From assembly GCF_039851975.1 (NCBI RefSeq), contig NZ_CP156660.1, positions 3,539,035 to 3,603,034 on the forward strand: a stretch of DNA of 64,000 nt. The letters are read 5' to 3'. Positions 1 to 64,000 of this stretch are shown here, piece by piece (the stretch's first letter is position 1; every line of letters starts with the position of its first letter). The notes below the pieces were generated by a model, which was not told the origin of the DNA, did no database searches, and was given only the letters and a program-made list of their open reading frames with translations. The stretch comes from Desulfoscipio sp. XC116. Lineage in GTDB: Bacteria > Bacillota > Desulfotomaculia > Desulfotomaculales > Desulfallaceae. Position numbers and translations under genes: made by a program.

Positions 1-573
1 ATGGACTGCTCCGGGGTGGCCGACGGATCGGCTGCCGCCATTATCGTACGAGCTGAGGACGCCAAAAAGTACAGAAAAGATCCCATATTCGTAAAAGCCC
101 TGTCCGTGGTCTGCGGGCCGGGGCACGGCGCTATGCATCAAGACTTTGACTTTACTTCTATCCGGGAGACTTATTACGCCGGGCTGGATGCTTACCGCCA
201 AGCGGGTATCACCAATCCGCGCAAACAAATCAGCATGGCTGAAGTGCACGACTGTTTCACTCCCACGGAGCTGGTTATTTACGAAGACCTGGGCTTTTCG
301 GAAAGGGGCCGGGCTTGGCAGGACGTACTAAACGGTGTTTTCGACCTGGATGGTGAGCTGCCGGTCAATCCGGACGGGGGGCTCAAATCTTTCGGTCACC
401 CCATTGGAGCCAGCGGCCTGCGCATGTTGTACGAAATGTACCTACAGTTAAGAGGACTGGCCGACTCCAGGCAGCTGGACAATCCCCAAATAGGGCTCAC
501 TCACAACCTGGGCGGCTTCCCCTGGGAGGCAGTGTGCTCGGTATGCATTGTAGGCAAAGAAAGGCAGTGTTAA
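1..573 (+). CDS. Thiolase (SCP-x/acetyl-CoA acetyltransferase type), C-terminal part
   Basis: This is the C-terminal 190 residues of a thiolase that begins left of the window; the ATG at base 1 is probably internal. Thiolases join or cleave acyl-CoAs through an active-site cysteine that would lie in the missing N-terminal part. Visible here are the HDCFT motif (about residues 84-88), the GHPIGASG motif with its catalytic histidine (about 132-139) and the terminal NLGG stretch, all typical of the SCP-x-like branch rather than classic FadA. The genes that follow (two hydratase-fold proteins and an SDR reductase) fit an acyl-CoA beta-oxidation or 3-oxoacyl pathway whose substrate cannot be read from the sequence. 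Confidence 0.9.
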   Translation: MDCSGVADGSAAAIIVRAEDAKKYRKDPIFVKALSVVCGPGHGAMHQDFDFTSIRETYYAGLDAYRQAGITNPRKQISMAEVHDCFTPTELVIYEDLGFSERGRAWQDVLNGVFDLDGELPVNPDGGLKSFGHPIGASGLRMLYEMYLQLRGLADSRQLDNPQIGLTHNLGGFPWEAVCSVCIVGKERQC

Positions 574-655
574 ACGTTATTAAAATAAATTTAATTTGCC
601 GTTATATACCGACTGCATCCATTTGCTCATTAAACGACTATGCAAAGGAAAACCT

Positions 656-874
656 ATGCAAACCCTAATATGCAGTAAATATTTATGCCCGGTAATCGGG
701 CGGGAAGTGCAAGTGGAAGAGTTGTACCACCTGGAGAGTACCTGTACCTGCCAGATAGACACCCGGTTAATTTCCTGGCACTGCCTGTACAGCAACAGCT
801 GCCCTAATCCGACAGCCTGCCCCCTGTACCGGGAATACTCAACTACCGGGGAAGAGTCTTTACCGGACCAATAG
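656..874 (+). CDS. Small cysteine-rich protein, 72 aa
   Basis: Unrecognised small protein. The ATG at 656 is preceded by AAAGGAA five bases upstream; the open frame extends further 5' but without a better ribosome site. It has about nine cysteines, including CTC and spaced pairs near the C-terminus (C-x5-C-x5-C), which suggests a metal-binding or Zn-ribbon-like fold (inference). It lies between the thiolase and the FAS1-like dehydratase genes on the same strand, so it is probably co-transcribed. No function is assigned; codon-level conservation would decide whether it is real. Confidence 0.55.
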   Translation: MQTLICSKYLCPVIGREVQVEELYHLESTCTCQIDTRLISWHCLYSNSCPNPTACPLYREYSTTGEESLPDQ

Positions 875-981
875 CAGTCTATAACCCCGGCATGCGACAA
901 AACAAGATTCTTTTTTCAACACCCGCTAACAGAATAAACACCAGGGCAGAATACCAAAGTAAACCACTAAAGGAGATATTT

Positions 982-1422
982 ATGAGTAACCACAGCAACC
1001 TGGTCGGCGCCGAACTATCCCGCTTTTCCTTTACCGTGGAAAGGGGGAAAATACAGGAAATGGCCCTGGCCATAGGGGACGACAACCTGCTTTATACCGA
1101 CCCTGAATACGCCCAAACCCTGGGCTACCAGGATATCATCGCCCCACCCACCTTCGGTACCTGCATGGATTTCTGGGGAGGCCAGGACTTTATGAACCTG
1201 TGTCTTAACCTGCAGATAAACCCATTAAAGGTGTTGCACGGCGGGCAAGAATACCGTTATTACGGCGAAATCAACCCCGGAGATCGAATTGAAGCCTGCT
1301 GTATGCTTAAACGATTTACAGATAAGGATAAAATGCGTATCTTCGACCTGGAAACCAGTTACCAAAACCAAAACGGCGTAACCGTTTTAGTATCACACAG
1401 CACGGTCATCGAAAGAAAGTAA
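982..1422 (+). CDS. FAS1-like dehydratase domain (MaoC N-terminal type) protein
   Basis: A 146-residue hot-dog-fold protein of the type annotated as FAS1-like dehydratase or MaoC N-terminal domain, expected to pair with a MaoC subunit to hydrate 2-enoyl-CoA. The start ATG at 982 has AGGAG nine bases upstream; the longer open frame from 892 has no such site. The residues around 40-60 (TDPEYAQTLGYQDIIAPPTF) match the usual N-terminal signature of the family, and HGGQEY at about residue 90 is also typical. The partner MaoC gene follows 51 bp downstream, which supports a two-subunit hydratase. Confidence 0.8.
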   Translation: MSNHSNLVGAELSRFSFTVERGKIQEMALAIGDDNLLYTDPEYAQTLGYQDIIAPPTFGTCMDFWGGQDFMNLCLNLQINPLKVLHGGQEYRYYGEINPGDRIEACCMLKRFTDKDKMRIFDLETSYQNQNGVTVLVSHSTVIERK

Positions 1423-1473
1423 CCCCGCTGCTGAACCAACAAAAACACAATTATGTTATCGGGAGGTATCCAT

Positions 1474-1941
1474 GTGAGCCAAGCGTGTCAAGACAGCAAG
1501 GCAAGCCGAACTCAAACTGTCTGCTTAGAAGATTTAACCGTGGCAGAACCCCTGCCCCCGCTTGTCAAACCGGCTATAGACAAAACCCAGCTGGTTAAAT
1601 ACGCCGGGGCCTCCGGTGACTTTAATCCGCTGCATTACATGGACGAGGTGGGGCAAAAGGCCGGCACCGGCGGAGTAATCGCCCACGGTATGCTGATCAT
1701 GGGTTTTGTGGGCCAGGCGGTTACCCGTTGGATTCCCAACCGCAATTTAAAAAGCCTCACAGTACGCTTTGTGGACATTACCAAGCCGGGAGATAAAATT
1801 ACAGTTACCGGTTCAATCACGGATAAAAGGGTGGACCATAGCACCGGGCTTGCTTCAGGACAGGTTATCGCCACCGATCAAAATGGTGGTATAAAAGTCA
1901 AGGGCACCTTTGAGGCAGTTCTGCCGCTAAAGCAAACCTAA
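1474..1941 (+). CDS. MaoC-family enoyl-CoA hydratase
   Basis: A 155-residue MaoC-like (R)-specific enoyl-CoA hydratase subunit. The catalytic Asp/His hydratase motif is visible as ASGDFNPLHY (about 45-54), followed by GGVIAHGML (about 67-75). I chose the GTG at 1474 because GGGAGG lies seven bases upstream; an ATG at 1472 is followed at once by a stop, and the ATG at 1453 lies upstream of the ribosome site. It probably works with the FAS1-like protein encoded just upstream, adding water across an enoyl-CoA made or used by the thiolase and SDR enzymes of the same operon. Confidence 0.85.
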   Translation: MSQACQDSKASRTQTVCLEDLTVAEPLPPLVKPAIDKTQLVKYAGASGDFNPLHYMDEVGQKAGTGGVIAHGMLIMGFVGQAVTRWIPNRNLKSLTVRFVDITKPGDKITVTGSITDKRVDHSTGLASGQVIATDQNGGIKVKGTFEAVLPLKQT

Positions 1942-1965
1942 TTGAGCAGGCTCAATACGCCGGGA

Positions 1966-2007
1966 GTGCCCGGGTTGCATAACTTTCAACCTTTCAATAC
2001 CCGGCAC
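1966..2007 (+). repeat. Intergenic palindromic repeat, copy 1
   Basis: An imperfect inverted repeat (GTGCCCGGGTTG against CAATACCCGGCAC) lies between the MaoC and SDR genes. Its right arm, CTTTCAATACCCGGCACC, recurs nearly unchanged in the longer hairpin at 61401-61457, so it is a dispersed repeat rather than a private terminator. No U-run follows. Confidence 0.5.
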
Positions 2008-2082
2008 CGAAGTCCGAAGTTATCGGCGAAGTGTCAACGCATCAAAGTTTATCAAAGTCAGTTAACAAAGGAGGGCTTATTA

Positions 2083-2907
2083 ATGGAGCTAATGTTAAAA
2101 AATAGAACTTGCCTTATCACCGGGGCCGGCCGGGGTATCGGGCGAGCCGCAGCGCTGCTCTTCGCCAAAGAAGGCGGTCGTGTGGTGGTTAGTGATTTAG
2201 ACGAGGGCCCCTCGGCGGAAGTGGTAGCGGAAATCAAGGCCGACGGAGGGGATGCTGTAGCTTGCGTAGGCGATATAACCGACCCGGAATTTGCGGCCAA
2301 GCTAATTAACACTGCCCTGGAAGCATTCGGGCCCAGCATTGATGTTATCGTCAATAATGCAGGCTACACTTGGGACGGAGTCATCCACAAAATGAGCGAT
2401 GAGCAGTGGGATGCCATGCTCAAAATACACCTGTCCGCCCCGTTCCGTATTATCCGGGCAGCCGCTCCGTATATCCGGGAAGCGGCCAAAGAAGAAAAAG
2501 AAGCGGGCCGACGGGTTACCCGCAAGATTATTAACATTTCTTCCATCGCCGGTCTGGACGGCAACGCCGGCCAAGCTAACTATTCCAGTGCCAAGGCAGC
2601 TCTGGTGGGCCTCACCAAGACCCTGGCCAAGGAATGGGGGCCACTGAATGTATGCGTTAATACCGTGGCTTTCGGGTTTATAGACACTCGCCTCACTCAG
2701 GCCAAGGAAAAGGGCGAAGCCATCGAGCGAGACGGTAAAGATGTAGTCATTGGCATTCCTGAAAGCATGCGGCAGATGTTTAAGGCCATGATACCTCTTA
2801 GAAGGGCCGGCACTCCCGAAGAAGCCGCCAACGCCATACTGCTTATGGCCTCTCCGCTGGCGGATTATATCAGCGGTGAAGTTCTGCGCGTCACCGGGGG
2901 GATGTAA
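2083..2907 (+). CDS. SDR-family 3-oxoacyl reductase (FabG-like)
   Basis: A 274-residue short-chain dehydrogenase/reductase expected to interconvert 3-hydroxyacyl and 3-oxoacyl thioesters with NAD(P)H. The cofactor motif TGAGRGIG (about 14-21), NNAG (about 92-95), catalytic Ser in NISSIAG and YSSAK (Tyr-x3-Lys, about 166-170) are all present. The ATG at 2083 follows AAAGGAGGG at a normal distance; the open frame continues upstream to 1942 without another ribosome site. Its position after the hydratase genes suggests it handles the hydration product, which is then cleaved by the thiolase. The insert EEKEAGRRVTRK in the middle is longer than in typical FabG. Confidence 0.88.
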   Translation: MELMLKNRTCLITGAGRGIGRAAALLFAKEGGRVVVSDLDEGPSAEVVAEIKADGGDAVACVGDITDPEFAAKLINTALEAFGPSIDVIVNNAGYTWDGVIHKMSDEQWDAMLKIHLSAPFRIIRAAAPYIREAAKEEKEAGRRVTRKIINISSIAGLDGNAGQANYSSAKAALVGLTKTLAKEWGPLNVCVNTVAFGFIDTRLTQAKEKGEAIERDGKDVVIGIPESMRQMFKAMIPLRRAGTPEEAANAILLMASPLADYISGEVLRVTGGM

Positions 2908-2908
2908 T

Positions 2909-3028
2909 ATGGCGATTGAAGTCATCGCAAATACACTCTCTACCCATCAGGCTATATATTTAAACCGAGTAGTTCCAGGAACGTATAGATGCGCCCACCG
3001 TACCGTGCTTATTTGTCCGCTAAATTAG
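2909..3028 (+). CDS. Possible 39-aa ORF after the SDR gene
   Basis: A short frame starts at ATG 2909, two bases after the SDR stop, with a GGGGGG stretch seven bases upstream that is itself the last coding bases of the SDR gene. It reads 39 residues without recognisable motif. It may be translated by coupling or may be the stub of a deleted gene; evidence is only the start context. Confidence 0.25.
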   Translation: MAIEVIANTLSTHQAIYLNRVVPGTYRCAHRTVLICPLN

Positions 3029-3040
3029 ATTTATAGAATG

Positions 3041-3087
3041 TCGCCCCTGAGAACCCGCCCCCTTGTGGGGCAGGTTTGCAGGGGCGA
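3041..3087. terminator. Hairpin between convergent genes
   Basis: A perfect 9-bp outer stem (TCGCCCCTG with CAGGGGCGA) encloses a second GC-rich stem. It lies between the SDR operon and the convergent activator gene. No long U-run follows on either strand, so it may be a bidirectional or Rho-assisted terminator. Confidence 0.45.
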
Positions 3088-3127
3088 AGTCCGATAGGGC
3101 GATAAGTATTAGGTCCCTGAATGCCAA

Positions 3128-5218
3128 TTAACAGTTCAGTTTTTTAAGCTTGACATATAACCGGGAACGACTGATGCCCAGCATGCGGGCGGCCCGTGTC
3201 TTGTTGCCTTCGGCCGCCTTTAAAGCGGAAATAATAATCTCCCGCTCCGCATCACCCAGACGTTCGCGGTAGTTGCCGGCACTTGCCTGGCGGCCGCTCT
3301 CAAAGTTTCTCCGGCGCAAATAGGCCGGCAAGTCTTTTTCTTTGACAATACTACCTGTGGCAAAATTAACAGCTCTTTCAATTACATTTTCCAACTCCCG
3401 CACATTGCCAGGCCATTGGTATTGTTTTAAAACTTCCAACGCTTCCGCATGCAGATCGGTTACCCGGATGCCGAAGATACCATTATACTTGCGTAAGAAA
3501 CAATGCACCAGGGGAGCGATATCCTCGGGCCGCTCCCGGAGTGGAGGAATGGTCAGGACAATCACATTCAGGCGGTAAAACAAGTCTTCACGGAACGCAC
3601 CTCCGGCCACCATATCCTCCAGGTCGCGGTTGGTAGCCGCTACTACCCGCACGTCCACCTGTATCGGGTGCGTACCCCCCACACGGTCAAATGCCCGGTC
3701 CTGCAGCACTCGCAGCAATTTGGCCTGCAAACTCGAGCTCATATCTCCTATTTCATCCAAAAATATAGTGCCTCCATGGGCCAGCTCAAAACGTCCGGGC
3801 TTGCCGCCCCGCCTGGCACCGGTGAAAGCACCCGGGTCATAGCCAAAGAACTCGGACTCCAACAGATGTTCGGGAATAGACGCGCAGTTCACTTTAACAA
3901 AGGGGCCCTCACGGCGGGGACTGGCTGCGTGAATAGCCTGAGCAAAAAGCTCCTTGCCGGTGCCGCTGCCACCTCGGATAAGCACCGTGGATATACCCCT
4001 GGCCGCCTGCATGGCTTCCCTCTTCAACTGCATCATGGCCGGGCTTACCGTTATAATACTGTCCAAGGTATAACTGGTGCCGCCTTTTTTTTGCAATTCC
4101 TCTCTGTAAAAGCTCAGCTGATTTTCCAAATTATCCATACGCCGGGCTAGCTCCCTAATTTCCTCCAAGTTGCGAAACATCATTTTACCTACCGCGCCCA
4201 CCACCCGACCGTTTTCCACAATAGGCAATCGGGATACCACGTAATAGCTGCCTCCCACCTGCTGCAGCTGAGAAGTTTCGGGCACTCCGGTGCGGGCTAC
4301 AATATGCAAACGACTGTTGTCCAACACGCCGGTCACATGACGACCTATCGCATCTCGGGGCTCCAGCCCGAAAAATTCCGCCAGTGACTGGTTAAAAAAG
4401 GTGATATATCCCTCTTTATCAACCACCACTATACCGTCATAAGCTATATCCAGAACGGTACGCAGAGTGTGCTGCAAAGTGCGCACGCTTTCCAGCTCCG
4501 CCGCCACCTGTTCCAAATCTGTAAGGTCCTGAAAGATAGCTATAGCCCCCACTGTGTTTCCCCCATCCAGTACCGGCGTGCAATTAACCAAAAGCGCCCG
4601 GCCGGCCGTCTCGTATTTTTTACTTACCTCGACCCGGCCGGTTTCCATAATTTCCATCATGTTTAAACCAGGCAGCACACTTTCTACAAAATTATCAAGC
4701 ACTTTCTCCTCCCGTACACCAAGCAGTTTTTCAGCGGCAGGATTAAGCATGGTGATACGTCCCGCATCATTAACCGACACCAAACCGTTATGCATCGCCT
4801 GGTACACGGCCTGAAGCCGGGCGTTTAACACGTCCGACTCCCTAAATAGAGCCATGATCATATCAACCTTGGTGAGAGCCCCCCGCACCCGGTTGTTTTC
4901 GTCCACTACCACCCCCATGCCCACCGGACTTTTCTTCACCTCTTGTGCCACGGTTCGATACGGCGTATCGAGGCCCACCGTCACAACCTTGCGGGTATAC
5001 AGACCTTCTACCGGGTCATCCAAGCTGTGCCCTTCAAGCAGCGCATCAAACAGATTAATACGAGTCAGCAACCCCACCAAGCACCCCCGATCATCCACAG
5101 CCGGGATACCATCCAAACGGGTACGGCGGAAAAGCTCGACAGCTCGGCGCAAAGTTTCCCCGGGTTTTAAGGTGGATGCTTGGGGAGTCATAAAATCTTT
5201 CATGCGCACGAAGAACAC
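3128..5218 (-). CDS. Sigma-54-dependent activator with CBS and PAS sensor domains
   Basis: A 696-residue bacterial enhancer-binding protein. Order: two CBS motifs (about 6-125), PAS domain (about 135-235), second PAS (about 250-350), AAA+ domain with Walker A GGSGTGKE (416-423), intact sigma-54 contact loop GAFTGA (463-468) and Walker B FLDEIGD, then a Fis-type helix-turn-helix at the end. It should drive sigma-54 promoters in response to an adenylate ligand through CBS and a second signal through PAS. The start is a GTG at 5218 with AAAGGA only three bases upstream; the ATG at 5203 or GTG at 5209 are plausible alternatives. It faces the acyl-CoA operon, which it may regulate (inference); no convincing sigma-54 promoter was found nearby. 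Confidence 0.9.
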   Translation of the reverse strand: MFFVRMKDFMTPQASTLKPGETLRRAVELFRRTRLDGIPAVDDRGCLVGLLTRINLFDALLEGHSLDDPVEGLYTRKVVTVGLDTPYRTVAQEVKKSPVGMGVVVDENNRVRGALTKVDMIMALFRESDVLNARLQAVYQAMHNGLVSVNDAGRITMLNPAAEKLLGVREEKVLDNFVESVLPGLNMMEIMETGRVEVSKKYETAGRALLVNCTPVLDGGNTVGAIAIFQDLTDLEQVAAELESVRTLQHTLRTVLDIAYDGIVVVDKEGYITFFNQSLAEFFGLEPRDAIGRHVTGVLDNSRLHIVARTGVPETSQLQQVGGSYYVVSRLPIVENGRVVGAVGKMMFRNLEEIRELARRMDNLENQLSFYREELQKKGGTSYTLDSIITVSPAMMQLKREAMQAARGISTVLIRGGSGTGKELFAQAIHAASPRREGPFVKVNCASIPEHLLESEFFGYDPGAFTGARRGGKPGRFELAHGGTIFLDEIGDMSSSLQAKLLRVLQDRAFDRVGGTHPIQVDVRVVAATNRDLEDMVAGGAFREDLFYRLNVIVLTIPPLRERPEDIAPLVHCFLRKYNGIFGIRVTDLHAEALEVLKQYQWPGNVRELENVIERAVNFATGSIVKEKDLPAYLRRRNFESGRQASAGNYRERLGDAEREIIISALKAAEGNKTRAARMLGISRSRLYVKLKKLNC

Positions 5219-5700
5219 CGTTCCTTTCTCTGGGGAAAAATGTTATTATCATACATGGACAGCGGCCATCGAATACCTCTCGCCAAGGTACTTAGTCAGT
5301 GGGAGAATGCCGCCGCCCACAAAATTGCGTTATTATTTTTCAAATTCTTCTTTTTGTTGCTATTCCCTTCTCCTATAGCCAAATAGCCTATTTGTTATGT
5401 AACAGCACGCCTTCCCGGCCGGTAGGCCGACTTATCATTGGTTGTTTTACTTGTTTGCCATATTAATCGGCGCCAGCAGGGTGTATCCGGGCTTGCATTA
5501 CCCCAGTGCTATACCGGCCGGTTATGTTGTCGGAGGAGCGTGGCTGACTATATGCGTAATTATCAAACAAATACTTAACTAGAACGGTTTTAGGTAAACT
5601 TGCAAACATTAACGCTAAAATTTAAATTTCTAAAGGAATTAACAATTGCATGTAGAAAGAATTATTAAACATACGTCCATTATTAAAGGAGTGATTGATT
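5219..5700. other. Divergent intergenic region, no gene seen
   Basis: This 480-bp stretch separates the divergently oriented activator gene and the PNPOx-like gene and must carry both promoters. No convincing -35/-10 pair, sigma-54 promoter or coding frame was recognised. The AAAGGAGTG at 5686-5694 is the ribosome site for the gene at 5701. Confidence 0.4.
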
Positions 5701-6102
5701 ATGCCAAAGCTGGCCGGTGACGTAAAAGATCTATTTATTAAAACCGCTATTTACCCTGTAGCTACCGCATCTAAAGATGGCATCCCCAATGTCGTACCCA
5801 TTCATTTTGTAAAAGTGTATGATGAGGATACCATATTACTGGTCGATAACTTTATGGATAAGAGCCTGAAAAATCTACGGGAAAACCCGCAGCTATCCAT
5901 ATGTGTTTGGGATATGGACAAAAAACAAGCTTATCAAATAAAGGGCAAGGCTACTATTGTTTCATCCGGAAAGCCATTTGATGAAGCGGTAAACTGGGTT
6001 AAAAAAGGAGCGCCGCAATTAGCCCCTAAATCGGCCATTCTTATGCAAGTAACCAGTATCTATAACTGCCAGCCCGGTCCCGATTTAGGTAAAGAATTGT
6101 AA
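5701..6102 (+). CDS. Pyridoxamine 5'-phosphate oxidase-fold protein
   Basis: A 133-residue split-barrel flavin-binding protein of the PNPOx family (small, stand-alone type). The N-terminal half has the typical pattern of these proteins (ATASKDGIPNVVPIHFV, about 22-38, and LRENPQLSICVWD, about 61-73). Members bind FMN, F420 or heme; the substrate is unknown here. The ATG at 5701 follows AAAGGAGTG by seven bases; a TTG at 5695 in frame is less likely. It is a single-gene unit closed by the terminator at 6111-6147. Confidence 0.8.
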   Translation: MPKLAGDVKDLFIKTAIYPVATASKDGIPNVVPIHFVKVYDEDTILLVDNFMDKSLKNLRENPQLSICVWDMDKKQAYQIKGKATIVSSGKPFDEAVNWVKKGAPQLAPKSAILMQVTSIYNCQPGPDLGKEL

Positions 6103-6110
6103 TTAACGAA

Positions 6111-6147
6111 AAAACGTCCTGTCATCAACTCGAGACAGGACGTTTTT
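6111..6147 (+). terminator. Rho-independent terminator of the PNPOx-like gene
   Basis: AAAACGTCCTGTC pairs with GACAGGACGTTTT around a 10-base loop, and the second arm runs into TTTTT. It lies eight bases past the stop codon. Confidence 0.9.
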
Positions 6148-6276
6148 ATACAAAATCTTGCTAAAATATTTTTAGTATTATATGCTGCTTATTAATGTAT
6201 GACATTATTTCAATTAATTTTTACATACTAAAGATACCCGGTCCGTCGCGAGAGATATAACTACCATGTAAAGCAG

Positions 6277-6723
6277 CTATAAAAATGGCAAAGAAACCGA
6301 ATTAACCCGGTAGCGTAAAACACCGCCCGGTGTTTTTATGGCTACCTCCTCACCGACCTTTTTAAGCAACAAAGACATGCCAATAGGTGACAGACATGAA
6401 GCATCATCACCGCCAAGATTCTCGAAAGGCAACACTATTCTTAGCTTTGTTGCTTCTTGTTCATCCAAGTCCTGTAAATCAACTTCGCTGCCGATTAATA
6501 CAAAAGGAAGATCATTATTAGCCTTTTCAACTACTTTTATATTCTTAGCAAGTTGATTGACATGCAAAATATATTCTTCCAGTATTTGTACAACTTCGTT
6601 CCTTTCCTTAATTTCCTTGGGGAAAAATTCATTAAGCAAATTATCTTTTTCTTCTTCAATCCGGACAAGCCCCTTTATTAATTTTTCATAGGCATCCTTT
6701 GTCAATTCAACTTTACCCTGCAC
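6277..6723 (-). CDS. Gre-family transcript cleavage factor-like protein
   Basis: A 148-residue protein whose C-terminal half (about 75-145) matches the GreA/GreB C-terminal domain: a SEVDLQDLD-like strand, a LSPIG(MS)LL segment corresponding to the usual S-P-(I/L)-G-x-A-L-L, and a closing hydrophobic strand. The N-terminal half is helical and charged, as in the Gre coiled coil, but is not a clear match. Such factors bind RNA polymerase through the secondary channel. The start is a GTG with GGGAGG seven bases upstream. The gene stands alone, with an inverted repeat and a Fur-type palindrome upstream, so it may be a specialised Gre paralogue rather than housekeeping GreA. Confidence 0.7.
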   Translation of the reverse strand: MQGKVELTKDAYEKLIKGLVRIEEEKDNLLNEFFPKEIKERNEVVQILEEYILHVNQLAKNIKVVEKANNDLPFVLIGSEVDLQDLDEQEATKLRIVLPFENLGGDDASCLSPIGMSLLLKKVGEEVAIKTPGGVLRYRVNSVSLPFL

Positions 6724-6775
6724 ACTATTACCTCCCCTTTATAACATTAAATGGTAATTCCCTAAAAATATAGCA

Positions 6776-6804
6776 AGGCACCTCGTCTCAAAGACGAGAT
6801 GCCT
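6776..6804 (-). promoter_or_regulatory. Hairpin in the leader of the Gre-like gene
   Basis: AGGCA and CTCGTCT pair with AGACGAG and TGCCT around a three-base loop, with one mismatch. On the minus strand it would fall at the very 5' end of the Gre-like transcript predicted from the promoter at 6812-6840. It could equally terminate transcripts arriving from the M48 gene, since an AT-rich, T-containing stretch follows. Confidence 0.4.
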
Positions 6805-6811
6805 CAAATAG

Positions 6812-6840
6812 AGCTTACCATTAATGACAATGATTGTCAA
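6812..6840 (-). promoter_or_regulatory. Possible promoter overlapped by a Fur-type 7-1-7 palindrome
   Basis: TGACAAT-G-ATTGTCA at 6825-6839 is a perfect 7-1-7 palindrome and differs from the classic Fur-family core (TGATAAT-N-ATTATCA) at one symmetric pair. On the minus strand the same bases provide TTGACA (6840-6835) and, 17 bases on, a weak TAAGCT. A regulator bound here would block the promoter. Fur, PerR and Zur cannot be told apart by sequence alone. Confidence 0.5.
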
Positions 6841-6970
6841 CGGTGTATTATGATGCCATTAAAATACAGCCTTTATATTTAATGACAGAGGAGTTGGGGC
6901 GTCTTCATAAGAATTTGATAAGCGCTTAACCGTTTGCTAAAAATAATAACCGACTTGCACATGCGGCAGG

Positions 6971-8209
6971 CTATTCGGCGGCCTGTTGAATGGCCCTTAT
7001 TCTGGCCGGAGCCGGCGGGTGGCTGTAGCTGAACCATTCAATAAAAGCCGGCGGGGCCACATCGGATAAGTTTTTGGCAGCCAGACGCACCTGCAGCCGT
7101 TCCGCGGCCGGAGCATCTCCTGTCAGCCGCACCGCCACCCGGTCGGCCTCGAATTCCATGTTCCGGGAGAAATGGTTCATCAGCGGATTAGCGGTAAAGG
7201 AAATCAGCGTTAGAAATAATACAATGACCGCCCAGGTATAGGGTGGATACTGCCCGTAACGCGGTATGGCGGATATAGTAGGTATAGTAGTCTTCAGCGT
7301 CATAAACAACAAACCCCAGATGATAAAATTACCCAATACGCCCATGCCCAATCCTTTAGCAATATGTCCCTGACGCCAGTGGGCCATTTCGTGGGCCACC
7401 ACCGCCCTAACTTCATCGGCAGGGTAATCGGCGAGCAGGTTGTCATACAACACAATACGCCTGGTGCCGCCCAGACCGGTAAAATAAGCGTTGGCCTTAG
7501 TAGTACGCTGGCTGGCGTCCATCACCAGCACCCGGTCCACCGGCAGCTGCGCTTTTTGGGAAAGCTCATCCACCATAGCCAGAACCGCCGGGTCTTTAGT
7601 TGGCTCGAAGCGGTTAAACAATGGGGAGACAAGTACCGGCCAGAGATAGCTTTGCACCACCAGCCACAATGATAAAAAGATCGCGCCCACCAGCCACCAG
7701 GCATTGGACCAGCGCCCCATAATCCAAAACAGCAGGGCCACCCCCACAGCGGATAACACCACTTCCAAACCGGCCGACTTGAAATAGTCCAGCCACCAGT
7801 TTCCCAACGGCTGAGTGGAAAATCGCCAGTGATGCTGCCAATAGTAGCTGCCAAACAGGTCAAAGGGCAGGTTAATCAATCGCAGCAGCAGCCACAGCAC
7901 TAAAAAAAACAATACATAGCTCACCAGCCCGCCTCCGGTGAACTGCTGAATCCACCGGGAAAGGGCTACAGCCCGACCGCCGAACACCAGCCACAGTAAA
8001 AAAACTGTTTGAGTGATAAACCCGCCAATGAACACTAACCGCATTCCCTGCACGTAGTCACGTCCCTGGCTTATCTGCCGGGCACTGAAATATTGACCGA
8101 TTTCCGGGTTGACCCGGCCCGGAAACAGTGTAAACCACAGAAAAAGCAAGCTGAATACGCCGGTCAACATAATCAGCATCAACCAGATGCCGTTTAATTT
8201 TAGCTGCAA
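6971..8209 (-). CDS. M48-family membrane metalloprotease (Ste24/CAAX protease-like)
   Basis: A 412-residue integral membrane zinc protease of the M48A/Ste24 group. Several hydrophobic segments fill the N-terminal half, followed by the catalytic HEMAH motif and, about 75 residues later, the third zinc ligand in EFEAD. The N-terminal M48_N-like region is present, so the length is that of Ste24-type enzymes rather than HtpX. The start is a TTG at 8209 with GGGAGG nine bases upstream; the in-between ATG is out of frame. In bacteria these enzymes are thought to act in membrane protein quality control; no substrate can be inferred from the neighbours. Confidence 0.88.
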   Translation of the reverse strand: MQLKLNGIWLMLIMLTGVFSLLFLWFTLFPGRVNPEIGQYFSARQISQGRDYVQGMRLVFIGGFITQTVFLLWLVFGGRAVALSRWIQQFTGGGLVSYVLFFLVLWLLLRLINLPFDLFGSYYWQHHWRFSTQPLGNWWLDYFKSAGLEVVLSAVGVALLFWIMGRWSNAWWLVGAIFLSLWLVVQSYLWPVLVSPLFNRFEPTKDPAVLAMVDELSQKAQLPVDRVLVMDASQRTTKANAYFTGLGGTRRIVLYDNLLADYPADEVRAVVAHEMAHWRQGHIAKGLGMGVLGNFIIWGLLFMTLKTTIPTISAIPRYGQYPPYTWAVIVLFLTLISFTANPLMNHFSRNMEFEADRVAVRLTGDAPAAERLQVRLAAKNLSDVAPPAFIEWFSYSHPPAPARIRAIQQAAE

Positions 8210-8370
8210 ATGGCATTACCTCCCACACTATATATTAAGACCAAGCTGTATATCAGGTTATGTGTAAATACATTACATTATGCCCTATTAGTGAAAGCCG
8301 CTAAGCAACAGCAAAAAATAACGGCGGCGCAAACAGGAAGCACCGGTATGATTTGCATTCTTCACCGGCA

Positions 8371-8417
8371 CTTCCATCTGAAGCCTCGATGTTCAGCTTT
8401 AGCTGAACGAGTTCACT
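8371..8417 (+). repeat. Dispersed hairpin repeat, partial copy C
   Basis: About 47 bases match the right half of copies A (12091-12190) and B (31121-31220). The core is GTTCAGC-TTT-AGCTGAAC at 8391-8408 followed by GAGTTCACT. The copy overlaps the last codons of thiE by five bases. The layout resembles the right end of IS200/IS605-type elements (inference). Confidence 0.6.
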
Positions 8418-9066
8418 GAAGCACTATAGCGGCTCTTAACGCCCCCACCTTGGCTGCAATATCATCCGCCCCGACGATTTCCGTTACCAGAGCGATGCAG
8501 CGGGCACCGCGCTTGGCCACCTCATGTATATTATGTTCCTTAATCCCACCAATGGCGACAAAAGGGATATTGATGTTTCCCACCACATAATCGAGGTAGC
8601 TAAACCCCACCGGAGCGCACACATCCTTTTTGGTCTGCGTGTGAAAGATCGGGCCTACACCAATATAATCCGCACCACAGTTTACGGCAGCCCGGGCCTG
8701 TTCGGGCGAGTGGGTGGATAAGCCAATAATCATTTTATTCTCTACCAAAGCACGAACTTGTTTCGGCGGGAGATCATCCTGGCCAATGTGTACCCCGTCC
8801 GCGCCCACCATCAGAGCCAAATCAACATGATCATTAACTATCAGGGCAACGCCGGCCTTTCGGGTTATAGCCCTTATCTGCAGGCATTCGTTGTATTTTT
8901 CCCGTAAGGTTTTATCCTTCTCACGATATTGAATAACCTTAATCCCGGCAGCAATCATCTGCCGCACAACTTCCATATTTGTTCTGCCCAGGGAATATTC
9001 CGACGCTGTAATGCCATAAATGCCGGCTTTCAGCAGCCCGTTTAACCCGGGTTTATCAGTCATCAT
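8413..9066 (-). CDS. thiE: Thiamine phosphate synthase
   Basis: A 217-residue TIM-barrel enzyme that joins HMP-pyrophosphate and thiazole phosphate to thiamine phosphate. Recognisable segments are QYREKDK (pyrophosphate binding), VNDHVDLAL, ADGVHIGQDDLP and the IGVGPIFHTQTK loop, ending with the phosphate-binding VAIGGI. I chose ATG 9066, nine bases after GGGGG, so the gene overlaps the end of thiF by 11 bases; the frame is open to 9087. It is the last gene of the riboswitch-controlled thi operon. Confidence 0.93.
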   Translation of the reverse strand: MMTDKPGLNGLLKAGIYGITASEYSLGRTNMEVVRQMIAAGIKVIQYREKDKTLREKYNECLQIRAITRKAGVALIVNDHVDLALMVGADGVHIGQDDLPPKQVRALVENKMIIGLSTHSPEQARAAVNCGADYIGVGPIFHTQTKKDVCAPVGFSYLDYVVGNINIPFVAIGGIKEHNIHEVAKRGARCIALVTEIVGADDIAAKVGALRAAIVLQ

Positions 9067-9679
9067 GCACATCAGCCCCCAAAACATAGCTTAGTGCCAC
9101 ATCGGCCTGCTTGGCAGCCGCTATATTAACTCCCGGTGCCAGTGGGGGCAAATCAGGGGTCGCCTCCGACACCATATCACCAACCATGAAAAAATTTGGC
9201 CTAATCCTGCGCGTAACAATGCCATCGCCCCGCCCCCACCCCGCCAGGCCGGACGCGGCAACTATCAGCCCGGCGGAGTCCCAATATGCCTCAACTACCA
9301 TTCTTTTAATTTCAGGCCGGTCCAAAGCCTCTACAAGGATACGGCAATCATTAAACAGCTGATTAACGTTTGTTTGATCAATCCGCAAGGGTAGCTTTTC
9401 TGTTTTCAAATCGGGGTTAATTTGCGCCAAATTTTGATCGAGAGCATCTACCTTGAGCTGCCCCACCTGGTGTAAAAAGTAAAACTGACGGTTTAAATTA
9501 CTGTATTCCACCCGGTCAAAATCAACGATTTTAAGCTGTTTGAACCCACAGCAAACTAAAAACCTCGCACAGTTGGACCCCAACCCGCCCGCACCGGCCA
9601 GACCGATTTTACAGCGTTGGATTTTGTTCAGGTTATCCTGACCCAGGATGGTTAACAACGTTTGCTCAAATTCGTTCAT
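9056..9679 (-). CDS. thiF: ThiS adenylyltransferase ThiF
   Basis: A 207-residue E1-like enzyme of the ThiF/MoeB/HesA family, which adenylates the C-terminal glycine of the sulfur carrier ThiS. The nucleotide-binding GAGGLGSN loop (about 29-36), DFDRVEYSNLNRQ (about 53-65) and the downstream Asp in ALDRPEIK are present. It is shorter than E. coli ThiF (about 250) and lacks the zinc CxxC pairs, as in the compact clostridial form often labelled ThiF family 2. GGGGG lies eight bases before the ATG. It sits between thiH and thiE. Confidence 0.9.
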   Translation of the reverse strand: MNEFEQTLLTILGQDNLNKIQRCKIGLAGAGGLGSNCARFLVCCGFKQLKIVDFDRVEYSNLNRQFYFLHQVGQLKVDALDQNLAQINPDLKTEKLPLRIDQTNVNQLFNDCRILVEALDRPEIKRMVVEAYWDSAGLIVAASGLAGWGRGDGIVTRRIRPNFFMVGDMVSEATPDLPPLAPGVNIAAAKQADVALSYVLGADVHDD

Positions 9680-9693
9680 AGTGGCAGCCCCCG

Positions 9694-10797
9694 TTATATT
9701 GTTTGCCAGTCTTTAAAAACGGGCTGGTACCCATGGCTATAGATCACTCCGGTCATCGCAGCCACATCCCGCTCGTCGGAGATATCGAACTGCCCTGTTG
9801 ATTCAGCCGGCTCAGTACGCCCCCCCACCGCCGTACAAGACCCGGCCGACATTTTTGTCACCCCCAACTTAATTAAATCCTCTCTTAATTGCGGGTTCTC
9901 CCGCGTGGAAACTGTAATTCCCCCCCTGGGCATAAACAATCTAAAGGCCAAAATATACTGCACCAGGTTTTTATCACTCACGGCCACCGGAGGGGTAAAC
10001 CCGCCCAGGTGAGGGCGCATACGCGGCGGTGAAATACTTACTTCCACATCAGGATAATTATTTTGCAGGTAATCAGCGTGCAACCCCGTAAAAAAGGCCT
10101 CGGTACGCCAGTCATGCAGACCCAATAAAGCACCCAGATTAACCGAGCGTATTCCCGCCCTGCAGGCCCGTTCCGGCGCATCCAGCCGAAATTGATAATC
10201 GCGCTTTGGACCCGCCGGGTGCATAGCCAGGTAAACCTGTTCATTGTACGCTTCCTGATACATAGTCAGGCTATCCACCCCGATCCGGACCAGATCTGCA
10301 TATTCCTGCTCACTTAGGGGGTATACCTCAATAGCAATGGAGGTAAAATATTTTTTCAAAACGCTGGTACAGTCCTTTATATAAGTGACAGGAGAATGTT
10401 TGCGTGATTCCCCGGTGAGTATTAAAATATGTTTCAGCCCCGTGCCGGCAATTATTTGAGCCTCGGCATTCACTTCATCCGGGGATAATTTTTTTCTGAC
10501 CAATTTATTATGGACTTGAAAACCACAATAAACGCAGCTATTGACACAATAATTGGATAGGTACAGGGGAGTAAAAAGCTGTATGGTCCGGCCAAAATGC
10601 TGCAGCGTTAAGCGATGGGCTTTTTGAGCCATCTCTTCCAGATACTTTTCAGCCCGGGGAGATAACAGAGCCAGGTAATCAAGGTTAGATAGACGGCTCT
10701 TACTAAGAACGCATCTGATATCTTTATCTTCCAACTCATTAAAAAACGATAAAAAACCGTCACTACTGAACTTTTTGTATTCCTCGTAAAAACTCAT
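9694..10797 (-). CDS. thiH: 2-iminoacetate synthase (radical SAM)
   Basis: A 367-residue radical SAM enzyme that cleaves tyrosine to dehydroglycine (2-iminoacetate) for thiazole formation, the route used by anaerobes instead of ThiO. The cluster motif CVNSCVYC gives C-x3-C-x2-C (about residues 83-90). Downstream the ISPPRMRPH segment and the [11 protein letters not shown]-terminal region match ThiH. It is co-transcribed with thiS, thiG, thiF and thiE, supplying the glycine-derived atoms used by ThiG. Confidence 0.93.
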
Positions 10798-10888
10798 TGT
10801 GTTAATCCCCTTCCCATAGCTTTGTAAACATTACTGTCATACATGGCAGACACCCGCACCGCTATTTTTCACCTCTGAACAACTATCT

Positions 10889-11662
10889 CTACTCGTTCCT
10901 TAAAAAACCGGTAAGTGGCGATGATGCCCTGGCATATTCAAATACTTCGCCGGGATTGGCTAAAAATGCGGTACGGCCTGCTTCCACGGCTTGACCGAAT
11001 GCCCGGGCCATGGCCAGCGGGTCTTTAGCTGTGGCAATGGCGGTATTCACCAGCACAGCGGCGGCCCCCATTTCCATAGCCTCGGCCGCCTGGGACGGCC
11101 GCCCGATTCCAGCGTCGACAATAACCGGCAGGGAAATTTCTTCAATCAGTATCTTAATTAATTCCTTTGTTTTTAATCCACGGTTGGTGCCGATGGGAGC
11201 GCCGAGAGGCATCACCGCGGCGGCGCCCACCTCTTCCAATTTCCTGGCCGCCATTAAATCCGGGCTTATATAAGGCAGCACTACAAAGCCGTCGGCGGCC
11301 AGTTCTTCAGTAGCTTTTATAGTCTCATAGTTATCCGGCAGCAGGTACCTGTTGTCGGCAATAACCTCTATTTTAACCCAATTACCGCAACCCGCGGCCC
11401 GGCCCAGTTTGGCAATGCGCACGGCTTCCCGGGCATTACGCGCGCCGGAAGTGTTGGGCATTTGTATACAGCCTGCCGGAATGTAATTGGCTACGTTTTC
11501 TTCCGGATAATCCGGATCCACCCGCCGTATGGCTACGGTAACAACCCGGGCTCCCGAAACATTAACCAGTTCGGGGATCATACTGTTGGAAGCAAATTTC
11601 CCGGTTCCTAAAAAAAGACGGCTGGCAACCTCTTGTCCACCAATCACTAACGTGTCGTACAT
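10889..11662 (-). CDS. thiG: Thiazole synthase
   Basis: A 257-residue TIM-barrel enzyme that builds the thiazole phosphate ring from deoxyxylulose phosphate, dehydroglycine and ThiS thiocarboxylate. The Schiff-base lysine lies in WVKIEVI (about residue 96), and the [11 protein letters not shown] and [18 protein letters not shown] segments are characteristic. The gene starts at ATG 11662; the ribosome-site-like GGGGGAGG upstream is supplied by the terminal glycine codons of thiS, so the two genes are probably translationally coupled. A 92-bp gap separates it from thiH. Confidence 0.95.
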
Positions 11663-11671
11663 TTATTAACA

Positions 11672-11872
11672 TCAACCTCCCCCTACAAATTGCAAAATTT
11701 CCACTTGGTCATCATTTTTTAGTTTTCTTACCGGCCAATCCGCCGCTTTTACTAATTCATGGTTTATTTCAACCATAACAGCGCCGGGATTTAACTTTTT
11801 CCGCATTATAAGGTCGGCAATACTTAAACCCTGATCAATTTCAATTGCTTTACCGTTTAAAACAATCTTCAT
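11672..11872 (-). CDS. thiS: Sulfur carrier protein ThiS
   Basis: A 66-residue ubiquitin-fold sulfur carrier. It begins MKIVLNGK and ends in Gly-Gly-Gly; the terminal glycine is adenylated by ThiF and then carries the thiocarboxylate for ThiG. The ATG at 11872 has GAGGAG seven bases upstream; the ATG at 11887 would read through that ribosome site and is rejected. It is the first gene after the TPP riboswitch. Confidence 0.93.
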   Translation of the reverse strand: MKIVLNGKAIEIDQGLSIADLIMRKKLNPGAVMVEINHELVKAADWPVRKLKNDDQVEILQFVGGG

Positions 11873-11943
11873 AGCATCACTCCTCATTATCCATTTTCAT
11901 CTGGCGAGCAAAACACATACCGGTTGTGGCAGCCGGGACAATT

Positions 11944-11976
11944 AAAAAAAGCGCACCACGTAAGTCAGGTGCACTT
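11944..11976 (-). terminator. Riboswitch-associated terminator of the thi operon
   Basis: On the minus strand GTGCACC pairs with GGTGCGC and runs into a T7 stretch. It lies between the TPP aptamer and thiS, as expected for the expression platform that stops transcription when TPP is bound. Confidence 0.85.
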
Positions 11977-12071
11977 TTTCCACAATACCTTTCCTACGCG
12001 GGCATTACCCCGATCAGGTTCATGGGTCAGGTACTCAAAAGCCCTTTCTCAGCCCATAACATGAGCTCCCC
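11977..12071 (-). promoter_or_regulatory. TPP riboswitch aptamer (THI element)
   Basis: Read on the minus strand, the conserved THI-box elements occur in order: CTGAGA, then ACCTGATC with GGGTAATGCC and GCG-AGGAA. The P1-forming GGGGAGC begins the aptamer at 12071. It controls thiS, thiG, thiH, thiF and thiE downstream, via the terminator at 11944-11976. Confidence 0.95.
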
Positions 12072-12090
12072 AAATTTTTTATTAAATTTC

Positions 12091-12190
12091 AAGTCCACTT
12101 CTATAAGCGGGAGTTTCTATTTTTACTTCAGGTGTGGTAGAGTCCCCATCTAAAGCCCCGATGTTCAGCTTTAGCTGAACAAGTTCACTT
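12091..12190 (+). repeat. Dispersed hairpin repeat, copy A (100 bp)
   Basis: Aligns without gaps to copy B (31121-31220) with about 80 percent identity by hand count, and its right half to copy C (8371-8417). It holds two hairpins (CCACTTCTATAAGCGGG, and GTTCAGC-TTT-AGCTGAAC) and ends in AAGTTCACTT. It falls inside the predicted 5' leader of the thi transcript, antisense to it. Confidence 0.65.
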
Positions 12191-12192
12191 AA

Positions 12193-12221
12193 ATTATAAT
12201 TATTATATTCTCCTTAGTCAA
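12193..12221 (-). promoter_or_regulatory. Predicted thi operon promoter
   Basis: TTGACT and TATAAT on the minus strand are separated by 17 bases. Transcription would start near 12186, leaving a leader of roughly 115 bases, made of repeat copy A, before the TPP aptamer. Confidence 0.7.
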
Positions 12222-12270
12222 CTATTCAACAATCACCGGGTATTTTAACATTTTTCCCCAAACGGCAAAC

Positions 12271-13683
12271 TTAAAACAGTTCCACAAGCTTATCGGGGTT
12301 AAGTATTAAATTGGGATCCAATACTTTTTTTATTGAAGCTATTATTTTAAGCTCAACCGGGTTCATAAATTTAGCCATGGCTTTTTTCCTCTTGGCACCA
12401 ATGCCGTGCTCACCGGACAATTTACCCTCATAGGCATAAGTAACGGAATACATTTCTTCAAGCACTTTTTCCTTAACTTCATGCCAGGTCGCGTCATCCA
12501 GGTCTTCTTTCAATATGGTTGCGTGCACGTTACCGTCGCCCGCGTGACCGAAACAGGGAACTTTAATGGCATATTTTTTAGAAATTTGTTCTATTGCCGC
12601 CAGCAATCTGGGGATATTGCTTATCGGGACAACAATATCCTCCATACAATATACCGGGCTGGTAACGCGCAGCGCCTCCGCTAGAATTCTCCTGGGTTTC
12701 CAAATCTTATCCTGGCTGGCCTTATCATTACCCATAAATACTTCAAGACCGCCATTTTCGTAGCAAATACCGCCAATATTTTCACAATCGGATTCCAGTT
12801 GCGCATCGCTGTAGGCTTCAACCTCTATAATTATATAAGCTCCCGCGTCGTTGTAAGGAAGCTTTCGCTCAAGGAATGATTCAGCCGACTTGATACACAG
12901 ATTATCCATAAATTCAATGGAGGTTGGGATTACTCCCAGATTGGTCATTATCTTGGGCACGACATTAATAGCAGTTTGCATGTCCGCGAAAGGAACCAGC
13001 AAAACCGAGTTATACCTGGGTTTAGGCAAGAGTTTAAGATAAATCTTAGTAACCACGCCCAGTGTACCTTCAGACCCTACCATTAGATGAACTAAATCAT
13101 AGCCGGTTACGTCTTTGACACACTTACCGCCCAGAGTAATTATTTCCCCTGTAGCCAGGACAACATCAAGACCATATATATGCTTGGTCGTTGTTCCGTA
13201 TTTTATCGCTTTATTCCCCCCGGCATTGGTAGCCACGTTTCCCCCAATGAAGGAACTGTCGGCACTACAGGGATCACCCGCATACAGATAACCTTCCTCC
13301 TGGGCCCTCCTTTGCACATCCCCCGTGGTAACCCCGGGTTCAACAACCATAAACAGGTTTCCGTGGTCGATCTCCAGTATGCGATTCATTTTTTCGAGGG
13401 ACAGCACAATCCCGCCGATCATGGGAACAGCCCCGCCGGCAAGGCCCGTACCTGCTCCCCGGGGTGTTACGGGAATGAGTTCACGGTTGGCAAGTTTAAG
13501 CACTTCCGAAACTTGCCGGACATTCTCAGGCTTAACAACCACTTCAGGCAGGTGTTTCCACTCGACTTCGGGGACTTCATCCCCGGCATAGGTTTCTAAT
13601 TTTTCTTGATCTGCAATTACATTACGTGAACCAACAATATTTTGCAAATTTGCTATCATATCTTCTGTTACTTTATTATAATT
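12271..13683 (-). CDS. FAD-linked D-lactate/glycolate oxidase (GlcD family)
   Basis: A 470-residue flavoprotein of the FAD-binding type 4 family, oxidising a 2-hydroxyacid (D-lactate or glycolate). The FAD-binding half shows PRGAGTGLAGGAVP (about 62-75) and the aptly spaced ADSSFIGGNVATNAGG; the C-terminal half has HAGDGNVHAT and LSGEHGIG, which hold substrate and flavin. The start is a GTG at 13683 with GGGGG seven bases upstream; the upstream ATG at 13707 lies before that ribosome site. Downstream of a FadR-type regulator and LUD-domain genes, it probably feeds electrons into the LutB-LutA iron-sulfur protein. A FadR-type operator-like site sits 60 bp upstream. Confidence 0.9.
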   Translation of the reverse strand, partial: NYNKVTEDMIANLQNIVGSRNVIADQEKLETYAGDEVPEVEWKHLPEVVVKPENVRQVSEVLKLANRELIPVTPRGAGTGLAGGAVPMIGGIVLSLEKMNRILEIDHGNLFMVVEPGVTTGDVQRRAQEEGYLYAGDPCSADSSFIGGNVATNAGGNKAIKYGTTTKHIYGLDVVLATGEIITLGGKCVKDVTGYDLVHLMVGSEGTLGVVTKIYLKLLPKPRYNSVLLVPFADMQTAINVVPKIMTNLGVIPTSIEFMDNLCIKSAESFLERKLPYNDAGAYIIIEVEAYSDAQLESDCENIGGICYENGGLEVFMGNDKASQDKIWKPRRILAEALRVTSPVYCMEDIVVPISNIPRLLAAIEQISKKYAIKVPCFGHAGDGNVHATILKEDLDDATWHEVKEKVLEEMYSVTYAYEGKLSGEHGIGAKRKKAMAKFMNPVELKIIASIKKVLDPNLILNPDKLVELF

Positions 13684-13742
13684 CACCGTTTTTCCCCCTT
13701 GCACCATAACTTATTTGGAGGTCAGAGTTAAGAATGGCATGC

Positions 13743-13753
13743 TGGTCAGACCT
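13743..13753 (-). promoter_or_regulatory. FadR/LldR-type operator-like site before glcD-like gene
   Basis: TGGTCAGACCT matches the FadR-subfamily pattern TGGTnnnACCA except for the last base. It lies about 60 bp upstream of the GTG start, and a better copy is found at 17511-17523. Confidence 0.45.
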
Positions 13754-13774
13754 ATAACCTAATTTCCAATGCCT

Positions 13775-14479
13775 TTACTTTTGTTCACCAAACATATATT
13801 CCTCAACCCCGGTTAAGTGTTGCAGCATGGCTTTACGTGCAGCAGCGGCATCGGCATTGCTAATGGCCGTGTAAATAATGTTGTGTTCATGCAACAAACG
13901 GGGAGGGTTAAGCGGATCCAGGTACAACCGTTGCCGGGCCACAGCCAGCAATTTGCTCATGGTATCGGCAATAGTGTTCATGAGTTTATAAAGCAATGAA
14001 TTGCCGGCACCCTGTGCTATGGCAAAATGAAAAGCCATATCGGCCATTTCGCCCAGATTGCCCTCTTTAAGATCCTGTTCCATCTGCTGCAAAGCATAAA
14101 ACATTGCCTTAAGATGTTCTCCACTTCGCCGTTCCGCCGCCAGCGCGGCAGCTTCAACTTCAAGGACTTTACGCAGCTCCATTAACTCACGAGCGGTTTC
14201 ATCATCCATTGCCAAAGTGGAAAAGGAACGAATTAAAGCATCAGGGGTGGTATCATTAATGAAAGTACCCTCACCGGGCTTGACTTTAATTATACCCATC
14301 GCCTCCAAGGCCCGTAAAGCTTCCCGCACGGCGGAACGGCCTACCTGCATTTTTTCGGCCATTTCCCTTTCCGTCATTAACCTGTCACCGGGAGCCAGGA
14401 CACCATCGTTAATCATTTTCTTAACTTGTTCAATAATCTCTTCGTATATTTTTCTTGTTTTAATTGGCTTGAAATACAC
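13775..14479 (-). CDS. FadR/LldR-type GntR-family regulator
   Basis: A 234-residue regulator with a winged helix (about 8-72; the ERMAEKMQVGRSAVREALRAL-like stretch is the recognition helix region) and an all-helical FCD ligand domain (about 90-225) with the metal-binding histidines in the FHFAIA and HEHNIIYTAI segments. Members bind lactate, pyruvate or glycolate. It lies between the lutBA-like fusion and the glcD-like gene, and TGGTnnnACC operators occur before both transcription units, so autoregulation of a lactate/glycolate regulon is likely (inference). Confidence 0.88.
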   Translation of the reverse strand: MYFKPIKTRKIYEEIIEQVKKMINDGVLAPGDRLMTEREMAEKMQVGRSAVREALRALEAMGIIKVKPGEGTFINDTTPDALIRSFSTLAMDDETARELMELRKVLEVEAAALAAERRSGEHLKAMFYALQQMEQDLKEGNLGEMADMAFHFAIAQGAGNSLLYKLMNTIADTMSKLLAVARQRLYLDPLNPPRLLHEHNIIYTAISNADAAAARKAMLQHLTGVEEYMFGEQK

Positions 14480-14604
14480 AATAGTCCTCCCGTTTAACCT
14501 TTTAACAAGCTTATCATTAAATGTATATAATATTATATAACGTTAGGACTATCTATACAAACTCAATACATTAGGAACAAAGTCGTTCATTAGGACACGC
14601 CGTT

Positions 14605-16800
14605 TTAAGGTAAAAGCTGTTCGGCAAGTATCTCGGCTGTATGTTTAACAGGTATTTTTTTGTCGCGGCTGTCCAATCCCCCGTGCAATTGCAATAGACA
14701 TCCGGGACAGTCCAAAGCAAGCAACTCCGCACCGGAATCAACAATAGATGCCAGTTTCTTTTCCAATATATGCTGAGAAAGCTCGGGGTACTTAATTGAA
14801 TAAGACCCCCCAAAACCACAACACCTGTCCGAACCTTCCATTTCGACCAACTCCAAGCCGGCGGACCTGAGCAATTGCCTAGGCTCGTCCGTAATGTCAA
14901 AAACTCCTTTCATATGACAGGAATCATGATAAGTTACTTTCCCGCCGGTTTGTGCCAACCTCAGATTTTGTCCGCCATTTGATTCTTCCGCCAACAAGGC
15001 GGCAAAGGTATATACCTTACGGCTAAAACTCTTGGCCCGTTCACTCCATTGGGGATCACCGGCAAGAGCTTCCACAAAGTGATGCTTTAAAGCATGAGCA
15101 CATGTAGGGCATGCCGTGGTAATATAATCCACGCCGGCCCTTTCAAAAGCCGCGATGTTCTGACGCGCCAGTTCCGCGGCTGTTTTTCTGGAGCCCATGT
15201 ATATTGCAGGTATGCCGCAACAGGTTTGATCAAGAGGAAATACCATTTGCATATCCATGTGCCTGAGCACCTTATACACAGCTTCTCCCAGACGCGGGTA
15301 TATAAAATCTGTAAGGCAGCCGGCAAAAAACCCCACCCTTGATTGCCGTTGTTCTCCCTGCGAACGGTTAAAAACTTCTCCTGGTTTTAGCGCCGCCTTT
15401 TTATCGTCAAAAGCAGCCACAAGCTCCCTAAACGGCTTATCGGCAATAGCCGGAAGGCTGCGCCCCTCCGTCAAGCCCGCCAGAAACAGGGGCAAGTGAC
15501 GAACCAGCCCGCCTGTTTGAAAGGGCTTTTGAGCCGCATGGGCAACTTTCAGCAAGCGGTGAAACAGCTTGCGGTCCGGAAGAACTCTTTGCATAACAAA
15601 TTTAGACATACCGGGCAAGCCCTTTTTATCGACAACACGGCTGCGCAATTCCCTTATTAAACCCGGTATATCAATTTTCCCCGGACAAAACCGTTTGCAG
15701 CGTTCACAACCAATACACAGGTTTTGTATGTCGCTGGCATTTTCAAAACCATTAAAAAACGCAGTAAGAATAGTGCCTATGCCGCCGGTATATACATGTC
15801 CGTAAACATGCCCGCCCACAATTTGAAATACGGGACAAACGTTCAGACAGGAAGCGCATCGTATACACTGCAGGGCTTCTTTAAAAACAGGATCGGCCTG
15901 CATTTGGCTGCGGCCATTGTCAAGCAACACTATATGCAGTTCTTTCCGCTTAACATGACCGTCAGCGTCAACCATAGGGGTCGGTCCTGTAATCATCGTT
16001 ACATAACTGGTAATCTTTTGGCCCGTGGCGCTGCGTGGCAGTGCCTCTAAAATAGGTTCAACATCTGCAAATTTTTCCACGAGTTTTTCCAGCCCCACAA
16101 TGGCTACATGTATCGGAGGCAAGGTCGTGGTTAGCCTGCCATTGCCTTCGTTAGTAGTTATAACCAGGGTTCCCGTTTCAGCCACGGCAATATTGGCGCC
16201 GGATATACCCATATCGGCTTCCAAAAATTTCCGGCGTAATTGTTCCCTGGCTACCCTGACCAGAATAGGTATATCCGAAGAAAGCTGCCGGTTCATTTCT
16301 TCGGAAAATACATCCGCAACCTCTCCCCTGGTCATATGAATAGCGGGCATAACCATATGCGACGGTTTTTGCCCGGATAACTGCAATATCCACTCGCCCA
16401 AGTCTGTCTCTACAGATTCCAGTCCCTTTTCGTTTAAATACTCATTCAGATGAATCTCTTCGCTGGCCATGGACTTGGATTTAACAATTTTTTTTACACC
16501 TCTGGCCATGGCAAGATTTAATATATAATCCCTGGCTTCCTGAGCATTGCCTGCCCTGTATACCGTCGCGCCGCGTGAAAGCATATTTTGCGTAAACCGG
16601 TCGGCCAGCTCTTCCATACGACCGGCGGCCGACCGTTTAATAGAAGATATTTTCTCCCGCAGTTCTTCAAAATTTATACCCGCATAAGCTTTTTCCCTTG
16701 ATACCAGGTAATCATTACCGAAACGTCCCAGAGCTCCACGCAAATTGGGGTTGGCCAGAGCCCCTTTGATATTGTTCTTCATGTCCTGTCTATTAGTCAC
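14605..16800 (-). CDS. LutB-LutA fusion: LUD domain, two 4Fe-4S clusters and CCG domains
   Basis: A 731-residue protein that joins the two iron-sulfur subunits of the L-lactate oxidation complex. The N-terminal part is the LutB/LldF-like LUD domain (about 30-290), followed by two ferredoxin motifs, CIRCASCLNVCP and CIGCERCKRFCP (about 300-375), and then the LutA/LldE-like cysteine-rich domain with two CCG motifs (TCCGIPA and RCCGFGG) near the C-terminus. I chose GTG 16800, which has GGGAG nine bases upstream and overlaps the lutC stop as GTGACTAA; earlier ATGs at 16827-16809 are possible. The fusion would fix the 1:1 ratio of the subunits. Confidence 0.9.
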   Translation of the reverse strand: MTNRQDMKNNIKGALANPNLRGALGRFGNDYLVSREKAYAGINFEELREKISSIKRSAAGRMEELADRFTQNMLSRGATVYRAGNAQEARDYILNLAMARGVKKIVKSKSMASEEIHLNEYLNEKGLESVETDLGEWILQLSGQKPSHMVMPAIHMTRGEVADVFSEEMNRQLSSDIPILVRVAREQLRRKFLEADMGISGANIAVAETGTLVITTNEGNGRLTTTLPPIHVAIVGLEKLVEKFADVEPILEALPRSATGQKITSYVTMITGPTPMVDADGHVKRKELHIVLLDNGRSQMQADPVFKEALQCIRCASCLNVCPVFQIVGGHVYGHVYTGGIGTILTAFFNGFENASDIQNLCIGCERCKRFCPGKIDIPGLIRELRSRVVDKKGLPGMSKFVMQRVLPDRKLFHRLLKVAHAAQKPFQTGGLVRHLPLFLAGLTEGRSLPAIADKPFRELVAAFDDKKAALKPGEVFNRSQGEQRQSRVGFFAGCLTDFIYPRLGEAVYKVLRHMDMQMVFPLDQTCCGIPAIYMGSRKTAAELARQNIAAFERAGVDYITTACPTCAHALKHHFVEALAGDPQWSERAKSFSRKVYTFAALLAEESNGGQNLRLAQTGGKVTYHDSCHMKGVFDITDEPRQLLRSAGLELVEMEGSDRCCGFGGSYSIKYPELSQHILEKKLASIVDSGAELLALDCPGCLLQLHGGLDSRDKKIPVKHTAEILAEQLLP

Positions 16801-17368
16801 CAGATCCATCTCCCGCTTCATCAACAAAAATAATGTGCAATTGTTCCGGACCGTGCACTCCGATGGTTAAAACGCGTTCAATATCGGCCGTGCGGCTTGG
16901 CCCGGATATAAATGAAATATATCCGGGCAGGTTGGCCCGCCGCGAATTTAACATGTCCATGGCATCACTAAAATGTTGCACAAGCCGTTCGGTACGCACC
17001 AGTGCAGCATGCACAGGAGGCAACGTTGAAACCAGCCGCTGGTTTATGTCGGTACTGTCCTGCGCCAGGGTACCGGTCCCGGCAATAGCCAGGTCCACCT
17101 CCGACAGACCCAGACCGGCGTCTTCACAATGCTTCCTTAGATCACCGGTGCAAACTTCTATGCCGCCGGCAGCAATTAAATCAAGGCATTTATCAACTAA
17201 TTCAGATCTGGCGGCAGCAATTTTGCCGGCCCCCACTTGCTTAATAATTGCCGCCAGCCGAACTCCCGCACCTGCAGGGTCACAAACCCGGTATACCCGG
17301 GCGGAGATCGCTTCCGCCTGTTCCATAAACTGTCGGTACAATTTATCCATTTCTTTTTTATCCGGCAC
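16793..17368 (-). CDS. lutC: LUD-domain protein LutC/LldG-like
   Basis: A 191-residue LUD-domain protein, the third subunit of the LutABC/LldEFG lactate oxidation system. The core signature is present: AIAGTGTLAQDS followed by LVSTLPPVHAAL and the FISGPSRTADIE(R) stretch, which ends in G-V-H-G-P. The GTG at 17368 has GGGAGG nine bases upstream, so I preferred it to ATG 17422. Its 3' end overlaps the fused lutBA-like gene by eight bases, so translation is coupled. The promoter and operator at 17511-17550 begin this operon. Confidence 0.88.
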   Translation of the reverse strand: MPDKKEMDKLYRQFMEQAEAISARVYRVCDPAGAGVRLAAIIKQVGAGKIAAARSELVDKCLDLIAAGGIEVCTGDLRKHCEDAGLGLSEVDLAIAGTGTLAQDSTDINQRLVSTLPPVHAALVRTERLVQHFSDAMDMLNSRRANLPGYISFISGPSRTADIERVLTIGVHGPEQLHIIFVDEAGDGSGD

Positions 17369-17510
17369 AGTAATTTTCCTCCCCCGCGCCTGCCTGCATA
17401 AATTAGCCGGTTGACAAGTCAATTAATGTAATTTTTTCAAAATAAAATCAATTCCGCAACTAAATTAATACTCACCCCCGTGTAATAACATCCTGTATCC
17501 CGAACACCTG

Positions 17511-17550
17511 CTGGTATGACCAGTATACAGTGATTATATCGAATTTTCAA
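17511..17550 (-). promoter_or_regulatory. Lactate operon promoter with FadR-type operator
   Basis: On the minus strand TTGAAA (17550-17545) and TATACT (17527-17522) are 17 bases apart. The palindrome CTGGTATGACCAG at 17511-17523 overlaps the -10 end and start site and fits TGGTnnnACCA. The nearby FadR-type regulator is the obvious candidate repressor. Confidence 0.7.
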
Positions 17551-17844
17551 TAATTTTTTGTAAAAAAGTTTTTAAAACTTATTTGCATAGAAGACCGGGA
17601 ACTGCACGACCAGCAGTATCAACAATCCGAACAACCCCTCGTTTTAACCCCCGCGTGAAATTATAACTGTTTTTTGCCAGGTCGAAATAACCGCTTCCCT
17701 ACGGGGGATAGACGGCCAGGTATCCAGTATGGTATGGGGGGCCTAACAAAGATCTGGCTTTATCTCCCATACATAATTTATCAATAATAAATAAAAACTA
17801 CCTTTAAAGTTTATTAAAGTTACTTTTCCGAGGAAGTGCTATGC

Positions 17845-17942
17845 TTGAAAATAAAAGATCGGGTGGTATTAGGAGTTATATCAGGTCTTACAGGAAATTT
17901 CGTAAAAACTTTAATTGATGAAGCTTCTCTTAGAAAGAAGAT
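17845..17942 (+). pseudogene. 5' fragment of a membrane-protein gene cut by a transposon
   Basis: A TTG start at 17845 follows GAGGAAG by eight bases and reads 32 codons plus two bases before the insertion at 17942/17943. Joined to the fragment at 20936-21365, the frame continues through the insertion point without shift and gives a 175-residue protein. The fragment begins MKIKDRVVLGVISGL, a hydrophobic N-terminus. Confidence 0.85.
17936..17942. repeat. Target-site duplication, left
   Basis: AGAAGAT immediately before the left transposon end; the same seven bases follow the right end at 20929-20935. Confidence 0.8.
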
Positions 17943-18119
17943 TGTTCCTGCCGCCCTGTAATGCCCGAAAGCTGATGGTGTTGCCTGTCCAGAAGTTGCC
18001 ATATATAATGACCATATCATGAAGAAAGGAAAGACGCCCCTTTTTTTGGTGTACTGCTGCAGCAACAGCAATACCAGGGGCGCCACCACGTATGGTCATT
18101 TTAACAGAATATGAGCTAA

Positions 18120-18641
18120 TTGAAAACCTTGAAAAAAGTGTTTTTTGTAAAGAGCGCGGAGCAGATTCCCTGTCCCTGTTGTAACGGGCCACTGGATGTC
18201 ATCGGCAGCCGGCAACGCAAGTACATAAATGGCCTTGGCGATCAGATCGTGCTCATCATTCGCCGGCTCCGTTGTGAACACTGCCGTCGGATCCATCACG
18301 AACTTCCGGATATACTCGTCCCGTACAAACGCCACAGCAGAAAAAGCATTGAGGCGGTCATAGCCGGAGACACCGCACTGACCGTCACCGCTGACGAATC
18401 CACATTAGGCCGTTGGCGCAGTTGGTTTAGTGAAATGTATTATCACTTCCTGGGTTGCCTGGCCTCCATCGCTACCTTACTCGGTAACCAATCTGTGAAA
18501 GAATCGTCCTGTCTTTCCCAGTCTGCGCTCACAAGGATTTGGGACTATGTTGGCAACGCCACCGGCTGGCTGGCCAGAGTTGTCCGATCAGTGGCAAACA
18601 CAAATTGTTGGGTACATACCCGTTCTGCATTCCCGTCCTGA
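18120..18641 (+). CDS. DUF6431-like zinc-finger protein of the transposon
   Basis: A 173-residue protein from a TTG at 18120 with a CPCC motif (about 18-21) and a second CEHC pair (about 52-55), followed by RRIHHELPDILVPYKRHS. This matches the DUF6431-type protein that travels with this kind of transposase. There is no ribosome site before the TTG. A different frame starting at ATG 18092 (MVILTEYELIENLE) looks like a natural N-terminus and is one base out of phase, so the gene may carry a one-base slip in the A6 or T6 run near 18131-18146. Confidence 0.65.
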   Translation: MKTLKKVFFVKSAEQIPCPCCNGPLDVIGSRQRKYINGLGDQIVLIIRRLRCEHCRRIHHELPDILVPYKRHSRKSIEAVIAGDTALTVTADESTLGRWRSWFSEMYYHFLGCLASIATLLGNQSVKESSCLSQSALTRIWDYVGNATGWLARVVRSVANTNCWVHTRSAFPS

Positions 18642-18661
18642 CGGTCAGGATATAAACTCAT

Positions 18662-18690
18662 GCTAAGCCTAAAAATTAGGGGGTTTTAGC
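18662..18690 (+). promoter_or_regulatory. Hairpin hiding the transposase ribosome site
   Basis: GCTAA pairs with TTAGC and CCTAA with TTAGG around an AAA loop. The AGGGGG ribosome site (18678-18683) lies in the right arm, directly before the transposase ATG at 18691. Such sequestration limits transposase made from read-through messages in other IS elements. Confidence 0.5.
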
Positions 18691-20043
18691 ATGAAAGACC
18701 AACAAAAGGCCGAAGAGATTGCCGCTCAGCGGATGCAACTACTATCCCCGCTGCTAGCGGACGGGCTTGATGCGGCCAAAATCAGGGAAATTAAGAAAGA
18801 TATCTGCCAGCAGACCGGACTATCCGAGCGTACGCTGCGCAGATACCTGGCCCAGTACCGGGCAGTCGGCTTTAGGGGACTAAAACCTAAAGGCAAAGGC
18901 CGGCAAACCGAAGAAGCTATACCATCAAATATCCTAACTCAGGCCATCCTGTTGCGTCGTGAGGTGCCCGGTCGCAGCATCGCTCAGATCATTCAGATTA
19001 TGGAATGGGAAGGGCTGATCCAGGAAGGGCGGATTAAACGCAGCACCCTGCAGGAGAAGTTGGCCGAGAAAGGCTACAGCACAAGACAGATGCGCATGTA
19101 CTCCGACAGCGGCGTGGCGGCTCGGCGATTCCAAAAGAAGCACCGCAACCAGCTCGTACATTCCGACATCAAATACGGCCCCTACCTGCCAATCGGCAAG
19201 GATGGCGCTAAAAAGCAGGTCTACCTGGTCACCTTCATCGACGATGCCACCCGCTTTGTGCTGCACGGCGAGTTCTACCCGACGCTGGATCAGGTCATTG
19301 TAGAAGATTGCTTCCGTAAAGCGATTCACAAATACGGAGTTCCCGAAGCGGTATATTTCGACAACGGTAGCCAGTATCGCACTAAATGGATGCATCGCAC
19401 CTGCAGCAAATTAGGCACCCGGCTAGTATTTGCAAAACCGTACTCTCCGGAGGCAACCGGTAAAGTAGAAAGGTTTAACCGGGTGGTGGACGCCTTCTTA
19501 GGCGAGGCCAAACTGGAAAAACCACAATCGCTGGACAAGTTAAATGAGCTGTTTTGGGTCTGGCTGGAGGAGTGCTACCACAACAAGCCGCATTCCGGGC
19601 TAGATGGTAGCGCCAGCCCGCATGCTGCCTACCGCAGTGACAACAAGGCACTAAGGTATTTGGATCCACAAACCATCGCTAACGCCTTTTTGCACTGTGA
19701 AAAACGGAAAGTGGACAAGGCTGGCTGCATCAGCTTTAACGGCAATAAGTACGAAGTCGGGCTGCCGTTTATCGGGTGTAAAGTGCAAGTCATCTACGAC
19801 CCCGCTAACATCACTGAACTGACTATTGAATATGAAGGGCACGCACCCTGGACAGCTAGGCAGTTAGTAATCGGCCAGCGAGCCGGGAAACGCCCCCCGC
19901 TGCCGGAACACCTGCAGCCCAAGCCCGCCGAATCGTCGCGACTCCTGGCTGCAGCCGCCCTGAAAAACCAGCAGCGTAAAGAGCAGCAGGCTCCAGCCAT
20001 TTCTTTTAGAGCCGTGAACAAGGAGGATAACAGTCATGTTTGA
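18691..20043 (+). CDS. DDE-type transposase/integrase
   Basis: A 450-residue transposase with an N-terminal helix-turn-helix (about 30-60) and a retroviral-integrase-fold core. The candidate catalytic triad is Asp159 (VHSDIKYGP), Asp224 (YFDNGSQY) and Glu260 (TGKVERFN), a DD35E spacing. The C-terminal part has a Mu-transposase-type beta-barrel region and a basic tail. AGGGGG lies seven bases before the ATG, inside a hairpin. The stop overlaps the ATPase start by eight bases, so the two proteins are coupled and expected to act together. Confidence 0.92.
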   Translation: MKDQQKAEEIAAQRMQLLSPLLADGLDAAKIREIKKDICQQTGLSERTLRRYLAQYRAVGFRGLKPKGKGRQTEEAIPSNILTQAILLRREVPGRSIAQIIQIMEWEGLIQEGRIKRSTLQEKLAEKGYSTRQMRMYSDSGVAARRFQKKHRNQLVHSDIKYGPYLPIGKDGAKKQVYLVTFIDDATRFVLHGEFYPTLDQVIVEDCFRKAIHKYGVPEAVYFDNGSQYRTKWMHRTCSKLGTRLVFAKPYSPEATGKVERFNRVVDAFLGEAKLEKPQSLDKLNELFWVWLEECYHNKPHSGLDGSASPHAAYRSDNKALRYLDPQTIANAFLHCEKRKVDKAGCISFNGNKYEVGLPFIGCKVQVIYDPANITELTIEYEGHAPWTARQLVIGQRAGKRPPLPEHLQPKPAESSRLLAAAALKNQQRKEQQAPAISFRAVNKEDNSHV

Positions 20044-20836
20044 ATCCTTCTACGGCCTGTCTAAAACACCGTTCTCCCGGGACATCCCAACGGATCAGTT
20101 GTACCAATCGCTGATGCTAGATGAGACACTGGGCCGATTGGAATATGCCGCCCGTAGGCAACTTTTCGCCGTGGTTACCGGTGACTGCGGTACCGGTAAA
20201 ACAACCACCATCCGCCTGTTCAAGGCCTCTTTAAATCCGGCCATGTTCATGGTGATGTATCTGGCGGACTCCAAACTTACCCCCCGGCATTTCTACAAGG
20301 GCCTATTGGAACAGCTAGGCTGTGAAGCCAAGTTTTATCGCGGCGACGCCAAGCGCCAGTTGCACCGGGAAGTCGAACTCATGCGCGGTATTCAGCAACT
20401 GCAGCCGGTTGTTATCGTAGACGAAGCGCATCTTTTGGACAAAGAAATGCTGGAAGAGGTACGATTCTTGTTGAACTTTAAAATGGATGCCCAAAGTCCT
20501 ATGGCCCTGATCTTGGTGGGTCAGAGCGAACTGTGGGATAAGTTCCAGCTTCAAGCGTACGCCGCCATCCGCCAACGGATCGACCTGCAGTGTAAACTGC
20601 CGCACCTGGACCGTTCCCAAGTCGGGGAATATATTAATCGGCACCTGGCTTATGCCGGCGCCGAACACGATATCTTTTCAGATAATGCGGTTGATCAGGT
20701 GTTCCGGTATTCCAGCGGTGCAGTCAGGCTTGTTAACAAAGTCTGCACCCATTGCTTGCTCTATGGAGCTCAAAACGGTCGTCGGATTATTGATGATCAC
20801 ATGGTGAAGTTGGTTATCCAGGGAGAATTGTTATAA
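20036..20836 (+). CDS. ExeA/TniB-like AAA+ ATPase of the transposon
   Basis: A 266-residue AAA+ protein that starts MFESFYGLSKTPF, the typical ExeA-family opening. Walker A GDCGTGKT (49-56) and Walker B VVIVDEAH (125-132) are intact, with the sensor-type VGQSELWDK following. In related elements (TnsC, TniB, MuB) the ATPase binds target DNA and recruits or activates the transposase. A GGAGG ribosome site lies within the end of the transposase gene. Confidence 0.9.
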   Translation: MFESFYGLSKTPFSRDIPTDQLYQSLMLDETLGRLEYAARRQLFAVVTGDCGTGKTTTIRLFKASLNPAMFMVMYLADSKLTPRHFYKGLLEQLGCEAKFYRGDAKRQLHREVELMRGIQQLQPVVIVDEAHLLDKEMLEEVRFLLNFKMDAQSPMALILVGQSELWDKFQLQAYAAIRQRIDLQCKLPHLDRSQVGEYINRHLAYAGAEHDIFSDNAVDQVFRYSSGAVRLVNKVCTHCLLYGAQNGRRIIDDHMVKLVIQGELL

Positions 20837-20928
20837 TTCTCCCTTCCCCGGGCCGGTGGGCACTAAGTCCGTCAATTCACGGACAACTAACACCGTCTAT
20901 TGCTGGACGTTACAGATCGTCAGTAACA

Positions 20929-20935
20929 AGAAGAT
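20929..20935. repeat. Target-site duplication, right
   Basis: AGAAGAT directly after the right transposon end, identical to 17936-17942. Confidence 0.8.
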
Positions 20936-21365
20936 TTCTAAAAGATCATTTCGTTCAACAGCCGCCGGTGTTTGGGTAAACAAAAAAAGTGAAGCAATAA
21001 ATTATAAAGGGCAAATACTTGGCGGAATATTTGATTTTGGTATGGCCACTTTAGGTGCCATAGGAATTGTACATTTGTTCTCAAAAACAGGCAGAGACCA
21101 CGTTTTAACAAAAGGAGTCCTATCCGGTATTACAATAGGCTCAACTATATCCGCACTTCTCAGTGCCTTTCCGCAAAATAAAGTTAAACCTAAAGATGCT
21201 ATGAGCAATTTGTCATATATGGCAGCCCATGCTGCTTATGGTATCGTTGCATCAATTATAGTAACAAAACTTGGTGATTCTTCGTTGTTTGATAGCGAAC
21301 CTATAAACAACCACATTCCCCCAACCGAACCAACGACAGGGGTAAGGAAAATTAAATACGATTAA
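20936..21365 (+). pseudogene. 3' fragment of the interrupted membrane-protein gene
   Basis: The remaining 143 codons of the gene begun at 17845. Three to four hydrophobic segments are visible (around GGIFDFGMATLGAIGIVHLF, VLSGITIGSTISALLSAF and AAHAAYGIVASIIV). The frame is open back into the right end of the transposon (from a GTG at 20856), but that start codes transposon end sequence and has no clear role. The protein family is unrecognised; it looks like a small integral membrane protein. Confidence 0.8.
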
Positions 21366-21434
21366 TAGTGAAAACTGAGTAACAGGTTGCTGGCGGGTTG
21401 TGGATGCGGTATAAATCTTATTGATTTCTTCTCC

Positions 21435-21902
21435 TCATGTCGGTTGTTGCCCCCTAAAGCGACCGGTCAATTTATAATAACCCCAAGTAGCTGTTGGAAA
21501 CCATATTAAAAAAGGTATTATTGAGTCTATTATTCCATGAGCAAGATATAAAACACCGAGTTTCGTAATCATCTGGCAAAAAGCAATGCTATAAAGAATC
21601 GCTACAGTTACGTATATATAAACATGGGGTTTTCTCTTAGGCAAGAAATAAAAATACATAATAAAGAACATTGCCCATGAGATAGGTGCTAAAAAATGTA
21701 TTCCCATGAGACCAAATGGCTCGTAATTTATATACCCGAATTCTCCAAACATATTTGCAATCGTAACAAGCACTATATCGAACACTGCCCCAAAAATAAT
21801 CCCATAAATTGATAAGAGGCGAATTTTATTTCTGGGAACAGTAGCTATTAAAATTAATGCGAATATCGCTGTGTATATAAAAGGAATAAATTTAACCGCC
21901 AT
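21435..21902 (-). CDS. CBO0543-type multi-pass membrane protein
   Basis: A 155-residue protein that is almost wholly hydrophobic, with five or so predicted transmembrane segments and short charged loops (VPRNKIR, LPKRKPH). The pattern and length match the CBO0543 family of clostridial and bacillar membrane proteins with no known function. It converges on the interrupted membrane-protein gene, which is also of unknown role; the two may form a functional pair (weak inference). Confidence 0.65.
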   Translation of the reverse strand: MAVKFIPFIYTAIFALILIATVPRNKIRLLSIYGIIFGAVFDIVLVTIANMFGEFGYINYEPFGLMGIHFLAPISWAMFFIMYFYFLPKRKPHVYIYVTVAILYSIAFCQMITKLGVLYLAHGIIDSIIPFLIWFPTATWGYYKLTGRFRGQQPT

Positions 21903-22318
21903 TGTTTGCCGCCCTTATTCTTGATTTACTATAATTAATACCCTTAGAATTACAACTCTATACCATTCCACTCAACAATACCATTTATTTTTAATTAATC
22001 AAATTGCGTATAATTTTAAGCTATTGCAACTTGCGATTGCAGCTTACAGCACCATCGGCATCCCCCCCCTAAAAAGAAAAATCCCCGTATATTTACGGAG
22101 TTAAAAAGTCCAATTGTGTTACAGTTTGGTTGTACTGTTTTATTAAAACACCGTTTTACCGAAGAAGCTTTGCAAGATCATCATAAGTGTTCAAAACCTG
22201 CGCTTAGCAAGTGATTATGATGACTTTTATATCGTGAGCACCGGTGCCAAAACCGGCCCGGCCGCATAACCTGGAACAGTGTGAATATATCAACCGACTC
22301 TTTAAAGGAGCTGATTTT
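21903..22318. other. Intergenic region with small inverted repeats
   Basis: No gene recognised. It holds a short hairpin near 22085-22103 (TCCCCGT with ACGGAG) and a longer inverted repeat, TCATCATAA near 22179 with TTATGATGA near 22215. AAAGGAG at 22304-22310 is the ribosome site for the next gene. Confidence 0.35.
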
Positions 22319-22957
22319 ATGTCGGCTAACCAAGGTATCGTGGCAACAATTATCGATCAAAAAATAGAAAACAATTGTATTAACATAACCTACCCCCAGG
22401 TTACAGGTTTGGACAATTTAGAAGTCCAAGAACATATTAACCTGCTAATCAGGAAACAAGTTGAGTTCCTCATCCCCCGGGAAAGCTGTAATATCTACGC
22501 GGAAATCTTTGGCAAATACGAGGTTGCGGTTAATAAAAATGATATCCTCAGCCTGAATCTCCAGTTTTACACCATCAGGAAACAAGCCGCCAACGGTCTG
22601 AACCAGCAAAAATCAATCACTGTGGACCTAACCACGGGCAAATCATATTTGCTTTATGAACTTTTCAGAAAAAACAGCAACTACAGGATGGTTCTGGACA
22701 GAATGATCAGACAACAAATTGAGGAACAAGGCTTGCATTTAATCAAAGAGTTCAACGGTATAACCGACGACCAGGAATACTACCTGACCGAAAACAGCCT
22801 GGTAATTTACTTTCGGGAACTGGAATACACCATCCACGCTGAAGGGATTCCCAAGTTCCCTATCCCCTACTTCCGGATCAGAAACCTTATTGATGTGGAC
22901 GGCCCCATCGGCAAGCTAACCCAAAGGAGCATCGCCCGCATTCACTTCCATGAATAA
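22319..22957 (+). CDS. DUF4163/DUF3298-like (RsiV C-terminal type) protein
   Basis: A 212-residue protein resembling the PdaC/RsiV extracellular module: an N-terminal YPQVTGLDN-type segment (DUF4163-like, about 20-80) and a C-terminal DUF3298-like half with SVDLTTGKSYLLYELF and YLTENSLVIYF. In RsiV this module binds lysozyme, but here there is no signal peptide or membrane anchor, so the location and function are open. ATG 22319 has AAAGGAG eight bases upstream. Confidence 0.7.
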   Translation: MSANQGIVATIIDQKIENNCINITYPQVTGLDNLEVQEHINLLIRKQVEFLIPRESCNIYAEIFGKYEVAVNKNDILSLNLQFYTIRKQAANGLNQQKSITVDLTTGKSYLLYELFRKNSNYRMVLDRMIRQQIEEQGLHLIKEFNGITDDQEYYLTENSLVIYFRELEYTIHAEGIPKFPIPYFRIRNLIDVDGPIGKLTQRSIARIHFHE

Positions 22958-23056
22958 AGGCAACCTGTTGAAAAGCAAATTACTATTGCTTGACTAAGGC
23001 ATTGGTCTACGGGTTTACCCGCCTGATCTATACACCAAAAGTTGACTTATAAGCCT

Positions 23057-25723
23057 TTATCTACGCGCATCAAGTTCATTCTGCAAATCCGGCAGCAACG
23101 TCAACCGCTCCGGCGGCCCTATTAAATAACCCTTTTCCCTTAGACCCTGCATAGACAGACGATACATATCCGACCAACCGCAGCACCGGGATATGGCTTG
23201 TCTTAACAAGCGTTCAGGCACGGGCTTGCCTGTCTGAGAATAAATCAGATAATGCACCGCCAAAATGGAAATTTCGTACTTGATCAGCCGTGCCGGGCAG
23301 CACTGTTTTATCCAATCAGCCGTAGTCAACCAGTTCGCACCGACGAATATAAAAACTTTTTCGTATTGTTTCAGCTCCATTTCCAGCGCCCGAGCCTCCA
23401 TTTTTATATCCGCCCGGCTGGACGGCTTTCTAAATAATTTTTCCTTTATCAAGCTGAGACCGCTTTTTTTCCGGGGCACTTCCCTGCCCAGCAGCATTGC
23501 CAGCAGCCGGGTCACCCCTTCTTTATCCAGCCTCTCATTGGCCTGTAAACACTGTGGAATAATAATGCAGCTGGGACAACCCTCAAGACACTTACAACCC
23601 GTCACCAGTTCATAACACCGTTCCAATACCGTTTTGATATCTTCAAATACCGATTCGGCCAATCCCACCCCGCCCGCGTAGTTGTCATAAATAAATATCT
23701 GCGCCTGATCACCATGCACCTGCAGGCTAGCCCCCAGGTCGCGGCGCTCGCACATCACTACCAGAGGGATGATGATATGCAGCAGATGTTTTAAGGCATG
23801 GGCCGCACCGTACTTAACCTGCTGTTCAAGACCCTGCAAGTCAATATCCAGCCAAATGCCCACCGTGGGAAAGTCGATTGGCTTCAACGCTTGCCCCGGC
23901 TCGATAGTCCTCTGGTTTTCTTTTTGTTTGTCACCCACGTTAATAAGTTTATAACCGGCGAGGCTTTTATGAATATTGAGCACCCCGCTATAAACGCCCA
24001 TATTGCCTTCCCGGTGGCTACGCTCAACCTTTTCCACGGTAATCCCGGAATCAATATTGGGCCGGGTAATATAATCCTTTAATTCATCGGGCAAATCCCG
24101 TAACTGTATAGATTTGGTGCCATAATCTATGTTCTCCACCAAGTATACTTTGTTATAAACAGGCAGTATGGCACCCGGGTAGGCATCTCTGATCACATCA
24201 TCATAATTATATTCCTCCAGCATATAGCCCTGAGGGCTAATGGTACGGTAATTATCACTATCACCCCTTAAGCTGAAAAACTCCGTCTGTACTGCCGTAC
24301 CGTAAGTCCTGGGCCGATCGGTCAGCGGTTTAAGACGCCCGTGTCTTAAAAGCAGCTTCACCGCTTCATAATAAATATCGCGGTTCCAATAAGCAGCATC
24401 TTCCTTGCTGAGCGGCAGCTCTTTAGCAGCCAGAGGCAAGTGATCCACTAAAAACTGTATTTTTTCGCTAACCACCGCTTTTTCAAAAGACTGTCCGAAA
24501 AAATACTGTGGGTTGCGCACAATATATAAATCCAGCGGGTCTTCATTGGCCATCAGTACAATTAACGACTTCTGCCCCTTTCGCCCGACCCGGCCCGCCT
24601 GCTGCCAGGTGGAGGAAATACTGCCGGCAAAGCCGGCCAATATACAAGTGTCCAGTTCCCCCACATTAATGCCCAACTCCAGGGCATTGGTGGAAATAAC
24701 ACCCTTTAAGCTGCCGTTAAACAGTTTTCTTTCAATGTCCCGGCGCATTTCCGGCACATAGGTGCCCTTATACGGGGTAATCGCTCCGGCAACACCGGGG
24801 TAATTTTCTCGAATAACCCGGTAAGCCGATTCCACTACCCGCCGGGAACGGCCAAACATAATAGTACGCCTGCCGGATTCTACATAACGCCCCACGGCCC
24901 GGGCCGCCTCGAAATGGGTCAGCCTGCGCTTAGTCCGGCCATCATTAGTTTTATAGGTAGGCGGCTCATAAAAAACCACCGTTTTTTCGCCGGCCGCTGA
25001 AGTTTCCTCGGTCACCACCGCAAAATCCAGGCCCACCAGATTGGCGGCAAATTCACCGGGGTTGGCAATGGTAGCCGTACAGAGAATAAACACGGGCTCA
25101 GCCCCGTAATAATCACAAATTCGCCTGAGCCGGCGGAATACCTGCAGGCAATGACAGCCCATAACTCCCTTCAGCATGTGAGCCTCGTCAATAACTATGT
25201 ATTTCAAACCACCCCAGAAACCGGGCCAATCCAGATGTCTGGGCATCAGGCAGGCGTGTATAAAATCCGGGGTGGTAATCAGTACACCGGCACCGTTAAT
25301 GACACTCCGCCGCTGATTAAAGGGAGTATCGCCATCGCACGCGGCTATGGCCGGCTTTTCCCGGGGCCAGTCCATTGCCGCGGCAATATCCCGCATTGTT
25401 TTCAACTGATTCTGCCCTAACGCTTTGGTGGGAGTAATATATAGAGCTCTGGACCGAGGGTGGCCAATTAATTCACTGAATATCGGGACGGTATAAACCA
25501 ATGATTTACCGCTGGATGTACCGGTAGTAATAATGACGTTGCGGCCTTCCATAATATGGCCGACAGCCCGGGCCTGATGCTCATACAACCGGTTAATACC
25601 CTGCCCGGCCAACGAGCGCGCCACGGTCCCGGCAACACCCGGCGGAAAGGGCGCGTACTTTGCTTCCCTGGGTGGTATTACATGCACCGAATTAATCCCC
25701 CGCTGATCCAATAGCCTATGCAT
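23057..25723 (-). CDS. DEAH-box helicase with DUF1998 zinc domain (YprA/MrfA type)
   Basis: An 888-residue superfamily 2 helicase. Walker A is TGTSSGKS, the Walker B box is DEAH (VIDEAHMLKG), and the C-terminal helicase domain ends with QQAGRVGRKG. The DUF1998 region carries the four-cysteine set C-x3-C-x2-C with CIIIPQC, as in MrfA, which repairs mitomycin-type DNA damage in Bacillus. I chose ATG 25723 (GGGAGG eight bases upstream); the frame is open to 25972. About 130 residues beyond the zinc motif form an additional C-terminal region. The partner nuclease MrfB is not encoded next door. Confidence 0.88.
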   Translation of the reverse strand: MHRLLDQRGINSVHVIPPREAKYAPFPPGVAGTVARSLAGQGINRLYEHQARAVGHIMEGRNVIITTGTSSGKSLVYTVPIFSELIGHPRSRALYITPTKALGQNQLKTMRDIAAAMDWPREKPAIAACDGDTPFNQRRSVINGAGVLITTPDFIHACLMPRHLDWPGFWGGLKYIVIDEAHMLKGVMGCHCLQVFRRLRRICDYYGAEPVFILCTATIANPGEFAANLVGLDFAVVTEETSAAGEKTVVFYEPPTYKTNDGRTKRRLTHFEAARAVGRYVESGRRTIMFGRSRRVVESAYRVIRENYPGVAGAITPYKGTYVPEMRRDIERKLFNGSLKGVISTNALELGINVGELDTCILAGFAGSISSTWQQAGRVGRKGQKSLIVLMANEDPLDLYIVRNPQYFFGQSFEKAVVSEKIQFLVDHLPLAAKELPLSKEDAAYWNRDIYYEAVKLLLRHGRLKPLTDRPRTYGTAVQTEFFSLRGDSDNYRTISPQGYMLEEYNYDDVIRDAYPGAILPVYNKVYLVENIDYGTKSIQLRDLPDELKDYITRPNIDSGITVEKVERSHREGNMGVYSGVLNIHKSLAGYKLINVGDKQKENQRTIEPGQALKPIDFPTVGIWLDIDLQGLEQQVKYGAAHALKHLLHIIIPLVVMCERRDLGASLQVHGDQAQIFIYDNYAGGVGLAESVFEDIKTVLERCYELVTGCKCLEGCPSCIIIPQCLQANERLDKEGVTRLLAMLLGREVPRKKSGLSLIKEKLFRKPSSRADIKMEARALEMELKQYEKVFIFVGANWLTTADWIKQCCPARLIKYEISILAVHYLIYSQTGKPVPERLLRQAISRCCGWSDMYRLSMQGLREKGYLIGPPERLTLLPDLQNELDARR

Positions 25724-25830
25724 AACCCCGCCCTCCCAAATCCAATAAACGCAACTATTTCTTCCAGCCACCTCATTATATACTGTCCCCAAAGTTACGG
25801 ACAAGCCGGGAAAGACACGGGAACAGCCTC

Positions 25831-26154
25831 TTAGACAGCCGGGGAAGTACACTTCAAACCTATAATACCTACTAAAATTAATGTCACAAAAAAAAGACGG
25901 GCACCGTCCCGGGGCTCGTTTAACAGCAACATACCCACAATTACCGCACCCACCGCGCCAATTCCCGTCCATACCGCGTATGCTGTGCCAATGGGGAGCA
26001 CCTTTGTGGCCCGGGATAAAAAGTAAAAGCTGATTATCATACCCATTACCGTTATTAAAGATGGGTACAGGCGGGTAAAACCATGTGCATATTTAAGACT
26101 AATCGCCCAAACCACCTCAAAAATACCGGCAACCAAAAGATACAGCCAAGCCAT
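25831..26154 (-). CDS. SMR-family efflux protein (SugE/Gdx-like)
   Basis: A 107-residue, four-helix small multidrug resistance transporter. The N-terminus has the membrane-embedded glutamate in AGIFEVVWA (Glu13), and the Gdx-type features (Trp16 and later [16 protein letters not shown]) favour the guanidinium-exporter branch over EmrE. GGGGAGG lies seven bases before ATG 26154. No guanidine riboswitch was recognised upstream. Confidence 0.88.
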
Positions 26155-26279
26155 AAAAATCCTCCCCAACAAGCGTAATATTTTGTTCCCATTAGCCGCC
26201 CTTAATTTGAAAAACCCTCCATTAGATAGACTAACCAAAGATTACACATACCTGTCAGCGGCCCGCCTTAAAATGGATT

Positions 26280-27713
26280 TTAGTCCTCTATTAACCGGAT
26301 ATCGCTTTGTTTGCGCCGTCTAAACCAGTTGGTCAGCGTTTGGACATCTATTGAAGAAACATCGTCCAGTCCAAAAATAGCCTGCGAAGCCAGGTCCATT
26401 TTAAAACTCATCAGACCGGCCCGGTGCTGCCAAGGTGTGCATTCGGCGGAAAAGGACTGTGCACTGCGGTTGGGTAGCACGAAAGTAGTCCTGACCACAC
26501 TGCGGGAGCGCACCGCCAGCATATTGCCCCGCACTCCCCAACCGGCGCTTTTATATTTCCAAAAGCCCCATAGCCCGCCCAACACCGGCAAAAGCAATGC
26601 CAAGGCCGGCTCTCCCCATGGCAGCCAGATAAAAATCGGCAACGCCAGCAGAGCTGCAGGGATAAAACCGCGCAGCATATAGCGCCGCCCGGCTGCGGGG
26701 GGCAAAGGCTGCAATGGAATTTCCGCGGCAAACTCCGGCAGGAACTTATTAAGCAGAAATACCAATTCGTTTTTCCGCACCAGCGGCCAAAAAAGCGTTT
26801 TTTCGTGACTCCGCGGCCCGTAACCGGCACTTTCCAGATGCACGGTAAAGTAACCCAGTGGTTGGCGCAGCACCCCCTCCACCAGGCGGACAGCCCGAAT
26901 ACGCCCAACCGGTATGGACACCTGACGCCGCTGCAGCAGCCCGTAGACCATTTGAATTCGGTCACCCGAGCGGGTCAGCGTGAAATCACCGTATTTCAAG
27001 ATCATTCCCAGCACAGCCAGCAGCCAAAGTACCAAAATAATAAACGCGGCCAAATACACCGGATTTACATAGTCCCAAACCCACATTAAATACCGCTGCA
27101 AATCCAGCTCCAATCCAATATCGTCAAGCAAAGTCCAAGCCCCGGAGAACAAATAGAGCACCAGTCCAAGAGCACCGCCGGAAGTAGCTCCAAAGAGGAA
27201 CAGCTCCTTTAAAGAAAGCCTTTTTAAGGCAACCGCATCACCGGCATAATTTCGGTCCTCCTCTACGCCGGATACCAGCAGCCTCCGCCGCAGCAATTGG
27301 GCATCCGACATGGAAAGGGCATACAAAACAGCCTCCGGCTTGTCCCCACCGGCTGTTTCCACTTGCACAGATACAATATTAAATAAACGGTGCAGTACAC
27401 CTTGATTTAAATCAATAGCTTGAATACGCTCGCGGGGAATTACACTCCTTTTATGTATCAGCACTCCTTGCTCAACCACCAGTACCTCATTCTCTACCCG
27501 AAAGGTAAAACGAAACCAGCTAATCAGACCCCAGGCCAGCAAGACCAGAATAATTACTGTTCCGGTAAACATTAGCCAGGACAGAGAATATCCTCTTTTC
27601 AATATCTGGGTAACGAAAAGAAGAACCAAAGGCAGTAGGAAGTCCTTTAGCAGCTTGATTGCCCTCAATAAGATGCCCAGCAAATGCAAGCGACGAGGCT
27701 TAGACAACATCAT
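26280..27713 (-). CDS. Membrane protein with bacterial PH domains (YdbT-like)
   Basis: A 477-residue membrane protein with paired transmembrane segments and three bacterial PH-like (bPH2) domains, e.g. VIPRERIQAIDLNQGVLHRL (about 100-120) and a second copy SIPVGRIRAVRLVEGVLRQP. The start ATG at 27713 or 27710 overlaps the stop of the shorter PH-domain gene upstream, so translation is coupled. YdbS/YdbT pairs occur widely in Bacillota; their biochemical role is unsettled, with a link to cell-envelope stress or bacteriocin tolerance reported for some. Confidence 0.82.
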   Translation of the reverse strand: MMLSKPRRLHLLGILLRAIKLLKDFLLPLVLLFVTQILKRGYSLSWLMFTGTVIILVLLAWGLISWFRFTFRVENEVLVVEQGVLIHKRSVIPRERIQAIDLNQGVLHRLFNIVSVQVETAGGDKPEAVLYALSMSDAQLLRRRLLVSGVEEDRNYAGDAVALKRLSLKELFLFGATSGGALGLVLYLFSGAWTLLDDIGLELDLQRYLMWVWDYVNPVYLAAFIILVLWLLAVLGMILKYGDFTLTRSGDRIQMVYGLLQRRQVSIPVGRIRAVRLVEGVLRQPLGYFTVHLESAGYGPRSHEKTLFWPLVRKNELVFLLNKFLPEFAAEIPLQPLPPAAGRRYMLRGFIPAALLALPIFIWLPWGEPALALLLPVLGGLWGFWKYKSAGWGVRGNMLAVRSRSVVRTTFVLPNRSAQSFSAECTPWQHRAGLMSFKMDLASQAIFGLDDVSSIDVQTLTNWFRRRKQSDIRLIED

Positions 27714-28182
27714 CAGACACCCTGGCCAGGCTCGCGATCCGGTCCCGGAGTTCGTCGGCCGCCTCTTCGGATAAAGCCGGTATTTGATGAGTGCCCGCCG
27801 CTGTGGAAACGTTAACGGCAGCCAAACCATAACGGCGCATCAATATACCCTGCGCAGTATCCACATGCTGAATACGGGTCATGGGAATTAAAGTACGCTT
27901 GATAAACCAAACACCCCTCTGCAAATAAATCTCTTCCGTACTAATCCGGTAGCGCCAGCGCTCCCAGCGCAGCCTGGGCAGCACCGCCACCTCCAGCCCT
28001 CCGTATAACAACGCGGCCGCCACCGGTAAAACAGGTACCCACTGAGGCCAATTAAACTTTTTAAACAGCAATGCCACTATGACGAAACCTACCGTTCCCA
28101 GTATCACAGCCTCTAAAAAGCCACTGATCTTCCACACCCGCATAATCCGCAGATCAATCCGTTCACCAGGCTCGAAGCGCAA
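27700..28182 (-). CDS. Membrane protein with one bacterial PH domain (YdbS-like)
   Basis: A 160-residue protein with two hydrophobic segments (about 22-60) and one bPH2 domain containing RTLIPMTRIQHVDTAQGILM. The start is a TTG at 28182 with AGGA eight bases upstream. It overlaps the YdbT-like gene by 14 bases and is the first gene of the pair. Confidence 0.82.
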   Translation of the reverse strand: MRFEPGERIDLRIMRVWKISGFLEAVILGTVGFVIVALLFKKFNWPQWVPVLPVAAALLYGGLEVAVLPRLRWERWRYRISTEEIYLQRGVWFIKRTLIPMTRIQHVDTAQGILMRRYGLAAVNVSTAAGTHQIPALSEEAADELRDRIASLARVSDDVV

Positions 28183-28337
28183 TTTCCAAATCCTCTCCTA
28201 TTCCGTAACAAGAATTAGCATAACGTCGCTTCACTCTTCGCAATAACAAACTAACTATATTACCCATCCTTTAATGATAACCGCACAAACGGCATGGGTG
28301 TCCAAGAAGATAAGTGAAACGCCCCACGTCTCCCAAG

Positions 28338-29525
28338 TCAACAGTCTACTACCGTCCCCCGGGTAATAGCCTCTAATTTTTTAAAGGTAATGGGCAGTGC
28401 GGAATGGGCGGTGCCCGCCGCCGGGTAAATTACATCGAATCGCTGCATGGAAGCATCCAAATAAATGGGCACCTCGCCGGCCAAAGCAAAGGGGCAAACC
28501 CCGCCGACCCGGTAACCCGTAATTTCCTCCACCTCTTGGGGGGTAGCCATCCTGGGCTTACCGCCTAAAAGCGCCTTGACTTTTTTTGTACTTACCCGCA
28601 CATCTCCCGCCACGACAAAAAGACCGTAATGATCTCCCGCTCGGAACAATAATGTCTTGGCAATCATGCCCGGCTCCACGCCTAACGCACGGGCCGCCTC
28701 CTCCACCGTGCTGGTAGCCTCTGTAAATACCAGCGGCTCCAGACCGGCGTCAAATTGTTTAACGTACCGGCGCACGCGCTCCACTGCCATGTTTTCGCAT
28801 CTCCCCTGCTCCCAGCCGGCGCCCGCCAGCCAGAGGCACAGTTCATCCAGGGTGCCGTACCAGTCCACCCGCTCCTGATAATGCACACGATCAGGGTTAA
28901 TCAGATAGTCGGTAACCAGGCAAGTACGCATACCGGCAGCTGCGGCGGCCATATCTTCAGCCGCATCGTTGCCTATCATTATACAATCCTCGGGCGGCAG
29001 CTCCAACAGGTAAGCAATTTCCCGGTAATACTCGGGATAAGGCTTGCAATAGTGCATTTCTTCATAGCTGGTCACCAGTTCCCAGGGTAAATCGGCAACT
29101 CCGGCCCAGGCCAGGCGATCATAAATGGCTGAGCGTGGAAACACCGGGTTGGTAGCCACCGCAATGCGCAAATTGTGGTCCAGGGCCGCCTGAACCGCCC
29201 GCCGGGCCAAAGGGGAAGCACCGGTCACCCGGACCAGTTCCTTGTATTTATTGGCGTAAAAATCATCCAGCAGCGGCTCCAGGGCCTCATGACAATCGGC
29301 CGTACGCGAGCGAAAATCGTTCCAAAAGACCTCGGCGTTGGTTAAGACCGGGTCACGATTGACCAGCATTACGCCGGTGCTGTCTAACAGCGCCCGGGTG
29401 AACCGCTGCGGATCAACCACCGGTGCCGCGGCTCGGGCTATCTCCTTTAAATATTCATTCATAAAATTATCGGTATGTACCTGCAGGAGAGTCCCATCCA
29501 GGTCAAACAATACTGCCTGCAACAT
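28338..29525 (-). CDS. HAD hydrolase fused to a YbaK/ProX-type tRNA-editing domain
   Basis: A 395-residue two-domain protein. Residues 1-235 form a HAD-superfamily hydrolase with the nucleophile motif DLDGT (8-12), a threonine-bearing VATNP motif II and the acidic GNDAAED motif. Residues 245-395 match the YbaK/EbsC aminoacyl-tRNA deacylase fold: VEEAARALGVEPGMIAKTLLF, then KVKALLGGKPRMATPQEVEE and the glycine-rich GGVCPFAL and PIYLDASM strands. AAAGGA lies ten bases before ATG 29525. YbaK domains hydrolyse mischarged Cys- or Ala-tRNA; why one is joined to a phosphatase-like domain is not known. Confidence 0.88.
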   Translation of the reverse strand: MLQAVLFDLDGTLLQVHTDNFMNEYLKEIARAAAPVVDPQRFTRALLDSTGVMLVNRDPVLTNAEVFWNDFRSRTADCHEALEPLLDDFYANKYKELVRVTGASPLARRAVQAALDHNLRIAVATNPVFPRSAIYDRLAWAGVADLPWELVTSYEEMHYCKPYPEYYREIAYLLELPPEDCIMIGNDAAEDMAAAAAGMRTCLVTDYLINPDRVHYQERVDWYGTLDELCLWLAGAGWEQGRCENMAVERVRRYVKQFDAGLEPLVFTEATSTVEEAARALGVEPGMIAKTLLFRAGDHYGLFVVAGDVRVSTKKVKALLGGKPRMATPQEVEEITGYRVGGVCPFALAGEVPIYLDASMQRFDVIYPAAGTAHSALPITFKKLEAITRGTVVDC

Positions 29526-29597
29526 TTTATACACATCCTTTGCGATATATCTATTCCGAAAAAATCCATGTGACTGCCTTCCGGCATCTTTGGCGAC

Positions 29598-29706
29598 CGC
29601 CATCGCGAGCGCAAGCGAAGCAATCCCAGACCCCAAAGCAGGTCCCCAAAGAAATGCGGGCTGTAGATCAGGAATTACCTCGTCGCTCCGCTCCTCGCAG
29701 TAACGG
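29598..29706. repeat. Degenerate REP-type palindromic repeat
   Basis: The left part (ATCGCGAGCGCAAGCGAAGC) and right part (GTCGCTCCGCTCCTCGCAG) are roughly complementary and belong to the common GCGAGCGAAGCAATC-type intergenic palindromes. Two further decayed units with ACTTCAAGC and GCAGGTT follow up to about 29790. No gene overlaps it. Confidence 0.5.
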
Positions 29707-30005
29707 ACTTCAAGCGTTACAGGTTGTATTCTTCATAGCAACGACGTACTTCAAGCACCGCAGGTTATATTTATAGCAATGACGGACCAGGCTGATTTTC
29801 ATTCTCTGACGGCAGCGTGCAAGCGGCATGAATATCTTTTAAGACCACTTCGAGAATAAGTAAGCAATTCCTTTAATTATAGGTAAGCCAGTAAAAGTTT
29901 AAAGCCGTATCCCAATTATGTCGTGGTATATCGTTATAATATATAATATCAGCGTATAGCCTGTTAATAATTCTTTACCTAACAGAGCACGGCCTCGAAC
30001 ATATC

Positions 30006-30178
30006 ATTACTGTTCACAGGTGACAAACGCGACGTGTTTTCTGTGAGTGCAGCGAAGCGAAAGTCACAGAAAACCGGAGAATTGCAGCGTCAAAACGCTG
30101 TTTTTACGTTTTGTGTGCATCGCAAAGCGTGTTATTGCTCACAGAGCCGCTACTTTTTGCAGGGGTGTGAACAGTAAC
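30006..30178. mobile_element. MITE-like element, 173 bp, with 8-bp target duplication
   Basis: Perfect 12-bp inverted repeats (TTACTGTTCACA at 30007-30018 and its complement at 30166-30177) bound the unit. AACATATC is present on both sides (29998-30005 and 30179-30186). Inside are an 11-bp inverted repeat (GTTTTCTGTGA, 30036-30046 and 30064-30074) and a small CAGCGT-CAAA-ACGCTG hairpin followed by TTTTT. It encodes no transposase; the 8-bp duplication is compatible with mobilisation by an IS66-type element. Confidence 0.8.
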
Positions 30179-30280
30179 AACATATCGTTAAAAGATATTT
30201 TCGACAATCTGACCCAATATCTTTGGCCGGCTTGGTTTAATGCCCAAACCGTGACGGTAATCTCACTCAGGCAAGCTTAT

Positions 30281-30955
30281 TTACTCCATTGCTCCAATAA
30301 TATCCACTCCGGCGCTGGCCCCGATCCGACCGGCCCCCGCTTTAATCATGGCCAGGACCTGACCGGCTGTTTTTATACCCCCGGAAGCTTTAACACCCAT
30401 CTCCGGCCCGACGATGGCCCGCATCAACGCCACATCCTCCACCGTAGCGCCTCCCGGGCCAAAACCGGTACTGGTTTTGACAAAATGCGCCCCGGCTTGG
30501 GCGGCCAACCGGCAAGCCAATATTTTTTGTTCCCTGTTTAAGTAACAGGTTTCTATAATTACCTTGGTGATAGCGGCAGGGTGCTGTGCATGAACCGCTT
30601 TCACCACCGCCCGTATATCGTCGAGCACAACATCCGCACGCTGCTCTTTGACGGCGCCGATATTTAAAACCATATCCACTTCCAGGGCGCCACATTGAAC
30701 AGCCCGGACGGCCTCGCCGGCCTTGGCGACAGTGGAGGTGGCCCCCAGAGGAAATCCTACCACGGTACACACCGCCACCCCCGAACCCGCCAGCTGTTCC
30801 GCAGCAAACGGCACCCAATAAGGATTGACACACACAGCTGCAAATTTATACTCCCGAGCCTCGGCACATAGCGTAATAATATCCTCATGGACAGCCACAG
30901 GTTTTAGCAAAGTGTGGTCAATCATACCCGCCAGTTTAGATTTGGTTATTTTCAT
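30281..30955 (-). CDS. deoC: Deoxyribose-phosphate aldolase
   Basis: A 224-residue class I aldolase that splits 2-deoxyribose 5-phosphate into acetaldehyde and glyceraldehyde 3-phosphate. The Schiff-base lysine lies in FVKTSTGF (about residue 153), the catalytic lysine in GVKASGGI (about 182) and the aspartate in [10 protein letters not shown] (about 92). ATG 30955 is preceded by GGGGGGG; the frame extends to 31102 without a better start. It seems to be monocistronic. Confidence 0.95.
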
Positions 30956-31120
30956 ATTGCCCCCCCGGTTGACCCGTTCCTCTCTAAAAAACGGCATTAT
31001 TAACGGTTTGCATAGTTTTCGGAAAAAAATCTTCATACTTGCAAAAGAGGCCCAATGCCTGCTGCTTTGCAACAGTTGAGCCTTTTTTGTACAAAGTTTC
31101 AATTGTTATCAAATTCCAAG

Positions 31121-31220
31121 ACTCCCACTTCTATAAATGGGAGTCCCCATTTATACTTCAGGTGGGGTAAAACCCCCATCTACAGCACCGTTGTTCAGTT
31201 TTAACCGAACGAGTTCACTT
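31121..31220 (+). repeat. Dispersed hairpin repeat, copy B (100 bp)
   Basis: Aligns gap-free with copy A at 12091-12190 (20 mismatches counted in 100). It has a CTCCCACTTCTATAAATGGGAG hairpin shortened here to its arms CTCCCA and TGGGAG, a central GGTGGGG with CCCCCATC, and the terminal GTTCAG-TTTTAAC-CGAAC hairpin then GAGTTCACTT. The compensating changes keep the hairpins, which suggests an RNA or single-strand DNA role such as an IS200/IS605 right end. Confidence 0.65.
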
Positions 31221-31234
31221 TTATAAACCCGCCC

Positions 31235-31360
31235 CGTGACAACTTGATTTATTGCCCGGCAGGCGCATTGACACGAGCGTTAGACCACTACTTGAGATAA
31301 CCGGAAGCATTGGTTAATAATGCAGCCAATGCCCCGGCAACGATAATAAAATCAAGTTAT
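31235..31360. repeat. Large imperfect inverted repeat after the B12 operon
   Basis: AACTTGATTTATT near 31241 and AATAAAATCAAGTT near 31344-31357 face each other, and inside them CCGG-AGCATTGG pairs with CCAATGC-CCGG (31301-31337). It lies just past the last gene of the cobalamin operon and may end its transcript, though no clear U-run follows. Confidence 0.4.
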
Positions 31361-31365
31361 CCGGC

Positions 31366-32343
31366 TTATTTGGATTCCATATTAGCCCTGATTTTTTGAT
31401 AAACCGATTGCCCCGTTTGGTAATCCCCCAGGGCTATTAAGGCCTGGGCCGATGCCATATCGTTGGGCAGCCGCTCCGAGCCGTGACTAAACGAACCATC
31501 CGCCAGACGGTATTGCAAAAGCCCGGTTACCGCGTTACCCCCGTCCTTGCTCCATTCGTCAGCCGTCGGATCAATACCCAAAATAGTCAAAGCTTGCACC
31601 ACCTGGGCACAGGATTCCGCTGTTGAAGTACCCCAGGCGCCGAAGGTGCCGTCTTCATTTTGTTGTTCCTTTAGATAAGCCAGCGCTTTTTGCACCGGCA
31701 AAAAGCCGCTGTCCTTGTCCAGGCAGGCCATAGCTATAATGGCCATGGCCGTCATATCCACATCCGATTCGTCCAGCCGAATATCGACGCTGAAGCCGCC
31801 GTCGGCGTTCTGATGCGCCGTCAGCCACCGCAGCGCCAGATCGGCCCGGGGAATATCCTGCCCCGCAACATAGAGCGATATAATACCCCAAATGTGAGCG
31901 TTAACTAACTTTTCCCCGGTTCCGTTTATTGTATCGGCGAATTTGCCCGACAGAGTTTGGGAAGAGATAATACTTTGCAGCAGGTTTTTACCCCCGTAAC
32001 CGTCGGGGCTTTTCCCAGCCGCCGCCGCGCCCAGTACGGTCCGCTGATAATCGGTGCTCTTGGCTTCCGAGAGCATTACCCCTTGAGCAAGCTGCGTTTC
32101 CCGTAATTTTGACAGATGCCCGGCATCTTTTCCAATGCCGTAGTAACCCAGCATGGCCCATTCCAGCATACCATCGTACCCCGGGGCTTGCAGCTCCTTA
32201 TCCAGATAGCTTACCGCACCTTTAACGGCTTCCCGCACCTCCGGGCTGCCGGGCGTTACGGACGCCCAAGCAACCGGCGCCAAGGCCAACATAAAGACCA
32301 GCACTCCCACAACCGCCAAAGTCTTTCTAAATTGATTAAACAA
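31366..32343 (-). CDS. Secreted alpha/alpha-barrel protein (prenyltransferase-like repeats; transcobalamin N-domain type)
   Basis: A 325-residue protein with a signal peptide (about 1-27, ending AWAS) and repeated helical hairpins with the GG-F-type turns of the squalene cyclase/prenyltransferase repeat family (QNADGGFS, NEDGTFGAWG, LADGSFSHGS). It closely parallels the N-terminal domain of the SLH protein encoded at 37009-40704; both share LADGSFSH followed by an NDxAxxQAL(I/M)AL helix. In animal transcobalamin the same fold forms the B12-binding alpha domain. TTG start with GGAGG seven bases upstream. Last gene of the B12-riboswitch operon. Confidence 0.8.
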   Translation of the reverse strand: MFNQFRKTLAVVGVLVFMLALAPVAWASVTPGSPEVREAVKGAVSYLDKELQAPGYDGMLEWAMLGYYGIGKDAGHLSKLRETQLAQGVMLSEAKSTDYQRTVLGAAAAGKSPDGYGGKNLLQSIISSQTLSGKFADTINGTGEKLVNAHIWGIISLYVAGQDIPRADLALRWLTAHQNADGGFSVDIRLDESDVDMTAMAIIAMACLDKDSGFLPVQKALAYLKEQQNEDGTFGAWGTSTAESCAQVVQALTILGIDPTADEWSKDGGNAVTGLLQYRLADGSFSHGSERLPNDMASAQALIALGDYQTGQSVYQKIRANMESK

Positions 32344-32378
32344 TGGAACCCCTCCTTAGCTAATTAGTTTTAACAACG

Positions 32379-33137
32379 TTAATCCCGGACCCCAGCCTGG
32401 AATTCCCGCGTCTTTTGGCCCTCTCCCTCTATGGCATGCACCTCAATTGTTTTAACCGTTAACCGGTTTCCGAACCGCTGTAAAACTTTAATCATTTCCA
32501 GACCCATGAAATACATAAACAGCCCGTTACCCGCCGCATGCAGCGTATCGAAAAGGAAACCGGCGGCATAAGTAGCCGCAAAGGTTGGCCAGGTTAGCGG
32601 GTAAATATAAGTTAGCCAGTGCCAAGTATTCATTATGAGACCGTACAGGTAACCCCAGGCCAGGGCAAAGGCCACTAAAGTAAAACGGGAATTGCTTTTA
32701 TGCACCCGGGCCAGTACGCCCGACGTTAAACCCACCAGCCCCCAGGCCACCATTTGCCAGGGGACCCACGGTCCCATGCCCATAAAGAAATTGGAGATTA
32801 AAGCCGCCAACGCCCCCACGGCGAACCCGGCCCCGGGGCCCAGCACATAACCCGAAATGATAACCAGAAAGGTAGTGGGCTGCACGTTTGGTATGGCGGC
32901 AAAGGGCAACCGGCCCAGTGCGGCCAGGGCGGCCATGGTGGCTAACAGGGCTATTTCACCCGCCGACGGAGCGCTGCTTTCAAACTTAAGGAAAAAACCG
33001 AGCAACCCCAGTAGCGCCATACCCAGGGACAATATCGACCAGTTTAAATTCATATCCGGGTTGGCTTTGATATCAAAAAATAAAAACAGTAAAAATCCGG
33101 TTAATAGAAAGCCAAAGAATAATTTACCCCACTTCAT
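32379..33137 (-). CDS. ECF transporter S component (probable cobalamin type)
   Basis: A 252-residue membrane protein with seven or so hydrophobic segments. The core matches ECF substrate-binding (S) components: an ALLATMAALAALGRLPFAAI opening, PTTFLVIISGYVLGPGAGF, and GMGPWVPWQMVAWGLVGL. The first helix pair is an N-terminal addition. It overlaps the ATPase gene by 14 bases. Cobalamin as substrate is inferred from the riboswitch and the DUF4430/barrel proteins; the S component itself is not diagnostic. Confidence 0.82.
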   Translation of the reverse strand: MKWGKLFFGFLLTGFLLFLFFDIKANPDMNLNWSILSLGMALLGLLGFFLKFESSAPSAGEIALLATMAALAALGRLPFAAIPNVQPTTFLVIISGYVLGPGAGFAVGALAALISNFFMGMGPWVPWQMVAWGLVGLTSGVLARVHKSNSRFTLVAFALAWGYLYGLIMNTWHWLTYIYPLTWPTFAATYAAGFLFDTLHAAGNGLFMYFMGLEMIKVLQRFGNRLTVKTIEVHAIEGEGQKTREFQAGVRD

Positions 33138-34836
33138 AATGACACCACTTCAGCACATCCAGCGCATCCTGGAATGTAATTACCCCATTGCAAAAACCCC
33201 TGAACATTTTATTCAGCTGCGGCGCGTAATAAAGGGAATTATTCATCACTAAACGTTTGTCCCCGTCGGCCACTATTTCACCGCTAAACATAATCATTAC
33301 CCGGCGGGCATATTCGGCTACAAATTCGATATCGTGGGTAATGATGATTATAGCCACACCATCGGCAGCAAATTCAAGCAGGAGGTCCCCCATTTCATTT
33401 TTTAAATGAGCGTCCAGGCCCCGGGTAGGTTCATCCAGCAGCAGCACCCGCGGCTTGCGGACCAAGACTGTGGCCAGCGCTACCCTCTGCCGCTCCCCCC
33501 CGCTCAGATCGCGCGGGTTCATATCTTTAACATTAGTTAAGCGGAGTTTGGCCAGTATTTGATCTACAGATTCATTTGCCGCACTATCGCCCGGTTCCAG
33601 TCCAAAGGCCACCTCATGGCGAACGGTATCGTGGAATAGATAGTCGTTGGGGTTCTGGGAGAGATAACCTACGCTGCCGGCAAGTTCGTGGACTTTTTGT
33701 TGGTTAATGTCCCGACCCAGAAGTTTGACTCTACCTCGCTGCGGGCGCAGTAAACCGCATATGTTTTTTAGCAGGGTAGTTTTACCACCTCCGTTTTCAC
33801 CGATTATGGCCGCTACTTCACCGGCGCCGACGGTTAATGATACATTGCGCACGACGGGTTGCAAGGCGTCCGGATATGTATAGGAAAGGTTTTTAACTTC
33901 CAGGAGAGCTTCCCGGGATACAGCGGCTTTGTTAGCTTTCTCACATCCCCCGGGGTATCCGCAAGTACCCGGAGCCGGCAGCATGGCGCAGAGCTGCTTG
34001 CGGCCCTGTGCAACGGTGAGGGGGATTTTTTTACTGCCCGCCTTAGCGAAAAAGCGGGGCAGCGGCGGTATAAAGGGGCTGTTGGCATTTAAGCCGTAGA
34101 TAACGGCATCATCCGGCCGGCTGTTGTTTAACAGGCAGCCCCCGTTCATAATCAGCACCCGGTCTGCCAGGTGAAAGCATCTTTCCAGCCGCTGTTCCAC
34201 CAGTACCACGGTTAAACCCAAATCTTCATTCATTCTTTTTACATTGGCAAGCAGTTCTTCCGCCGCCACAGGGTCCAATTGGGAAGTGGGTTCGTCCAAA
34301 AGCAGGACTCTGGGTTGCATGGCCATTACCGAGGCCAGCAGAACTATTTGCTTTTGTCCGCCGGATAGATCAAAGGTGTTGGCGGATTTCAGCGCAGAGA
34401 TATTTAGATAGTCCATTACTTCAGCAATACGGCGCTTTATTTCCCGGGCCGGAAGACCTATATTTTCCAGGCCAAAGGCTATTTCCCGTTCGACTCCGGT
34501 CATCACGAGCTGATTTTCCGGATCTTGAAAAATGAACCCTATTTCCCCGGATAATTTACGCTGATCCCAATTCCGGATATCTTTGGGGACATGCCTCGAA
34601 GAGGTGTGTCCCTTTTCCAGGTTACCCCGATAGCGGACTTTGCCGCCAATGGAGCCTCCGTAGAAGTTCGGCACCAGTCCGGAAAGCGCCCGCAGCAGTG
34701 TGGATTTGCCGCATCCGGAGCCTCCTGCGAGCAGAACAAATTCTCCTTCGTTAATTTCCAGGTTAACCCCGCAAAGGGCGGGTCTTTCCGAGCCCCCGTA
34801 ATAATAGGTTAGAGCTTCCACCTCAAATAAGGCCAA
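33124..34836 (-). CDS. ECF transporter double ATPase (EcfA-EcfA' fusion)
   Basis: A 570-residue protein with two ABC ATPase domains in tandem, energising the ECF transporter. The first has GGSGCGKST and LSGGQKQ, the second GENGGGKTT and LSGGERQ, each with a LLLDEPT Walker B. I chose TTG 34836, eight bases after GGGGG; it overlaps EcfT by 28 bases. The stretch coding GHTSSRHVP (34586-34612) is a palindromic element that reads in frame, in the loop before the Q-loop of the first ATPase. Confidence 0.88.
   Translation of the reverse strand: MALFEVEALTYYYGGSERPALCGVNLEINEGEFVLLAGGSGCGKSTLLRALSGLVPNFYGGSIGGKVRYRGNLEKGHTSSRHVPKDIRNWDQRKLSGEIGFIFQDPENQLVMTGVEREIAFGLENIGLPAREIKRRIAEVMDYLNISALKSANTFDLSGGQKQIVLLASVMAMQPRVLLLDEPTSQLDPVAAEELLANVKRMNEDLGLTVVLVEQRLERCFHLADRVLIMNGGCLLNNSRPDDAVIYGLNANSPFIPPLPRFFAKAGSKKIPLTVAQGRKQLCAMLPAPGTCGYPGGCEKANKAAVSREALLEVKNLSYTYPDALQPVVRNVSLTVGAGEVAAIIGENGGGKTTLLKNICGLLRPQRGRVKLLGRDINQQKVHELAGSVGYLSQNPNDYLFHDTVRHEVAFGLEPGDSAANESVDQILAKLRLTNVKDMNPRDLSGGERQRVALATVLVRKPRVLLLDEPTRGLDAHLKNEMGDLLLEFAADGVAIIIITHDIEFVAEYARRVMIMFSGEIVADGDKRLVMNNSLYYAPQLNKMFRGFCNGVITFQDALDVLKWCHYEVG
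34586..34612. repeat. Palindromic repeat inside the ECF ATPase gene
   Basis: GGGACA-TG-CCTC-GAA-GAGG-TG-TGTCCC forms a tight hairpin within coding sequence. The same design, GGGGACA-nn-CCTC-n5-GAGG-nn-TGTCCCC, occurs at 57627-57657, so it is a dispersed repeat that has landed in frame. Confidence 0.6.
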
Positions 34837-35729
34837 TATTTCCACCCCCAATTTAAGAATGCGGGCAATGCTGCGGTAATGAGAAGACAGGCTAGCGTCA
34901 GTAGCTGCCGGGGTGATACAAATAAGACGCCGAGCTGCGGGTAAAACCGGTATTGAGCCCACCCGGGGACTAATAATGCCACACCCAGTAATAATAACGC
35001 CAGGCTGGACGATAAAATAATCATGTCCCGAACCTGCATTCTTTCCCCGCTATAGTGGCTTCGGGGGCCGCTGCCATATGCTCTGCTTTGTATTGCCTCG
35101 GCAATGCCCAAGGCATTTTCCAACGAAGTTAATGTTATAACCTTTAATAGCGGATAGTAGCTATTGATTTTTTGGATCAGACCGGTCTGATCGAAGGCTA
35201 CTCCCCTGGTTTGCTGTACTTCTTTAATATTTTTAAGCCGGACTGCCAGATAAGGTATTAATCTGGTAGTCAGCGCTACTAGCATAGCCGTTCTCGGGGC
35301 CAGGCGGGCAAATAGTTCAAAAGCCCGGTCGGGATTTATGGTTTGGTTATATAAGAAGAAGATAGTTATGACTACTAATAGGCGCAGGCCCATATCAAAA
35401 CCGTATAGAAGGGCTTCCAGGGTAACGGCAATCCGTCCCATTACCGGTATATCGGGTAAAGTGAGCAGTACGGTGCTGCCCAGCCGGTTAAATAATGGGT
35501 TAATTAATATAATCATGATCAGCAGTATGATAAGAAACGGAACAAAGGTTTTGTATGCCGCAAAAGCGTCTACTAGTTTAATGTTTATTAATAACACGGC
35601 GTACAGGGCTATCAGCAGCACCGGATGATTGCAGGCCAGCGCAAGGAAAAGCAGGACTCCCGCGTAGACAATTATCGTCAGCGGATGGAAGGACTGCAAA
35701 AAAAGTTTTTTATCCCGGTAGATATACAT
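34809..35729 (-). CDS. ecfT: ECF transporter T component
   Basis: A 306-residue membrane protein with a hydrophobic N-terminal half, and the EcfT coupling helices with Ala-Arg-Gly-like motifs: QTRGVAFDQ (about residues 168-176) and IQSRAYGSG (about 210-218), which contact the two ATPases. It lies upstream of and overlaps the double ATPase gene, and is followed by the S component, giving a complete transporter in one operon. Confidence 0.9.
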   Translation of the reverse strand: MYIYRDKKLFLQSFHPLTIIVYAGVLLFLALACNHPVLLIALYAVLLINIKLVDAFAAYKTFVPFLIILLIMIILINPLFNRLGSTVLLTLPDIPVMGRIAVTLEALLYGFDMGLRLLVVITIFFLYNQTINPDRAFELFARLAPRTAMLVALTTRLIPYLAVRLKNIKEVQQTRGVAFDQTGLIQKINSYYPLLKVITLTSLENALGIAEAIQSRAYGSGPRSHYSGERMQVRDMIILSSSLALLLLGVALLVPGWAQYRFYPQLGVLFVSPRQLLTLACLLITAALPAFLNWGWKYWPYLRWKL

Positions 35730-35749
35730 AGTTTACAATCACCCTTTAA

Positions 35750-36919
35750 TTAGTTGACGACGGGTACGGGGAGTACCTTTTCGCCACTGACTACGGCACC
35801 GAAATACTGTTTAAAGGAGCCGGGGCTGGAGATAAGGAGGTTTACGGCCCGGTCCAATCCCGGCTGGTCCAAGCCGGTAACCAACCATACCGGGGTGGGG
35901 TCCCCCATGCCGGAACCGGTGGCTGTTATTGCGCCGACGTTTTGGTGATACCGGCTAACGATCTCGCCTTTCATATCCAGGGTGGCGAAGTAATCCGGGG
36001 CAAGTTCAATAAATAAACCGGTTTTTTTGCGCTGCTTTTGTACCCCTTGCCAGAATTGTTCGCCGGCAAAGCTTTTCCACAAGCCGATTACCAATGTAAT
36101 TTTTTCGCTTTTGGTTACTGTTTTTTCGTTGTAGGGTTGTACGGTTACGTTTTTAGCCCCCAAATTACGCAGGTGCTCGGCCAATTGATGGCCTTGCCGT
36201 TCACAGCCCGGGGCCGTCAGTACCGCCGTGCCGGGGTTTTGGCCGCGGTAGCCGCTGATAAAAGGTTCGGGGAAGGCGCCTATTAAGGCCGGTGTAAATA
36301 CTGCCCCGCCCCAGTCGTGATAATCCCACCAGATAACGTCACCGGGTGCGGGCTTGTAATCCAGCGCTCCCGTCGAAGTGATAATGCCGTTTGCGTAATA
36401 AAACCAATCCCTGGTCTTTTTGTCCGAGCCTGTGTAACCCGATCTGAGACCGTTGATAGCTTCCACAAAACCGCCACCGTATTGTGTATTTACATCCAAG
36501 TTGTTTTTTAAGATATCCATTACCGAGTCTCCCGGCTTAAGGGCAACTCTATCGTTGTACAGCGGGCTTTTAGCGTAATCCCGGGTAACCCACAAGCTAA
36601 CTTCGGATGCCGGTGAAGCCGAGTTTTTTCCCGCTCCGCCGGTGCCGGCGGGGGCTTCTTTTTGCCCGCTTCCCTTGTCGGCGCGGGGAGCCGGTTGGGC
36701 CGGACCGGGTTCTTCGCCGGGTTGTTCCGCGCCGGCGGTCGCTTCTTCAGAGGGCCGAGTGCCGGTATCCGCGTTTTGGGTTTGCTCTTTGTCCTGTTTA
36801 AGAGCTAATTGGCCCGGCTCCGTATCGGTATTGCCGTCCGGAGCGGATGAGCCGCCGCCGCACCCGGCGGCGCAAATCAGCACTATCAATAATGAGATGA
36901 CCATGCCCCAACGTTTCAT
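35750..36919 (-). CDS. DUF4430-domain lipoprotein (transcobalamin C-domain type)
   Basis: A 389-residue lipoprotein: signal peptide with lipobox LICAAGC (Cys20), a long Pro/Gly/Glu-rich linker (about 25-100), then a DUF4430-like domain (about 105-200; GDSVMDILKN, then WFYYANG and PGDVIWWDYHDWG) and a further C-terminal domain (about 215-389) of unknown type. DUF4430 resembles the beta domain of transcobalamin that clamps B12. The ATG at 36919 has GGGAGG nine bases upstream. Anchored in the membrane, it could pass cobalamin to the ECF transporter encoded immediately downstream. Confidence 0.8.
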   Translation of the reverse strand: MKRWGMVISLLIVLICAAGCGGGSSAPDGNTDTEPGQLALKQDKEQTQNADTGTRPSEEATAGAEQPGEEPGPAQPAPRADKGSGQKEAPAGTGGAGKNSASPASEVSLWVTRDYAKSPLYNDRVALKPGDSVMDILKNNLDVNTQYGGGFVEAINGLRSGYTGSDKKTRDWFYYANGIITSTGALDYKPAPGDVIWWDYHDWGGAVFTPALIGAFPEPFISGYRGQNPGTAVLTAPGCERQGHQLAEHLRNLGAKNVTVQPYNEKTVTKSEKITLVIGLWKSFAGEQFWQGVQKQRKKTGLFIELAPDYFATLDMKGEIVSRYHQNVGAITATGSGMGDPTPVWLVTGLDQPGLDRAVNLLISSPGSFKQYFGAVVSGEKVLPVPVVN

Positions 36920-37008
36920 TTGCATAAGCCTCCCTGCAACAAACGGGTATTTAAGCGATTAGATAGTTTTTATATAATTATTTAGTCTTCACAATAACTT
37001 ATAACAGA

Positions 37009-40000
37009 CTAGTTTAATGAAAGAATACGGTAAACCAATACAGCGCTCTGGGCCCGATCGGTAAGCATATCCGGTTTAAATGAGCCATCGGGAAATCCTT
37101 TAAGCAATCCGCTTGCCGCTGCGGCTGCCACACTATCCCGAGCCCAGGCGCCTACCTTATCCCGATCGGAAAATTCCAGTTCCGCCGCTACAGGCTCTAA
37201 ATCCAGGGCTCTGGTAAGTATGGCCGCAATTTGTTCTCTGGTAATCTGCTCGTCGGTACGAATGGTGCCATCGTCATAGCCTCTTACCAGTCCGGCTGTA
37301 TATGCGGCCTGTAATATGTCGTAGTGCGGGGTATCCGGCTCCAGATCGGTAAAAATCTGATTGCCGCCGGGCGGTGCTTCAATGCCCATGGCTTTAGCCA
37401 GCATAACTATAAATTCACCTCTGGTTACCGGTCGGGCCGGTTCGAAATTACCTTCACCGGTATCGGATAGTATCCCTTTTAGTGCCAGATATTGTATTTC
37501 CTTTTGGGCCCAGTCGTAGGAGCCATTGCCTACATCGGGAAAGGAAACCGGCTGTTTTTCCCTGGCCAATACCGCAAAATTGGTAAAGTGGGTAATCAGA
37601 CCGGAGATTTCCTCGTTGGCGGGGTCGACTACCGACGGTACAGGTACCCAGCGGTCATTGGCCGCGTCATACCAGGCAATGACCAGATTTTCTGGCGTGC
37701 CCTCATATCCGGCTATTTTAATGCGCAGGGTTACCGGATTATCGAAGGTAAGCCCGTCAGGCCCGAGTTCATACACCGAAGACACCTGGCGATGAGTATC
37801 CGGGATCGTTGAGTCAGGCCCGCTCAACTCGTAAATTTCTACGGTCACCCGGCTGTTTATGGACCCGCCGGGCAGACTCAGGTATACCTCCTGCAATAAG
37901 TCCGTTAGCGTATTATCGCTGTCCGGGTCGACTGGCTGCGAAACTTGCACCTTGTTTTCCTGCAGTATCTCCATCCATTTTTCCCGTTCTTCCAAGGTCA
38001 TGGGATAATCCGTGGGTACAACAACCGGGTTGCATTCGGCCAGTTCAATCCGGTGGAACAGCTCTTCTTGCTTGGGTGCCGATTCGGGTAAAAGTTGTGC
38101 CAGGTTGCCCATTTCTTCCGCCACTCGTTCTCTGGCCTGCTTGACCGCTTGTGCCCGTTCGGCCGGTACCGGAGGAATTTCCTTAGCAAGTTCACCGGAC
38201 GAAACACTTCCGTTGCCGGGATCATTGGGATCTTGGGCCCAATACCATTCCACCTCGTCCCCGTTCTCCAATTCGTAATCTTTTCCGGAAATTGATTCAG
38301 GCGCCGCTCCGTTTACTTTATACTTCCACCCGGCGGTACTGCCGGAATCCTCTGCAATACCGTCTATACTGTACACGTAGCTATCATTATACCTGGTGCC
38401 CACTCTAAGAGACGTTTGTTTTAAAGCATAGATGGGATTTCGATCCTCGCTGCCGGCAATTTGAACCGTTCCGGAATAAAGCAGTTCCCGGTCTTTACCC
38501 CGTACAAGGAGGATGACGGTAATAGAGTCGTCTTCGCCGCCCTCGCCGCCTTGGGCTTTAACATTCAATGCCAGCTCACCTGGTACAATCTGGGGATAGC
38601 CCGGCTGGTCGTACTTTTCCGCCCGGATATTAAGAGGTCCCTCGACAGCCGTAAAGCTCACAGGTTGGCCTGATGATACTATTTGTTCTTGACCGTTGAT
38701 GATTAATTTAATATCGTTTACTTGTTGTTCAGTCAGACCGGTAAGCCAATCATATTTTTTTACTGTAATTGTAACGGTCGCGCTTTGTCCGTCTTTGGGT
38801 GATTGGGGCTGTAAACCAATCAGCGTGAGATAAGTCTTGTCACTATAGGTGCCGGTATCGTAAGCGCCCAGATAAAATATGACTTCATCTCCCGCGGCTA
38901 CATTATAGCTGCCGGCCCCGGTACCCGGGGAAGATGATTCTATGTCTCCGTTCCTTAAGACGTAGTATTTCCAGGACAGAGCAGTGTCTTCGGCAAAGCC
39001 TGGGTTTTCGCTTTCACCCAGGATGGAGGTGATATATCCCCCCGGAGCGGCTACGTTTGCTTTACCGACCAGCGCCCCAAGCGCGTCCAGCGCCGTTCCG
39101 CCTACTTCCACTGTACCGGAGGCCAGTTGGCCCGCCGCGCCTTCCACCCGGACCTTGACCTGTTTGTTGAGTGCCTCTCCAACGGTGATCTGTCTGCTGC
39201 TCCTAACCAGTTCCGGATAGCCGTCCGGGTGCTGTTTATATACTTTTAAGGTAAATGTACCCGCTGCGGTTAAAGGTATCTGTGTTTGTCCGAAAGAGGT
39301 TTCATATGTTTCGCCGTTAAAATCTACGGTGACCGGGTCCAGCAGTGTGGTGGTAAAATCATTCTCCCCCCAGTCAAAGCTTGTGCCGCTTACATTTACG
39401 ATAAGGGTTTGACCTGCTGTCGGGTTGGCGGGGGTGATGTTTATTACAGGGATAAAGGTTTTATTACTCCAGTCAGCGGCAGCGTAGGCTCCGATGTAAA
39501 AAACCACCTCATCCCCGGGAGCAACATTGTATCCTCCGGGTCCGGTGCTCACGGCAGACGCATCCAGCTCACCGTTCCTTACAATGTAGTAAAGCCAGGA
39601 GGTAGTTGTATTACCGTCCGAACCGGAATCCCCTCTCTCAGTAAGAATAGTGGATATCATACCGTTGGAATCCAGCAGTACATTTGCATTGCCAACCAGT
39701 ATTTTCAAGGCGTCCAGCGCAGTTCCATCCAGTTCCACTTCACCGGAGGCCAGGGTATTTCGCAGACCTTCCACTCGTACTTTAATTTTACTTGTTCCGG
39801 GATTTTCGCCGCCGCTACCGCCGCCGACCACCACGAATGAGCCGTAGGATTCTTTTAAATCGGCCAGAGCCATTAACGCCTGGCGAGTGGCTATGTCGTT
39901 GCTGCGGCCACCGGGAAGGTGGGAAAAGGAGCCGTCGGCCAGCCGGAAATTAAACATAGCGTTAATGATATTGTTATCGCCTTTATTCCAGGTGGTAATG

Positions 40001-40704
40001 TCTTCACCGCAGGCCAATAGGCCTTGGATGACGGATGCTATACTTTCCGTGTTCTCGCTGCCGAAGGAGGCAAAGCCGCCGGAATCAAGCTGTACGGCAC
40101 GCAGATAATCCAGCGCCCCGTATACCGAACCATACACACTGGCATTCACAGTATGTTCGGCTAGAGCCATCATGGTCAGGCCGGTGGTGTCGGGGTCACC
40201 GGACGAGCCGCTGATGGAAAAACCACCGTCGTTTTTTTGCTGATTGACTAGATAATTTAACGCGTCTGAAACTCGATAACTGCCGCCCGCCCTGTCCAAG
40301 GCCAGAATGGCATAGGCAGTGTTATTAATCGAGTCGCCGAAGCTGCCGTTGGATTTTTGTTTGGCAGCCAGTTGCTCCACCAGGTTAATATTGTTGCCGT
40401 CCCGGTCGATGTAATTTTGCGGGTCTTGTCCGGCGGCCCCCAGCGCTAAAATGGTTGATGCATAGTTTAAAGCAGAGCCGTCCGGATCAGCCTGCCACGC
40501 GGAGAGATCGAACCGGTCAATTGCCCCCGCCCGGCCCAGGCCGACTATCTCTTCCCAGTAATCCGGCTGCGGTTTGTTTACTTCGTAATATTCCACCAGT
40601 GCATCCAGGGCATCCGATACTGTCTCCGCCGACGCCGGAGCAGCAGCCGTTCCCAGTAAACAAAACATCATGAGCAAAATAGTTGTCATAATTTTTTTAA
40701 TCAT
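37009..40704 (-). CDS. SLH-anchored surface protein with alpha/alpha barrel and three DUF4430 domains
   Basis: A 1,231-residue secreted protein. Order: signal peptide (1-26, ASA), alpha/alpha barrel with prenyltransferase-type repeats (about 30-290), three DUF4430-like domains (about 306-408, 516-615 and 728-823, each with a GTALDAL-type helix, a W-x-YY(I/V)-x-(R)NG strand and a PGDEV or AGDEV turn), an extra beta domain with a ZU5-like region (about 930-1045), and three SLH repeats (about 1050-1231) that bind the cell wall polymer. Barrel plus DUF4430 is the layout of transcobalamin and intrinsic factor. First gene after the cobalamin riboswitch; ATG 40704 has AAGGTGG upstream. Confidence 0.88.
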   Translation of the reverse strand: MIKKIMTTILLMMFCLLGTAAAPASAETVSDALDALVEYYEVNKPQPDYWEEIVGLGRAGAIDRFDLSAWQADPDGSALNYASTILALGAAGQDPQNYIDRDGNNINLVEQLAAKQKSNGSFGDSINNTAYAILALDRAGGSYRVSDALNYLVNQQKNDGGFSISGSSGDPDTTGLTMMALAEHTVNASVYGSVYGALDYLRAVQLDSGGFASFGSENTESIASVIQGLLACGEDITTWNKGDNNIINAMFNFRLADGSFSHLPGGRSNDIATRQALMALADLKESYGSFVVVGGGSGGENPGTSKIKVRVEGLRNTLASGEVELDGTALDALKILVGNANVLLDSNGMISTILTERGDSGSDGNTTTSWLYYIVRNGELDASAVSTGPGGYNVAPGDEVVFYIGAYAAADWSNKTFIPVINITPANPTAGQTLIVNVSGTSFDWGENDFTTTLLDPVTVDFNGETYETSFGQTQIPLTAAGTFTLKVYKQHPDGYPELVRSSRQITVGEALNKQVKVRVEGAAGQLASGTVEVGGTALDALGALVGKANVAAPGGYITSILGESENPGFAEDTALSWKYYVLRNGDIESSSPGTGAGSYNVAAGDEVIFYLGAYDTGTYSDKTYLTLIGLQPQSPKDGQSATVTITVKKYDWLTGLTEQQVNDIKLIINGQEQIVSSGQPVSFTAVEGPLNIRAEKYDQPGYPQIVPGELALNVKAQGGEGGEDDSITVILLVRGKDRELLYSGTVQIAGSEDRNPIYALKQTSLRVGTRYNDSYVYSIDGIAEDSGSTAGWKYKVNGAAPESISGKDYELENGDEVEWYWAQDPNDPGNGSVSSGELAKEIPPVPAERAQAVKQARERVAEEMGNLAQLLPESAPKQEELFHRIELAECNPVVVPTDYPMTLEEREKWMEILQENKVQVSQPVDPDSDNTLTDLLQEVYLSLPGGSINSRVTVEIYELSGPDSTIPDTHRQVSSVYELGPDGLTFDNPVTLRIKIAGYEGTPENLVIAWYDAANDRWVPVPSVVDPANEEISGLITHFTNFAVLAREKQPVSFPDVGNGSYDWAQKEIQYLALKGILSDTGEGNFEPARPVTRGEFIVMLAKAMGIEAPPGGNQIFTDLEPDTPHYDILQAAYTAGLVRGYDDGTIRTDEQITREQIAAILTRALDLEPVAAELEFSDRDKVGAWARDSVAAAAASGLLKGFPDGSFKPDMLTDRAQSAVLVYRILSLN

Positions 40705-40796
40705 TGTAACCCACCTTTTATTTTTTACGGTTATCAAGGCTATAACAATTGCTGACAACTGCCGGCGCACAGGTTGAGCATTGAATTTGGCAGCTG

Positions 40797-40833
40797 AATA
40801 AAAACGTAGACCGGCTTATCGATAAGCCGGTCT
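40797..40833 (-). terminator. Terminator of the cobalamin riboswitch
   Basis: A perfect 26-base palindrome (40808-40833, arms AGACCGGCTTATC) is followed on the minus strand by ACGTTTTTATT. It stands between the aptamer and the first gene and is the probable off-switch. Confidence 0.88.
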
Positions 40834-40842
40834 GCAGTGGAA

Positions 40843-41003
40843 TACCCCCAAATAGGCAACCCTTACCTGGAAGGCTTTACCGTATTAAACATTTGGGGCA
40901 GGTTCCTGACTTTCCGGTTAACTAAGAGATTAACCGGTCACAGTGGCCGGACCGTCCAGGATTTGCACCCGGTTCCCTGAAACACACCCAATGCGCTTTA
41001 TTT
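40843..41003 (-). promoter_or_regulatory. Cobalamin (B12) riboswitch aptamer
   Basis: On the minus strand the conserved B12-element parts occur in order: AGGGAA-CCGGTG-like start with GGGTGCAAATCC, then the B12 box GCCACTGTGACC, then GTCAGG-ACCTGCC. It controls the operon of SLH protein, DUF4430 lipoprotein, ECF transporter and barrel protein, and ties that operon to cobalamin. Confidence 0.93.
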
Positions 41004-41020
41004 AGCTTGTTAATTTTTAC

Positions 41021-41049
41021 ATTATACAACCTTTTGCCCCAAAAGTTAA
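41021..41049 (-). promoter_or_regulatory. Predicted promoter of the B12 operon
   Basis: TATAAT (41026-41021) lies 17 bases after a weak TTAACT (41049-41044) on the minus strand, placing the start just upstream of the riboswitch. Confidence 0.6.
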
Positions 41050-41176
41050 GCCCTGTTCAAAAAAATATCAGGCGAAGAAATCATGGCCAGCAAAAAAGTG
41101 TCGCCATGATTATACCAATTCCCATCTTAGAATAAGCCAATCAGAACCTGCGAAAAATCCAAGCTTGATATGAATT

Positions 41177-41208
41177 TTAAAAAAAAACCTGCGGTGCAAG
41201 CCACAGGT
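41177..41208 (-). terminator. Terminator after the aldehyde dehydrogenase gene
   Basis: On the minus strand ACCTGTGG pairs with CCGCAGGT and runs into T9. It ends the leftward sulfonate operon. Confidence 0.88.
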
Positions 41209-41240
41209 CTGATCACACATTGCTGATCATAGGAAAAGAA

Positions 41241-42662
41241 CTACATATTTAAAACTACAATTTTTTCTTTAGTCATTTCTTCAATTACATATTTGGGACC
41301 TTCTTTACCAATACCGCTTTCCTTCCATCCACCATAAGGCATAAGATCAGCACGGAAAGTAGAAACATCATTAATGATTACCCCACCGGCTTCCAATTCT
41401 TCCGCACAACGAGCAGCAAGGTCCAATGAGTTTGTGAAAATTGCCGCCTGCAGACCGTAGGATGAATCGTTTGCTAAAGCAATGGCTTCGTCGATGGTAT
41501 CATAAGATACAATATTAAAGACGGGAGCAAAGACTTCGTTACAACTGCATTTCATTTTGGGTTTTACATCTGTTAAAATGGTTGGTTCTAAAAAAGGACC
41601 TCTCCGATTCCCGCCTATCAAAATTTTAGCTCCATCGCTCACAGCCTCCCGGATCCAGGTTTCAGCACGTACAGCCTCTTCCTCGCTAATCAGAGGACCG
41701 ATATCAGTAGCAGGATCCAAGGGATCTCCAATTTTTAGGGTCTGTGCCAGAGAAGCCGCTTCCTTGCAAAATTTATCGTAAATGCCGCTATGAACATAAA
41801 CTCTTTGCACGGAAATACATAACTGCCCGGCATTGGCAAAGGCCGATCGTGTACATGCCTCAACAGCTGCAGCTAAATCAGCATCACTGTGAACTATGGT
41901 TGGTGAATTGGAGCCAAGTTCCAAAGAAATAGGTCTAAAACCTACGGCATTTTTCAATTTCATACCCACTGCCGCACTACCGGTAAAGCTATAATAAGCA
42001 ATCCGTTCATCCTTAGCCAGGGCATCGCCCACTACCGGACCTGAACCCATAACCATGTTTAGGTATCCCGCAGGTAACCCCGCTTCCGCCATGATTTCAC
42101 ATAGTTTTGCTCCTATGATAGGGGTTGCACTGGCTGGTTTATATACAACAGTATTTCCCGCGGCAATGGCCGGACCAATTTTATGACAAGTTAAGTTGGC
42201 CGGAACATTAAAAGGGGTAATAGCACAAACAATCCCTAATGGCACTCTCATGGTCCAAGCCCGGCGACTTTCGTTCCCGGGAGAACCGGCAATGGGAACG
42301 ATTTCACCCTGTACGCGTTTGCTCTCCTCAGCAGAAATCAACAGAGTTTGGGCGGCTCGGGCAACTTCACCTTTTGCTTCTTTAAATGTTTTACCAACTT
42401 CCTGGCTAATTATTAAAGCCAATTCCTCTTGTTTTTCTATCATTAATTCACTGGCTTTTTTTAAAATCTCATAACGACGGTAAGGAGCCAGTTTATTTTT
42501 TTTAAAGGCTTTTTCCGCAGCGGAAATAGCTGCATCCACTTCCTTCGCCCCGGCTACACAATATTCTGCGACCGGTTCACCTGTCGCCTTGTTGAATACC
42601 TTTTCCTTTTGATTTGTTGTTACCCACTCACCGTTAATAAATAATCGCAATTCAGCAACCAT
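41241..42662 (-). CDS. Aldehyde dehydrogenase (probable sulfolactaldehyde dehydrogenase)
   Basis: A 473-residue NAD(P)-dependent aldehyde dehydrogenase of the lactaldehyde/GapN-like group. The catalytic Cys282 is in NAGQLCIS, Glu248 in LELGSNSP, and ITPFNVPANL with KPASATP form the cofactor site. GGGAGG lies eight bases before the ATG. It is the last gene of the leftward operon with suyAB and slcC-like genes; known DHPS pathways use an aldehyde dehydrogenase (SlaB) to oxidise 3-sulfolactaldehyde to sulfolactate, the step this enzyme most likely performs (inference from context). Confidence 0.85.
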   Translation of the reverse strand: MVAELRLFINGEWVTTNQKEKVFNKATGEPVAEYCVAGAKEVDAAISAAEKAFKKNKLAPYRRYEILKKASELMIEKQEELALIISQEVGKTFKEAKGEVARAAQTLLISAEESKRVQGEIVPIAGSPGNESRRAWTMRVPLGIVCAITPFNVPANLTCHKIGPAIAAGNTVVYKPASATPIIGAKLCEIMAEAGLPAGYLNMVMGSGPVVGDALAKDERIAYYSFTGSAAVGMKLKNAVGFRPISLELGSNSPTIVHSDADLAAAVEACTRSAFANAGQLCISVQRVYVHSGIYDKFCKEAASLAQTLKIGDPLDPATDIGPLISEEEAVRAETWIREAVSDGAKILIGGNRRGPFLEPTILTDVKPKMKCSCNEVFAPVFNIVSYDTIDEAIALANDSSYGLQAAIFTNSLDLAARCAEELEAGGVIINDVSTFRADLMPYGGWKESGIGKEGPKYVIEEMTKEKIVVLNM

Positions 42663-42823
42663 TGCACTGACCTCCCTATAATAATTTTATATAATCAAAG
42701 CGTAAGATTAATAAAAATCAACTGCCCCCTTCCGGGAAAATATTGATTTAATCGTACGTTTTCAGACAACATGCGCAGACTTTTATCAAGAGCATGGACC
42801 CCTCGCTAGAGAAATCCACAGCA

Positions 42824-43990
42824 TTAAGCGCTACGATATAATTTAGTCAGTACAAATTCCTGGTGCCCCAAAGCTTCAGCACTTGTAAACCGGCCGTTAC
42901 AGGTACGGATCATCATCTCCAACAACGCGTCCGAAGCCTGATCCAGATTCATTTCCCTGCGCAATATGCCGCTAACGTCCACATCAATATGTTCCTTCAT
43001 GTCTACCACGGTCATTGGGTTAGCGGAAAGCTTTATAACCGGCTCAATCGGGTTGCCAATGATATTGCCCTGTCCGGTGGGGAAGAAGTGTACCACTGCG
43101 CCGGACGCCGCCCACAGTGTCACTGCTTCAGCGGCAGCTGAAGAAGTGTCCATGTACCAAAGACCTTTTCCTGTAGGAGATTCGGCCGGCTTCAGAACGC
43201 CTACGTATTTACAATTGCCGATTTTCTGCAGGTTACCCAGAGCTTTTTCCTCGATTGTGGTTAAGCCGCCGGCAATATTACCTTTGGTGGGCTGCGAACC
43301 GGAAAGATCTACACCTTTGCTGATGATAAAATCGTTATACTCGGACCATATTTTATGAAATGCTTCGCCTATTTCGGGGGTGGCGCCGTGTTCTTTACAA
43401 ATATCTTCACCACCGGTAACTTCGGAGGTTTCACCAAAGCTAACAGTAGCGCCGGCGGCAACAAGCCTTTCAACAGACCTGCCAACGGTTGGATTGGATG
43501 CCAATCCGGAAGTAGTATCGGATTCACCACATTTTACCGATACATATAGCTCGTCGACCGAGCATTCAACTCTTTGTAACTCGGTAGCCCACTGGACGTA
43601 CTCCTGCGCTTTCCAGGAAGCTCTTTCAATTGTTTTAAGCTGCCCATTGCGCTCAATTGAGAATCCGGTCACAGGCTTGCCTGTTTCGGCTATACCTTCT
43701 ACAATAACGTTTGTCCATTCCGGCTCGATACCAATAACCACAACAGCAGCCACGTTGGGATTGCTGCCGATACCAATCAAGGTGCGGAAAGTAAGGTCGA
43801 GATCTTCTCCGAACTGCAGGCGCCCGTATGCATGTGGCAATGCCAGAGTGCCTTTAACATTATGAGCTACTGCTTCACATGCCGCGTTGGAAAGATCATC
43901 TAAAGGAAGAATAACAACATAGTTGCGGATACCTACTCTACCGTTTTCACGACGATAGGCATTAAATGTTGGAAAGTTATAATTAGCCAT
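42824..43990 (-). CDS. suyB: (2R)-sulfolactate sulfo-lyase, large subunit, copy 1
   Basis: A 388-residue protein of the UxaA/altronate dehydratase large-subunit family. Together with SuyA it removes sulfite from (R)-sulfolactate to give pyruvate. Features of the family include RIGIRNYV-type N-terminus ([10 protein letters not shown], about 15-24), [17 protein letters not shown] (about 151-167) and the [18 protein letters not shown] stretch. The separate small SAF-domain subunit encoded just upstream, and dehydrogenases for both sulfolactate isomers nearby, support SuyB over altronate or galactarate dehydratase. The protein is identical to the copy at 52355-53521. Confidence 0.82.
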
Positions 43991-43993
43991 TGA

Positions 43994-44278
43994 TTACCAC
44001 CTCGCAGTCTTTAAATTATGTGTATGCACGTGTTCTCCCTTTGTTATAGGAGCAACAACTTTGCCAATAGGTACGTTGTACTTAATAATTGCTTTGCCTT
44101 CTGCTACATCGGTAAGCGCAATTTTATGACCGATTCTAATGTCCTGCTTGGCTGTAATACTGATTGTGGCGTCGTTTGACATAACCCAGCCTTCTACGGT
44201 TTCTCCCGCTTTGATAACTTTTACCGCAACGCCGACCGAATCTTTATCGTCATGCACAATAAAGTATGGTTGATTCAT
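43994..44278 (-). CDS. suyA: (2R)-sulfolactate sulfo-lyase, small subunit, copy 1
   Basis: A 94-residue SAF-domain protein, the small subunit of the UxaA-type lyase. DKDSVGVAV, then DIRIGHKIAL and the C-terminal KGEHVHTHNLKT, whose histidines are thought to bind the catalytic metal, are typical. GGAGGGAG lies upstream of the ATG. It is separated from suyB by three bases. The sequence is identical to the copy at 52067-52351. Confidence 0.85.
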   Translation of the reverse strand: MNQPYFIVHDDKDSVGVAVKVIKAGETVEGWVMSNDATISITAKQDIRIGHKIALTDVAEGKAIIKYNVPIGKVVAPITKGEHVHTHNLKTARW

Positions 44279-44378
44279 AATTGACTCCCTCCAAAATTGT
44301 TGATTGTTTGAGTGTCTGATTCCTTATTGTGTTAGAGTGCAGCCACCCCCGGAAAATGCAATCACAAAAACAATTCTT

Positions 44379-45323
44379 TTATCTTTTTACTAAACAACTT
44401 GATGGTTTGCCGTTCAAAACTTTAATTACCTCCTCGGCTACCAGTACTGAGGTTTTAACTTGGGCCTCTTCTGTGAGCCCGGCAATATGAGGCGTCAGAA
44501 TAATATTATCCAGTTCAAGTAAAGGGGAACCAAGCGGTGGCTCCTGTTCCAATACGTCCAAGGCCGCACCGGCTAGCTTTCCGGAAACAAGTGCTTCGTA
44601 AAGGGCTTTTTCGTCAATCACCCCACCCCTGGCTGAATTTATGATAACTGCCGTAGGTTTAACTAAATTTAATGTTTGTTCATTTATTAAATGCCGGGTA
44701 GCTTTGTTTAGTGGAACGTGAAGACTAATAAAATCCGAGCAGCTGATTACCTCTTCCAGGCTTGATAATCTAACGCCAAAATCGGCAACTGCTATTTCGT
44801 AAGGAGGTAGAAACGGGTCGTAACCGACAATATCCATACCAAATGCTTTTGCCCGTGCCGCCAGCCTTGTCCCAATCTCGCCTATGCCAATAAGACCCAG
44901 CCTTTTACCATATATTTCAGTGCCGGTAAATTGCTTCCGGTCCCAATTCCCTTGTTTTATATCGGCAGTAGCTTCGGCGGGGCATCTCGCAAAAGTTAAC
45001 ATTGCGGTAAAAACATATTCTACTACTGATATAGCATTTGCATTTCTAGCGTAAATTACAGCTACACCACTGTCTTTTGCAGCTTGCAGATCGATGTTGT
45101 CCAATCCTACACCTAAGCGGCCAATAACTTTTAGCTCCGGTGCCGACTCCAGAAGTGAACGGGTAACTTTTGTTTGATTACGGACAATAAGCGCGTCTGC
45201 ATCTTGAATTACCTGGAACAGCTCAGGTTTTTTCCACAGGTCGGGATCGTATATGATATCACCCGTTTCAGACAATATCTTATTGCCCTGGTCCCAATTT
45301 AATTCAGTTATCACACTTTTCAT
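44379..45323 (-). CDS. slcC: D-2-hydroxyacid dehydrogenase, probable (S)-sulfolactate dehydrogenase
   Basis: A 314-residue NAD-dependent dehydrogenase of the SerA/D-isomer-specific family without a regulatory tail. Seen are GRLGVGLDNID (about 87-97), the Rossmann loop GLIGIGEIGTR (about 142-152), NSARGGVIDE with the catalytic Arg, and TPHIAG with the catalytic His. SlcC enzymes of this family oxidise (S)-sulfolactate to sulfopyruvate; paired with a ComC-type reductase, which makes the (R)-isomer, they racemise sulfolactate for SuyAB. That pair is present here (50910-51953), so the symbol rests on context. Confidence 0.75.
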   Translation of the reverse strand: MKSVITELNWDQGNKILSETGDIIYDPDLWKKPELFQVIQDADALIVRNQTKVTRSLLESAPELKVIGRLGVGLDNIDLQAAKDSGVAVIYARNANAISVVEYVFTAMLTFARCPAEATADIKQGNWDRKQFTGTEIYGKRLGLIGIGEIGTRLAARAKAFGMDIVGYDPFLPPYEIAVADFGVRLSSLEEVISCSDFISLHVPLNKATRHLINEQTLNLVKPTAVIINSARGGVIDEKALYEALVSGKLAGAALDVLEQEPPLGSPLLELDNIILTPHIAGLTEEAQVKTSVLVAEEVIKVLNGKPSSCLVKR

Positions 45324-45448
45324 ACGTCACCTCTTAAACAATTACTTGATTGCCATAAGATATTTTCTAAGTCCAAGAGAAAATGAAAATCCATTTGTTA
45401 GGCATTGCTGATTCACTGCTACTGAGAATGCTGATATGGTTCTTTCTG

Positions 45449-45492
45449 CAATAACCAACCCCATAATTTTACGGCCCTGAGGTTGGTTATTG
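45449..45492 (-). other. Intercistronic inverted repeat between the dehydrogenase genes
   Basis: CAATAACCAACC at 45449-45460 and GGTTGGTTATTG at 45481-45492 are perfect 12-bp arms around a 20-base loop. No U-run follows, so it more likely stabilises or processes the operon mRNA than terminates it. Confidence 0.55.
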
Positions 45493-45505
45493 TAAATATT
45501 ATTTT

Positions 45506-46366
45506 TTACTTTAGAACTTTATAAACCGCGTTACAATCTTCGTTGGCAAGACCTTCGGCTTCAGCAATTTCATAGAATTTCTTAGCCAGTTTAGTGAATC
45601 TGGCATCATAGTTCCAGTCATCGGCCATTTCGCAGCCTAGCCTAACATCCTTTAAGGCTAAACTGACCCCAAATCGATTAGCAAAATCGTTGTTTCGAAT
45701 CCAAGGGCCACGAACCTGCAACTGGAAGGAATCGGCGCCGGTATCGGCTAGCAGCTCTTGCAGTTGCCCGGGATTAATGCCGGCCTTTTCGCCAATTCTC
45801 AAACCTTCCGCCAGTACCGCCAAGTTGGTCATACCAATCATATTGCTAATTAATTTAAAAGCATAAGCTTGTTCAACATCACCAAGATAATAAACATTGC
45901 TCCCTACGATCTTTAAGATATCCAGCATTTTTTGGTAAACTTCTTTCTTCCCGCCGGCAAAGATAGGTTGCTCTGCTTTTTCAGCTTGGGCAGGCCCCTT
46001 ACCCAAGGGACAACCCAAAAAATCAATTCCCTTACTGGCCGCATGATCGGCTAATTCCCTGGCTGTTTTGGGGTCAATGGTACTTACGTCAATGTAGATG
46101 GCACCGGACTTCATTTTATTCAGTAATCCTTCTTCACCCAGCATAGTTGCCTTAATGTGCTTGGGCAAGGGCAGACTGGTAAAAACAACATCACAATCAG
46201 CCATTTCAGATGCGCTTTTAGCTGCTTTTCCGCTAGTTCCGGCAGCTAATGTTTTTTCGATAGCTTCATTACTTAAATCAAATACAATTACATCTTTGCC
46301 CGCACGAATAAGGTTCCGGGCCAAAGCACCCCCCATAATACCTAAGCCAATATATCCGAATTTCAT
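45506..46366 (-). CDS. Beta-hydroxyacid dehydrogenase, probable DHPS/sulfolactaldehyde oxidoreductase
   Basis: A 286-residue 3-hydroxyisobutyrate dehydrogenase-family enzyme. It has the GLGIMG Rossmann loop (7-12), the catalytic Lys170 with Asn174 (KLISN) and usual length. The common substrate motif SGG is replaced by Leu-Gly122-Lys123-Gly124; E. coli YihU, the sulfolactaldehyde reductase, has Gly-Arg-Thr at the same numbers for sulfonate binding (from memory). A sulfonate substrate is thus likely: oxidation of 2,3-dihydroxypropane-1-sulfonate to sulfolactaldehyde, passed to the aldehyde dehydrogenase of the operon. AAAGGG lies eight bases before ATG 46366. Confidence 0.75.
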   Translation of the reverse strand: MKFGYIGLGIMGGALARNLIRAGKDVIVFDLSNEAIEKTLAAGTSGKAAKSASEMADCDVVFTSLPLPKHIKATMLGEEGLLNKMKSGAIYIDVSTIDPKTARELADHAASKGIDFLGCPLGKGPAQAEKAEQPIFAGGKKEVYQKMLDILKIVGSNVYYLGDVEQAYAFKLISNMIGMTNLAVLAEGLRIGEKAGINPGQLQELLADTGADSFQLQVRGPWIRNNDFANRFGVSLALKDVRLGCEMADDWNYDARFTKLAKKFYEIAEAEGLANEDCNAVYKVLK

Positions 46367-46403
46367 AAAAGACACCCTTTCTAACTAAAATTAAACCGGA
46401 TAA

Positions 46404-47813
46404 CTATCCGTTACAATTTGCGATTTCATCCCTCAACGCTTCTGTCTCAACATCTTTTCCGGCATGATCCCATTTTATAGCTAGGATCGACAGTAACCCA
46501 AAAGCCGGTACCAGTGCCAGGAACAGCAATGTCTTTTGCAGATCAACGGCAGCCAACACCAGCGGGAAGAAGTAGAAACCAATAATACTGCCTACACGTA
46601 CCATAGTCTGCCCCCAGCCCGAGCCCAAACCACGGATGCCGGCCGGGAATGACAGGGTGGCTACCGCCATTCCCTGAGCTCCGGGGCCAAAGGAATGACC
46701 TAAGATAAACATGCCAATAAATAACGCCTGCAACATAATGGACATGTCTTCTTTAAATAATCCGATCGCCAACAAACAAGCTAAGGCAGTACTATAACCA
46801 ATAATACACATTCTTCTTGAACCTAATTTATCTGCAATAAAGGCCTGCCAAGTTCCACCGACAATACCGAAAAGGTTAAATACTATAGAACCAAGGATTG
46901 CCCAAAGAAACTCCTTGCCGAATATCAACCCCGCAATAACCGGCAGATAGAAACCAACCGCAAAATACTCCATACTCTGGGTCATGGATACAATTGTAGC
47001 CATCAAAGTTCTTAACCTGTAACGCTTAGTAAACAATGCGCCATATGAAAGATTAGGTTTGTTTGATTCCTGAATTGGCTCAAGGTCTTCCGGCTTGCAA
47101 TCCAGTATAACTTTAACTTCATAAGTTCTTTCAATAATCCGGGCCGCTTCCTTAATACCAACATGGTTTAATGCCCACAGAGGACTTTCTTCCATAAAGT
47201 ATTTTCGCATTATAAGAACAACTATAGCCGGTACAGCGCCGAAACCAACTGCCCAACGCCACAAGTTTTCATTGGCTCCCAAGAAATAAATAGGAAGAAT
47301 AATCAGGAAAGACGCAGTCGCCGCGATATACCACATTCCCTGCCAAAGATTAACCCATTTTCCTTTTCCTTTAAGGGAACTAAATTCAGCAATATAACTT
47401 AAGGCTACCGGGAAATCTAAACCAACGCCGATACCCATCAAGAACCGGCAAATCATTAATATTTCCACATTGGGTGCGAATGCCGCCACCAGAGCTGACA
47501 CTACAAAAAACCATAGGTCCGCATAAAACATCTTTTTTCTTCCTAGCTTGTCCACAAGATAACCGCCAAAAATTGCCCCCAACAGGGCGCCAAAGGCCAT
47601 AGAGGATGTTAAATTACCAAGTTGTGCCGCAGTTAAATTAAATTCCTCTCGTAACTGCACTGCACCAATACCCAGACTGGTGAAATCATAGGCGTCAATA
47701 AATATTCCACCCAAAGCCGTAAGAAGTACAATAGTAGCATTTTTAGCCCGGCCACAAGTGTTAAGAAAGTTAATGATGTCTTGTTTCCCATGGACAACAA
47801 GTTTTTCGGACAT
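46404..47813 (-). CDS. MFS transporter, probable sulfonate importer
   Basis: A 469-residue major facilitator protein with about 12 transmembrane helices. The GGYLVDKLGRKK motif (loop 2-3) and RFLMGIGVGLDFPVALSYI (helix 4) are of the sugar/aromatic-acid porter type, and an IADKLGSRR copy lies in the second half. A cytoplasmic loop of about 60 residues separates the halves. ATG 47813 has CAGGAG six bases upstream. It is the first gene after the sigma-54 promoter at 48147-48162 and probably brings in the sulfonate (DHPS or sulfolactate) degraded by the operon. Confidence 0.85.
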   Translation of the reverse strand: MSEKLVVHGKQDIINFLNTCGRAKNATIVLLTALGGIFIDAYDFTSLGIGAVQLREEFNLTAAQLGNLTSSMAFGALLGAIFGGYLVDKLGRKKMFYADLWFFVVSALVAAFAPNVEILMICRFLMGIGVGLDFPVALSYIAEFSSLKGKGKWVNLWQGMWYIAATASFLIILPIYFLGANENLWRWAVGFGAVPAIVVLIMRKYFMEESPLWALNHVGIKEAARIIERTYEVKVILDCKPEDLEPIQESNKPNLSYGALFTKRYRLRTLMATIVSMTQSMEYFAVGFYLPVIAGLIFGKEFLWAILGSIVFNLFGIVGGTWQAFIADKLGSRRMCIIGYSTALACLLAIGLFKEDMSIMLQALFIGMFILGHSFGPGAQGMAVATLSFPAGIRGLGSGWGQTMVRVGSIIGFYFFPLVLAAVDLQKTLLFLALVPAFGLLSILAIKWDHAGKDVETEALRDEIANCNG

Positions 47814-47955
47814 AAACAACTCCTGCCTTCCGATTTTTATAGCTTTTACGTAGATTTTGTATTAAAATTAAATTGGTTTTTATCTTTTTTATATTCATTG
47901 GGGAGGAGGCAACTCGTAACGCACCCTCCTATTTTTTTTTATAATTATTGGGCAC

Positions 47956-48008
47956 TTACGATACAATTTAGTCGGCAAAAGTCCCTGGTGAACCAAAGCC
48001 CCTAACTT
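47956..48008 (-). pseudogene. Decayed suyB 3'-end remnant
   Basis: About 53 bases match the last codons of suyB (compare 42830-42880): minus-strand translation gives ALVHQGLLPTKLYRK against [15 protein letters not shown] in the intact copies. Nothing of the rest of the gene remains. It lies between the sigma-54 promoter and the MFS gene, same orientation, so a former suyAB copy may once have followed this promoter. Confidence 0.65.
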
Positions 48009-48146
48009 TCACAATCATAATTGATTATTAATCCCTCCTAAAATATAATCTAATTATTTCAATCTTTCAGGCCATTGTTTTAATATTATCACCCCCTCGG
48101 CAAATAATTTTTTCGTTCTAAGAGAAACAGCTGTCTGATTAAGATG

Positions 48147-48162
48147 AGCAAAAATTATGCCA
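48147..48162 (-). promoter_or_regulatory. Sigma-54 promoter of the sulfonate operon
   Basis: On the minus strand TGGCAT-AATTT-TTGCT keeps the GG (-24) and GC (-12) of the sigma-54 consensus at the right spacing. It directs transcription into the MFS, dehydrogenase, suyAB and aldehyde dehydrogenase genes. Activator palindromes and the gene for a sigma-54 activator lie just upstream. Confidence 0.88.
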
Positions 48163-48164
48163 CA

Positions 48165-48196
48165 ATAAAAAATGCGGAATATACCACTATTCCGCA
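48165..48196 (-). terminator. Terminator of the sigma-54 activator gene
   Basis: TGCGGAATA and TATTCCGCA are perfect 9-bp arms around six bases, followed on the minus strand by TTTTTTATT. It stops read-through from the activator gene right before the sigma-54 promoter. Confidence 0.82.
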
Positions 48197-48208
48197 ACAA
48201 TAATCCTC

Positions 48209-48240
48209 AAAATAGTATTGCACTCCTGCAATACTATTTT
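48209..48240. promoter_or_regulatory. Upstream activator site 1
   Basis: A perfect palindrome with 14-bp arms (AAAATAGTATTGCA) and a CTCC spacer, centred about 70 bp before the sigma-54 promoter. Its core TTGCA-n4-TGCAA recurs in site 2. Confidence 0.78.
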
Positions 48241-48281
48241 AATTTAAGTTCTTTAAGTCTTGTTTTCAATCAATTTTTTAT

Positions 48282-48316
48282 CTTTGCACTTTTGCAAAGA
48301 CATTGTAAAAAAGCAA
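48282..48316. promoter_or_regulatory. Upstream activator site 2 (and degenerate site 3)
   Basis: CTTTGCA-CTTT-TGCAAAG at 48282-48299 has the same TTGCA-n4-TGCAA core as site 1, 66 bp away centre to centre. A weaker copy, TTGTA-AAAA-AGCAA, follows at 48303-48316. Paired sites are usual for hexamer-forming sigma-54 activators. Confidence 0.7.
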
Positions 48317-48431
48317 TACCTTAGCGAGAAAGTTTAATTTAATTAAGTCAAGCTTTCTAAAAATACGCAACATTACAAAGCATTTTCAGAAGTTGGACCT
48401 TCAACTCTTTATATTAAACCTAACCCCTAAA

Positions 48432-49832
48432 TTAAATAAGACCATATTTTTTTAATTTCCTAAAAATAGTTGAATGATCCACTTGGAACATTTTAGCCAG
48501 AGATGAAACTTTACCGTGTTTGTTTAACGCATTTTCAAGAACACTTTTCTCAAACTGGCTAATAATTTCATTTAGCGATTTTTCCCCTATATTCATTGGA
48601 TCAGTTTGAATTCCATCTTGATTTATCAGTAAGTAACCGGGCAAATCATATGCTTGCAGGACCTCCTTATCCGCGGTTACGACTAACCCCTGAATCAAGT
48701 TTTCCATCTCACGGACATTACCGGGCCATTTATAATTTTTTAGAAGCTGCTTAGCCTCTTGTGTAAAAACAATTTTCTTTTTATATTTTGTATTATATTT
48801 ACCCAAAAAGTAATCAATAAGCGCTATAATCTCTTCAATCCTCTCCCGCAACGGGGGGATTTCCAATGTGGCCACATGCAGGCGATAGTATAGATCGCTT
48901 CGAAAAAGACCTTCTTTGATAGCCAAATTCAGGTTTCTGTTAGTAGCTGCGATAAAGCGCACATCCACTTTTTTTACTTTGGTCGAGCCAATTCTTAGCA
49001 CTTCTTGGTCCTGTAGGACACGCAATAATTTTGCTTGCATGGAAAGGGGTAATTCTCCAATCTCATCTAAAAAAAGTGTCCCCTTGTCAGCTAGTTCAAA
49101 ATAACCTGGCTTACCTTTTGCGCTGGCCCCGGAAAAAGCACCCGGGTCATAGCCAAATAACTCCGATTCTATCAAATTTTCCGGAATTGTCGCGCAATTA
49201 ATTTTAAAGAATGGTTCATTTTTACGGGGACTAAATTCGTGAATCTTTTTGACAAATACATCTTTACCAACACCAGTTTCCCCTAGAATTAACACGGTGG
49301 TATCTGTTGGAGCAATTCTTCTTAATAAGTCCATTAGTTTTAGCATCTTCGGGCTTTTAATTATTATATTGGTTTGACCAAAATGTTTGGTGCGAAGGTG
49401 TTGGGCCTCTTGATAATATTTTTGAATCAGGTCTTTCTGGGCGGAGATCTCATCTTTTAACTGGGAGAGGACAGTAACATCTCTAACATAAGTAACCACA
49501 TAAGCCACTTTACCGTCTTCATCAAATACCGGATGCCCGTTTATAACAGCTTTTCTGCCTGTTTTATTTACTTGAACGGAAGTATGAGGTTTACCTGATT
49601 TCACAACTAGCGGGTTGAGGGGGGAATTAAATATACCCTCCTCCTCTAAATCTAAAACATTATGTCCTAATAGTTCTTCTTTTTTTAATCCCATAAGTTT
49701 TTCATATCTTTTATTTACAAATATAGTGTTGCCACTAGCATCTGTAATATAGATACCATCGTAAAAAATATCCAATATTTTATCAAAATAAATTCCTAAT
49801 CTTTGCAAATTTGTTTGGTAGTTCGTGCTCAT
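48432..49832 (-). CDS. Sigma-54-dependent activator of the sulfonate operon
   Basis: A 466-residue enhancer-binding protein: PAS domain (about 15-120), AAA+ domain with Walker A GETGVGKD (184-191), Walker B LFLDEIGE and the sigma-54 loop in the variant form GAFSGA (231-236), and a Fis-type helix-turn-helix at the C-terminus (DHSTIFRKLKKYGL). No CBS or response-regulator domain; the PAS presumably senses a pathway sulfonate or redox cue. It lies directly upstream of, and in the same direction as, the sigma-54 promoter it is expected to activate. Confidence 0.92.
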   Translation of the reverse strand: MSTNYQTNLQRLGIYFDKILDIFYDGIYITDASGNTIFVNKRYEKLMGLKKEELLGHNVLDLEEEGIFNSPLNPLVVKSGKPHTSVQVNKTGRKAVINGHPVFDEDGKVAYVVTYVRDVTVLSQLKDEISAQKDLIQKYYQEAQHLRTKHFGQTNIIIKSPKMLKLMDLLRRIAPTDTTVLILGETGVGKDVFVKKIHEFSPRKNEPFFKINCATIPENLIESELFGYDPGAFSGASAKGKPGYFELADKGTLFLDEIGELPLSMQAKLLRVLQDQEVLRIGSTKVKKVDVRFIAATNRNLNLAIKEGLFRSDLYYRLHVATLEIPPLRERIEEIIALIDYFLGKYNTKYKKKIVFTQEAKQLLKNYKWPGNVREMENLIQGLVVTADKEVLQAYDLPGYLLINQDGIQTDPMNIGEKSLNEIISQFEKSVLENALNKHGKVSSLAKMFQVDHSTIFRKLKKYGLI

Positions 49833-49934
49833 ATAGACACATCCTCTTAAATGCTAACTTTTTTATATTGCACTTTTACCCTCCGTTAATAAAGTTCGCT
49901 TATCTTTAAATAGCACCATTAAACCTACCTGTTT

Positions 49935-50630
49935 TTACTTAATGCTAAATGAATTAGCAATACTTAACAAATGGACTTTCATTTTCTCTTGGGCCTTTTG
50001 CTTATCTTTTTCATTAATAGCTTCATATATATCGTAATGTTCTTCAATAGATTGTTTTATTCTACCCTCAATGGTAAGGGTTTGACGGCTGCTTACTTGC
50101 AGAAGATCCAATAGATTTTGCATAAGTCGTATGGCCACAGGGTTTTTTGAGGAATTAGCCAACAATAAATGAAAACCGCGGTCTATTTCACCGATGGCAA
50201 TTAAGTCGCCGGTTTTTATAATTTCTTCGTGAGATTTCAAATTTTCCGCCATGTTTTTCAAATCCTCTTTGCTATGGCGTTTTGCAGCCCAACCCGCAAC
50301 CGCAGTTTCCAATACCATGCGAACTTCGATTAAATTGTTGATAGTATCCTGATTGTTATATAAAAGGCCGGAAAGCTGTTTGGCTATGTGCTGGGAATCC
50401 GGCGTTGCGACAAAAATACCCACCCCGTGTCTTACTTCTAAGACACCTATTCCCGCCAACGTTTTTACCGCATCCCTGACTACCGTTCGACTGACTCCAA
50501 ATTTTTCAGCCATATCCCGTTCAGTAGGAAGGCGGTCACCCGATTTTATTTTGCCCTGCTCGATCAATTTACTTATGTATTCAGCGACTTTATTTTGTAA
50601 AGTATTGTTACGGCCGATTCGTTCAAACAT
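49935..50630 (-). CDS. FadR-type GntR-family regulator
   Basis: A 231-residue regulator with a winged-helix domain (about 5-75; ERDMAEKFGVSRTVVRDAVKTL-type recognition region) and an FCD ligand-binding domain (about 90-225) with the metal-binding His/Asp residues in the IDRGFHLLLA and EEHYDIYEAI helices. GGAGG lies nine bases before ATG 50630. It diverges from the comC-like/suyAB operon, and the long palindrome at 50760-50789 between them is the likely operator. Effector probably sulfolactate or a related acid (inference). Confidence 0.85.
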   Translation of the reverse strand: MFERIGRNNTLQNKVAEYISKLIEQGKIKSGDRLPTERDMAEKFGVSRTVVRDAVKTLAGIGVLEVRHGVGIFVATPDSQHIAKQLSGLLYNNQDTINNLIEVRMVLETAVAGWAAKRHSKEDLKNMAENLKSHEEIIKTGDLIAIGEIDRGFHLLLANSSKNPVAIRLMQNLLDLLQVSSRQTLTIEGRIKQSIEEHYDIYEAINEKDKQKAQEKMKVHLLSIANSFSIK

Positions 50631-50718
50631 ATGCACTAACCTCCATCTGTAATTTATACCACTAAAGCGATAAAAAAACCTGCTAGCTTAAACATGATAT
50701 AAATTTTCCGAAATAAGA

Positions 50719-50748
50719 TTGACAATCAACGAAATAAGCTTGTATAAT
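50719..50748 (+). promoter_or_regulatory. Predicted sigma-A promoter of the comC-suyAB operon
   Basis: TTGACA (50719-50724) and TATAAT (50743-50748) are 18 bases apart, both perfect matches. The start would lie near 50755, directly before the operator palindrome. Confidence 0.88.
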
Positions 50749-50759
50749 TTGCTTAACCT

Positions 50760-50789
50760 GAACATAGGTGTTACCACATACCTATGTTC
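50760..50789. promoter_or_regulatory. GntR-family operator palindrome
   Basis: GAACATAGGT and ACCTATGTTC are perfect 10-bp arms separated by 10 bases; a further half-site ACATACCTAT follows at 50789-50799. It sits just past the promoter, where a bound repressor would block transcription. Confidence 0.75.
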
Positions 50790-50909
50790 ACATACCTATT
50801 ATAACATGGAATAAGTTTTAAGATATCTTTTATCAATTAAAAACTGTTAAGTTGTGTAGTAAAAATTTAAAATTCAAAGATAGGGATTTCTAAGGAGATG
50901 TTCTAGTTT

Positions 50910-51953
50910 ATGCATAACATTGTAGCTGAAGATTTAAAGAGGTTCTGTTCCAGTTTGTTAGAAGGTGCGGGTGTTCCCTCGGAAGATGCTGAAACTGTGG
51001 CCACCGTATTGGTAGATACAAGCCTTGATGGTATTGATACTCACGGTATTAGCCGTCTGCCTGTCTACTTGACCCGATTGCAAAGTGCCCGTATTAACTC
51101 CCGACCGAATATAAAATTTAAGCGCACAGCTCAGTCCGTAATCTTGCTGGATGGAGATAACGGCCTGGGGCAGTTGGTATCCGTGCAGGCTATGGGAAAA
51201 GCCATTGAAGCGGCAAGGGAAACCGGCGTGGGAGTGGTGCCGACCAAACACAGTAATCATTTTGGCGCCGCTACTTATTATTGCAAAATGGCCGCTAACG
51301 CCGGCATGGTTGGCATGGCTTTTACCAATTCTCCTCCCGGTATTCCCCCTTGGGGTGGTAAAAAACCTTATTTTGGGACCAACCCAATTTCATTTGGCTT
51401 TCCGTGTGTTGCTGAGCCGGTGGTTGTGGATATGTCGTCCAGTAACGTTGCTAGAGGTAATATTATACTGGCGGCCAAGGAAAATCGTCCTATACCCGAA
51501 GGCTGGGCTATTGACGCAGATGGAAACCAAACAACGGATGCTCAAAAAGCTTTAAAAGGAGCAGTGCTTCCTGTCGGCGGTCCCAAAGGATACGCTCTGG
51601 CTTTGGCTGTGGAAATACTGGCGGGTGTTATTAGCGGCGCTGCCTATGGTCCTCACGTAGGTTGGATCTATGATGAAAGTCTGGAGCCGGTAAATATAGG
51701 ACATTTCTTTATAGCTATGAATATTGAGTCGTTTATGCCCAAAAATGAATATATCAATCGTATGGAAAACATGATATCTGAAATAAAAGCTGTACCCAAG
51801 GCAGAAGGGTACGATCGCATATTACTGCCGGGAGAACGCAAGAATGCAAAAGCCAACAAGCGGTTACGGGAAGGTATTCCTGTTAAAGCAGCTTTATTGG
51901 ACGAACTTAACGAAATCGCTGTTTCTCTCGGTGTTGAAAAACTTTTACATTAG
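50910..51953 (+). CDS. comC: Ldh2/ComC-family dehydrogenase, probable (R)-sulfolactate dehydrogenase
   Basis: A 347-residue member of the malate/L-lactate/sulfolactate dehydrogenase family (Ldh2), which has its own non-Rossmann NAD fold. Family signatures are DTHGISRLP (about 44-52), TKHSNHFGAATYY (about 112-124), FGTNPISFGFP (about 152-162) and GGPKGYALAL (about 228-237). In sulfolactate degraders ComC reduces sulfopyruvate to (R)-sulfolactate, complementing SlcC. The start ATG at 50910 follows AAGGAG at a rather long 12 bases. Immediately downstream lies suyAB copy 2, forming a second catabolic operon. Confidence 0.83.
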   Translation: MHNIVAEDLKRFCSSLLEGAGVPSEDAETVATVLVDTSLDGIDTHGISRLPVYLTRLQSARINSRPNIKFKRTAQSVILLDGDNGLGQLVSVQAMGKAIEAARETGVGVVPTKHSNHFGAATYYCKMAANAGMVGMAFTNSPPGIPPWGGKKPYFGTNPISFGFPCVAEPVVVDMSSSNVARGNIILAAKENRPIPEGWAIDADGNQTTDAQKALKGAVLPVGGPKGYALALAVEILAGVISGAAYGPHVGWIYDESLEPVNIGHFFIAMNIESFMPKNEYINRMENMISEIKAVPKAEGYDRILLPGERKNAKANKRLREGIPVKAALLDELNEIAVSLGVEKLLH

Positions 51954-52066
51954 GCTTTTAAAAGTTAAGTGTAGCAATTGCAAATATCTTTTCCGGGGGT
52001 GGTTGCACTCTAACACAATAAGGAATCAGACACTCAAACAATCAACAATTTTGGAGGGAGTCAATT

Positions 52067-52351
52067 ATGAATCAACCATACTTTATTGTGCATGACGATA
52101 AAGATTCGGTCGGCGTTGCGGTAAAAGTTATCAAAGCGGGAGAAACCGTAGAAGGCTGGGTTATGTCAAACGACGCCACAATCAGTATTACAGCCAAGCA
52201 GGACATTAGAATCGGTCATAAAATTGCGCTTACCGATGTAGCAGAAGGCAAAGCAATTATTAAGTACAACGTACCTATTGGCAAAGTTGTTGCTCCTATA
52301 ACAAAGGGAGAACACGTGCATACACATAATTTAAAGACTGCGAGGTGGTAA
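52067..52351 (+). CDS. suyA: (2R)-sulfolactate sulfo-lyase, small subunit, copy 2
   Basis: 94 residues, identical in protein sequence to the copy at 43994-44278. It has the SAF-domain pattern with C-terminal HVHTHN. Ribosome site GGAGGGAG upstream is also within the repeat. It follows the comC-like gene, so it is expressed from the GntR-controlled promoter rather than from the sigma-54 one. Confidence 0.85.
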   Translation: MNQPYFIVHDDKDSVGVAVKVIKAGETVEGWVMSNDATISITAKQDIRIGHKIALTDVAEGKAIIKYNVPIGKVVAPITKGEHVHTHNLKTARW

Positions 52352-52354
52352 TCA

Positions 52355-53521
52355 ATGGCTAATTATAACTTTCCAACATTTAATGCCTATCGTCGTGAAA
52401 ACGGTAGAGTAGGTATCCGCAACTATGTTGTTATTCTTCCTTTAGATGATCTTTCCAACGCGGCATGTGAAGCAGTAGCTCATAATGTTAAAGGCACTCT
52501 GGCATTGCCACATGCATACGGGCGCCTGCAGTTCGGAGAAGATCTCGACCTTACTTTCCGCACCTTGATTGGTATCGGCAGCAATCCCAACGTGGCTGCT
52601 GTTGTGGTTATTGGTATCGAGCCGGAATGGACAAACGTTATTGTAGAAGGTATAGCCGAAACAGGCAAGCCTGTGACCGGATTCTCAATTGAGCGCAATG
52701 GGCAGCTTAAAACAATTGAAAGAGCTTCCTGGAAAGCGCAGGAGTACGTCCAGTGGGCTACCGAGTTACAAAGAGTTGAATGCTCGGTCGACGAGCTATA
52801 TGTATCGGTAAAATGTGGTGAATCCGATACTACTTCCGGATTGGCATCCAATCCAACCGTTGGCAGGTCTGTTGAAAGGCTTGTTGCCGCCGGCGCTACT
52901 GTTAGCTTTGGTGAAACCTCCGAAGTTACCGGTGGTGAAGATATTTGTAAAGAACACGGCGCCACCCCCGAAATAGGCGAAGCATTTCATAAAATATGGT
53001 CCGAGTATAACGATTTTATCATCAGCAAAGGTGTAGATCTTTCCGGTTCGCAGCCCACCAAAGGTAATATTGCCGGCGGCTTAACCACAATCGAGGAAAA
53101 AGCTCTGGGTAACCTGCAGAAAATCGGCAATTGTAAATACGTAGGCGTTCTGAAGCCGGCCGAATCTCCTACAGGAAAAGGTCTTTGGTACATGGACACT
53201 TCTTCAGCTGCCGCTGAAGCAGTGACACTGTGGGCGGCGTCCGGCGCAGTGGTACACTTCTTCCCCACCGGACAGGGCAATATCATTGGCAACCCGATTG
53301 AGCCGGTTATAAAGCTTTCCGCTAACCCAATGACCGTGGTAGACATGAAGGAACATATTGATGTGGACGTTAGCGGCATATTGCGCAGGGAAATGAATCT
53401 GGATCAGGCTTCGGACGCGTTGTTGGAGATGATGATCCGTACCTGTAACGGCCGGTTTACAAGTGCTGAAGCTTTGGGACACCAGGAATTTGTACTGACT
53501 AAATTATATCGTAGCGCTTAA
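52355..53521 (+). CDS. suyB: (2R)-sulfolactate sulfo-lyase, large subunit, copy 2
   Basis: 388 residues, identical to copy 1 at 42824-43990; one silent base difference (53479). With SuyA it converts (R)-sulfolactate to pyruvate and sulfite. In a sulfite-respiring host the sulfite would serve as terminal electron acceptor (inference). No aldehyde dehydrogenase gene follows this copy. Confidence 0.82.
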
Positions 53522-53611
53522 TGCTATAAATTGAGTAGGAGGAAATGATTAACTTCCGTCCACTCATACGCTATACGTTTGTTTTGTGATCCCGCCTCTG
53601 AGCATAATTCC

Positions 53612-53651
53612 AAAGCCCTTGTCCTCGCCAGAAGGTGAGGACAAGGGCTTT
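53612..53651 (+). terminator. Strong hairpin after suyAB copy 2
   Basis: An 18-bp stem (arms AAAGCCCTTGTCCTCGCC and its partner) with a four-base AGAA loop. It lies 90 bp past suyB; only a weak T stretch precedes ACAAAA, so it is terminator-like but not perfect. Confidence 0.65.
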
Positions 53652-53811
53652 ACAAAACCCATCGGGAAGGAAAACACTTTTAAAAGAGCGAGGACCTTTA
53701 TGGCCTTAACGTCTTACCCCCCGCTTGGCTGTCTGCTATAACCCCCTAATGTTAATCTTATATACTACCAATCCCCCTGGCACGAACAATTCCCTTCTTA
53801 GTACCGGCCAG

Positions 53812-54291
53812 TCAGGAAACGAGCAGATTGGCTCGTTTTTTATAAAGCAAAAAAAAGAAAAACGGCGCTCCCAAAGTAGCAGTAATAATGCCAACGGGAA
53901 TTTCCAACGGCTGAAAAAGAGTCCTCGCCAAAGTATCACTCATAACAAGAAGAAGCCCCCCCAGTATCCCGGATAAGATAACTAAATACCGGTTATCATT
54001 GCCAATTATCATCCTGGCAATATGAGGAGACACAAGACCGATAAAACCGATTGTCCCGGCAACACTTACCGCACTGCCTGCCAAAACGGAAGCGGTAATA
54101 ATAATCATCAATCTTGAAATCTCAATGGACAACCCCAGATTCTTGCCCACTTCTTCCCCCAGCAGAAAAAGATTAATCCTGGGACTGAGAACGATAGCAG
54201 ACAGGGCCCCCAACATACTATACGGCCAAATCAGGTTACAATAAGACCAGCCACGACCGGTCAGGCTCCCGGCCAGCCAGGTATTAGCTCC
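53812..54291 (-). pseudogene. FecCD-type ABC permease, 5'-truncated
   Basis: The open frame, 159 residues, matches only the C-terminal half of a FecCD/BtuC-type permease (normally about 330 residues): WLAGSLTGRGW near its start, then the EEVGKNLGLS, GFIGLVSPHIARMI and PVGIITATLGAPFF motifs. The frame begins at a stop right beside the methyltransferase gene; no full-length N-terminus exists upstream. Translation from ATG 54216 would give 134 residues, too short for a functional permease. The matching FecE-type ATPase survives at 54921-55709. Confidence 0.82.
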
Positions 54292-54299
54292 TTACTTTT

Positions 54300-54893
54300 T
54301 TATTTCCTCATTTCAACCCAGTGAACCGGCTCACCCTCCACATCGGCGATAAGGCGGTATCCCTCAATGCCTGTTTTTAACAGTAATTCTTTCAATTCAT
54401 CTCCTTTTATAAATCCCTTCTCCCCTTTTTCCTTCATCCTCTGGCGTCCCTTTCCCTGAAGACGTTTGCGCATGGTAGGCGGGGTATAGCGGCCCAACCC
54501 TCCGCCCACGAAAGCAATTCCTCCTGTTTTCAAAACCCGGTTTATTTCCCGCAAGCCCTTGACCTGGTCTTTCCAAAACCAAAGTGAGCCCCGGCTAACC
54601 ACAAGATCGGCAAAATTATCTTCAAATGGCAGCGCCGTGACATCCGCACCCACAAAATGAACAACATTATCAAGCTCATTTTCGGCTGCGTTTTTTCTGG
54701 CCTTGTTTAAAGCTTCCGGATCCAAATCCACGAAATAGATTTCCAAATCAGTAATTTTAGCCAGTTCAATACCCATATATCCATGCCCCGTACCAATATC
54801 AAGACATTTCCCGCCGGTAATCCGGTAATCATCCAGGATTTGCTGAGCAATCAAAGGATAGACAGGCATTAAATGTCTATAAGAATTTGACAT
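54300..54893 (-). CDS. Class I SAM-dependent methyltransferase
   Basis: A 197-residue small-molecule-type methyltransferase. The SAM motif I is LDIGTGHGYMGIEL (about 32-45), followed by an acidic residue in VDLDPEAL and the FADLVVSRGSLWFW post-motif. GGGGG lies eight bases before ATG 54893. It sits between the FecE-like ATPase and the broken permease gene; methyltransferases of this type occur in metal-uptake and cofactor clusters, but the substrate is unknown. Confidence 0.82.
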   Translation of the reverse strand: MSNSYRHLMPVYPLIAQQILDDYRITGGKCLDIGTGHGYMGIELAKITDLEIYFVDLDPEALNKARKNAAENELDNVVHFVGADVTALPFEDNFADLVVSRGSLWFWKDQVKGLREINRVLKTGGIAFVGGGLGRYTPPTMRKRLQGKGRQRMKEKGEKGFIKGDELKELLLKTGIEGYRLIADVEGEPVHWVEMRK

Positions 54894-54920
54894 AAACAAA
54901 GCCCCCGCTTTCCTAAAATT

Positions 54921-55709
54921 TCAAGAAGCCCCTTTTAACATTTTCGCCGGCAAAACAACAGGCCGGTCAAAATCACTAACCCTGCAGACAGTGGCGTCAA
55001 CATCATAAACATCCTTCAGAAGATGACTGGTTATAATGTCCTGAGCCTGCCCATGGGCGCGAATGCGCCCTTCTTTAAGAACAACAAACTTATCGGCTAC
55101 CGTCATGGCTTGATTGATATCATGCAATACCAGAATAATAGTCTTTTTATACTGCCGGCGAATCTGCTTCAGAATGTCCAGCAAATACCACTGGTATTTT
55201 AAGTCCAGAAAAGTAATGGGCTCATCAAGCAGAACAATCTCGGTGTCCTGAGCCAGAATCATGGCGATCCATGTTCTCTGGCGTTCTCCTCCGGAGATCT
55301 TATCCAACGGCCGATGCCGGATTGAGTATAAATTCATATAATCAATTGCCCACTCAACATTTTTCTTATCTTCTTGATTCAGGAACCAACCAAACCGCTG
55401 ATAAGGACTTCTTCCCATAGCCACCAGTTCATAGACAGTAACATGTTGCACCATTTCCAGGTTTTGCGGCAGAAAAGCAATGTGACGGGATATCCACTTA
55501 CGTTTTTTATTCCTGATATCCTCACCATAAAGCAAAACACGTCCGCTGTCCGGCTGCAAAAAACCGTTCAGACAACGCAGCAGGGTTGATTTGCCCGAAC
55601 CGTTAGGCCCCACCAGGGCCAGTATTTCACCTTGATCAACAATAATATTGATGCTATGCAAAATATCTTGTTTTTTATAGGAAAAGTTCAGGTCCTTAAT
55701 CTGCAGCAT
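54921..55709 (-). CDS. FecE/BtuD-type ABC transporter ATPase
   Basis: A 262-residue ABC ATPase of the iron-siderophore/cobalamin import group. Walker A GPNGSGKST (about 34-42), the ISGGERQ signature, Walker B IVLLDEP and the switch His in LHDINQAM are complete. MGRSPYQRFGW is a typical FecE-family stretch. Its permease partner next door is truncated and no binding protein of the FecB type is present, so the importer appears defunct or relies on another permease. Confidence 0.87.
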   Translation of the reverse strand: MLQIKDLNFSYKKQDILHSINIIVDQGEILALVGPNGSGKSTLLRCLNGFLQPDSGRVLLYGEDIRNKKRKWISRHIAFLPQNLEMVQHVTVYELVAMGRSPYQRFGWFLNQEDKKNVEWAIDYMNLYSIRHRPLDKISGGERQRTWIAMILAQDTEIVLLDEPITFLDLKYQWYLLDILKQIRRQYKKTIILVLHDINQAMTVADKFVVLKEGRIRAHGQAQDIITSHLLKDVYDVDATVCRVSDFDRPVVLPAKMLKGAS

Positions 55710-55744
55710 CTAAAACACCCCCAGCCTTAAACGTCAGCCGATAT

Positions 55745-56515
55745 TTATGGCGATTCCGGTTTATCGTAGCTGGACCAGTGCTTTAAAGGCCGGATTAATA
55801 AAAATTCCAGACTGACAAGGATTATGAGCAGCACCAGTATCCAGGCAAAAAGCCGTTCTGTTTCCAGGTACGTGCGGGCAATTGCAATTCTTTGCCCCAT
55901 TCCCTCACGGGCGCCAAGCAGTTCAGCCATAATAGTCAAGCGAACAGATGAAGCCATCGCCAGCGAAAGACCGGCGATCAGGTAATGCCGCATACCCGGA
56001 AGATATATTTTACCGATAGTAAGCAGCGGGGGCAAATTATAGACCCGCGCCATTTGCAGCAAATCATGATCTATGGATTTCAGCCCCTCCGCCGTGTTGG
56101 TATGTATTACCGGAAACACCAGCAAGGATACCAGAAATATAGTCATTTTTGTTCCCAGGCCAAACCAGACCATAGCTACCGCAACAAATATAATTGCCGG
56201 TACGGCCAGTAAAAAGCTTATCAATGGCCGCATAAGCAATTCCAATTTAATGAAGTAGCCGGCTAACAGACCGCTGCTCAAGCCAATTACTATTCCAGCG
56301 CCCAATCCCACTATCTGACGTTGGAAAGTAATAAGCAGGTTTTCTCCCAATTCACCGCTTTTGCAAAGGACCGCCAGCGCTTGCAGCGTCTCCGCCGGTG
56401 AAGGAACCAGCACCTGGTTATAACGCATGGAAAGCAACTGCCAGCCCAGTACAAGTATAAATACGCCTGATAAGTAGTAGCAATTCCTATTTGGACTGGT
56501 AGTAGAATTCGGCAT
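55745..56515 (-). CDS. SsuC/TauC-type ABC transporter permease
   Basis: A 256-residue permease of the nitrate/sulfonate/taurine import family with six or so membrane segments. The coupling EAA-type loop is visible around TNTAEGLKSIDHDLLQMARVYN. The ATG at 56515 overlaps the binding-protein gene by 29 bases; GGGGG lies 11 bases upstream. With the binding protein and an SsuB-type ATPase it forms a complete importer; the substrate is not evident. Confidence 0.85.
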   Translation of the reverse strand: MPNSTTSPNRNCYYLSGVFILVLGWQLLSMRYNQVLVPSPAETLQALAVLCKSGELGENLLITFQRQIVGLGAGIVIGLSSGLLAGYFIKLELLMRPLISFLLAVPAIIFVAVAMVWFGLGTKMTIFLVSLLVFPVIHTNTAEGLKSIDHDLLQMARVYNLPPLLTIGKIYLPGMRHYLIAGLSLAMASSVRLTIMAELLGAREGMGQRIAIARTYLETERLFAWILVLLIILVSLEFLLIRPLKHWSSYDKPESP

Positions 56516-57515
56516 CAGGTATCTTACCCCCAAAGGCTCTGATATCGGCCGTCTGGCTTAGTTCTTTCAAAAAAGCATCCACCTCCGACCGGCAATCCGC
56601 GGCATGCCGAGGCTGCAGGCGAGCATATTTAAGAGATTGGCTGACTGCCGAAGCCTTCATTGAAGGGACATGTTTTTCAACTATGGGGCCCATTTCTTCA
56701 GAGTGACTATTAACCCATGCAGCAGTATCCATATAGAACTTCTCAAAACCAGCCACCTGTTCGGGCGTAACTCCGCTATCATTTACAACAATAATAGTGC
56801 CCTGGGGCATACGGGCGTTTTCTTGCCCGGGCAGTTTGTTCCACTCCCGAGTCAGGTCCAGAACCCGGTGCAACTGAACACCGGATTTCTGCGCGTTTAA
56901 AGCGGCAATACTGGATTGGGGTTCGTTTAATACGGCATATTTTAATTGCCCGGCTGCCAAACGAGAGGAAGCTTCAGGCATATCCAGGTATGTAATAGTA
57001 AGGTCGCTATCCGGATTTATGTTGTTTTTTATCAGCAGATGGCGAAATACCAGATCTTGTATTCCACCTTGCCCCGATATAGCCACTTCCTTGCCTTTCA
57101 GATCCGGTAAGGACTTAACCTCCGAATCGGTACTCATAACGTAGAACGTCCCCCAGACGGAAACCATAAGCAATTGCACATTTAAACCCTTATTATAAGA
57201 AAGTACGGCGTTGCTGATGGGGGTACTGCATAGTTCCACTTCTTTGGCAGTTATCATAGCGGTTAATTGCTCAGAGGTCTGCCAGGGTTTAAGCAAGATT
57301 CTGCTATTTTGTTCCGCCATTTGCGCCAGGGGGTAGGTAACCGGGCCGGGGGCGCTTCCTACAATGAGATTGAGATCTGCAATTTTAGCGGCGTCTCCCG
57401 CCTGTTGTGCCGAAGTATTGGTGGGAGGTGCTTCCTGACCGGCCTTTTGCGCGCATCCGGCCGGAATAATAAGCAGAGTGAAAAATACTATTATGGCCAT
57501 AAGTTTTCTTTTCAT
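56487..57515 (-). CDS. SsuA/NMT1-type substrate-binding lipoprotein
   Basis: A 342-residue lipoprotein with signal peptide and a lipobox ending in PAGC (about Cys21), then a periplasmic-binding fold of the aliphatic sulfonate/nitrate/NMT1 type: NLIVGSAPGPVTYPLAQM, SNAVLSYNKGLNVQLL and GKEVAISGQGGIQDLVF. GGAGG lies eight bases before the ATG. It pairs with the overlapping SsuC-like permease. Homologues in metal and cofactor clusters may bind chelates rather than sulfonates. Confidence 0.85.
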   Translation of the reverse strand: MKRKLMAIIVFFTLLIIPAGCAQKAGQEAPPTNTSAQQAGDAAKIADLNLIVGSAPGPVTYPLAQMAEQNSRILLKPWQTSEQLTAMITAKEVELCSTPISNAVLSYNKGLNVQLLMVSVWGTFYVMSTDSEVKSLPDLKGKEVAISGQGGIQDLVFRHLLIKNNINPDSDLTITYLDMPEASSRLAAGQLKYAVLNEPQSSIAALNAQKSGVQLHRVLDLTREWNKLPGQENARMPQGTIIVVNDSGVTPEQVAGFEKFYMDTAAWVNSHSEEMGPIVEKHVPSMKASAVSQSLKYARLQPRHAADCRSEVDAFLKELSQTADIRAFGGKIPDAEFYYQSK

Positions 57516-57613
57516 TGCAAATGCCTCCGTTTCTTAATGGATACGGGCGAATCCACATATAATTAAGTTTTTATCTTCGCACAGGCTGCAAGTTCTAAAT
57601 AAGTGCGGCTAAA

Positions 57614-57686
57614 GGTTCAGCGGTCAGGGGACACACCTCGTTCGGAGGAATGTCCCCAATGCAAGGGTTAAAACCCCACCTGAACC
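57614..57686 (-). promoter_or_regulatory. Structured intercistronic RNA (three-way junction)
   Basis: GGTTCAG pairs with CTGAACC as an outer stem; inside are a GGGGTTTTAACCC hairpin and the GGGGACA-nn-CCTC/GAGG-nn-TGTCCCC hairpin shared with 34586-34612. It stands between the SsuB-like and SsuA-like genes in the 180-bp gap. It may be an mRNA-stability or transcription-attenuating element. Confidence 0.5.
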
Positions 57687-57695
57687 AAGTCTTCT

Positions 57696-58421
57696 TTATT
57701 GGCAGGCGCTTGAAATAACCGGATTAATAGCGTCTAATAAAATTTGTTCCATCTGTTTCGTGTAGGACTGCTCATATCTTTGATCAGGTTCGGGATATAG
57801 ATCCAGCATGACTTGGCAGGGCCGCCCCACCACCACTATTATCCGATCAGCAAGTCTTAGTGCCTCTTTTACATCATGAGTAACCATAACAGTGGTGCAA
57901 GCATGCCATTGGCCCAGAGAAAACAAAAGCTCTTGCATATCCCTTTTAAGATTTTCATCTAAACCGTAAAACGGCTCGTCCAACAGAAGCAAGTCGGGCT
58001 GAATAGCGAAAGCGCGACCGATAGAAACCCGTTGCTTCATGCCACCGCTTAATTGTCCGGGATAATAACCGCCGAATTCTGCCAAACCCAGCACCGGCAG
58101 CAGACTTTCCACGCGTTGACACCGCTGTCGGAAATCCAGCCCCAGATTGTATAAGCCCACATGCAGATTTTGCTCCACCGTTAACCAGGGAATCAGCCGG
58201 GGTTCCTGGAAAACATAAGCCAGTCTCCGGTTGTCAGATTCAACCTGCCCCGACTGAGGCTTGACAATGCGGGCCAGAATATTTAATATGCTGGTCTTAC
58301 CGACTCCTGAAGGACCAAGGAGACAAATAAATTGCCGCCGGTCACAATTTAAATTAAATTGTTCAAGGACTTTTAATTTGCCATAATGCAGTACAACTTC
58401 ATACAGGCTAAACAATTGCAT
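57696..58421 (-). CDS. SsuB/TauB-type ABC transporter ATPase
   Basis: A 241-residue ABC ATPase of the nitrate/sulfonate/taurine group. Walker A GPSGVGKTS (about 35-43), the Q-loop AYVFQEPRL, signature LSGGMKQR, Walker B LLLLDEPF and the switch His in MVTHDVKEAL. The ATG at 58421 is only three bases from GAGG; TTG 58415 has better spacing. It energises the SsuC-like permease. Confidence 0.87.
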   Translation of the reverse strand: MQLFSLYEVVLHYGKLKVLEQFNLNCDRRQFICLLGPSGVGKTSILNILARIVKPQSGQVESDNRRLAYVFQEPRLIPWLTVEQNLHVGLYNLGLDFRQRCQRVESLLPVLGLAEFGGYYPGQLSGGMKQRVSIGRAFAIQPDLLLLDEPFYGLDENLKRDMQELLFSLGQWHACTTVMVTHDVKEALRLADRIIVVVGRPCQVMLDLYPEPDQRYEQSYTKQMEQILLDAINPVISSACQ

Positions 58422-58451
58422 TCACCTCGGTAAAAACCGATCAGGCTATTC

Positions 58452-59345
58452 TTAAACTTGGGAACCTTTAATCACGCTCAGATAATGCTCCCAACTTTCC
58501 CAGTGCAAACTAAAATTGTGATCGGTTAAAAGCTTTGGAATAGCTACGTCCGGCGAAGCAGGTATGAAAGTCTGGAGCGCCAAATACTCCTGAACTTGCC
58601 TGGACAGCAAGAAATCCCCTATTTCCAGCAAACGCTCGTCCGCTTTTTTACTCCAGACCATCACCTGCGGCATACAGAAGATACCATCCCGGGGCCAAAT
58701 CAGGCGGGTATTCTTATTGCGCGAAATACGGGCAAATGCAATATTAGTGATCCCCAGTTGGTACCGGCCCTCATCCACGGCATTAACAACATCAATCGGA
58801 GCCCCCTGATGTATCACATTCTCCCGGAAATCGGCAAATCGTTCCGGATAACGGGCTTGCATAAAGGTGCGAATAATCTTCGATACCATCCGATATTCAT
58901 CAGGCATAATGACCTGCTTGCGCCAGCGAGCCTCCAGCAAATCTTTCCACGCTTCGGGAAGTTCCTTTTCCCCCAGCAGGTTCGGATTATAAAACATGGC
59001 AAAAGGAATTACCACAAAGGGCTGAAAATACCCTTTCTCATCCGCAAATCCGGCTTTCGCCAGTTCCGAACGCAGCGGAAAACGACCGGGGAGTGAGCGA
59101 AAATATTCCTCCAAGTACCCTTCCGGCAGTTCGGCAAAATCGTTGACTTGGCCGATCACCAGTTCCGGTATCTCGCCCTTTTCCAAACACATTTTAAACA
59201 GACCGTCTTCCTCGGGACGATGAGGTTGGGTTTCAATCTCCACCTGTAGGCCATGCCTTTTTTCCAGGTCCCGGCCATAGTCTTTGAGCATTTGCTCCAA
59301 AGACCTGCTGATATTTAACGGACAGTGCACCAAAACTCTTGCCAT
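58452..59345 (-). CDS. Binding-protein-fold protein without signal peptide
   Basis: A 297-residue protein resembling extracellular solute-binding proteins (family 1/iron-type; PEAWKDLLEARWRKQV, PDEYRMVSK, VNAVDEGRYQLGITN) but with no signal peptide or lipobox: it starts MARVLVHCPLNISRS. AAGGAGGAG sits upstream of ATG 59345, which overlaps the soluble ATPase gene by 31 bases. It is thus likely cytosolic, coupled to that ATPase and the GTPase; a role as chaperone or sensor of a metal complex is possible but unproved. Confidence 0.72.
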   Translation of the reverse strand: MARVLVHCPLNISRSLEQMLKDYGRDLEKRHGLQVEIETQPHRPEEDGLFKMCLEKGEIPELVIGQVNDFAELPEGYLEEYFRSLPGRFPLRSELAKAGFADEKGYFQPFVVIPFAMFYNPNLLGEKELPEAWKDLLEARWRKQVIMPDEYRMVSKIIRTFMQARYPERFADFRENVIHQGAPIDVVNAVDEGRYQLGITNIAFARISRNKNTRLIWPRDGIFCMPQVMVWSKKADERLLEIGDFLLSRQVQEYLALQTFIPASPDVAIPKLLTDHNFSLHWESWEHYLSVIKGSQV

Positions 59346-60130
59346 AGCGACCACTCCTCCTTTTTGTTATCTTCCGTTCCAATACTCGTTCCTTTTCTTA
59401 AATGTTCCCGCAAGCGGGCTATCTCTCTTTCCACCCTGATCAAGCCTTCCAGTATTCCTCTCTCCTCCGGCGTGGTCCGGCAGATCTTGTCCATGCCACC
59501 ATTTTTCATCACCACTCTTTGTCCGGCCATCAGCATCAGGGTTGGATCATGAGACACAACCAGCACAACTTTCCCCCGCCCCGTAAGCATTTCCAAAGCC
59601 TGCAAACGATCTATGCCGGCATTTTCAATTTCGTCAATCAATACAACCGGAGCATTGCTGATCAGGGCCACATCCGCTACCATAAGCGCCCGTGACTGCC
59701 CCCCGCTTAATTGAGTCAGGTTCGTCGAGAAAGAAACCGGTTCGCCCGATAACTGGTTGGTTATGGCCAGCACATCCTTGATTGTCTTGACAGGATCTTG
59801 AATAGCCCGCACCTGCGCATGCATTAGAAGAAACTCTTCAATGGACATATCAATTACAAAGTTCATGTTTTGGGACACTTCAGCAACCAGATAGCGCAGC
59901 AACCTTTTATTCTTATTTCTATCTACAGGCTGACCGTTGATTAAAACGCTCCTGCCTGTCAATGTTTCAGCTTCGGCATATTGCTCAATATCCGATATTA
60001 ATTGAGTTTTTCCCGAACCGGTGGGACCAACCACCGCCAGCACTTCGCCCGCTTTAATGTCCAGTTGCCGAATCTTCTCCGGCGAACCTTCTTTATCCAA
60101 GCCGCCTAAGATAGTTATTTTTTCGATCAT
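59315..60130 (-). CDS. Soluble ABC-type ATPase
   Basis: A 271-residue ABC ATPase with Walker A GPTGSGKTQ (about 35-43), signature QLSGGQSRAL, Walker B VVLIDEIENAG and switch His in VVSHDP. It has no membrane segment and no permease in the same operon unit. The DEIENAG form and a long C-terminal helical tail are unlike common importers. Its ATG overlaps the stop of the GTPase gene (TAATG), and its end overlaps the binding-protein-like gene, giving a coupled three-gene unit of unknown job. Confidence 0.8.
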   Translation of the reverse strand: MIEKITILGGLDKEGSPEKIRQLDIKAGEVLAVVGPTGSGKTQLISDIEQYAEAETLTGRSVLINGQPVDRNKNKRLLRYLVAEVSQNMNFVIDMSIEEFLLMHAQVRAIQDPVKTIKDVLAITNQLSGEPVSFSTNLTQLSGGQSRALMVADVALISNAPVVLIDEIENAGIDRLQALEMLTGRGKVVLVVSHDPTLMLMAGQRVVMKNGGMDKICRTTPEERGILEGLIRVEREIARLREHLRKGTSIGTEDNKKEEWSLWQEFWCTVR

Positions 60131-60825
60131 TAGTCCAGTCTCCCAAAGTCAACTTTTTTTACATTTCCCATTTGGTATGTTTTGCCGACAATAGTCTCTC
60201 CCGCACAATAAGAACAAATAGCCGCGGGCATGGGGTATTTTAACTCCTGACCGCTGATTCCCGCCAACTCCTTACAGCTAAGAATTTCATTTTTCAGTGC
60301 CAGCGCGCCTTGTCCCGTAAGACCGTTGAAATCCAAAATCCGGGCTTGCGGATTTACCGTTTCAACTTTATAACGGAATACTTCTCTTTCGGCCTGGGAA
60401 ACGATATCGCCTTTGGTGATCACGACAATATCCGCCGTGCTCAGCATGGGACCCACTTTTTTCGGGGCATCAATGCCAATTAAATTATCTATGACACATA
60501 CGGACAGACAATCATGTACGGCCGGCGCACAACGGTGACACAAGCCTGCTGTTTCCAGAACCAGCACATCCGCTTTTTGATCTTGTGCCCAGCGTTCCAC
60601 TTCTTCCAGATTGGCGACATAAAAATGATCCGGACAAATATAATCACTTAGCCCAACGGCTACCGGTATTCCAAGACGTCGATACCGCTCGTCATCCGAA
60701 GTCTGCAAGCAGTCAATCTTACAAGCCGCAACTACAAGTTTACTTTTCAAAAGATGTCGTATCGTATGCATCATTACCGATGTCTTCCCCGATGAGGGTG
60801 TGCCGGCAACAATAACAAAGCGCAT
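60130..60825 (-). CDS. SIMIBI GTPase (HypB/UreG/CobW-like)
   Basis: A 231-residue P-loop GTPase: GTPSSGKTS at 8-16, ETAG in the Walker B region and TKGD as the guanine-specificity motif, the set seen in HypB/UreG metallochaperones. Two cysteine pairs, CHRC (with CAPAVHDC near) and CSYC towards the C-terminus, could bind metal. ATG 60825 has AAGGG six bases upstream. It heads the operon with the soluble ABC ATPase and signal-less binding protein, so metal or metal-cofactor delivery is the likeliest role (inference). Confidence 0.8.
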   Translation of the reverse strand: MRFVIVAGTPSSGKTSVMMHTIRHLLKSKLVVAACKIDCLQTSDDERYRRLGIPVAVGLSDYICPDHFYVANLEEVERWAQDQKADVLVLETAGLCHRCAPAVHDCLSVCVIDNLIGIDAPKKVGPMLSTADIVVITKGDIVSQAEREVFRYKVETVNPQARILDFNGLTGQGALALKNEILSCKELAGISGQELKYPMPAAICSYCAGETIVGKTYQMGNVKKVDFGRLD

Positions 60826-61048
60826 CTTAAACCCTTCTTTCATTAGAAATCATTACTTTAAAACAGTATCCGGACAAGTTATTGAGAAAGCACAAAAAGA
60901 TGGCCAAGGCGGTGGCGAATGTTGCAGAGTGCCTTCCTGACGAGTCAGCGCAACACATAACGTAACAAAAATAGAGTAGTGCGTTATTATTATCAAGGTA
61001 AAACAACCAAAACGATACAAAACACAACAAAACATGATTATATTAGTA
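60826..61048 (-). other. Long leader of the GTPase operon
   Basis: About 215 bases lie between the predicted start site and the GTPase ATG. There is GC-rich sequence with short complementary stretches around 60880-60960, but no known riboswitch pattern was recognised. Confidence 0.35.
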
Positions 61049-61077
61049 ATAATAAGTTGCGATATATAACTTGTCAA
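61049..61077 (-). promoter_or_regulatory. Predicted promoter of the GTPase/ABC operon
   Basis: On the minus strand TTGACA (61077-61072) and TATTAT (61054-61049) are 17 bases apart. Confidence 0.75.
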
Positions 61078-61179
61078 TACGGCAATAACGTAATATCCAA
61101 CTTTGAAAATACATGGCAGTAATTACAGAGCCAGGTTTCTCCGGCGGCCCGGCGGCAAAAAGCAAGCGCACCCGGGACC

Positions 61180-61239
61180 GGAAAAAATAAAAAACCGCGA
61201 ATGCTTTGCGTCTCTATAAAGAACAAAGTATTCGTGGTT
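61180..61239 (-). terminator. Terminator after the CooC-like gene
   Basis: On the minus strand AACCACGAATACTTTG pairs with CAAAGCATTCGCGGTT (three mismatches or wobbles) and runs into TTTTATTTTTT. Confidence 0.82.
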
Positions 61240-61400
61240 CTAATAAGGTTTCTTTCCTAACAAGACAGTTAATACTTCATTATTTTATTAATAAACTACG
61301 CTAACACTGCAACAAAAGTATAGTTTATCGAACTTCAAGATGGGTTTACCGCTCCTCTGCGTAGCAAAATACACTACCCTAATAACGGTGTCGTTTAGCT

Positions 61401-61457
61401 GGTGCCGGGTATTAAAAGTTGAAAATCTAAAATTTTTAACTTTCAATACCCGACACC
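61401..61457. repeat. Intergenic palindromic repeat, copy 2
   Basis: An approximately 26-bp inverted repeat (GGTGCCGGGTATTAAAAGTT against AACTTTCAATACCCGACACC), almost fully paired. Its end matches the arm of copy 1 at 1966-2007. It lies between the CooC-like gene and its terminator. Confidence 0.6.
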
Positions 61458-61523
61458 TATCAAGGCAGCAAAAGCTTCGCTCAAAAAGCAATTTACGCTA
61501 CAGTACTAAGCTATCTCCGCGAT

Positions 61524-62306
61524 TTAGCTGCACAGCCTGACTATTTTATCAACCAATTTATCCATACTATCCCGCTGCATATTAGCATCCAGTGAATTTC
61601 CCACCAGATTGGCCCCGCTGATGTCCGAAGAGTGGCTTATGGCACTGCCAACCTCTATTCCCCTGTCGGCCAGTTCCCGGCGCAAAGTGGCTTCTGTTGC
61701 CTCGTCCACCTTGTTCAGAACAACAAAAAACTTCTTATGAGCCTCTTCAGCCAATCCCTTGGCCTTCTCGGCCAGCAAAACCGACTCATATGAAGTGTCT
61801 ATAACCATTAGTATTAAATCCGCCCCTTCCAGAATACCACGCCCGAAATGCTCCACACCTGCTTCGGTGTCCGCTATAACCCACTCATTATTGTTTACTT
61901 CAAGCTCTTTTAATAAAGACCGGGTAATTGAGCCCATCGGACAAGCGCAACCTTCCATACTGTGCTCGATTTTTCCAATGCGCAGATTGCCCACCATACC
62001 GTCCCAGTTGACACATGCAGACGGTAAATCCGCCAGAGATAAATTCTCCTTAAAATAATTCGCCTTTTCACTGTTTTCCTGCTGCAAGGATGCCAAAAGT
62101 TTTTTCTGCACCGCCGACTTACCGCCAAGGGAAGCCATCAAACTCATTTCCGGCGGGTTTTGGCCAAGCATTTTACACAGGCCCAGATTAGATTCGTCGG
62201 TATCCACCACCAATACTTTTTCCCGTGCACCCAATGTTCTTGCCAAAAGGGTCACCAGAGTACTTTTGCCGCAGCCTCCCCGGCCACAAACAATTAGCTT
62301 GGGCAT
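61524..62306 (-). CDS. CooC-type MinD-family ATPase
   Basis: A 260-residue SIMIBI/MinD ATPase with the P-loop GRGGCGKST (7-15) and VVDTDESNLG following. The CACPMG motif (about 119-124) is the metal-binding C-x-C-P of CooC, the ATPase that helps insert nickel into carbon monoxide dehydrogenase. AGGAGG lies seven bases before ATG 62306. No CODH gene is in view; it may serve a CODH/ACS elsewhere or act with the GTPase cluster downstream. A terminator-like stem precedes its ribosome site. Confidence 0.87.
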   Translation of the reverse strand: MPKLIVCGRGGCGKSTLVTLLARTLGAREKVLVVDTDESNLGLCKMLGQNPPEMSLMASLGGKSAVQKKLLASLQQENSEKANYFKENLSLADLPSACVNWDGMVGNLRIGKIEHSMEGCACPMGSITRSLLKELEVNNNEWVIADTEAGVEHFGRGILEGADLILMVIDTSYESVLLAEKAKGLAEEAHKKFFVVLNKVDEATEATLRRELADRGIEVGSAISHSSDISGANLVGNSLDANMQRDSMDKLVDKIVRLCS

Positions 62307-62325
62307 TTTCGAACCTCCTTCGCAA

Positions 62326-62362
62326 TTAAAAAGCCACGAGGGCATTTTCCAACCTTGTGGCT
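62326..62362 (-). promoter_or_regulatory. Attenuator-like terminator in the cooC leader
   Basis: On the minus strand AGCCACAAGG pairs with CCTCGTGGCT and continues TTTTTAATT, only 20 bases before the cooC start. The upstream GGCCACGAAGG (near 62381-62371) can compete for the same right arm, so a switch is possible. Confidence 0.55.
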
Positions 62363-62917
62363 GGCAAAAGACCTTCGTGGCCTAATATTGTTATAGTTAT
62401 TAAATTTTTAATACTTAGTACTTACGCTATATTTTCTAACAGTTTAACATACGTTCACAAAATTGTCCATATCTTTTAATTTCATCGCATTACCCTGCCT
62501 TCAAAAATGTGTAATTATTCAAGGGTAGGCCGAACAAATCTTAGTTGCAAGTAATGAAAGTGAAGGGGCCAAAAGGCACGTGTCAATAGGGAAACTTATT
62601 GAGTCATACCCCAAACCGATGCGAAAAAGCAAGAGAGGCGTTATACCGCAAAGGATAGCGCCTTTCAATATGATTTACAATTAAAGCGAGCAGTGAAATA
62701 ACCTGTTCGCCGGCTATTTCTTCATTTTACTCGTCCAATATATACCGGTAGAAAGCCAAAAATTTCTTCCAGCTTGTCCCGGCTGTTTTGAAATACTTCC
62801 TTCCCTGTGTCCAAGGGTTGTTTGGTGATTCTCCAACATGCTAGCAGGGGGCTGTTTTAAGCCATTAGGTTTCTTTGCCATCAGGAGCAACCATTCAGCA
62901 GCCGGATAAAACAGCAT
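62363..62917. other. Intergenic region, no gene supported
   Basis: AT-rich region between the cooC-like and efflux adaptor genes. A 67-codon minus-strand frame (62714-62917) follows the adaptor stop directly but shows no ribosome site or recognisable motif. No other signal is assigned. Confidence 0.4.
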
Positions 62918-64000
62918 TTAAAAGGATATTTTAACGCCATCGGCCAGTCCCTCCACATTGGCATCGGCAACCACCCGGTCACCCACTGCCACTCCCGAAG
63001 CGATTACGGTTTCAGTATTGCTTTTATAGGACACGGTTACAGGGGTGCGTACCGCCTTTCCGCCCTGGATTTTAAACACATAATCGTTATCGTCCACATC
63101 AAATACCGCCCCGTTTGGCACCACAATTTGCTTTTGGGCACTGAAAAGCGGAAATTCCACCGTCACCTCATAACCGGGCTTAAGGGCCGCTTTGCTGTCT
63201 TCCAGCGCTATCACGACATCCACCCGGTATTCCTTCAGCCCCAAAGCCGAGATGGTTTCGCCGGCAAAATCATAAATTTCGTTAATCACGCCATCATAGA
63301 CCATGTCCCCCCCTTTTAGCTTGTGAGTGATTTTCACCTTGTCGCCCACCGCCAGATAAGGCTCATAGCCGGTCAGAAGCTGCGCCTTCACCGTCAGGCT
63401 ATCCTGCGCCTTGATGGTGGCAACGGTCTGGCCCTCATAAACATGGGAAATCTCCTTAACAGCCAGATCACTGATAAAACCTGAAGCCGGGGCCTTTATC
63501 GCGCAGTTGGCCACTTTTTTCTCCAGGTTGCTTATCGCCGCCTGTTCTCCCTCAATCAACGCCTCCATCCGTTCCGACACAGCCCCCGCGTGATCGTTGT
63601 CCAGTTTGGCGCGCAGTGCGTCGAGCTGTATATCCACAGCGTTCACGGCCAGTTCGGCATTTACAAAGCCCTTCTCCAGCTGATCCAGATCATTTTTCGG
63701 TATTGCGCCGTTTTCGTACAGCACCAGCCCCTTTTCATAATCCTGGCGGCGCAGTTCCCGATCGTTTTGCAGTTCCTCCCTTTGGACGGCAATCTGCCGG
63801 ATGGAATATTGCACATCCTTTTTGTCATAGCTTTCGTTTGCGCCCGCCTCCCGGCTTTGCGCCGCATAGGCGGCAACGGCGCTTAAACGGGCGTTGATTT
63901 CGTTTTCATAATTAATTTTGTCGATAACCGCAATGACCTCGCCCGCTTCCACAAAGCCGCCCTCGACGGCTGAAATATCCGCCACCGCGCCCGAAACATC
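62918..64000 (-). CDS. HlyD-family efflux adaptor, partial
   Basis: The C-terminal 360 residues of a membrane fusion protein; the frame is open to the window edge, reading DVSGAVADISAVEGGFV at the first visible residues, a split lipoyl half-domain. A long coiled-coil (about 35-160) interrupts the lipoyl domain, whose second half is NCAIKAPASGFISDL; a beta-barrel and a membrane-proximal domain follow. Such adaptors join ABC or RND pumps, whose genes probably lie downstream or upstream outside the window. The upstream part, with signal peptide or anchor, is not visible. Confidence 0.85.
   Translation of the reverse strand, partial: DVSGAVADISAVEGGFVEAGEVIAVIDKINYENEINARLSAVAAYAAQSREAGANESYDKKDVQYSIRQIAVQREELQNDRELRRQDYEKGLVLYENGAIPKNDLDQLEKGFVNAELAVNAVDIQLDALRAKLDNDHAGAVSERMEALIEGEQAAISNLEKKVANCAIKAPASGFISDLAVKEISHVYEGQTVATIKAQDSLTVKAQLLTGYEPYLAVGDKVKITHKLKGGDMVYDGVINEIYDFAGETISALGLKEYRVDVVIALEDSKAALKPGYEVTVEFPLFSAQKQIVVPNGAVFDVDDNDYVFKIQGGKAVRTPVTVSYKSNTETVIASGVAVGDRVVADANVEGLADGVKISF

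Follow-up and report, generated by a model that had tools for sequence, protein, structure and literature searches.

The window, the whole 64,000-nucleotide stretch of Desulfoscipio sp. XC116 DNA analysed here, contains an operon that we read, with a probability of roughly 78%, as a corrinoid uptake system in which a riboswitch-controlled ECF importer of the CbrT type is served by extracytoplasmic proteins built from transcobalamin modules, which would clamp the corrinoid and hand it over. Sequence and prediction support this reading through gene content, the riboswitch, homology to CbrT, a two-domain likeness to transcobalamin, conservation, and the joining of barrel and CbrT in one frame elsewhere. 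Every element named in the original prediction, namely the riboswitch, SLH protein, DUF4430 lipoprotein, whole ECF transporter and lone barrel, was recovered by Rfam, Pfam and profiles. The features are as follows.

40880..41006 (-), cobalamin riboswitch aptamer (RF00174; Rfam score 53.5 bits, gathering threshold 31.5)
40808..40833 (-), terminator-like hairpin with T tail (pattern scan, 11 pairs)
37009..40704 (-), SLH-anchored protein with alpha/alpha barrel, three DUF4430 and three SLH domains (Pfam, own profiles)
39832..40620 (-), its alpha/alpha barrel, transcobalamin alpha-domain-like (own profile, predicted structure)
39478..39789 (-), its DUF4430 domain 1, transcobalamin beta-domain-like (PF14478, own profile, predicted structure)
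38854..39162 (-), its DUF4430 domain 2 (PF14478, own profile)
38224..38520 (-), its DUF4430 domain 3 (PF14478, own profile)
37012..37551 (-), its three SLH domains, an S-layer or cell-wall anchor (PF00395, E 3e-34, 3 stretches; own profile)
35750..36925 (-), lipoprotein, made up of a single DUF4430 plus a C-terminal domain (PF14478, E 1.4e-17; lipobox)
36305..36604 (-), DUF4430 domain of the lipoprotein (Pfam, own profile)
35753..36250 (-), the lipoprotein's unnamed C-terminal domain (alignment, 17 chosen relatives)
34809..35729 (-), EcfT, CbiQ family (PF02361, E 1.1e-13)
33124..34845 (-), fused EcfA1-EcfA2 ATPases (two ABC_tran stretches; TIGR04520, TIGR04521)
32379..33137 (-), CbrT-like S component (Pfam ECF S component; PDB match 6FNP chain A)
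31366..32343 (-), secreted lone alpha/alpha barrel (PF13243 38.8 bits, PF00432 35.8 bits)

Inspection places the start of the SLH protein at the ATG at 40704, inside the open frame 37009-40770, and indicates a signal peptide. In this frame, three stretches each of DUF4430 and SLH exceeded the Pfam cut-offs, and the SLH domains support the predicted surface anchoring. The toroid of the same protein scored under the Pfam cut-offs (18.1 against 26.1 bits and 17.9 against 26.5 bits); it was recovered by profiles built in this analysis and was also seen in the predicted structure. The barrel is followed by DUF4430 within one chain, as in the transcobalamin and intrinsic factor family. Modelling of this barrel and DUF4430 pair reached a pLDDT of 91.7, and its 14 best Foldseek matches, extending across both domains, were all transcobalamin, haptocorrin or intrinsic factor (E 4.4e-10 to 1.2e-6). 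Moreover, the DUF4430 profile matched haptocorrin (E 3.5e-5). These results bear out the proposal that barrel and DUF4430 are counterparts of the transcobalamin alpha and beta domains. Aligned with intrinsic factor 3kq4_A, the ligand-free model gave a Z of 19.9 over 317 residues with an rmsd of 7.2 Å, and does not show the closed two-domain sandwich. The DUF4430 model (strands E287-294, E299-307, E324-326, E332-335, E348-358 and E381-390; helix H311-319) has the beta-grasp with a beta-hairpin inserted after the helix that defines the transcobalamin-like clade of SLBB domains (PMC1796856), and the operons contain CbiO- and CbiQ-like genes, as is characteristic of that clade.

Other marks of the animal proteins were searched for in the barrels. 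PF01122 (Cobalamin_bind) gave the lone barrel 10.6 bits against a cut-off of 25, was not listed for the SLH protein at E ≤ 10, and matched 4 of 42 barrels at that threshold (best E 0.0024). The alpha domain of rat transcobalamin has four disulfides (PMC11107200); on inspection, the lone barrel in its mature form has two cysteines and the SLH-protein barrel one, so that neither matches this pattern. The lone barrel, which is 31% identical to that of the SLH protein, gave Prenyltrans and SQHop_cyclase_C toroid matches above the Pfam cut-offs. The lipoprotein has a lipobox, ...LICAAGC, recognized by eye and by pattern. Its C-terminal domain, without a match of note in Pfam or the PDB, is common to some relatives in other phyla, according to the alignment of 17 chosen relatives.

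The transporter is, on sequence evidence, a complete ECF importer with a CbrT-type S component, for which cobalamin uptake is predicted. The sole PDB match of the S component at E ≤ 10 in a phmmer search was CbrT itself (6FNP_A, E 7.1e-14, residues 62-225), a proven transporter of B12 and cobinamide (PMC5997447). The fused EcfA, whose start by inspection is the GTG at 34845 inside the open frame 33124-34962, scored 373 bits with TIGR04520 (cut-off 315) and 364 bits with TIGR04521 (cut-off 330), both scores being those of the whole fused protein. The genes are tightly packed: EcfT overlaps EcfA, EcfA overlaps S, and 35 bases separate S from the lone barrel. Upstream of all six genes lies the single cobalamin riboswitch that Rfam found in the window, a short version of 127 bases with a reduced peripheral region. 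Together with the CbrT identity, it supports the predicted import of B12 or of a related corrinoid. Between the aptamer and the first gene, the hairpin at 40833-40808 on the minus strand appeared in both the minimum-free-energy and the centroid folds and is possibly the expression platform; the pattern on its own proves nothing, since 12 terminator-like sites were observed in the stretch against 13.5 expected from shuffles.

Recurrence was assessed from both directions. Among 57 CbrT loci (49 distinct S sequences), DUF4430 was present in 47, a barrel in 47 and at least one of the two in 53; no barrel was seen in 10 and no DUF4430 in 10, some loci being cut by contig ends. A riboswitch was present in 29 of the 45 CbrT loci scanned, and in 0 of the 5 scanned from Lactobacillaceae. 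Conversely, 36 further DUF4430-bearing genomes from the phylum were represented by one region each; a CbrT-like S component accompanied DUF4430 in 31 of these regions and a barrel did so in 31. In three regions (L089, L090 and L109), DUF4430 was accompanied by no more than a short S component, and two of these regions came from genomes without any cobalamin riboswitch. BioY control regions contained neither barrel nor DUF4430 (20 of 20). Furthermore, 64 of the 81 DUF4430 places, distributed over 29 of the 36 genomes, had a same-strand cobalamin riboswitch at most 6 kb upstream, as against 0.39 places expected from density and 0 of 21 in the BioY control. The host genome itself has 3 other unbroken DUF4430 loci, each downstream of a same-strand cobalamin riboswitch. 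The grouping of riboswitch, CbrT, barrel and DUF4430 is far beyond chance. CbrT and barrel even form one reading frame in 13/57 CbrT loci, 1/36 DUF4430 regions and 1/17 further regions. A model of such a fusion (pTM 0.58) does not fix the placement of S relative to the barrel; the linker resembles a signal peptide lying within the chain, and the fusion product may therefore be cleaved.

In the mechanism that we propose, scarcity of corrinoid would lead the riboswitch to permit expression of the operon. The DUF4430 (beta) domains of the S-layer protein and the membrane lipoprotein would be the first to take the corrinoid. The alpha/alpha barrel, as the alpha part, would then close over it, whether from the same chain, as in the SLH protein, or from a different one; in the latter case the lone barrel and the lipoprotein would constitute a transcobalamin split into two chains. 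Once loaded, the clamp would be positioned over CbrT and pass the corrinoid to it, with import powered by EcfT/EcfA. Transcobalamin-type carriers offer a precedent: their isolated domains, alpha as well as beta, are able to bind B12, the beta domain takes B12 first, and association of the domains requires B12 (PMC11107200). The envisaged capture at the S-layer and relay by the lipoprotein to the ECF transporter are likewise steps that we infer. More broadly, and at somewhat less than even odds, ECF transporters may be able to cooperate with an extracytoplasmic binding protein in the form of a two-part transcobalamin clamp, of which the animal carriers would be fused, soluble descendants; the lipoprotein would supply its beta domain, and its alpha domain would come from a barrel, whether secreted, anchored to the wall or in one chain with CbrT. 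Because the substrate-binding role in ECF transporters has been assigned to the S component (PMC5997447), an outside binding protein would alter the view of these transporters.

We considered whether the barrel and DUF4430 proteins might merely store corrinoid, concentrate it on the cell surface or withhold it from competitors beside a B12 importer of the ECF type, with no direct passage to CbrT. Purified Lactobacillus delbrueckii ECF-CbrT moves B12 in liposomes (PMC5997447), so a partner is unnecessary for transport as such, and SLH or LPxTG anchoring sets one protein apart from the membrane. Gene order speaks against storage, which we judge unlikely: a DUF4430 gene lacking barrel and SLH immediately precedes EcfT or S in 32/57 and 27/36 loci (counting detected genes), a separate barrel adjoins S in 24/26 and 8/15 of the loci having one, and S and barrel share a frame at some loci. 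It is also conceivable, if on balance somewhat doubtful, that the system favours not cobalamin but a precursor of B12 or another cobamide, such as cobinamide or a non-B12 cobamide. CbrT also carries cobinamide (PMC5997447); at one of the 3 other host DUF4430 loci, CbiZ, an adenosylcobinamide amidohydrolase, lies between riboswitch and DUF4430 gene; and the host's CbiD renders salvage of foreign corrinoids plausible. With CbiD the host may, however, make its own B12, which counts against the uptake reading. The present evidence does not separate corrinoids.

Two further explanations were considered. The barrels could be secreted enzymes, either glycosidases or proteins of the terpene-cyclase/prenyltransferase type, instead of B12 binders, given that squalene-hopene cyclase is the first-ranked fold match of the barrel alone (Z 23.2 and 27.0) and that, at E ≤ 10, the three leading cyclase/prenyltransferase Pfam families match 35, 32 and 31 of the 42 barrels. 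Intrinsic factor gave lower Z values, 19.9 over both domains and 20.7 for the barrel of the S-barrel fusion; as modelled, the barrel alone is at least as near to terpene cyclases as to B12 carriers. However, DXDD, the motif of class II terpene cyclases, is complete in 3 of the 42 barrels and in neither window barrel, both of which by eye miss the last Asp, and the barrels are accompanied by CbrT, DUF4430 and cobalamin riboswitches, making the enzyme explanation very improbable. CbiMNQO-type cobalt importers, for their part, can stand under cobalamin riboswitches. The window EcfT belongs to the CbiQ family ('Cobalt transport protein'), and cobalt ECF importers employ CbiQ and CbiO (PMC2667541). 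Cobalt import is nevertheless extremely improbable here: CbiM and CbiN were absent from the Pfam matches of the six proteins at E ≤ 10 (among the top 25 of 52 families in the case of the ATPase), and the S component matches only CbrT in the PDB.

The corrinoid uptake reading extends an earlier idea. Burroughs et al. (2007) described surface proteins with toroid and SLBB (DUF4430) domains in Desulfotomaculum and Bacillus, noted that their operons also encode CbiO, CbiQ and frequently another SLBB protein, and proposed B12 scavenging (PMC1796856). The supposition that the arrangement is little described therefore stands only in part. That paper preceded the CbrT work, the terms riboswitch, S-layer and SLH have 0 occurrences in its main text, and its sections considered here do not describe joining of barrel and S. 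The riboswitch statistics, CbrT identity, S-barrel fusions and unnamed lipoprotein domain are what the present analysis adds, and genomic support for the 2007 idea is now much stronger. A conserved transcobalamin-like set beside CbrT, mostly under cobalamin riboswitches, offers a concrete, testable answer to how Gram-positive bacteria may capture B12, suggests a function for DUF4430 and for the unnamed domain that accompanies it, and bears on the source of animal B12 carriers, for which a Gram-positive origin was already proposed in 2007.

Among known systems, the suggested parallel with BtuB-BtuF is apt for role only, there being no receptor or periplasmic-binding family among the Pfam matches listed. 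BtuG, a beta-propeller in fold, resembles the window lipoprotein in being a surface lipoprotein and in the role proposed for the latter, the two being compared by description only. In Bacteroides it captures B12 and passes it on (PMC6143338), working with the outer-membrane BtuB. ECF-CbrT of L. delbrueckii (PMC5997447, PDB 6FNP) shares a homologous S component, an ECF module and, as its established cargo, B12 and cobinamide. There, one ECF module is common to several S components and the purified complex was assayed, whereas the window EcfT and fused EcfA share an operon with barrel and DUF4430 proteins. Animal transcobalamin, haptocorrin and intrinsic factor, like the SLH protein, place an alpha/alpha barrel before a beta-grasp domain. 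These carriers are soluble, disulfide-bonded and taken up through receptors; the window proteins, in contrast, fall outside PF01122, have few cysteines, are anchored or split over chains, and are encoded beside a transporter.

All the genes that the original prediction had placed under one cobalamin riboswitch were recovered at 31366-41006 on the minus strand with Rfam, Pfam and our own profiles. The six genes are closely packed downstream of the riboswitch, and the signal peptides and lipobox of their products were assigned by eye:

40880-41006, minus strand: cobalamin riboswitch (Rfam, 53.5 bits; gathering score 31.5)
31366-41006, minus strand: riboswitch and operon, with the genes in the order SLH protein (single alpha/alpha barrel, DUF4430 × 3, SLH × 3), DUF4430 lipoprotein, EcfT, fused EcfA pair, S component, and secreted anchorless barrel

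The aptamer is short (127 bases), its peripheral region being reduced when it is aligned with the model of Rfam, and is followed by a terminator-like hairpin. The same shortened, low-scoring form occurs in the nearest relative, locus L010 (1745-1913, 50.5 bits), whereas the other riboswitches of the scanned loci reach 70-132 bits against 53.5 for the window; the ligand preference of the shortened form may be different. Outside the operon, Rfam also detected a TPP riboswitch (window 11974-12082, minus strand, 68.5 bits).

S components for other vitamins are also represented in the PDB. Nevertheless, the sole PDB sequence match of the window S component at E ≤ 10 was chain A of 6FNP (E 7.1e-14), deposited as the structure of ECF-CbrT, and no S component for another vitamin was matched. 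The published account of ECF-CbrT describes movement of both cobalamin and cobinamide in proteoliposomes (PMC5997447). Neither CbiM nor CbiN appeared among the Pfam matches of the six proteins (for the ATPase, the best 25 of 52 families), which makes a cobalt importer unlikely, and we rejected that reading.

A search from the S component yielded 57 CbrT loci in named records, representing 49 distinct S sequences and 37 clusters at 85% identity; nine Lactobacillaceae loci have one common sequence. DUF4430 was present in 47 loci, a barrel in 47, both in 41 and at least one of the two in 53, leaving four with neither (L026, L034, L049, L065). The Rfam scan covered 45 of the 57, omitting L017 and 11 Lactobacillaceae loci, and found a cobalamin riboswitch upstream on the operon strand in 29; the remaining 16 comprise 11 whose sequence begins within the operon, at a contig end, and five from Lactobacillaceae (L028, L029, L030, L040, L041).

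The reciprocal association was evident from DUF4430, which was present in 37 of the 119 genomes searched in the window's phylum, our own genome counted. From each of the 36 other genomes we took a single region, at most 20 kb long; 31 of these regions contained a CbrT-like S component (weak in L109) and 31 a barrel. The five regions without the S component were L078, L082, L083, L091 and L107, of which L083 spans the whole of a short contig and L107 stops at a contig end. A same-strand cobalamin riboswitch lay within 6 kb upstream of 64 of 81 DUF4430 places, in 29 of 36 genomes, compared with 0.39 places expected from riboswitch density and rounded genome sizes; the places are domains, several per gene, and thus not independent. 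No DUF4430 place had such a riboswitch in G049, G071, G080, G085, G094, G116 and G136, and those of G049, G094 and G136 lie on a short contig or close to a contig start. Around the biotin S component BioY, taken as a control in 20 of the 36 genomes, none of 20 regions contained a barrel or DUF4430, and none of 21 places had a same-strand cobalamin riboswitch within 6 kb upstream. These counts leave out three riboswitch matches of G085 that did not reach the gathering score, the only ones of that kind, and two partial BioY matches of G029. The BioY and riboswitch-density controls led us to reject a chance neighbourhood. In the phylum of L052, a locus in a record named Actinomycetota, DUF4430 was found in 18 of 100 genomes; the 17 regions taken there, one per genome and excluding that of L052, contained a CbrT-like S component in 13 cases and a barrel in nine.

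In three regions (L089, L090, L109), a short DUF4430 frame immediately precedes a short S component, and barrel, EcfT and EcfA are all absent from the region. The genomes of L089 and L090, G116 and G080, have no cobalamin riboswitch anywhere, so the cargo of these two loci may differ.

The original prediction had likened the barrel and DUF4430 domains to the alpha and beta domains of transcobalamin and intrinsic factor. We built a profile from 37 DUF4430 domains of the window and related loci; its best PDB match was haptocorrin (E 3.5e-5), and the next ones, transcobalamin II (E 0.063) and intrinsic factor (E 0.33), were below significance. An AlphaFold2 model of the window barrel with the first DUF4430 domain (394 residues, 52 sequences) reached pLDDT 91.7 and pTM 0.77, and shows the hairpin after a helix that defines the transcobalamin-like clade of the SLBB superfamily, to which DUF4430 corresponds. 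In a Foldseek search of the PDB, the top 14 matches to this model were all transcobalamin, haptocorrin or intrinsic factor, spanning both domains (E 4.4e-10 to 1.2e-6, TM about 0.4). VIA-align superposed 317 residues of the model on intrinsic factor (3kq4_A) at 7.2 Å (Z 19.9), and the barrel only on squalene-hopene cyclase (Z 23.2). Together, these comparisons bear out the predicted two-domain build as that of transcobalamin, whereas the mutual pose of the domains was not reproduced in the ligand-free model, and the barrel alone is ambiguous with respect to cyclases.

That ambiguity was also apparent from a profile of 42 barrels, which matched squalene-hopene cyclases, other cyclases, prenyltransferases and complement-type toroids, with no transcobalamin-family chain among the best 60 of 100 PDB matches. 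PF01122 (Cobalamin_bind) matched four of the 42 at E ≤ 10 (best 0.0024), and the window's lone barrel fell far below the Pfam cut-off. Judging from these models and profiles, the fold of the barrel alone is no discriminator between a B12 carrier and a cyclase. Class II cyclases carry the motif DXDD. Its final Asp is missing from both window barrels, and the full motif occurs in only 3/42, with the middle Asp kept in 40/42 and a Thr two places on in 42/42; owing to this incomplete motif, we rejected a terpene cyclase.

The S component and barrel share a single reading frame in 13 of the 57 CbrT loci, in records labelled Solirubrobacteraceae, Thermoleophilaceae or Actinomycetota/Actinobacteria and in two labelled Bifidobacterium breve. 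L139, from the phylum of L052, has this S-barrel frame, and L104, from the window's phylum, adds two SLH domains. In the chains inspected by eye, the two parts are separated by a hydrophobic stretch with an Ala-x-Ala-like site at its end, which would place the barrel outside, where signal peptidase might cut the chain. In a model of the L052 CbrT-barrel chain, each part was confident and their relative placement was not (pTM 0.58); its Foldseek and VIA matches cover mostly the barrel and hardly the S part. Elsewhere, the EcfA ATPases and S component form a single frame (L103, 10842-13352, 837 residues; L143, 9933-13385, 1151 residues). Operons L048, L049 and L053 come from records labelled Bifidobacterium breve MAG; the S component of L048 begins almost like that of L052, and the labels therefore look wrong.

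Gene adjacency was also recurrent, counting detected genes only as neighbours. A separate barrel gene without DUF4430 adjoins the S component in 24/26 CbrT loci and 8/15 DUF4430 regions, and a gene with DUF4430 but neither barrel nor SLH stands immediately 5′ of EcfT or S in 32/57 and 27/36, respectively. In the window lipoprotein, about 165 residues follow DUF4430. This C-terminal part aligns with invariant residues, after the consensus WWDYHDW...PAVVGAFPEPF, among 17 chosen relatives from both phyla; the alignment gave no Pfam match of note and just two weak PDB matches, both designed proteins (E 0.73 and 1.1). The domain, a candidate transporter-docking part, is not general, as at least 130 residues follow DUF4430 in 20/57 CbrT loci and 13/36 DUF4430 regions.

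For transcobalamin-type carriers, the published account (PMC11107200) describes isolated domains that can bind B12, with the beta domain taking it first and the alpha domain then closing, the two associating only with B12. By analogy, the beta domains of the lipoprotein and SLH protein would catch the corrinoid, the barrels would close over it, and the loaded clamp would deliver it to CbrT. Retention by a loaded lipoprotein would account for an anchorless barrel like that of the window, and action of the clamp at the transporter for a barrel sharing a frame with CbrT. That the surface proteins only store B12 seems to us less probable than delivery of the corrinoid to CbrT.

The 4.26-Mb genome itself carries 19 cobalamin riboswitches, compared with 0 to 13 matches in each of the 36 other genomes searched. 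DUF4430 occurs at three further unbroken places (C1:629683, 3321279 and 3787229), all of which have a cobalamin riboswitch upstream on their own strand, with CbiZ intervening at 3787229; the fifth place, at 2761267, contains a broken fragment. The second CbrT operon of the genome (3770411-3776066) comprises barrel, EcfT and EcfA genes. Its upstream 8 kb are free of riboswitches, and DUF4430 is absent from the stretches taken; some 11 kb upstream, on the operon strand, there is a group of riboswitch, CbiZ and DUF4430. Region L068 (C1:3312000-3330000) has two divergent cobalamin riboswitches, one preceding CbiZ and the second preceding two frames, a small one whose start is signal-like and one of 1865 residues with DUF4430 and SLH, possibly another surface corrinoid binder. 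In L070 (6663-8796, minus strand), CbiZ and a 443-residue DUF4430 frame share one cobalamin riboswitch, with no adjoining ECF genes. The window S component was found in none of six other genomes of the genus and in 7 of 16 of the family, our own counted.

According to Burroughs et al. 2007 (PMC1796856), key enzymes of B12 synthesis are usually missing from bacteria with systems of this kind. Our genome differs in having CbiD, found in 18 of the 21 genomes searched, our own counted; this single gene suggests that the host may make B12, and the system would then be one of salvage. The main text of PMC1796856 contains no occurrence of riboswitch, S-layer or SLH, and among open-licence PMC papers we found no later work on the bacterial proteins; of the six that mention DUF4430, none deals with bacterial B12 transport, judging by title and abstract start. 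This kind of system is thus already known, so far just as a prediction (Burroughs et al. 2007); our analysis assigns the S component to CbrT, provides controlled riboswitch statistics, and describes the S-barrel frames, the lipoprotein C-terminal domain and the spread of the system.
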